23,073 nt of DNA, taken from positions 1-23,073 of the IMG/VR virus record IMGVR_UViG_3300032006_001718, one strand, 5' to 3'. The notes below the pieces were generated by a model. It was not told the DNA's origin. It ran no database searches and saw only the letters and a program-made list of their open reading frames with translations. A program made the translations under genes and the position numbers. The DNA comes from a virus. Numbering within the stretch: position 1 is the stretch's first letter; each line of letters starts with the position of its first letter. Of the stretch, positions 1 to 23,073 are shown in pieces.

Positions 1-472
1 GGATGAGATTAACGCCATTCAGACCATACTGCTCGTGATATGCTTCCACTAGCCGCATTAACGTCTTCTTGGCGATACCGTAAGGGGCATTTGTTTCTTC
101 TGGGTACCCATCCCACAAAGCCTCTTCCACGAACGGAACCGGAGTGTATTTAGGGTATGCACACACAGTGCCCAAGAGTATAAATTTTGGAATTTTGTGC
201 TTATACGCTTGGTGAATGAGGTTGGCCCCCATAATGAGATTTTCATACATGAATTTGCCGGGGTTCTCTTGATTAGCTCCTATTCCGCCAACCGAGCCAG
301 CAGCATGAATAATAACATCTGGCTTGATATGCCCCACCCAGTACTCAGTTTGCATTTGGTTTCTCAGATCCCATGTGCTAGAACCATGTCCAATAACCAC
401 ATGTTTCTTTGACAACACAGGTTCCAAGTTGTTTCCTAAGAAGCCAGTTGCTCCGGTGAGTAGTATTTTCAT
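1..472 (-). CDS. fcl: GDP-L-fucose synthase-like NAD(P)-dependent epimerase/reductase, 3' end cut by window edge
   Basis: This is the N-terminal 157 residues of a short-chain dehydrogenase of the GDP-L-fucose synthase (WcaG/Fcl) type, which converts GDP-4-keto-6-deoxymannose to GDP-L-fucose by epimerisation and NADPH reduction. Seen directly: a start-proximal dinucleotide motif TGATGFLG (6-13); the subfamily signature SVGGIGANQENPGKF (60-74), matching the VGGI-AN block of Fcl; a GTVCAYP block (101-107) like the GSSCIYP of Fcl; and the catalytic YxxxK as Y131 and K135. The ATG at 472 lies 3 nt after the stop of the preceding gene, with GGGA about 9 nt upstream. The reading frame is open to base 1, so the C-terminal substrate domain is outside the window. 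A GDP-mannose 4,6-dehydratase partner is not visible here and would have to come from further downstream or from the host. Confidence 0.85.
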   Translation of the reverse strand, partial: MKILLTGATGFLGNNLEPVLSKKHVVIGHGSSTWDLRNQMQTEYWVGHIKPDVIIHAAGSVGGIGANQENPGKFMYENLIMGANLIHQAYKHKIPKFILLGTVCAYPKYTPVPFVEEALWDGYPEETNAPYGIAKKTLMRLVEAYHEQYGLNGVNLI

Positions 473-475
473 TGC

Positions 476-1039
476 TTATTGTCCCATAGAAAAGAAGTCC
501 CTTGGAGGAGGCGTGGTGTTTACTGGTTGCTCTGGATCATCGAGTACAGGCTCAGGGGTAGTTGTAGTATCTTCCCATACAGCATCTGGTGGACGTGTAG
601 TTGCAGTTACAGTTAGATTCGACTGTAAGGCGTCAATTACTTCGCGTGTTGCATACACGACTGCGCCTTTAGGGGTAATGATCAAGTCGTGGATATTGTG
701 CTTTTTGCTCCAATCCATCGTGTTTCTAAACCCCTGCCTCACTCCTGTGTTTGGGCCAATGTAAACTGCCATTTGCACGCCATCGAGTAGGTGATCGAAT
801 GCTTCCGGCTCTCCATTCAGAACAAGCACCTCGTACTTAATGTCAGAATGCGTTCCAACAGAGTATTCTCCCGGGCCTTCTGGATCAACTGTGTCGCATT
901 TTTCTCTCAGAATAGCAAGCACTTCGTCATCGTGCCCCTCGGCATGAAGGTTGCTCCCGCAAATGTAGGCGGCCTTGGGACGACCCAAACCTGATCGCAC
1001 TGTTGTATAGATGTCAACGATTTCTTTAAGATCTTTCAT
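476..1039 (-). CDS. Hypothetical protein with Rossmann-like core and Thr/Pro-rich tail
   Basis: I do not recognise this 187-residue protein. Residues about 20-140 alternate short hydrophobic strands and helices (KAAYICGSN near 23, YEVLVLNG near 69, VQMAVYIGPNTG near 88, LIITPKGAVVYAT near 119), which suggests a Rossmann-like alpha/beta fold. The GPNTGVRQGF stretch is faintly reminiscent of nucleotide- or deoxyriboside-binding families, but this is too weak for a function. Residues about 143-185 are low complexity, rich in Thr, Pro and acidic residues (TTTTPEPVLDDPEQPV), and probably disordered. There is no signal peptide or membrane segment. The start is supported by GAGGAAT upstream of the ATG. 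It lies between the ketoisomerase and the fucose synthase gene with gaps of 13 and 3 nt, so it is co-transcribed with sugar genes. Confidence 0.7.
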   Translation of the reverse strand: MKDLKEIVDIYTTVRSGLGRPKAAYICGSNLHAEGHDDEVLAILREKCDTVDPEGPGEYSVGTHSDIKYEVLVLNGEPEAFDHLLDGVQMAVYIGPNTGVRQGFRNTMDWSKKHNIHDLIITPKGAVVYATREVIDALQSNLTVTATTRPPDAVWEDTTTTPEPVLDDPEQPVNTTPPPRDFFSMGQ

Positions 1040-1052
1040 TGTAAAGATTCCT

Positions 1053-1445
1053 CTATGGGGTTAAAGTTTTTAGAAAAACACCGTAATCTGTAATGTAGTC
1101 TTCAGGATTATGCTCAGTAGAGCATATCGACATTAATATGTCTTCGCCAGTTTGATATACCTGTGAGTCCCACACCATATTCTCGACAAGGACGCCATCG
1201 TTTTCTTTCAGGGTCACTTGCTCTACTCTGTTTCCATAATCTAGTTCCACTAGTATGCTACCCTTTATACATATAAGAACCTGCCTGTTCTTGTAGTGGG
1301 CGTGCTCTCCCCTGCGAGACCCCTTGGGGACATCTTTGACATAGAATATCCTCTTAGGAATAAAGGGTATATTTTTTTCCATGACAGTTAGCGATCCACG
1401 TTCGCTACTGTGAACCTCTGTCAAGTAGTCCTGAGTCCAACGCAT
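1053..1445 (-). CDS. fdtA/qdtA: dTDP-4-oxo-6-deoxyhexose 3,4-ketoisomerase (FdtA/QdtA, WxcM-like cupin)
   Basis: This small cupin isomerises dTDP-4-keto-6-deoxyglucose to the 3-keto sugar, the step before 3-amination in dTDP-Fuc3N or dTDP-Qui3N synthesis. The sequence follows the family throughout: an RGSLTVMEKNIPF opening, KRIFYVKDVPKGSRRGEHAH with the paired catalytic-type histidines of the HAH motif, a QVLICIKGSILVEL cupin strand, and the closing DYITDYGVFL. At 130 residues it matches the usual family length. I chose the ATG at 1445 because AAAGGG (1455-1460) is 9 nt upstream; a longer TTG start at 1454 would touch that site directly. The start lies inside the aminotransferase gene by 41 nt, so the two enzymes of consecutive steps are translationally coupled. 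Which epimer (fuco or quinovo) is made cannot be read with confidence. Confidence 0.88.
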   Translation of the reverse strand: MRWTQDYLTEVHSSERGSLTVMEKNIPFIPKRIFYVKDVPKGSRRGEHAHYKNRQVLICIKGSILVELDYGNRVEQVTLKENDGVLVENMVWDSQVYQTGEDILMSICSTEHNPEDYITDYGVFLKTLTP

Positions 1446-2346
1446 ATTTTGCAACCCTTTCGATTTCTAATTTTGTAAGGTTTTCATGGAATGGCAAACT
1501 AACCGTTGAATGCGATTCCTTTTCGGATTTCAGCATGCTTTCGCTAGGTTGATGAACCTCGGACTCTGCAAATGCTGGCTTGCCGTGACAATGTGCGTAA
1601 TGCACCCCACACTGAATTCCGTTACTTTTCATGTACTGCATGAACTCTTTATTGTTCCTGACTCTGATTCTATACAGATGCCTACTTTTATTATTATAGC
1701 CTAAAGTCCTATTATAGGCACAGCTTATTTCATCTAAAATGTCATTTTTCTGGTCTATTTTTTTTAGGTTCTCGTTAGCGACAAATGCCTGTATAGAGTT
1801 GCAATGCATCTTGTATCCCGCGACCGTGTGTTTCCGGTCCCAATTGTCCATTGCGAAGCTGGTACCATTCATTGTCATGGTTTTATAATATTCTATTAAG
1901 TCTTTGTTGTTAGATACCACAATTCCCCCGTCGCACCCGCTAACTGGCTTGGTTGGATAGAAACTAAATATCACCACGGCGTCGTCGTTCTTTAGATCTT
2001 GATATTGGTTTCTCCTGACCTCTTGTGCTGAATCAAAAATATTGTCGTGAAGATGGTAGCAGTGCCCAACCCAATCCGTATCGTTATAAAATCTAACTTT
2101 ATTCCCAGACGTTACTATAGCGTTTGGCACAACTATGGGCATAGTGCTAGGTATATCTATAATCTCTTTGTATTTGAGTAGCGATAAGAACAAAAGGCTG
2201 GATGCACTGTTGGCAGTGCATGCATACTTGGCCCCAACGTACTCGGCAAAATTATCTTCTAGCTCGCATACCACCTCGTCGTGTAGGAGGTGCGTAAAAT
2301 TCGCTGTATCTATTTTAAGCTGTGGTATATTGAATAGTTCAACCAT
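1405..2346 (-). CDS. fdtB/qdtB: DegT/DnrJ/EryC1-family PLP sugar aminotransferase (FdtB/QdtB-like)
   Basis: This is a PLP-dependent aminotransferase acting on keto-sugar nucleotides, here most likely aminating the 3-keto product of the adjoining ketoisomerase. Conserved points are the N-terminal block VGAKYACTANSASSLLFL (37-54), the PLP-binding D105 in FDSAQ, and the Schiff-base lysine K133 in SFYPTKPVSGCDGG (128-141). At 313 residues it is clearly shorter than the roughly 370-400 usual for the family. The missing part is mostly between VRFYND and HDNIFDSAQ, where typical members carry about 35-40 residues, so this is a trimmed version with the active site kept. The ATG at 2346 is 3 nt after the preceding stop. 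The substrate is assigned from gene context; the family as such is clear. Confidence 0.87.
   Translation of the reverse strand: MVELFNIPQLKIDTANFTHLLHDEVVCELEDNFAEYVGAKYACTANSASSLLFLSLLKYKEIIDIPSTMPIVVPNAIVTSGNKVRFYNDTDWVGHCYHLHDNIFDSAQEVRRNQYQDLKNDDAVVIFSFYPTKPVSGCDGGIVVSNNKDLIEYYKTMTMNGTSFAMDNWDRKHTVAGYKMHCNSIQAFVANENLKKIDQKNDILDEISCAYNRTLGYNNKSRHLYRIRVRNNKEFMQYMKSNGIQCGVHYAHCHGKPAFAESEVHQPSESMLKSEKESHSTVSLPFHENLTKLEIERVAKYALDSGLLDRGSQ
1455..1460 (-). promoter_or_regulatory. Shine-Dalgarno site deciding the ketoisomerase start
   Basis: AAAGGG on the minus strand, 9 nt ahead of the ATG at 1445. The alternative TTG start (1452-1454) would have no spacing from it, so it favours the shorter 130-residue protein. 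Confidence 0.6.
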
Positions 2347-2349
2347 GTT

Positions 2350-3237
2350 TTAATCCAGTGTTTGTATATACTTTCTGGTTTTGTTATTGATGTCTCTTTC
2401 TACCCTTTTGATCCCAAAAATGTGGTCCCCGCAAGCCATCGCCTCCCGTGGGTGGCCAAACGCCGTCCCGACAGCGCTCTCTAGCTCTTTGTATCTCCTG
2501 TTTCTAATTAAATCAATAGCATCTATTTCTGGTATATCGCAGTATATATTCATCCACACCGTGGTCTGTGAGGCGTTGGAGTCAGTAAATATGTTATTGT
2601 ACAAGCTAAATAAGGTCTGCTCCTCGCTGCTGACTAGACTCTTGGGGAAATGCCGCTTGAACAGTTCCGATATGAGTTCAAAATCTTGCTTTTTAAAAAA
2701 ACTCCCCTCGTGGAATGACCAATAAAAGCGCCTTGGCTCTTGAAATACGTCTCTTAAGAATTGATGCTCGGCATTATCCATGTCTCTAGCCCAACTCTGA
2801 TAGCTATACATGCCACCTTCGCCGCTTGAAATCACTCTATGTACACCGGCGTCATGTTTGGCCAAGTGGCCCTTTAAACCTCTTCTTATGTATAATTGGT
2901 TGCTTGAGTTTAGAACGACCTTGTCGAACTCAAATTTCTCTTTTGCGAAGTCAAAGCTAGAGATAAACGCTTCTGTTAGCAGAACCCCCCGTTCGGTCAT
3001 CACGCTGCTTGGGTTTACAATTACGTTTTCATGTTCCATAGAGAAGAAATCTATCCCCTTCTCTTCAGACTCTTTTAAAAACTGTTCTTTAGTTGATCCC
3101 GATATATGGATAACAATGTATTCTTCATCAGACACAAATTTCTTAATATTTTGTATTTGATCCAAAACACACTCTGGACTGTGGCTAACGTTCAATAAGA
3201 ATAAATTTCTCATATCATCTACTAAAACTTTATCCAT
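2350..3237 (-). CDS. Unassigned protein of sugar cluster, possibly a glycosyltransferase
   Basis: This is a 295-residue soluble protein I cannot place firmly. The N-terminal part reads like an alpha/beta domain (LFLLNVSHS at 12-20, EYIVIHISGSTKEQFL at 39-54). The stretch VVLNSSNQLYIRRGL (107-121) and the later FYWSFHEGSFFKKQDF (residues about 172-187) recall GT14-like branching transferases, where a conserved residue set follows a similar HIS-type start. That resemblance is weak. No signal peptide or transmembrane segment is seen. The start is well supported by AAAGGAG 7 nt upstream of the ATG, and overlaps the preceding gene by 8 nt. Its place between the nucleotidyltransferase-HAD gene and the aminotransferase suggests that it uses or makes the same glycan. 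Confidence 0.6.
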   Translation of the reverse strand: MDKVLVDDMRNLFLLNVSHSPECVLDQIQNIKKFVSDEEYIVIHISGSTKEQFLKESEEKGIDFFSMEHENVIVNPSSVMTERGVLLTEAFISSFDFAKEKFEFDKVVLNSSNQLYIRRGLKGHLAKHDAGVHRVISSGEGGMYSYQSWARDMDNAEHQFLRDVFQEPRRFYWSFHEGSFFKKQDFELISELFKRHFPKSLVSSEEQTLFSLYNNIFTDSNASQTTVWMNIYCDIPEIDAIDLIRNRRYKELESAVGTAFGHPREAMACGDHIFGIKRVERDINNKTRKYIQTLD

Positions 3238-4282
3238 CGACGAACTCCTTTAGGTGGTCGGCGTTTCTAGGTAGGTTTATCGCTTCACAGGACGGGTATG
3301 GATTTGAGGTCGCAAAATCGTTTACAATAACTCTTTTCGCATGCGGTAAACCCATTACTAATTTGTGGTACTTAAGGCCCTCTTTTTGCAACTGCTCCTC
3401 TGTTACCTGCTTGTATTTCTCGGGTCGAGACGTTGTTAAAATAATCGTCGTCCTTCCCGTGTCATACAGTCTATTTAAAACATTAATATTTTCTGGCAGG
3501 CCGTTTGTTTCCCCCAAGAAAGGGTACATGTAGCTACAAGATGAGCCAACTATAACCCCATCTATATCAACAAAGAGTGTTTTGTATCGACCTCTGAACT
3601 TGTTCCAGTCATCCAGAGTTCCCCAGTCAGAAAAGTCGCACGCCCTTTTTAGCTTGAAATTCTCTCCACCCAGTAACATTGAGTGTATCACATGTGAAAC
3701 GTAGATGTTTTTCCTGTCTTTTATTAAGTCGTAGTACTCTAGATATTTATGAGCACTCTCAAATCCGTATAACCCACAGCAAAACAAATTGCTGATGACA
3801 TCTTTTTCTGCGATATTCACTATGTTGTTTTTATTGTCCGTTATCACATAGCTTTTGTTTCCGGCGTTGACGTGACCTACACTTCTTAAGTCTATCGCGC
3901 CCACGAAGTTAGTAGGCTCAACGTAAGAAGAAATGTCTGCCTTAAAGAAATTGTCGGAGTCTTTGCAGCAAATCGTCCCCTCCACCCCCGCCTTCTTGAT
4001 GGCCTTGGCGATTGTCTCAGGCTGGTTGTCCGTTGGCTCGTCGAGAACCACGAACTCAAACCTATCATCGTTAATACTGTGCGTTATACCTTCTATAAAT
4101 TGGTACTTGTCTACGTGTTGTTTCAAAACAACTGCGATAATTCTGTCCACGTCGGTTAAGTCAAGGCCAGCAATAGACTCCTGCAACATGGAGTTACCCG
4201 AAGGGTGTGTAAGCAGCCACTTTGGTCTCAAATTTGGAAATCTAGTTGATTGCCCGCAAGCGGGTATCATTAAGTTGAGCAT
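3230..4282 (-). CDS. Nucleotidyltransferase fused to HAD-type phosphatase
   Basis: This is a 350-residue two-domain protein. Residues 1-228 are a sugar/alditol-type nucleotidyltransferase: ACGQSTRFP (8-16) is the triphosphate loop, RPKWLL (19-24) carries the conserved lysine, DSD (108-110) is a likely metal site, and DFSDWGTLDDW closes the domain. Residues 233-350 are a HAD phosphatase: LFVDIDGVIV with D239 and D241, ILTTSRP as motif II, and VNDFA with N321 and D322 as motif IV. Such a pair would make an NDP-linked compound and remove a phosphate in the same pathway. The substrate cannot be read from the sequence. GAGG lies 5 nt upstream of the ATG, and the start overlaps the preceding kinase gene by 13 nt, which supports joint action. 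It does not look like a standard RmlA thymidylyltransferase. Confidence 0.82.
   Translation of the reverse strand: MLNLMIPACGQSTRFPNLRPKWLLTHPSGNSMLQESIAGLDLTDVDRIIAVVLKQHVDKYQFIEGITHSINDDRFEFVVLDEPTDNQPETIAKAIKKAGVEGTICCKDSDNFFKADISSYVEPTNFVGAIDLRSVGHVNAGNKSYVITDNKNNIVNIAEKDVISNLFCCGLYGFESAHKYLEYYDLIKDRKNIYVSHVIHSMLLGGENFKLKRACDFSDWGTLDDWNKFRGRYKTLFVDIDGVIVGSSCSYMYPFLGETNGLPENINVLNRLYDTGRTTIILTTSRPEKYKQVTEEQLQKEGLKYHKLVMGLPHAKRVIVNDFATSNPYPSCEAINLPRNADHLKEFVDG
3245..3251 (-). promoter_or_regulatory. Strong Shine-Dalgarno (AAAGGAG)
   Basis: AAAGGAG lies 7 nt upstream of the ATG at 3237 and inside the preceding coding region. It fixes that start over an internal ATG at 3213 and shows bacterial-type translation. 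Confidence 0.75.
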
Positions 4283-5097
4283 ATTTTCCTCATTAAAAAG
4301 TCTCTAGTTTTTTTACCCGTGGCATATGGGAATATTCTAATTAGATTGACAAACTCAAACAGGTCGTAGTAACTGTAAAAATTGTAATCTTTAAATTGCT
4401 TTACTATCTTTCTGTCGAGGTATTCTAGCGACAGGTCTATTTTGACTCTATCAAAGTCTCTCTCATATATAAACGCAGACCACCCATGTCTGGTGTCTTG
4501 TCTGAGTTTTACTATGTCCATTATGGGGCTTTCTAAAAAGCTGTCTAAAAAATCTATCAGTACGATATCGTTGGAATTCGTACTGAACAGAATGTTTGAA
4601 AAGGTCAGGTCTCCGTGGCAGGGTCCGATTGGAATCTTTATCTTTTCCTGTAAATGTTTGTTGAGGATTTCTTCAAAAGGGACTCTAACGCTAGACGCCG
4701 CTGGGATCTTATTTATCACGGATTCAAATTTATCTACTATTACGCCTTTATCAAGCTCAACCATCTCGCTCGAATTTATATTTGATTCAACAAAAGAGCA
4801 CACCGTCTTTGAGATTTTGTCAAGATCCCCCTTGCTCGCCCTGTTCAAATACTCGATTACATTCAAGCAGGAAAAATATTCCATTGTTATGTGGCAATCC
4901 TTACTATCCGACTCACAAGACAACACCTCTGGTATCAACACACCATCGTATTTCATGGCCGCAAATTTCTTTTGCTTATTAGCCTGCTTTACAAGTCTTC
5001 CTATTGGGTATGAACCATTGGTTGATTTAATCACCCTTCCGTTGGATATAGTTATTTTGCAGCCAGAATATCCTGAGCAAACGGGCGCAGATAACAT
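4270..5097 (-). CDS. APH/choline-kinase-family phosphotransferase
   Basis: This 275-residue small-molecule kinase has the aminoglycoside phosphotransferase/choline kinase fold. The catalytic loop is HGDLTFSN (161-168, with D163 as base and N168), followed by the metal-binding IDFLDS (181-186; D182, D185). The N-terminal lobe has the expected pattern of glycine-bearing strands and a KQ-rich lysine segment (residues about 37-44), then a hinge-like ITMEYFSCLNVIEYL (70-84). The substrate could be an amino alcohol, a sugar or another hydroxyl compound. Immediately downstream, overlapping by 13 nt, is a nucleotidyltransferase-HAD fusion; kinase plus nucleotidyltransferase is the layout of LicA/LicC-type headgroup activation, so it may feed that enzyme. 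GGGAG lies 8 nt upstream of the ATG. An antibiotic-resistance role is unlikely in this setting. Confidence 0.8.
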   Translation of the reverse strand: MLSAPVCSGYSGCKITISNGRVIKSTNGSYPIGRLVKQANKQKKFAAMKYDGVLIPEVLSCESDSKDCHITMEYFSCLNVIEYLNRASKGDLDKISKTVCSFVESNINSSEMVELDKGVIVDKFESVINKIPAASSVRVPFEEILNKHLQEKIKIPIGPCHGDLTFSNILFSTNSNDIVLIDFLDSFLESPIMDIVKLRQDTRHGWSAFIYERDFDRVKIDLSLEYLDRKIVKQFKDYNFYSYYDLFEFVNLIRIFPYATGKKTRDFLMRKICST

Positions 5098-5150
5098 TCA
5101 TTACTCTCCCTTCAAATAGACACCCGTATAAGCTTGTGGGCCTTCAAGTA

Positions 5151-5891
5151 TTAGTTTAACTCCAAATAACAAATCCAAGTATAGTCTAATCGTTCCATAA
5201 AAAACTCTTGATACTGTAATGAACACAACTCTAGCACCAATGCCTTGGGGGTGGGATATTGCTCTTGGCTCCATTCGTCGCCCCATCTGGTTACTGGCGA
5301 AGCAAAGATAGGTGGCATTTCTTGATAAACTGAGACGTGCTCTTTGAAGAACTCCAAATCGGCATCATTTTTTTGCAAAATGGTTCTTTGGCCGTTGGAA
5401 TCGATGATATAATTTTGATTGCTCAGTACTTTTTTGGGAGTGTAGCAATCCCCTTGACTTGGTGGGTAATTGTCTTCGATTATGACCCTCTTCAGTCCCA
5501 GTTCTAAACATTTCTTGAGTCGCGGCATACAGTTTTGGTGGTCATCAAAAAACACTAATGTGTCGTCCTTGGGAAGGTCCGACCAGTCTGTATCCAAGAA
5601 ATCCTCTTGTTGATATTGTGCGTTAGGGCTAGTGTATACTCGAAATTCAGGTGCTGGGTCGATAGACACAATCTTCGTGTCAGGGCTGGCATGTTCAAAG
5701 AACCATGTGCCCAAACCTTTCCATACGCCGCTCTCAATGAGAACCTTGGGTTTCAATTGCTTGATAATATACCAAGCTGGAAACATGTGTGGAGATTTCA
5801 TTCCGCCGCTATTGTCTAAGATGGGCCGCCTAGAATACAGCTCTTTGAACTCTCCTAAGTGGGAAATTAGGTCTGTGTCTGTCCACTTCAT
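5151..5891 (-). CDS. SAM-dependent methyltransferase-like protein (CmcI/Methyltransf_24-like)
   Basis: This 246-residue protein has a class I methyltransferase-like core. Motif I is VLIESGVWKGLGTWFF (50-65), in which the usual E/D-x-G-x-x-x-G spacing holds, followed by IVSIDPAPE (75-83) with D78 as the expected ribose-binding acid. FFDDHQN (114-120) follows at the position where CmcI-like and Methyltransf_24 proteins place a metal- or substrate-binding acid pair. It would probably O- or N-methylate a sugar or a sugar-linked group. Its ATG overlaps the stop of the preceding methyltransferase as ATGA, so the two are coupled. The downstream gap of 53 nt is among the largest in the window. The fold is fairly clear; the exact family and substrate are not. 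Confidence 0.68.
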   Translation of the reverse strand: MKWTDTDLISHLGEFKELYSRRPILDNSGGMKSPHMFPAWYIIKQLKPKVLIESGVWKGLGTWFFEHASPDTKIVSIDPAPEFRVYTSPNAQYQQEDFLDTDWSDLPKDDTLVFFDDHQNCMPRLKKCLELGLKRVIIEDNYPPSQGDCYTPKKVLSNQNYIIDSNGQRTILQKNDADLEFFKEHVSVYQEMPPIFASPVTRWGDEWSQEQYPTPKALVLELCSLQYQEFFMERLDYTWICYLELN

Positions 5892-6529
5892 GGTTTACCC
5901 TTTGTCAAATAGTAATGAGCTGCAAATCCAGTCCCGTAGTCATCTCCGGCAGCCGCCACTACTTCATAGCCGCTACTTTCTATCAGCCGTTTAAAATTTT
6001 CATTATTGTGGTAATAATCACAGGTCTCTATTTCTTCATACGCGATATATGTATTATAATGGCTTGGCTCATTTGTCAATCTTATTCTACTAATGAAAAC
6101 ATTATTGGCGTAAAGGTTAAGTAAAAAGTCTAGTGCCGCGTCTGCATCTGGCATAACATCTAATAATGCCCCAACAAAGATCACATCGTATGAGCTGACA
6201 TCTTCTTCGGTGAGTCCCCACATGTCCTTTACCGCAAAATCCCCGTATGGCCAAGCATTCTTAGCTATTTCTATAGCGTCTGCTGAATAGTCAACACCTG
6301 TATATTTTGTGTTCGGCAGATGCCGTTCGCATAATTTATAGTAAGCTCCCACTCCGCAGCCTACATCTAAGACGCTGCGAGGGCTGAATTGATGCATTAT
6401 GTTCAAAAACAAGTACCAGTGTGCGGGATAGTTAAATTGCCCCTCTTTGATTTCACGTAGTTCTTGCAGGTTGAGTTGTAGCTGCTTCTCGAAAACGTCT
6501 TTGTTTTTCCAAGCGTTCTTTAGGCTCAT
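5888..6529 (-). CDS. Class I SAM-dependent methyltransferase
   Basis: This is a 213-residue methyltransferase of the Methyltransf_11/25 type. Motif I is SVLDVGCGVGAYY (52-64), followed by YTGVDYSADAIEIAK with the acidic ribose contact, then the post-I region DFAVKDMW and the motif IV-like YDVIFVGALLDVM. Residues about 1-40 form a helical cap. It is likely to methylate a sugar intermediate or finished glycan. ATGA overlaps join it to the glycosyltransferase before it (6526-6529) and the second methyltransferase after it (5888-5891), giving a three-gene coupled unit. Nothing in the sequence suggests a DNA methyltransferase: there is no NPPY-type motif and no target-recognition domain. Confidence 0.83.
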   Translation of the reverse strand: MSLKNAWKNKDVFEKQLQLNLQELREIKEGQFNYPAHWYLFLNIMHQFSPRSVLDVGCGVGAYYKLCERHLPNTKYTGVDYSADAIEIAKNAWPYGDFAVKDMWGLTEEDVSSYDVIFVGALLDVMPDADAALDFLLNLYANNVFISRIRLTNEPSHYNTYIAYEEIETCDYYHNNENFKRLIESSGYEVVAAAGDDYGTGFAAHYYLTKGKP

Positions 6530-7425
6530 TGTCCACTCACCTTTGTATGTTTAGTTAATTGCAAATGGAACTTGTTCGAGAGGCTCTCCACATTGTTAAT
6601 AATACTCTGAGGATGAGTACCAGCAAAACGTTCTGTTCTGCATTCCCCTCTAACAGACGGTTTGAACTCGTGAACGCCCCAGTATTGGTTTTCTATCGCC
6701 ACACGATTATCATGGCTACCCACTACCCAAGGGAGATATATGGTATCAAAATAGTTGTCAATACACAGCTCCTTAGACACGCTGTCCTTGTAGTAAGAAA
6801 CTTTTCTGTGTACCTGATCTGGAAACACGTATGAGTAATGATACATTTGAACGCCGAGGGCCTCGTAGAGAGTGTCGCTATCTACATGCTTCTTGACTAT
6901 TGTGCTATCTGAGGGATATTGAATGGTGGGGGGTCGGTGCGTTAGCCAAGTAGACCCCTTTTCGTATTTAAAGATTCTCAAGAAATTATCGGTGGCCAAT
7001 TCAAAGCCAGTGAGGTAATGATCTATTCCGCCGTAAAATGAGCAACTTCTAACCCCGACACTAGTGGGCTTTTCGGCCTCCAAAAAAGCAATTATTTTTT
7101 TAAGGTCTTCTGCCTTGTAAACTTCGTCTGAGTCTAAGTTCCAGATGTAATCTATATCGTCATTAATGAAGGACATATAAGCCTTGCACTGATCATCCTT
7201 TTCTGAGAATTGACCATGCGCAATTCTGATTTTATTATCGGGGTCTGGGAATTCATCAATAATCTTGTTGGTTTCATCTGTGGAAGTTGTCCTACCTTGA
7301 CGCTGCCAGAACTCTACTGGCCCCTCTGCTATCAGTATCTGCTCCGCGAAAGGATATACCTGTTCTAGACATTCCTTAAGGACATAGTCCCCCTCGAACA
7401 CTATCATTCCGAATGCAATTTTCAT
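6526..7425 (-). CDS. GT-A-type glycosyltransferase (family 2-like)
   Basis: This is a 299-residue probable glycosyltransferase. It starts with a short strand, FGMIVFEGDYVLKECLEQVYP (start cut short here), typical of GT2-like proteins that begin with a conserved invitation loop and a long first helix. IWNLDSDEV (94-102) provides a DxD motif (D98, D100) for metal and nucleotide-sugar binding. The rest contains aromatic and His-rich stretches (MYHYSYVF, HRKVSYYKDS) like those in related phage and capsule transferases. No membrane segment is seen, so it acts in the cytosol. GAGG precedes the ATG by 5 nt. The donor and acceptor sugars are unknown. Confidence 0.78.
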   Translation of the reverse strand: MKIAFGMIVFEGDYVLKECLEQVYPFAEQILIAEGPVEFWQRQGRTTSTDETNKIIDEFPDPDNKIRIAHGQFSEKDDQCKAYMSFINDDIDYIWNLDSDEVYKAEDLKKIIAFLEAEKPTSVGVRSCSFYGGIDHYLTGFELATDNFLRIFKYEKGSTWLTHRPPTIQYPSDSTIVKKHVDSDTLYEALGVQMYHYSYVFPDQVHRKVSYYKDSVSKELCIDNYFDTIYLPWVVGSHDNRVAIENQYWGVHEFKPSVRGECRTERFAGTHPQSIINNVESLSNKFHLQLTKHTKVSGQ

Positions 7426-7432
7426 GTTAACC

Positions 7433-8326
7433 TCAAATAAATTTGAATAGAGATGTCTTCTCGGGAACCCACCCTAGTCTCGCCCTAGTTTTATCAGAAC
7501 AGATAGAATACCTGTAATCCTGACCCATTCTGTTTTCTATAAACTCAATGTGATCTTGGAAATTCTCTATGTCGTACCATTTACATATTTGCTCTACAAC
7601 CTCTATATTTCTTAGGTAGTTGTATGTAGACACATTCCATATTTCATTTACATGGTCGGCGTGGCAAATCTTGTATATTGCATTGGCATTATCTTTAACG
7701 AAAAGCCAGTCTCTAACGTATGACCCATCGCCATGCAGTGGTATTTTTTGACCGGTATCAAGGCAGTGTAAAATTCTTGGTATTAACTTCTCTGGGTATT
7801 GCCGGGGGCCGTAATTGTTAGTACTCCTCACTATTTGGTAGTTGATATCAAAAGTACGGGCATAGGCAAAGATAAGCATTTCCGCAGCAGCCTTGGTTGC
7901 CGAGTACGGGTTGCTAGGGTTCAAAATACTGTCTTCTGTCTTCTCCCCCTCATTCACATCCCCATAAACTTCGTCTGTGCTTATATGCACGAGTAACGGT
8001 TTCTGGTACACTTTAGCTCTTAACAGACTGAGTATGTTGAAGACGCCATCTACATTAGATTTCAAAAATTGTTTGGGAGACTCTATTGAATTGTCTACGT
8101 GAGATTCAGCGGCGAAGTTGACGATGACATCGCATACAGGAAGATGAGTGATATCACATATGTCTTCTCTTATGTGGCGATAGTTTGGATCGTTATCCCA
8201 AGGCAACTCTGCGTTAGCGGCGTAAGTCATCTTATCTATATCTATGACATGATGACCTTCATCAAGTACTTGCTCTACAAAGTGACTCCCAATGAAGCCC
8301 CTCCCTCCTGTTACCGTGAAGATCAT
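7433..8326 (-). CDS. rfbB: dTDP-glucose 4,6-dehydratase
   Basis: This 297-residue short-chain dehydrogenase converts dTDP-glucose to dTDP-4-keto-6-deoxyglucose using bound NAD. Direct evidence: TGGRGFIGS (6-14) NAD loop; the substrate-family block NFAAESHVDNSI (70-81); the dehydratase-specific catalytic triad in HISTDEVYGD (T117, D118, E119); YSATK with Y141 and K145; and RSTNNYGPRQYPEKLIP, diagnostic of RmlB. It is shorter than the roughly 350 residues of bacterial RmlB but ends with the normal RLGWVPE region. It is the first enzyme of the dTDP-amino-deoxysugar branch whose next steps (ketoisomerase, aminotransferase) are at 1053-2346. The dTDP-glucose would have to come from the host, as no clear RmlA is seen. 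Its ATG overlaps the preceding gene as ATGA. Confidence 0.93.
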   Translation of the reverse strand: MIFTVTGGRGFIGSHFVEQVLDEGHHVIDIDKMTYAANAELPWDNDPNYRHIREDICDITHLPVCDVIVNFAAESHVDNSIESPKQFLKSNVDGVFNILSLLRAKVYQKPLLVHISTDEVYGDVNEGEKTEDSILNPSNPYSATKAAAEMLIFAYARTFDINYQIVRSTNNYGPRQYPEKLIPRILHCLDTGQKIPLHGDGSYVRDWLFVKDNANAIYKICHADHVNEIWNVSTYNYLRNIEVVEQICKWYDIENFQDHIEFIENRMGQDYRYSICSDKTRARLGWVPEKTSLFKFI

Positions 8327-9195
8327 AAATTGTACTCCTTGTGCGCTCGTTTAATCTGCCCAAAGTAATCATCGTGAATCGACTTTAGCTGTGGAATACT
8401 ACTATACATATCCAAAGGGGTAAAACAATAATGGGTTGTTGACGGAGTATATGAATTGTCTTTTAAAGAATACTCAAACTGTGAAAAATGACTGAAAACC
8501 AATTTCTGCCTTTGCCCCCCCCAAGTAATGCACCCGTCATCTTCGTATGTTGAGAAGTCATAGAGCATCCACTGCCAAGGCGCTCCGTGCCCTATAGTTC
8601 CGTCTATGAAGAGCTTTGCTTCATCTAGCTCCAAGAAGGCGTCTAGGTATCTCTGATCTCCACATGTTGCTAACTCAGGGTACTTCCTATACAGTACCGC
8701 GTCTGACCACCAAGACAGGACGTGGCGACCGGCGACAGTGTTTTTAAAATGTACAACACCGACATTGAACCAGCCATTACCGTTTGGGTACCTTGGGTCG
8801 TATTGCCTGTGTCTGAATATGCCAACTTCCTTTTCTCCCATCTCCTCAAAAATGACACCTATGTCTTGATGAAAAAATATATCTGCGTCTATGTATGTTA
8901 TGGGGGCATCTAGCTCTCCCATAAGTTGGTGAGAGAAATAGGAGGCCAGTGTATATGAGTAATACTTCCTGTCTGAGGTTTTCAGTAGGTTTAGCACCTC
9001 ATCGTTTTCTAAAAAACTCTCGTCGCTGTATACCCTCAGAGAATCCGACTCGTACTCCAGCAACTTTGTATACGATTTCTCGTCGAAGCAGAGATAATGC
9101 AGAACAAAGTCTTCACTATTCTTCAGTAGCGACTCGTAAAGAGTAAGACCCTTTGGTAGGAAGTTGTAGTCTGACACTACACACAGATGTTTCAT
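8323..9195 (-). CDS. GT8-like glycosyltransferase
   Basis: This 290-residue protein resembles family 8 retaining glycosyltransferases. It begins CVVSDYNFLPKGLTLYESL, the typical opening in which a first strand is followed by a residue set for choosing the donor, and has YIDADIFF (101-108) with D103 and D105 as the DxD metal site. GWFNVGVVHFKN (about 141-152) matches the conserved FN-GV block of the family, and FSHFSQFEY near residue 229 supplies a late histidine. I place the start at the ATG at 9195 (GAGGG 4 nt upstream) rather than at 9216, which has no ribosome site. The start overlaps a short SD-led reading frame at 9192-9239. The end overlaps the dehydratase gene as ATGA. Confidence 0.78.
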   Translation of the reverse strand: MKHLCVVSDYNFLPKGLTLYESLLKNSEDFVLHYLCFDEKSYTKLLEYESDSLRVYSDESFLENDEVLNLLKTSDRKYYSYTLASYFSHQLMGELDAPITYIDADIFFHQDIGVIFEEMGEKEVGIFRHRQYDPRYPNGNGWFNVGVVHFKNTVAGRHVLSWWSDAVLYRKYPELATCGDQRYLDAFLELDEAKLFIDGTIGHGAPWQWMLYDFSTYEDDGCITWGGQRQKLVFSHFSQFEYSLKDNSYTPSTTHYCFTPLDMYSSIPQLKSIHDDYFGQIKRAHKEYNL

Positions 9196-9239
9196 GCTTC
9201 CCTCTGACATAGACATTGATACGGCCTATAGCTTTTCAT
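9192..9239 (-). CDS. Possible 15-codon leader/coupling ORF
   Basis: An ATG at 9239 is preceded by AAAGGGG (9245-9251) with 5-nt spacing, one of the best ribosome sites in the window. It opens a 15-codon frame reading MKSYRPYQCLCQREA. Its TGA overlaps the ATG of the GT8-like gene as ATGA, the same junction used by many of the real genes here. It fills most of the largest intergenic gap. It may serve to deliver ribosomes to the next gene. It could also be chance, as nothing supports a function for the peptide itself. Confidence 0.35.
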   Translation of the reverse strand: MKSYRPYQCLCQREA

Positions 9240-9244
9240 TGTGA

Positions 9245-9251
9245 CCCCTTT
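9245..9251 (-). promoter_or_regulatory. Strong Shine-Dalgarno (AAAGGGG) in the gap before the GT8-like gene
   Basis: AAAGGGG with 5 nt to an ATG at 9239. It is too far from the main gene start at 9195 to serve it directly, so it points to translation of the short frame between them. Confidence 0.5.
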
Positions 9252-9257
9252 GTTGGT

Positions 9258-10067
9258 TTACCAATAACATCCGCCTTCTACCATGTGTTGACCTATTGGT
9301 GTTTCATGCTCTAATGGCCTTATCCAATGCTCTGTGCCATACCAGTCGGGGTTTGTTGATCCTCGACTGTCCCACCTTCTACCTCTTATGCCATACAAAA
9401 GCTGATTACCACCGCCTAAATGAATACATGGTTTTCCCATACGTTTTATGTGATCACACACCATCAGAGAGAATCCCCCACAGCCAACAGTAGCGAAATC
9501 AAATTCTAGACTGTCGATCTCGTCGGTCATTCCCTTTAACTTATCCCTCCAAGGTTTTGGTGATTCTCTGGTCAGTGCCTCTGAATACGAAGACTTAACC
9601 GTAACGATTTCTCCGATACTAGAGCCGTCCCAGATTTTATCAAATCGCTGAACTTGCGTTCTCACTGTATCTGGAAAAGGAGACACGCACAGAACCTTCT
9701 TGTCTGATAAGATATGGTGCCACCCGACGCTGCCGAGCGAAAACGGTTCTAGGTCTTGAAAAGAATGAAACATTTCTTTTCCGTTCCAGTGGTTTTCAAT
9801 AATATTCAGGTCTTCTTTGTTTGGGCACCACTGTAGGATATAATCTAAACCCTTCACAGCGTTTAAGTATGTTTCGCACCAATCCGTAAAGCTCTCAAGA
9901 GAATCTACGTATATTCCCGCATTAACAAAAAGCTGATTTCCAATGAGCGACGGATTGCCCTGAAGATGTGTCAGTAAGTGTGCGGACTCTACATTGCCCA
10001 TTTTACCAAATGACAATGGCTTGCTCTGTCGTATCGCTTCTTTAATGGCTTCGTTTATTTTACTCAT
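9258..10067 (-). CDS. GT-D-type (DUF1792-like) glycosyltransferase, probable
   Basis: This is a 269-residue protein resembling GT-D fold transferases. The N-terminal SFGKMGNVES (19-28) corresponds to the conserved glycine-acidic loop (RxGDGE-like) that begins those proteins. Near residues 193-232 it has a glycine-rich nucleotide-binding region (ATVGCGGFSLMVCDHIKR), then PCIHLGGGNQLLYGIRGRRW, the typical late block with a Gly-rich turn and RGRRW. The enzyme would transfer a hexose to a growing glycan. There is no signal or membrane sequence. The upstream gene ends 10 nt before the start; the ribosome site is weak (GGAA). The GT-D assignment is from remembered motif layout, so the family is likely but not certain. 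Confidence 0.65.
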   Translation of the reverse strand: MSKINEAIKEAIRQSKPLSFGKMGNVESAHLLTHLQGNPSLIGNQLFVNAGIYVDSLESFTDWCETYLNAVKGLDYILQWCPNKEDLNIIENHWNGKEMFHSFQDLEPFSLGSVGWHHILSDKKVLCVSPFPDTVRTQVQRFDKIWDGSSIGEIVTVKSSYSEALTRESPKPWRDKLKGMTDEIDSLEFDFATVGCGGFSLMVCDHIKRMGKPCIHLGGGNQLLYGIRGRRWDSRGSTNPDWYGTEHWIRPLEHETPIGQHMVEGGCYW

Positions 10068-10077
10068 TTGATTCCGA

Positions 10078-10812
10078 TCAATCTAATGTAATTCTTTCCT
10101 TGGGGAACCCCTTGCCCTGTCGTAATTGAAACACCTGCCCATCTCTACCTGAGTAGTGCAAAGTTTTTTGGGCAGCGAAATCAAAGTCCCCAGAGTTCTC
10201 GTTCCCCTCTTCGCCATAATGCTCATGCTTGACAATGACCTTATCTATATATTGCACCTTATCCATCCTAGTCACTTCCTGCGTGAATTCATTGTCACAG
10301 TACAAACTCTTATAGTCTGGATGATAAATATATCCAAAGCGATTGTAAAGTTTTCTACCTAGAATCGAGAAGGTGATTAGTTCCCCGTTAGTGTGACCAT
10401 CGTTAAAATGCACACAACCATCGAGGTCTGGAAAAAATTCTTGCATAGCATCAGCGATCTCAAAATCCCAATTGTTCACCTGCGGGACCATGTCGTCTGA
10501 CGCGCAAACCACCACATCAAAATCCACGCTATCTATATGAGCGTTGATGGCGCTAATCTTGTCGGTGTTTTTGTCGTAGTGTATTCGGTAATCAGCGTGG
10601 ACATTGGTTAAGAAAACCTGCTTTATTCTATTCTTCATAAGAGCATTGTTCATGCTTGCGTCGTCAAAGTCGCAGTTGATATTAAAGAACAGCGCTATAG
10701 GGCTACGTTTGTTATCGTACCAATGCCCGCTAGCCTTGTTTACGTATTTGTTTAAAACACCCAGAAACTTGTCTGGCCTTTTTAGTGTTGGGAATTGAAT
10801 CAGGAATTTCAT
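10078..10812 (-). CDS. GT-A/GT2-like glycosyltransferase
   Basis: This is a 244-residue protein beginning MKFLIQFPTLKRPDKFLGVL, a typical GT2-like first strand and helix (compare the P-T-x-x-R-P opening). It has a central acidic motif VVCASDDMVP (101-110; D106, D107) at the expected DxD position. A cluster of aromatic residues follows (GYIYHPDYKSLYCDNEF), as in transferases that handle acceptor glycans. I chose the ATG at 10812 because its first four bases (ATGA) include the stop of the preceding epimerase, and GGAGG lies 10 nt upstream. A GTG at 10848 would add 12 residues that belong to the overlapping gene. Donor and acceptor are unknown. Confidence 0.72.
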   Translation of the reverse strand: MKFLIQFPTLKRPDKFLGVLNKYVNKASGHWYDNKRSPIALFFNINCDFDDASMNNALMKNRIKQVFLTNVHADYRIHYDKNTDKISAINAHIDSVDFDVVVCASDDMVPQVNNWDFEIADAMQEFFPDLDGCVHFNDGHTNGELITFSILGRKLYNRFGYIYHPDYKSLYCDNEFTQEVTRMDKVQYIDKVIVKHEHYGEEGNENSGDFDFAAQKTLHYSGRDGQVFQLRQGKGFPKERITLD

Positions 10813-11705
10813 GTTAGCCAGTCCTCCAATCTTATTTCGGGGTACCACCCTAGCAGTCTTTGCGACTTAAAAATATTCGCTGTGGTGTGTCTAGACTCTC
10901 CAATTCGTGGTTCCATATGTACATGGTCAGAATGTGGACCTCCAATCATATTAACCAAGTCCATAACACTATAGCTAGTTCCTGTCCCAATATTAAATAT
11001 CTCCCCTATAGCTTCCGAGTTCTCTACCATTGAGGCCATTATGTTGGCATTAACCACGTCAGAAACATGGGTGTAATCTCTAGTTTGTAGTCCATCACCT
11101 ACGACGGTCATGGGTTTTCCTTCAGCTACTTGTTTTTGAAACAAACCAATAACGGGAGCATATTGCCCCTTGGTTGGCTGTCTCTCCCCGTAAACATTAA
11201 AGTACCTAAATATAATAGTCTCTAGTCCGAAAAGATCCCAATACATTTTGCACAATTCTTCTCCCGCACACTTAGAGATCGAATACGGGTTTAGACAGTC
11301 CCTCGGCATTGTCTCCAGTAAGGGAGGGTCATTAATTAACCCATAGGCTGACGAAGTCGAAGAATACATGACCCTTTTAACGCCATGCTGTCTAGATGCC
11401 TGCAAGACATTGCAGGTTCCCGTCACATTCGTTCTAACCGCCAAGGTAGGGTTTTCGATTGCTGGCTGTATTCTAGCCTCCGCTGCAAGGTGGAATACGT
11501 AGTCTACACCTTCAAATAAATGTTCTATTTGGTGATAGTCAGCAATGTCATACCAGATATACTCGGCGTCATTGTTATAATAAAAATTTTCATGAGCATC
11601 AGCCGACTCGTTATCAATAACCATAACCTCATGACCTTGGTCTATCAACCGGTCTACTAGGTGTGACCCAATAAATCCGCATCCACCTGTTACTACTGTT
11701 CGCAT
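10809..11705 (-). CDS. NAD-dependent sugar epimerase (UDP-glucose/UDP-GlcNAc 4-epimerase-like)
   Basis: This is a 298-residue extended short-chain dehydrogenase. Motifs: TGGCGFIGSHLVD (6-18) NAD loop; VFHLAAEARIQPAIENP (70-86), the block seen in GalE-type epimerases; SSTSSAYG (115-122) with the catalytic Ser/Thr; YSISKCAGEE with Y141 and K145; FRYFNVYGERQ; and VVGDGLQTRDYTHVSDVV, the classic GDG-x-x-x-RD-x-x-x-x-D block of UDP-sugar epimerases. It probably interconverts UDP-glucose and galactose, or the N-acetyl forms, for a glycosyltransferase nearby. It lacks the TDE triad of dTDP-glucose dehydratases. The length is close to the typical 310. The start overlaps the preceding gene by 13 nt, and the stop is coupled to the next gene by ATGA. 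Confidence 0.87.
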   Translation of the reverse strand: MRTVVTGGCGFIGSHLVDRLIDQGHEVMVIDNESADAHENFYYNNDAEYIWYDIADYHQIEHLFEGVDYVFHLAAEARIQPAIENPTLAVRTNVTGTCNVLQASRQHGVKRVMYSSTSSAYGLINDPPLLETMPRDCLNPYSISKCAGEELCKMYWDLFGLETIIFRYFNVYGERQPTKGQYAPVIGLFQKQVAEGKPMTVVGDGLQTRDYTHVSDVVNANIMASMVENSEAIGEIFNIGTGTSYSVMDLVNMIGGPHSDHVHMEPRIGESRHTTANIFKSQRLLGWYPEIRLEDWLT

Positions 11706-12571
11706 AGCTGCTCTCCAAGTTTTCCAAGCCGCTTGGCCGCATCTTCATTTTTTAGCAATCTGCATAGTCTGGCGGCCCTATTAACACAAGTATGCTTTCT
11801 TTTTATTTGTTGCTTTACCAGACTGCCTACATCCTTGTTTCCATCGTCATGAAAGAGTGACGCCAAAACCTTGTCAAGTGCCCCCTGCTGCTGCTTGTTG
11901 ACTCTTATCGACAATTTCTTTGCGCTTAGGGCGGCCTCGAAGAGTACCTGAGAAAACACTGTATTTACATCCGACGCTATCATAACTTCGTCGTATTTGT
12001 CGTACATGTTGCCCAAAGATTGCACATTGACTGTAAGATCAAACCCTTCTGCGTCACCCGACAATGACAATAGGTGATACGTGTCTTTGGAAGCGATTGC
12101 TCTTTTAACCAGATCGCTCATCTCTGTTGCCAGCACCGCCAAGTTTATTTTAAAATCAGGAAGGGGGTTACGAGGCAAGAAGATATCAACCGAAGGCCAT
12201 ATATTGACCATCTTTATCTTCTTGGTTTTGCTCTTGCAAAGAGAGTCGTGGTGGTTAGTAAACACGAACGGGATGTTCATCTTGTTGTCCAAAAAAACCT
12301 GTTCGATTGTTTGCAGCTCTTGATCATTTGCTCCCGTCACGTTTAACACGGTGCTGATTTTTTTATTTTGACTAAGATATTTAACAATGTCGTTGGTCAA
12401 CATTGCATAATGACTGATAAACACGTCTGGCTGGGCGGCGTCAAACATATCAAATGCGCTGACTTCGTTTGCCCATAGGTGTGCTGGGGTCTCGCACAGC
12501 TCAAGACACCTAGTGAAATACATCGGCTCAGTAGTTATGCCCGATGAATAGTTGTGTATCAGGGTCTTCAT
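11693..12571 (-). CDS. Probable GT-B-like glycosyltransferase, divergent
   Basis: This 292-residue protein starts MKTLIHNYSSGITTEPMYFT and shows the N-terminal pattern of GT-B transferases, including DVFISHYAMLT (49-59), a strand leading to a His. A middle strand reads TVLNVTGAND. The C-terminal half has YDEVMIASDVNTVFSQVLFEAALSA (split here as read), in the place where GT-B enzymes hold the acidic residue and EA pair that bind the donor. This is only a general resemblance and the canonical E-x7-E is not sharp. A C-terminal run of Lys/Arg-rich helix follows. It begins in a TAATG overlap with the upstream nucleotidyltransferase-like gene. I regard transferase as the best guess, not as established. 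Confidence 0.55.
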   Translation of the reverse strand: MKTLIHNYSSGITTEPMYFTRCLELCETPAHLWANEVSAFDMFDAAQPDVFISHYAMLTNDIVKYLSQNKKISTVLNVTGANDQELQTIEQVFLDNKMNIPFVFTNHHDSLCKSKTKKIKMVNIWPSVDIFLPRNPLPDFKINLAVLATEMSDLVKRAIASKDTYHLLSLSGDAEGFDLTVNVQSLGNMYDKYDEVMIASDVNTVFSQVLFEAALSAKKLSIRVNKQQQGALDKVLASLFHDDGNKDVGSLVKQQIKRKHTCVNRAARLCRLLKNEDAAKRLGKLGEQLCEQ

Positions 12572-13317
12572 TAGTCTTGCATCCTTTTCAGTGTTTTGAG
12601 GTTGTCCACCTTGCGTAGCGGCGTTTGATGATTGTTTAAAACTCGTATGTCGTGCTTGGAGGATAGTTCATTAATCGCCTCAAACACAAACCTGTTCTTA
12701 TATTCGGGATTAGACACTATAGAGTATATGGCTCTTATGATTTTTTCATTGGACAGATAAACCATCTCTGTCCAGTAGTTAAATTTCACCCCCAAAGAAA
12801 GTGTTTCTAGCCTGTTTTTTTGGTTGTGAATTACACCTACTTCAAATGAAGAATTAGAGCTTTCATCTTGCGTAACAATGGCTGATTGCTGTAGGTCTAT
12901 CATTTCCAAATGTGATGGATGTATCAATACGCTGCCACCGCATAGCAATATCTTATTGTTTGTAGTGTTGTTAATACATAGCCTAGTGCTTTCACAGCAA
13001 TTGGAATTGTAGTGTACTTGATTCTCTACCACCCTAATGTTTACATCAGAGTATTTATCCTTGACAAAGTTGACAATCTTCTCGGTTTCAAAACCAGAAC
13101 ACAATATTATTTCAAAGTTTAAAAATGCCGCCTGAATGGATTCTATCTGACGCTCAATGAGACTCCTTCCCCCAACCTGCACCAATGAAATAGGTCCATA
13201 AGACTTCATTCTATACCCATGATTTTCGCTTAACAAGACCACAGAAACCAAGTCTCCGCGCTCGTCCTTGCCAGTTTTGCTCTTGGGGCTAGTTATATAT
13301 TTCTTATTTCGTTTCAT
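12571..13317 (-). CDS. Nucleotidyltransferase-fold protein lacking key catalytic motifs
   Basis: This 248-residue protein has the layout of a MobA/RmlA-like nucleotidyltransferase: a first strand VSVVLLSENHGYRM (24-37), then LVQVGGRSLIERQIESI (45-61), which matches the L-x-x-VxGxPLLxRxI segment, and EIILCSGFETEKIVNFV. However, the usual AAGxGxRM loop reads LLSENHGYRM, the conserved PK is GPISL (41-45) with no lysine, and the GDxxx metal position is LCGGSVLI (125-132) with no aspartate. It therefore looks inactive as a nucleotidyltransferase, or uses other residues. An N-terminal Lys-rich stretch (1-19) precedes the fold. The start overlaps the gene before it by 14 nt. It may be a partner or regulator of a transferase. 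Confidence 0.65.
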   Translation of the reverse strand: MKRNKKYITSPKSKTGKDERGDLVSVVLLSENHGYRMKSYGPISLVQVGGRSLIERQIESIQAAFLNFEIILCSGFETEKIVNFVKDKYSDVNIRVVENQVHYNSNCCESTRLCINNTTNNKILLCGGSVLIHPSHLEMIDLQQSAIVTQDESSNSSFEVGVIHNQKNRLETLSLGVKFNYWTEMVYLSNEKIIRAIYSIVSNPEYKNRFVFEAINELSSKHDIRVLNNHQTPLRKVDNLKTLKRMQD

Positions 13318-14074
13318 TTAGTTCCGTGTGTAAACCTTCTTTATGGCTTTTCTCTCTAATGGCCTTAACCATTAAGTCATAATTATTGTAGTCTAAATAT
13401 TTCAGCCTTGCTACACTAGAAGGGATTATAGAAAATGTTTGCCCGGCGTCCTCGAAAATAGCGATGGTTTCTTGCTTCTCGTTAACGGAATGATCTACAT
13501 GCTTCAGGGCGTATTTTGGTAGTATGTCTCCGCATCGTATCTTGATCCAGTGAGAGCGATTTACTAATTTAGAGAAGCACTCTTTGTCTCTTAGGGTGAC
13601 GTTGTCTTCTTCTTTGAATAAGCTAAGCCAAGCGTCATATCCATCCACCTTCAAAGATTGAATAACCTTAACTGCATCTATAAGGTATATTTCCCGACGC
13701 CTCATTGTAAGTTCGGTGGTAGACCACAGTATGGTGATTTTATTTTTGTTGTAATCTGCCCCTCGAATACTCTCTATTGTTTTGTGGATGTCATTTTGTC
13801 CATCATCGTACTCGTATACAACTATGCCAAAAGTAGGCTCCACCTCTTTTCTGGCTATCTCCGTTGCGTGATACTCATTATATTTGGGATCGCACTTTGT
13901 CTTTAGCCAGTCTTCACCCCTTTTCATGTTGCATACTCGTGGCAACTTGTAAAAACCCGTGTCTACTATAATGGTACAATCTTTATTTAATCTAGACACG
14001 CTGCAACCTGTCTGGGTATCATTCCCATTTTCAGCTTGCTCCAGCTCCGCAAATATGCAACCAGCACAATCCAT
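13304..14074 (-). CDS. Cys-rich N-terminus with GT-like domain, unassigned
   Basis: This is a 256-residue protein of unknown function. It opens with MDCAGCIFAELEQ and has cysteines at 3, 6, 24, 33, 48 and 61, a CxxC-rich module of about 60 residues that could hold a metal ion. Then TFGIVVYEYDDGQNDIHKTIESI (start near 81) has the feel of the first strand and long helix of a GT-A or GT2 domain, and ITILWSTTELTMRRREI follows. Residues about 160-200 (WIKIRCGDILPKYAL) are consistent with an alpha/beta continuation, but no DxD of convincing position is seen. GAGGAT lies just upstream of the ATG, 2 nt after the previous stop. No signal peptide is seen. Confidence 0.6.
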   Translation of the reverse strand: MDCAGCIFAELEQAENGNDTQTGCSVSRLNKDCTIIVDTGFYKLPRVCNMKRGEDWLKTKCDPKYNEYHATEIARKEVEPTFGIVVYEYDDGQNDIHKTIESIRGADYNKNKITILWSTTELTMRRREIYLIDAVKVIQSLKVDGYDAWLSLFKEEDNVTLRDKECFSKLVNRSHWIKIRCGDILPKYALKHVDHSVNEKQETIAIFEDAGQTFSIIPSSVARLKYLDYNNYDLMVKAIREKSHKEGLHTELNETK

Positions 14075-14076
14075 GT

Positions 14077-14493
14077 TTATCCTCTCGTTACTTTAATCTC
14101 GTAGTGCATGCCATTTATTTGAGAAGATGCGATCCTTAAACCCAAAGATTGCAGAGTATTAGAAATTTGATCGCATGTGGTCATTGATTCGCAGACGCCA
14201 ATTAACTGGGCAGCGGATAGCTCGTCTACCTGATCGTTGGTAACATATTTACAAAACAGTCTAACGTCTGTTCCGCCTATTACCAGATCTCCCCCCATGC
14301 GCATTTTAGTAGATAAATGCTCCAAAACCTTGGGGATATTATCAATGCTAAAAAGATCCAATATATCATTGGCCATGATAGAGGTGCATTCATTATCGGA
14401 CACCGTAGATATATCCAAGGCATTGGGAGAGGCTTCAACCCTCGTATAGTTTTCGATGGACTCTTGCCCCGGTTTAACAATGTGTAATTTCAT
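14077..14493 (-). CDS. Methyltransferase-like small protein without motif I
   Basis: This 138-residue protein resembles only the second half of a class I methyltransferase. ECTSIMANDILDLFSIDNIP (35-54) looks like the motif IV region followed by the helix that carries VLEHL (56-60), and MRMGGDLVIGGTD (64-76) matches the 'LkPGG-l-i--pd' motif VI strand. No glycine-rich SAM-binding loop precedes it, and the first 34 residues are too short to contain one. It may be a reduced, non-catalytic member or a domain acting with another protein. It starts in an ATGA overlap with the upstream glycosyltransferase gene. The sequence has no cysteine cluster or membrane segment. I give no functional name beyond the resemblance. 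Confidence 0.55.
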   Translation of the reverse strand: MKLHIVKPGQESIENYTRVEASPNALDISTVSDNECTSIMANDILDLFSIDNIPKVLEHLSTKMRMGGDLVIGGTDVRLFCKYVTNDQVDELSAAQLIGVCESMTTCDQISNTLQSLGLRIASSQINGMHYEIKVTRG

Positions 14494-15485
14494 ATAATAA
14501 CTCCATGAGCTTTGTCAAAAATATTGTTCCATGTATCGATGAACTTGCTTTCTGAAAAATCAGTCAAAATAGTTTCTCTGGCTGCTTTGCCCACCTTGTT
14601 TCTTAAGTCCTCGTCGTCTAACAATTGTTTAATATACCCTTTTAATTCCTCTTCGTCGTTTGACATAAACCCATTGACACCGTTTTCAATTATTTCAGGT
14701 ATCATGCATGTTGCGGTAGTTACCACAGCAGACCCACAAGACATGGCCTCAAGCAGGCAGGTTGGGACTGGGCTAATTGTGGATGTGTTCAAAAAGATTT
14801 GTGCCGTATTATATTCCTCAGCCAACTCTTTAACTGAAGCGGCTGGTTTGGATAATCCTTCTGTTTTTCCGACCAGTCTTGTTTCAAAGTTCTCTGTGAT
14901 ACGCTGCCAGCCACTATAGTTGCAACAGTAGTCTCTGTTAACAAAGTCGTTAACCACACTGAGAACTACCGGTTTTTTTTCGATGTCCATTGGTTGGAAT
15001 GTCTCGGAGTCCACTGAGTGGTGAACAACAAAGGGGCCTTCGTAATCACCCTGTATGTCCCACTTGTCAACTGAATACTCAGAGATAAAGACATTAATAT
15101 CCCCAAGCATATGCCTGAAAGCATTGGTTTGGTCTGCGGGCCAGCTAGGAATAGGAAGTGTGTGCTCCAAAGACACTACAGGGATTCTTAACGTCTGGTT
15201 TATCTGTTGTGAAACCTGAAACTGCCCAAACTTACTTTGACTCAAAATAAAATCAAAGTCAATGCCATTCAGTATGGAGTTCTTGGGAAGCACGTAATGG
15301 TTGCTGGGTTTTGGGGCATATGTATCATCCCACTCTTTGCAGTCATCGTACCTAAATGAATAAAAATTGTGCCCCGTCTTACAGAGCTGTGTCTGATATC
15401 TTTCATGAGTATCAAAAGTTAATATGTCGTACTTCTCTTTCACCCTATTGGCTTTGTTAATAATTGAAATGGTTTTATTAGTCAT
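14490..15485 (-). CDS. GT-B glycosyltransferase (family 4-like)
   Basis: This is a 331-residue GT4-type transferase. The C-terminal donor-binding domain is clear: VVLSVVNDFVNRDYCCNYSG (start of the second Rossmann domain near 173), then NTSTISPVPTCLLEAMSCGS (233-252), in which E246 belongs to the conserved EAMSCG, then MIPEIIENGVNGFM (261-274). These match the 'P-x-x-x-x-EAmacGxPVv' and 'eii-ng-nGfl' blocks of the family. The N-terminal domain holds EHTLPIPSW (near 107-115), a likely acceptor-side His. It would transfer a sugar from an NDP donor in the cytosol. The start overlaps the preceding transferase gene by 8 nt and the end is coupled by ATGA to the next gene. Confidence 0.87.
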   Translation of the reverse strand: MTNKTISIINKANRVKEKYDILTFDTHERYQTQLCKTGHNFYSFRYDDCKEWDDTYAPKPSNHYVLPKNSILNGIDFDFILSQSKFGQFQVSQQINQTLRIPVVSLEHTLPIPSWPADQTNAFRHMLGDINVFISEYSVDKWDIQGDYEGPFVVHHSVDSETFQPMDIEKKPVVLSVVNDFVNRDYCCNYSGWQRITENFETRLVGKTEGLSKPAASVKELAEEYNTAQIFLNTSTISPVPTCLLEAMSCGSAVVTTATCMIPEIIENGVNGFMSNDEEELKGYIKQLLDDEDLRNKVGKAARETILTDFSESKFIDTWNNIFDKAHGVII

Positions 15486-16611
15486 TCAGTAGTCCCTTTA
15501 TCTGTTCTCCGATAATGTCGTATGAGAACCTTTGGGCGCTTTTCATGCCCGCAGATTGAGCTTGAGCCTTATATTTGATTGGGTTTGACTTGTATCTATT
15601 GTAGTACGTCCGCATCTGTTCTCTTATCTTTTTTTCGCACGGTGAGAACCAATACTCACGGGCGGTAAACATATCTGGAAAAGCAGCATCGGAACACTTG
15701 CACACGCTATAAACCCCATCAATGCACTTCCCTGTGTTGTCATCATCGGAAATAAACTCTCTGGGGCCTCCGAAATTACTACATATTGGCGTACTACCAA
15801 ACGCCATGGCGTCAAACGACGGAATGGACCAAGCCTCTCCATGAGACGGGCACAAGAAACAATGACAATGCTGATGCAAAGCAGAGATCTGGTCTTCAGT
15901 AGCTCTGTCAGAAATAATAATGTCTTTCTTGTATTTCCTTGGGTCATCAAACATTCTTAGGGACGATTTAATATTTAAAAGTTTTTGTTCCATGATCTCT
16001 TGCAGTTGGTCTGGGGTATGGCCAAATTTATTAATTTTTAAAAGCAGGATAACATCCTCAGATATTTCAAACTCGCTATGAAAACATGAGATAATGGACT
16101 CAATATTTTTTCTATCATTCAGGTCGCCTATGTAATAAAACACAAACTTGCCCTGTATCTGAGGTATCTGCACAGGGCTATATTTTTTGGTGTATTTTGT
16201 CAGGTCGCATGTATGGTGAACTACCTCGATAGGGATTCCCAGCTTGTCTTTCTCTAGGAATTCTTTACACTGAGAGTTGGGCACCCACACACTGTCCATT
16301 TGCTGTAAATAATTAAACCATGGCAGATGTTTGACACTGGTAGACTCTGCGTCTAGCAATGCTATGTTCTTCTTGAATTTTTTCGTGCCCACTAGGTGGT
16401 GCGGAAGAACGTGTTGGACGCAGAAATCAACGCCCTGCATATCTTTTTTTTCCAACTCTGCCAACCTACCAGAGATTGCTTTGTCTCTCGTTAGGGTAAC
16501 ATTGCGGCACACCACATCTACCCCCACCGAGTCTAGGGCTAATATGTAATCTGTTGCTGCCTGCGCCCACCCGCCCTGCTCTTTGTAGTGGCCTATATAT
16601 AAAACTTTCAT
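15478..16611 (-). CDS. GT-B glycosyltransferase (family 4-like)
   Basis: This 377-residue GT4-type transferase starts MKVLYIGHYKEQGGWAQAA, which contains the glycine-containing first loop (GGWAQA) of the N-terminal Rossmann domain. The C-terminal domain begins KFVFYYIGDLNDRKNIESII and carries the donor motif in SHGEAWSIPSFDAMAFGSTP, with E259 and D267. The second acid is Asp instead of the usual Glu. I use the ATG at 16611 because it overlaps the previous stop as ATGA; an ATG at 16644 would add 11 residues lying within that other gene. It is followed by another GT4-type gene with an 8-nt overlap, so the two probably add consecutive sugars. Confidence 0.86.
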   Translation of the reverse strand: MKVLYIGHYKEQGGWAQAATDYILALDSVGVDVVCRNVTLTRDKAISGRLAELEKKDMQGVDFCVQHVLPHHLVGTKKFKKNIALLDAESTSVKHLPWFNYLQQMDSVWVPNSQCKEFLEKDKLGIPIEVVHHTCDLTKYTKKYSPVQIPQIQGKFVFYYIGDLNDRKNIESIISCFHSEFEISEDVILLLKINKFGHTPDQLQEIMEQKLLNIKSSLRMFDDPRKYKKDIIISDRATEDQISALHQHCHCFLCPSHGEAWSIPSFDAMAFGSTPICSNFGGPREFISDDDNTGKCIDGVYSVCKCSDAAFPDMFTAREYWFSPCEKKIREQMRTYYNRYKSNPIKYKAQAQSAGMKSAQRFSYDIIGEQIKGLLND

Positions 16612-17264
16612 TGTACTGTCTCCCAAACGCTTGTCATATTGCAATTAGGACTATGCCTGATGAGATTACTATGTTTTTCATATACACTATTTGATACCCA
16701 CCAGTCTTCAAGTGGTCCGTATGGACTTAGCGTAACGTCTGACCATAGCAGTTTGTATCCTAGATTATTGAGTACTCTTCGGAAGTGCTCGTACTCTTTA
16801 ATAATCTTACTTTTATGCTCATCGTCGTGTATTTGTCCAGACCCGCCATCCGCCATTGATTGGAATATATTGTGTTCAAGCGTTAACACGTTGAATTTAT
16901 ACTTGTCCCAATCAAATTGATTAAAAACTGCATGCTGCGCGTCATCTAGGTCGAAAGAGATGTAGTCTATCTCTCTTGGGCAATCATTGCTTTCGAGCAC
17001 TTCATTAATATTGCTCTCTAATAGGTCGACACACAAACACTTACACCGCCTGTTATTGTTAACGGTGTTGAACCAGTTTTCATCAAAATCAATGGCGATG
17101 CCGCTCCATTTTCTGTGATACTCAAAGAAATACGTATTGCTATAAAATCCGGGGTTGTCAGACAGAATGCCACCAAAACCAGCCCCAATATCAAGGAAAA
17201 ACCCATAGTCTTTGTTTAATACCTTGTTTACGAACACATCTTGTTTGACCTGACTATTAAACAT
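16608..17264 (-). CDS. FkbM-family SAM-dependent methyltransferase
   Basis: This 218-residue protein resembles FkbM methyltransferases, which O-methylate sugars and related hydroxyl groups. It opens SQVKQDVFVNKVL, then GFFLDIGAGFGGILSDN (21-37), the SAM motif I with D25 and G27-x-G29. The ribose-binding acid is in WSGIAIDFDENW (residues about 53-64). REIDYISFDLDDAQHAVF (97-114) follows as the diagnostic 'IDyLslDvEG' motif, and FNVLTLEHN (124-132) is the next family block. In this protein the usual EG after 'D' is DD. It lies between two glycosyltransferases, overlapping the first by 8 nt and coupled to the second by ATGA, so it probably caps or modifies a residue those enzymes transfer. Confidence 0.8.
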   Translation of the reverse strand: MFNSQVKQDVFVNKVLNKDYGFFLDIGAGFGGILSDNPGFYSNTYFFEYHRKWSGIAIDFDENWFNTVNNNRRCKCLCVDLLESNINEVLESNDCPREIDYISFDLDDAQHAVFNQFDWDKYKFNVLTLEHNIFQSMADGGSGQIHDDEHKSKIIKEYEHFRRVLNNLGYKLLWSDVTLSPYGPLEDWWVSNSVYEKHSNLIRHSPNCNMTSVWETVQ

Positions 17265-18948
17265 GTTGTTGTCGGCTCTCCATCTGTTTTATAGTTTCGA
17301 TCCTTTTTCTTTCCCAAGAATTATTCTTCTCACATTGAGCGCGCAGATTATTGTACGCATCATCAAAAGAGAAGTTGGCTCTTACATTTAATCCATCAAA
17401 TGCGGCTGAGGATTCATTGAAGTACATGCCCCCAGTGGAAGATGTTGAAGACTGATACATCAGATCCCTAGTAAGCCTAGCTTCAAAAAAGGTACCAATA
17501 CGAGAGGGGTCTCCAAGAACATGCAATATCAACCATTTGGCAAGCTCACTATGGTTCACGTTTGGGGGAATATTTTCTGGCTTTGCCTCTGGTTGGTGAA
17601 TGCTTGGCGGTGATGCCCAAGTTTGCTCCACCGGGGGCACTTCCACGCTGTCAAAGTAGTCCTCCCATTTTTTGCCACTCAGGTGCCATTGAAAGTGCTT
17701 TTCAAACAACTCTCTAGTTCTTTTGCCAGCTTTCTCTCTATACTCATCGCTAGCATTAAAGAAATCCAAAAAGTAAGATGCGGCCCCTTCATTGTCTGGT
17801 ACAGCCCGCAAGCATCCCGTCTCCAATTCTTTGTATAAAGCCTTGGGTTTTATTGGGTGCCCTTCTAGCTTACGAATTTCACTCTCCATGGCAGAGTAAT
17901 CAGTTCCACACACGGGAACTCCACATGCGGCAGCTTCAACATAGGGAAGCCCAAACCCCTCACAGTTCGCATATTGTGTATATAGATCAAATAAATTCTG
18001 AATATCAGAAAGATCTTCATAAGATGCCCCATTCTTCACGTTGGACAGGGTTGCCCCCCACTTTCCGGTAAATGGAGACTGGGCAATAGCCCCCTTGAAT
18101 AACGAGGGAAACGGCCTTTTTGTTTCTGGGCATATATACGTAAACAGAACGTGTGACGAAAGCTCGTGCTCTTGCAATAGTTCTGGTAAGTCCCAGCCCA
18201 AGTCTGGATACGACGTGTGACAATACAAATAGAAATTTTTGTCTTTTGACTTGTTGAGAAATATTCTGAACGCCTCAAACAAATCTGGGTAAAGCTTACG
18301 TCTTTGATTACGCATAACCGTGCCGATAATCTTGCAGTCTGGGTCTATCCCAAACTGTTCTTTGTGGCGTCTTTTGTCTTCTACTGGCTTATAAGCAGGG
18401 TGGGCTGACGGCGGCGAACTGCCCAAGTAGTTGATTTGCCCGCCAGATTGATCCATTAATATTCCGCCAGCCCAGTCGGAATAAGTAAAGCACGCATCGG
18501 CTGATTGATATGTCGCCACCCATTGTCTCGCTTGGGGTCGTGCGTCCACCGTGGGCATCAACGCCCACTTGAAGTATTTCCTAAATGGAGATCGCTCAGC
18601 AAATTCTAGCATCCAGAAATCACGGATGTCGCAAACGATATCTGGCAAGAAATCCAAACAAACATGTTCAAATATCCACTCTCCAAATTGATTGCTGCCC
18701 GACGCCCCGTATGCATCCATCTCTTCTTTAGACGCTTTGGGTTCGCTTGACTGATTGGGAACCACCCCGTAGTACCTCCAAGGTATATTTGCCGCTCTTG
18801 GGTCGTTACGCTCTCCATAGGAACCCATCTCGGCTAATTCATACTTCCCCGTACTGTGAAGATAGTTCAGTGTTTCTCTAGTATATGTAGCGTAGCCAGT
18901 ATTTAAGAACGTAGCCTCGCTGCAAAACAATATGCGTTTTTTTCTCAT
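17257..18948 (-). CDS. Large GT-B glycosyltransferase with C-terminal extension
   Basis: This is a 563-residue GT4-like transferase. Residues 1-440 are a full GT-B enzyme: an N-terminal FCSEATFLNTGYATYTRE loop, a second domain beginning IIGTVMRNQRRKLYPDL (207-223) with the phosphate-binding R/K pair, and NCEGFGLPYVEAAACGVPV (328-346) with E330 and E338 as the donor motif. Residues about 441-563 add an unrelated tail: a Pro/Glu-rich linker, then a helical part (LAKWLILHVLGDPSRIG) and a Ser/Thr-rich segment. The tail does not belong to the standard fold and might bind an acceptor or another protein. It is the first gene of the sugar block; its ATG overlaps the SSB stop (ATGA) with AGGA 3 nt away, so it is made together with a replication protein. 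Confidence 0.88.
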   Translation of the reverse strand: MRKKRILFCSEATFLNTGYATYTRETLNYLHSTGKYELAEMGSYGERNDPRAANIPWRYYGVVPNQSSEPKASKEEMDAYGASGSNQFGEWIFEHVCLDFLPDIVCDIRDFWMLEFAERSPFRKYFKWALMPTVDARPQARQWVATYQSADACFTYSDWAGGILMDQSGGQINYLGSSPPSAHPAYKPVEDKRRHKEQFGIDPDCKIIGTVMRNQRRKLYPDLFEAFRIFLNKSKDKNFYLYCHTSYPDLGWDLPELLQEHELSSHVLFTYICPETKRPFPSLFKGAIAQSPFTGKWGATLSNVKNGASYEDLSDIQNLFDLYTQYANCEGFGLPYVEAAACGVPVCGTDYSAMESEIRKLEGHPIKPKALYKELETGCLRAVPDNEGAASYFLDFFNASDEYREKAGKRTRELFEKHFQWHLSGKKWEDYFDSVEVPPVEQTWASPPSIHQPEAKPENIPPNVNHSELAKWLILHVLGDPSRIGTFFEARLTRDLMYQSSTSSTGGMYFNESSAAFDGLNVRANFSFDDAYNNLRAQCEKNNSWERKRIETIKQMESRQQHV

Positions 18949-19262
18949 AATTCCTGCTCTTGGTTAAGGCACCCAAAGTCAAATTCATTCACCCTGAAGA
19001 GTATGTCGGCTTCCCCTTTTCCATTCTTGGCAGAAGCGGACACAGTCATTTTGGTGCCTTTTTGAGCCAACTTAGCAATAGTTTCAGCCCCAGTGTGCCA
19101 CGCCTCAAAAGTTAAGACAGTGGGCATTCTTTGCTTCTCTCCGGTATTTTTGCTTCTTCTATATGTATAAGTGACCAGCTTAAAAACAAGGTGGCTCACA
19201 TTACTACTAATAGACAGCTCGGGGTCTTCTAACAAGAAGCCGGTAAAATTACAGATGTTCAT
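18945..19262 (-). CDS. ssb: Single-stranded DNA-binding protein (short OB-fold SSB-like)
   Basis: This 105-residue protein resembles the OB-fold core of bacterial SSB. It opens NICNFTGFLLEDPEL, which corresponds to the NKVILIGNLGRDPE start, then VSHLVFKLVTYTYRR (the 'va-fslAtnr' strand), PTVLTFEAWHTGAETIAKLAQKGTKMTV (read in two parts, equivalent to 'wh-vvafgklAe-ia-ylkKGs-vyveG') and an end at NEFDFG. It would coat single strands at the fork and protect them. It has no long linker or acidic tip: it ends with LNQEQEL, so it may not recruit host proteins through the usual tail. AAGGA stands 5 nt ahead of the ATG. It follows the polymerase fragment by 56 nt and is coupled to the sugar operon. 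Confidence 0.72.
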   Translation of the reverse strand: MNICNFTGFLLEDPELSISSNVSHLVFKLVTYTYRRSKNTGEKQRMPTVLTFEAWHTGAETIAKLAQKGTKMTVSASAKNGKGEADILFRVNEFDFGCLNQEQEL

Positions 19263-19289
19263 TAATTTCCTTGTCCTATGGCGTTATAT

Positions 19290-19318
19290 GTAATAGCTGC
19301 TACCGAGGAAAAAGACAA
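19290..19318 (-). promoter_or_regulatory. Weak sigma70-like promoter candidate before ssb
   Basis: In the 56-nt gap between the polymerase C-part and ssb, TTGTCT (19313-19318) and TATTAC (19290-19295) are separated by 17 nt, four of six matches each to the -35 and -10 consensus. It is the only gap here with room for such a site. The match is modest and could be chance; the surrounding operon shows no need for it. Confidence 0.22.
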
Positions 19319-20878
19319 TTATATTTCGTGAATTTTTTCTATAATAAAGGAACTGTCCTTTTCTACGGAACCGCAGAATAGTAAATTGTTGCCCTCGTAC
19401 AATATGTATTGATGTTTTTCTCGGGCTTCTGGGAAGACAACAACACTATCCAGTGAGCATGTTTCGTCTTCTATTGTCAGAAAGGCCATTGTTTTTCCCT
19501 TTGTCTTGCCCTTTTTTACCTTGTAGTTAGCAACCCTGTTTACGTTGGCGGCCACACAAATCCCCTTGCCAGTCTTGCCGTTTGTAATATCTTTACAAGA
19601 CGTATTAGCAGTAGACGTGTCAGATGACTCAATACGAGCAAGTGACACCGGGCACCCTAAAAACTTGGCCTCCTGCTCAATGATCCATGCGGGATCGTCA
19701 CTCAAATCATACGGGGGATTGTCTAACATCTCTGCCTCATTTGAAACAATTTGGCTTCGTTCTACCTTACTGGTTCCGCCACCCATTTTCTTTACAGGGG
19801 CAAGGTCGCGGAAGCAGTCAGACATTCTAGACCATTGTTTATCTGGGTAATTCTTTGTGACCCAGTTAACCTCTGCTTTAGTCAACTCTCTAAAAATAAG
19901 ATACTCGTACAGGGCCTTATTTCTAGAAACATTAGCCTCCTTCGTAGAGAAAAACCCAATTGAGCAAAGGGCCTTGAAGGCGGTCGCATTAATTCTCGGA
20001 GACAGATAGATTACTATGTCCAGCCAGCTAAATTCTTCTGGCTTTTTTCCAAGTTCTTTTTTTGTGTCTGCTATTGCTTGCATAACCTTGTCTCCGGTCA
20101 CGCCTGTCAAAGACTTGATATCCTTGATACCGAATTGTATACTTCTGCCGTACAGCTTGAATTTCTCACTAAACCTAGACAGATTAGGTATTTTGACTTC
20201 CAAATTGAAGAGCTTAGCTTCAGACAACAGCTCATAGACCTCTTGGTGGGGGTCTTGCTTGTCAGCAGCATGAAAGAAGTACGACAAGAAGAACTCCTTG
20301 GTGTGATTAGCCTTGTACCATGCTGACCAATAGGAATTGATAGCATAAGCCACAGCGTGAGATTTATTAAAAGAGTATCTAGAAGACTTTTCAATCCAAC
20401 TAAAGATCTCTTTCGCCACATCATTGTTAACCAAGCCTGCGGACTGAGCGCCCTCTAAGAACGACTCTCGAACTTCAGCCATGAGTCCAGCCTTTTTCTT
20501 GCCAATGGCCTTTCTGAGTATGTCGGCTTCTTGAAGATCAAACCCAGCGATTTTTTGGGCAATACGCATGGACTGCTCTTGGTATACCAGAACCCCATAT
20601 GTGGGGCTTAAGATTTCCTCAAGAGACTCATCTAGATAGGTCACCTTGTCTTTTTTGCTCTTACGATCAACATAGTGCTGGGTCATGGATTTGCCTTCAG
20701 ACATGGCTTTCAAACACCCCGGCCTGATCAGGGCAATTAATGCTGCTAGTTCTTCAAGATTATTGGGCGACACTTTTTTAGACCACGACTTCCCAAGGTT
20801 GCTTTCTAATTGAAAGACCCCTTTGGTTCGTCCGTTTTTGAATAAGTCCCAAGTCTTGTCGTCTTTGTAATCAATCAT
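19319..20878 (-). CDS. dnaE: DNA polymerase III alpha subunit, C-terminal fragment of split gene
   Basis: This 519-residue protein continues the polymerase core of the upstream fragment. It opens MIDYKDDKTWDLFKNGRTKG and then VFQLESNLGKSW, equivalent to E. coli 'IPLDDKKSFDML...VFQLESRGM'. Following conserved blocks are LAALIALIRPGCL (44-56), SPTYGVLVYQEQSMRIAQ (91-108), LRKAIGKKKAGLM (121-133) and YSFNKSHAVAYAI (168-180). A helix-hairpin-helix-like zone lies in the middle, and an OB-like module (about 425-519; GICVAANVNRV, TMAFLTIEDE) ends the protein. There is no tau-binding C-terminal domain. All three catalytic Asp are in the other fragment, so this part cannot act alone. Its start overlaps the preceding nuclease gene by 8 nt and has no strong Shine-Dalgarno, so reinitiation is likely. 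Confidence 0.92.
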   Translation of the reverse strand: MIDYKDDKTWDLFKNGRTKGVFQLESNLGKSWSKKVSPNNLEELAALIALIRPGCLKAMSEGKSMTQHYVDRKSKKDKVTYLDESLEEILSPTYGVLVYQEQSMRIAQKIAGFDLQEADILRKAIGKKKAGLMAEVRESFLEGAQSAGLVNNDVAKEIFSWIEKSSRYSFNKSHAVAYAINSYWSAWYKANHTKEFFLSYFFHAADKQDPHQEVYELLSEAKLFNLEVKIPNLSRFSEKFKLYGRSIQFGIKDIKSLTGVTGDKVMQAIADTKKELGKKPEEFSWLDIVIYLSPRINATAFKALCSIGFFSTKEANVSRNKALYEYLIFRELTKAEVNWVTKNYPDKQWSRMSDCFRDLAPVKKMGGGTSKVERSQIVSNEAEMLDNPPYDLSDDPAWIIEQEAKFLGCPVSLARIESSDTSTANTSCKDITNGKTGKGICVAANVNRVANYKVKKGKTKGKTMAFLTIEDETCSLDSVVVFPEAREKHQYILYEGNNLLFCGSVEKDSSFIIEKIHEI

Positions 20879-21353
20879 TTATTTTCAAATCTTTAATTGC
20901 TAAGTTGAAACAATCCGCTTTGACAACGAAATTATTGTCTGGGTCAACCTGACCCTTTTTAAGCTCTTTAGCCCCCTTATAGAAGGACTTCTTGTCTTTT
21001 TCCCCAAGATACCAAGCTCTGCCCCACTTTCCATTCTTGTATTCTATTCGTACAAAGCAATAGCTATCACACCCCTGCTTGGTGTTATACTTAGCCACAC
21101 TGCACTCATAGTACGGCTTGGGCGGGCTGGTGCATCGCTTAGTTTTTACATCGTACTTCTTCTCTCCACATACAATGTCATAGTCGTATGTGTTGTTTAT
21201 TTTACCACGTAAAATGCGATTTGCAACCTCTTCCCCGAGAAATCCGGCTAAATTTCCTTCCCCAGATAGGATACTATTCTTTATTACGCCCATCTCCTTA
21301 GCCTTCTTCTTGGCCCTAGTGAGCATTGTCTTCGTAATCTTGACTTCAATCAT
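20871..21353 (-). CDS. PD-(D/E)XK-type nuclease, probable
   Basis: This is a 160-residue probable metal-dependent nuclease. The fold signature is AGFLGEEVANRIL (36-48) with E41, then YDYDIVCGEKKYDVKTK (56-72) with D59 and the DxK core D68-V69-K70, the order expected in the PD-(D/E)XK superfamily. PPKPYYECSVAKYNTKQGCD (77-96) adds the basic and Gln/Cys stretch often seen in phage members. A Lys-rich N-terminus (TRAKKKAKEMG) could touch DNA. It starts in an ATGA overlap with the exonuclease gene and ends overlapping the polymerase C-fragment by 8 nt. It may serve recombination or repair, or may be the remnant of a mobile endonuclease that split the polymerase gene. No HNH, GIY-YIG or LAGLIDADG motif is present. 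Confidence 0.72.
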   Translation of the reverse strand: MIEVKITKTMLTRAKKKAKEMGVIKNSILSGEGNLAGFLGEEVANRILRGKINNTYDYDIVCGEKKYDVKTKRCTSPPKPYYECSVAKYNTKQGCDSYCFVRIEYKNGKWGRAWYLGEKDKKSFYKGAKELKKGQVDPDNNFVVKADCFNLAIKDLKIND

Positions 21354-22024
21354 ACGTACATTTTCCCATCGGCAAATGCCTTTTCAAATTTCATGTTGCG
21401 ATACACTGCCCTACGAGACTTTTGCAGCTTAATGAATATATTGGCGGTGTCCTTAACATCTTGCAAGGCGTCGTGGGCGTTTTCTGAAGACAGTCCCATG
21501 CGTTCTCTTAAGGAATCCATACTGATAGACTTCACGTCTGGATCGCCCTCGGTCCACAACCACACATCATCCATAACATCAATCTTATAGATTTGATGGA
21601 ACAGTTTTTGGCATTCCCTCTTGTCATCCCAAGGCCCGTATTCTTTACACAGTCTGTCTACGATCTTCATATCATATCCAATGATATTAAATCCAGCCGG
21701 AATGGGCGCAAAGTAGGGCGTACCTTTCCAGTTGTATTTATTAACAAAAGTGATGAACTTTTTCCAGACCCCCTTCGGAAGTGGTGCTTTGGCTAAGCCT
21801 GCCCTAGTCTTATTGGTAATCCTTAATGCCTCGTCCTCTACGGGGTCTACTCCGGCTTTGACTGCTTTCTTGTCGTCGAGGATAGGACGCATTTCACTAT
21901 TAAACTGACCCTTCAGCTTAAAGTTCCTGCCATCTAGGGCGATAGCGGCGATTTGCGTAGGTTGACACTTCAGCGGGTTACGACCGCCAGTTTCAAAGTC
22001 AAACATAATAATATCTCTGTTCAT
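21350..22024 (-). CDS. dnaQ: DnaQ-like DEDDh 3'-5' exonuclease
   Basis: This is a 224-residue proofreading-type exonuclease. All five catalytic residues are visible: D9 and E11 in FDFETGG (8-14), D118 in AGFNIIGYDMK (110-120), and H184 and D189 in AHDALQDVKDTA (183-194), which makes it the DEDDh (DnaQ/epsilon) class. FNIIGYD is the ExoII-type motif. Length is near the catalytic core of E. coli epsilon. It starts in an ATGA overlap with the polymerase N-fragment, with AAGGA 7 nt upstream, and is placed between the two halves of the polymerase, so it most likely acts as their editing subunit. I see no clear clamp-binding motif, but this is hard to judge by eye. Confidence 0.92.
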   Translation of the reverse strand: MNRDIIMFDFETGGRNPLKCQPTQIAAIALDGRNFKLKGQFNSEMRPILDDKKAVKAGVDPVEDEALRITNKTRAGLAKAPLPKGVWKKFITFVNKYNWKGTPYFAPIPAGFNIIGYDMKIVDRLCKEYGPWDDKRECQKLFHQIYKIDVMDDVWLWTEGDPDVKSISMDSLRERMGLSSENAHDALQDVKDTANIFIKLQKSRRAVYRNMKFEKAFADGKMYV

Positions 22025-23073
22025 ATGATTTCCTTTATCTTCATAATCTTGTCTAGGAGGTTGATCCCCAAGACATCAAATTTAACATGACCCAGTGCTT
22101 CTAGGTCGGCCATTTCCAATCCCGCAATTTTCTCTCCACCGCTTCTTTGGTTTACCATGGGGCAAACTGTGTTAAGTTCATCAACTGAAATCACAACACC
22201 TGCCGCATGTTTGCCTTGGGTTTTGAACGTGCCCTCTATTTTGATAGCTTGATCAAAGAAGTCAGCGTAGTCTCCGTCAAGCTCTCCTCTATCATTGACA
22301 AAGCAGTAATCTCTAAGGTCTTCTGGATTGTTGATTAACGCCCACCTGATGATCGAGCGGTCCTCTTCGTCCATCTCTTGTAGCTGATCAGAAATGTCGG
22401 CCTCGTTCGGGATGGCCTTTGTGATTTCGTTCATTTCGCTAAATCCACACGCGCTGTTGACGCGCAGTACCTCTTTTAGCGCACTCCTTCCCTGAAGTCT
22501 TCCGAATGTAAGCATCTGGCTCACGTTGCCGTGGCCATAAGTGTCTTTGAGGTAGGAGATAATCTCGTCACGCTTGTTGCCGGGTACGTCCATGTCAATA
22601 TCTGGTAGGGATATGTGGCCACCAGTGTTTCTTCCACTATTATAGAACCTCTCAAACAATAAGTCAAACTCAATTGGGTCAATTTTAGTGATGCCGATCA
22701 TATAAGAAACCAGACACCCAGCAGCAGAACCCCGCCCCGGACCTGATAGCCACCCTTGCCTGTTAACATAATCTACAATGTCCTGCACAATTAAAAAATA
22801 CCCAGACAAGTTAGCCTCAAAAATTACATCCAGCTCCTCTTTGATCCTGTTTGCGTATCTATTTTTTTCCGCCTCGTCGTCTACCTTTCCGCTTGGGATC
22901 ATCTTGTCTTTCCATCCATCCCTGCAAAGCTGTGTTAGGTGTTCATTTTCACCAAGCCCGTTGGGTGTGGGAAATTTTGGAAGCATTGGCTTGTTGAGTA
23001 TGTTGTAGTTATCGCATTTCTCGTATATCTCATCAAATTTTCCAATCTGCGGGTCTAGCACGATAACTTCGGA
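22021..23073 (-). CDS. dnaE: DNA polymerase III alpha subunit, N-terminal fragment of split gene, 5' end cut by window edge
   Basis: The last 350 residues of the upstream part of a DnaE-type replicative polymerase are present; the frame runs open through the edge, so the real start and the PHP domain lie outside. Visible blocks: GWLSGPGRGSAAGCLVSYMI (107-126 of the visible part), the catalytic LPDIDMD (156-162; D158 and D160 correspond to E. coli D401 and D403), YGHGNVSQMLTFGRLQGRSA, and HVKFDVLGINLL (329-340), where D333 is the third catalytic Asp (E. coli D555). The chain then stops at IMKIKEII, whereas E. coli DnaE continues into the fingers. The stop overlaps the exonuclease ATG as ATGA. 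The GTG at 23061 is internal, not a start. Confidence 0.93.
   Translation of the reverse strand, partial: SEVIVLDPQIGKFDEIYEKCDNYNILNKPMLPKFPTPNGLGENEHLTQLCRDGWKDKMIPSGKVDDEAEKNRYANRIKEELDVIFEANLSGYFLIVQDIVDYVNRQGWLSGPGRGSAAGCLVSYMIGITKIDPIEFDLLFERFYNSGRNTGGHISLPDIDMDVPGNKRDEIISYLKDTYGHGNVSQMLTFGRLQGRSALKEVLRVNSACGFSEMNEITKAIPNEADISDQLQEMDEEDRSIIRWALINNPEDLRDYCFVNDRGELDGDYADFFDQAIKIEGTFKTQGKHAAGVVISVDELNTVCPMVNQRSGGEKIAGLEMADLEALGHVKFDVLGINLLDKIMKIKEII

Follow-up and report, generated by a model that had tools for sequence, protein, structure and literature searches.

The analysed stretch of DNA, positions 1 to 23,073 of the virus record IMGVR_UViG_3300032006_001718 (23,073 nt; hereafter the window), carries a block of replication genes, encoding DNA polymerase III alpha in two open reading frames (ORFs), an exonuclease and an SSB-like protein, followed by a series of genes for glycan synthesis. 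The latter, all on the minus strand, encode three group-1 glycosyltransferases, a GT2-like protein, SDR enzymes, a methyltransferase, a DegT-family aminotransferase and an FdtA-like isomerase. They surround a gene pair encoding an APH-fold kinase and a fusion of a nucleotidyltransferase (NTase) with a HAD phosphatase domain (Table 1). The ORF coordinates bear out a 13-nt overlap between the two genes, as claimed by an earlier sequence-only reading of this DNA. The gene on the other side of the fusion encodes a protein that matched no family in the Pfam scan and is perhaps a glycosyltransferase, judging from its sequence; a relative of this gene adjoins the pair in L076/L156, as does a weak relative in L087. 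Neither RNA families nor tRNAs were found in the window, no LicD model was matched among the window proteins scanned, and PADLOC, a set of anti-phage defence models, gave no match for the kinase or the fusion.

Table 1. Features of the kinase/NTase–HAD locus and adjacent genes in the window
Feature	Positions	Strand	Basis and remarks
APH-fold small-molecule kinase	4270..5097	-	275 aa; Pfam APH, AlphaFold2 model, fold matches
Kinase catalytic loop HGDLTFSN, residues 161-168	4594..4617	-	alignment
NTase (N-terminal) and HAD phosphatase (C-terminal) fusion	3230..4282	-	350 aa; ORF, full-length relatives, fold search
Overlap of kinase and fusion genes, 13 nt	4270..4282	-	coordinates
NTase domain, about residues 1-232	3587..4282	-	4evw match at residues 3-232
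HAD domain, about residues 233-350	3233..3586	-	motifs; homologous stand-alone HAD in phage clusters
Next gene beside the fusion	2350..3237	-	295 aa; 8-nt overlap with the fusion
DegT-family aminotransferase	1405..2346	-	Pfam DegT_DnrJ_EryC1, E 2.6e-30
FdtA-like isomerase	1053..1454	-	Pfam FdtA, E 4.6e-32

Elsewhere in the window, the two DNA polymerase III alpha ORFs (19319-20878 and 22021-23061) are separate and correspond to a finger part and a catalytic part, with the exonuclease and a 160-aa ORF without assigned function in between. A split Pol III core is known from some jumbo phages (PMC7824862). A 248-aa protein encoded at 12571-13317 is NTase- or GT2-like and scored 17.3 bits with Glyco_tranf_2_3, below the cutoff of 27.

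The kinase matched the Pfam APH model at 29.6 bits, above its cutoff of 23.2, and possesses both the Brenner motif HxDxxxxN and an IDxxD motif. The corresponding motifs HGDLTFSN and IDFLD are kept in its relatives, and alignment of 18 sequences revealed that H161, G162, D163, L164, F166 and N168 are invariant. Its AlphaFold2 model (pLDDT 87, pTM 0.85) gave maltokinase and APH(2'') as the best fold matches, with Z-scores of 15–18, maltokinase being nearest in a near-tie with APH and LicA (Z 15.5 for LicA). Maltokinase phosphorylates its substrate at the anomeric carbon. The sequence-only reading had described the enzyme as APH/choline-kinase-like; the first half of this description holds, whereas the Pfam Choline_kinase model reached 22 bits against a cutoff of 29, and membership of that family was rejected.

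In the Pfam scan, no model exceeded its cutoff on the fusion and the HAD matches were weak; the alignment of PHROG family phrog_3980 spans both halves. The structure closest to the NTase half is 4evw, a nucleoside-diphosphate-sugar pyrophosphorylase from Vibrio cholerae, which was matched by profile (E 9e-7), by Foldseek (E 2.4e-15) and by the fold of the AlphaFold2 model (VIA Z 23.0, 2.8 Å, 219 residues, 20% identity). Other fold matches include inositol-1-phosphate cytidylyltransferases and LicC, the latter with a Z-score of 19.4 among many at 19 to 21. The signature motifs GxSxRF..RPK, KDSD and DWGT are present in the window, and residues G10, S12, R14, P20, K21, D108, D110 and D219 are invariant in 22 sequences. 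Several familiar assignments for this half were tried and rejected. The fusion matched no model of RmlA, the glucose-1-phosphate thymidylyltransferase, and contains a HAD part besides; the equivalog model of HddC was not matched either, the only matches of this kind being weak ones to AglF (23.8 bits, cutoff 400) and plant-AP; and the Pfam family of CMP-sugar synthetases was not listed for the NTase half at E 0.01. The sequence-only reading would have been refuted by evidence that close homologues are ordinary RmlA or DNA-end-processing enzymes; our searches found no close homologue of characterised function.

The C-terminal half of the fusion displays DIDG (motif I), TTSR (motif II) and ND (motif IV), three of the motifs of a HAD phosphatase. 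Thus, profile and fold for the NTase together with motifs I, II and IV for the HAD domain confirm the proposed NTase–HAD fusion. Among 22 aligned fusions, D239 and D241 of motif I, T284 of motif II, R317, and N321-D322 of motif IV are invariant. A conserved motif III lysine was not recognised; the invariant R317 could stand in for the Lys/Arg of this motif. The AlphaFold2 model of the fusion (pLDDT 83, pTM 0.68) is weakest at the HAD end, an end on which the fold search is hardly informative. One might suppose that the HAD domain is structural or inactive and that the pair amounts to a plain kinase and NTase, given the unrecognised lysine, the lack of a HAD domain in three related loci (see below) and a known parallel: the HAD-homologous C-terminal domain of CMP-sialic acid synthetase, which has no known phosphatase activity (PMC8636478). 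An inactive scaffold, however, would need none of the motifs DxDG, motif II T and ND, which are kept in all 22 fusions, and we consider this supposition unlikely. As to the kind of phosphatase, weak matches of the HAD domain to HAD_PNKP, HAD_SAK_2 and phrog_415 would suit the processing of nucleic acid ends by an enzyme of the polynucleotide kinase/phosphatase type. None of these Pfam matches reaches its cutoff, the kinase and NTase have APH and RmlA folds, respectively, and the surrounding genes are for glycans, which leaves this function a negligible chance. Membership of HAD_PNKP itself was rejected: of 20 members, 10 gave weak matches at most, and the window had none listed.

Scans of viral contigs with the single sequence of the window fusion or kinase gave no matches, and alignments were required to recover the relatives of both. 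A two-sequence alignment of the window fusion with its relative in Marine virus AG-345-E15, in which the fusion is 43% and the upstream kinase 29% identical, seeded a viral scan that yielded 46 loci, most with a full-length fusion. Scans with the kinase and with a wider fusion alignment yielded 80 loci each, on partly shared contigs. Full-length fusion relatives share about 34–52% identity. Bacterial loci came from one genome scan (four) and from phylum surveys (two more, L062 and L063), in which nearly all genomes were without the cassette; plasmids contained no relatives of the fusion. The 210 loci in total, partly from the same contigs, fall into 63 groups at 85% identity. The profile search for further fusions and their neighbours, which the sequence-only reading had suggested, thus revealed that the cassette is not peculiar to the window: 62 groups have a kinase gene upstream of that for the NTase, the exception (L048) being truncated at a contig end. 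The two genes overlap in 54 of these 62 groups, by varying lengths, and lie within about 120 nt of each other in 59; in L070 and L227 they are separated by other genes. Furthermore, pairwise distances of NTase and kinase are correlated, with a Mantel r of 0.855 that none of 2000 permutations equalled (best 0.31). Since genome-wide shared descent raises such a correlation, it supports a joint function rather than proving it. The kinase frame at L225:2211-2995 is interrupted, falling into two fragments with a single in-frame TGA, next to an open NTase–HAD frame.

The glycan setting recurs among the relatives. Of these clusters, L231, located on a 210-kb contig, is closest to the window and has in common with it the GT2-like gene (74% identity), the gene at 5151-5891 (66%), the DegT aminotransferase near the pair (49%), the methyltransferase (47%), the fusion (46%), the FdtA-like isomerase (40%) and the kinase (36%); a relative of the isomerase also lies near the pair in L062. 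Altogether, these data support the kinase and fusion as a conserved unit in neighbourhoods of glycan synthesis. Of the 57 groups with room for such a gene, 22 have an SDR of the epimerase/dehydratase type directly behind the fusion, as is characteristic of one large phage clade. No SDR stands there in the window and its nearest relatives, and the idea that the SDR belongs to the cassette as a constant third gene was accordingly rejected: it holds in one large clade and fails in the clade of the window. In the MAG of a Sedimentisphaerales bacterium (L050:1-9053), the translations place the pair just after flagellar hook-associated-like genes and glycosyltransferases, as if it might serve flagellin glycosylation.

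The domains are also arranged in other ways. In L081, L085 and L094, the NTase stops at about 237 aa without a HAD domain and a class I/II aminotransferase adjoins, which indicates that the phosphatase is dispensable in some loci. Nearby are genes for a SPASM radical SAM protein (L081 and L094) and for NeuB and a 2-hydroxyacid dehydrogenase (L085 and L094). Similarly, HAD-less kinase–NTase pairs at L229:7723-14143 (minus strand) and L230:8307-11624 are in operons that also encode an aminotransferase of class I/II and a SPASM radical SAM protein, and the L229 region contains NeuB and 2-hydroxyacid dehydrogenase genes too. In the bacterial locus L063 and in L070/L233 and L071/L232, the NTase signature GxSxRF..PK is lost from the paired NTase, whose neighbourhood includes an intact NTase along with another HAD. 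The degenerate NTases (L063:7824-8792, L070:5945-6673 and L071:3878-4582) are perhaps pseudo-enzymes retained as partners of the kinase. An NTase with a kinase-like C-terminus occurs in the similar phages L001, L007, L047 and L233, accompanied in the first three by a stand-alone HAD, a homologue of the fused HAD domain; at L001:14803-17034 and L047:3280-5520, the stand-alone HAD, a cupin and this NTase make up a second set. Profile comparison of this NTase–kinase family with the window-type fusion was not significant, and with the kinase it aligned the catalytic loop alone, at a probability of 75%. L026 and L031 encode a further kind of fusion, HAD–NTase. Given these other fusions and the nearby replacements of the same functions, we read kinase, NTase and phosphatase as parts of one pathway.

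In two bacterial loci (L049:5905-8004 and L051:5875-8013), the kinase lies C-terminal to a flippase-like LPG_synthase_TM membrane region of about 300 aa. Such a protein might suggest that the kinase targets a hydroxyl which is lipid-linked or close to the membrane, with the NTase–HAD fusion serving the same lipid-linked glycan. However, all the phage kinases recovered and the other bacterial kinases are short (about 250–310 aa) and lack this region, and the cassette kinase model matches the kinase region of the two proteins weakly; we judge this variant very unlikely.

The structures and neighbourhoods enable us to propose that the pair is probably an activation cassette that provides the phage's glycosyltransferases with an NDP-linked building block. 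The kinase would phosphorylate a small hydroxylated substrate at the expense of a nucleoside triphosphate, the HAD domain would strip one phosphate, and the NTase domain would join the remaining phospho-compound to an NMP. The resulting NDP-linked block would then be used by the phage's own glycosyltransferases. This proposal draws on the linkage and parallel divergence of kinase and NTase, on the catalytic motifs kept in all three domains, on an NTase fold of the sugar- or alcohol-phosphate kind, on the glycan-synthesis surroundings in the window and its relatives, on the SDR behind the fusion in a large clade, and on the other fusions and nearby replacements described above. Weighing against it are the near-tie of the kinase Z-scores, the HAD-less loci L081, L085 and L094, the unrecognised motif III lysine, the HAD part being the weakest in the model, and the lack of an adjacent SDR in the clade of the window. 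The sequence-only reading had already considered an NDP-linked glycan block plausible; conserved linkage, glycan context and NTase fold bear this out in part, and the set of kinase, phosphatase and NTase fits such an activation. Linkage, folds, motifs and glycan context are observations; the substrate, the nucleotide, the order of steps and the activity of the HAD domain are our inference.

For the order of steps, we tentatively prefer a heptose-like one, in which a sugar phosphate would be phosphorylated again at C1, the HAD domain would remove the original phosphate, and the NTase would make the NDP-sugar. Here the phosphatase is required, and maltokinase is the closest fold match of the kinase; since the Z-scores nearly tie with APH and LicA, this order is put forward as one possible course. 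Its main rival resembles LicA/LicC. The kinase would phosphorylate a free alcohol (an amino alcohol or polyol), the NTase would convert it to a CDP-alcohol, and a phospho-alcohol rather than a sugar would be transferred; the HAD domain would merely release this alcohol from a metabolic phosphate, or else remove side products. The kinase and NTase folds also match LicA and LicC, the NTase matches inositol-1-phosphate cytidylyltransferases as well, and the aminotransferase beside the HAD-less relatives speaks for the same order. Yet the fold scores tie with many families, the Choline_kinase score is below cutoff, such an order gives no clear reason for a fused phosphatase, and the SDR next to the pair in many phages fits an NDP-sugar better. 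We therefore regard the LicA/LicC-like order as rather doubtful. On the preferred activation reading, the cassette may further represent an unrecognised nucleotide-activation route that has a kinase, a phosphatase and an NTase of its own and would make an NDP-linked monomer outside the known pathways, mainly in phages that alter surface glycans; we offer this as a speculative extension.

A kinase and an NTase–HAD fusion that no curated model names are kept together in 62 of 63 phage and bacterial groups, pointing to a pathway open to assay with two purified proteins. The product of the cassette would reveal the sugar or alcohol that these phages place on a surface, and the identity of a surface glycan bears on phage-altered host recognition or the exclusion of rivals. 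No description of an NTase–HAD–kinase cassette was found in the literature searched, a body that lacked most subscription papers. Phage clusters that remodel surface glycans (PMC7824862) and the NTase–HAD fusion as such (PMC8636478) are already known.

Among known systems, the 4evw chain, for which we found no paper describing the substrate, has no HAD domain, unlike the fusion. LicA and LicC bring together an APH-like kinase and an NTase whose fold is that of the NTase in our pair; to our knowledge, the known LicA/LicC pair has no HAD domain. CMP-sialic acid synthetase is not known to require a kinase. It does join an NTase to a HAD-homologous domain in one chain and in the same order as the fusion (PMC8636478), so the claim of the sequence-only reading that the domain fusion has no precedent was too strong; on the criteria applied here, the pair is distinct from LicAC, RmlA, HddC and DNA-repair enzymes. 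In Campylobacter jejuni HS:5, an NTase followed by an SDR makes CDP-6-D-glucitol, a nucleotide-linked open-chain sugar (PMC10918830); unlike the cassette, this two-enzyme path has no reported kinase or HAD, and the window has no adjacent SDR. Cyanophage surface-glycan clusters encode SDRs along with numerous glycosyltransferases for making and transferring NDP-sugars; the kinases named there are of the PfkB type and the NTases of the HIGH type, in contrast to the APH kinase and NTase–HAD fusion of the cassette (PMC7824862). Separate HddA- and GmhA-like genes occur in some cassette phages, as read from their sequences. Heptose kinases have GHMP or PfkB folds, unlike the APH-fold kinase of the cassette. 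Nevertheless, the activation of GDP/ADP-heptose by HddA or HldE, GmhB and HddC shares with the cassette the full set of kinase, phosphatase and NTase, to which many cassette relatives add an SDR.
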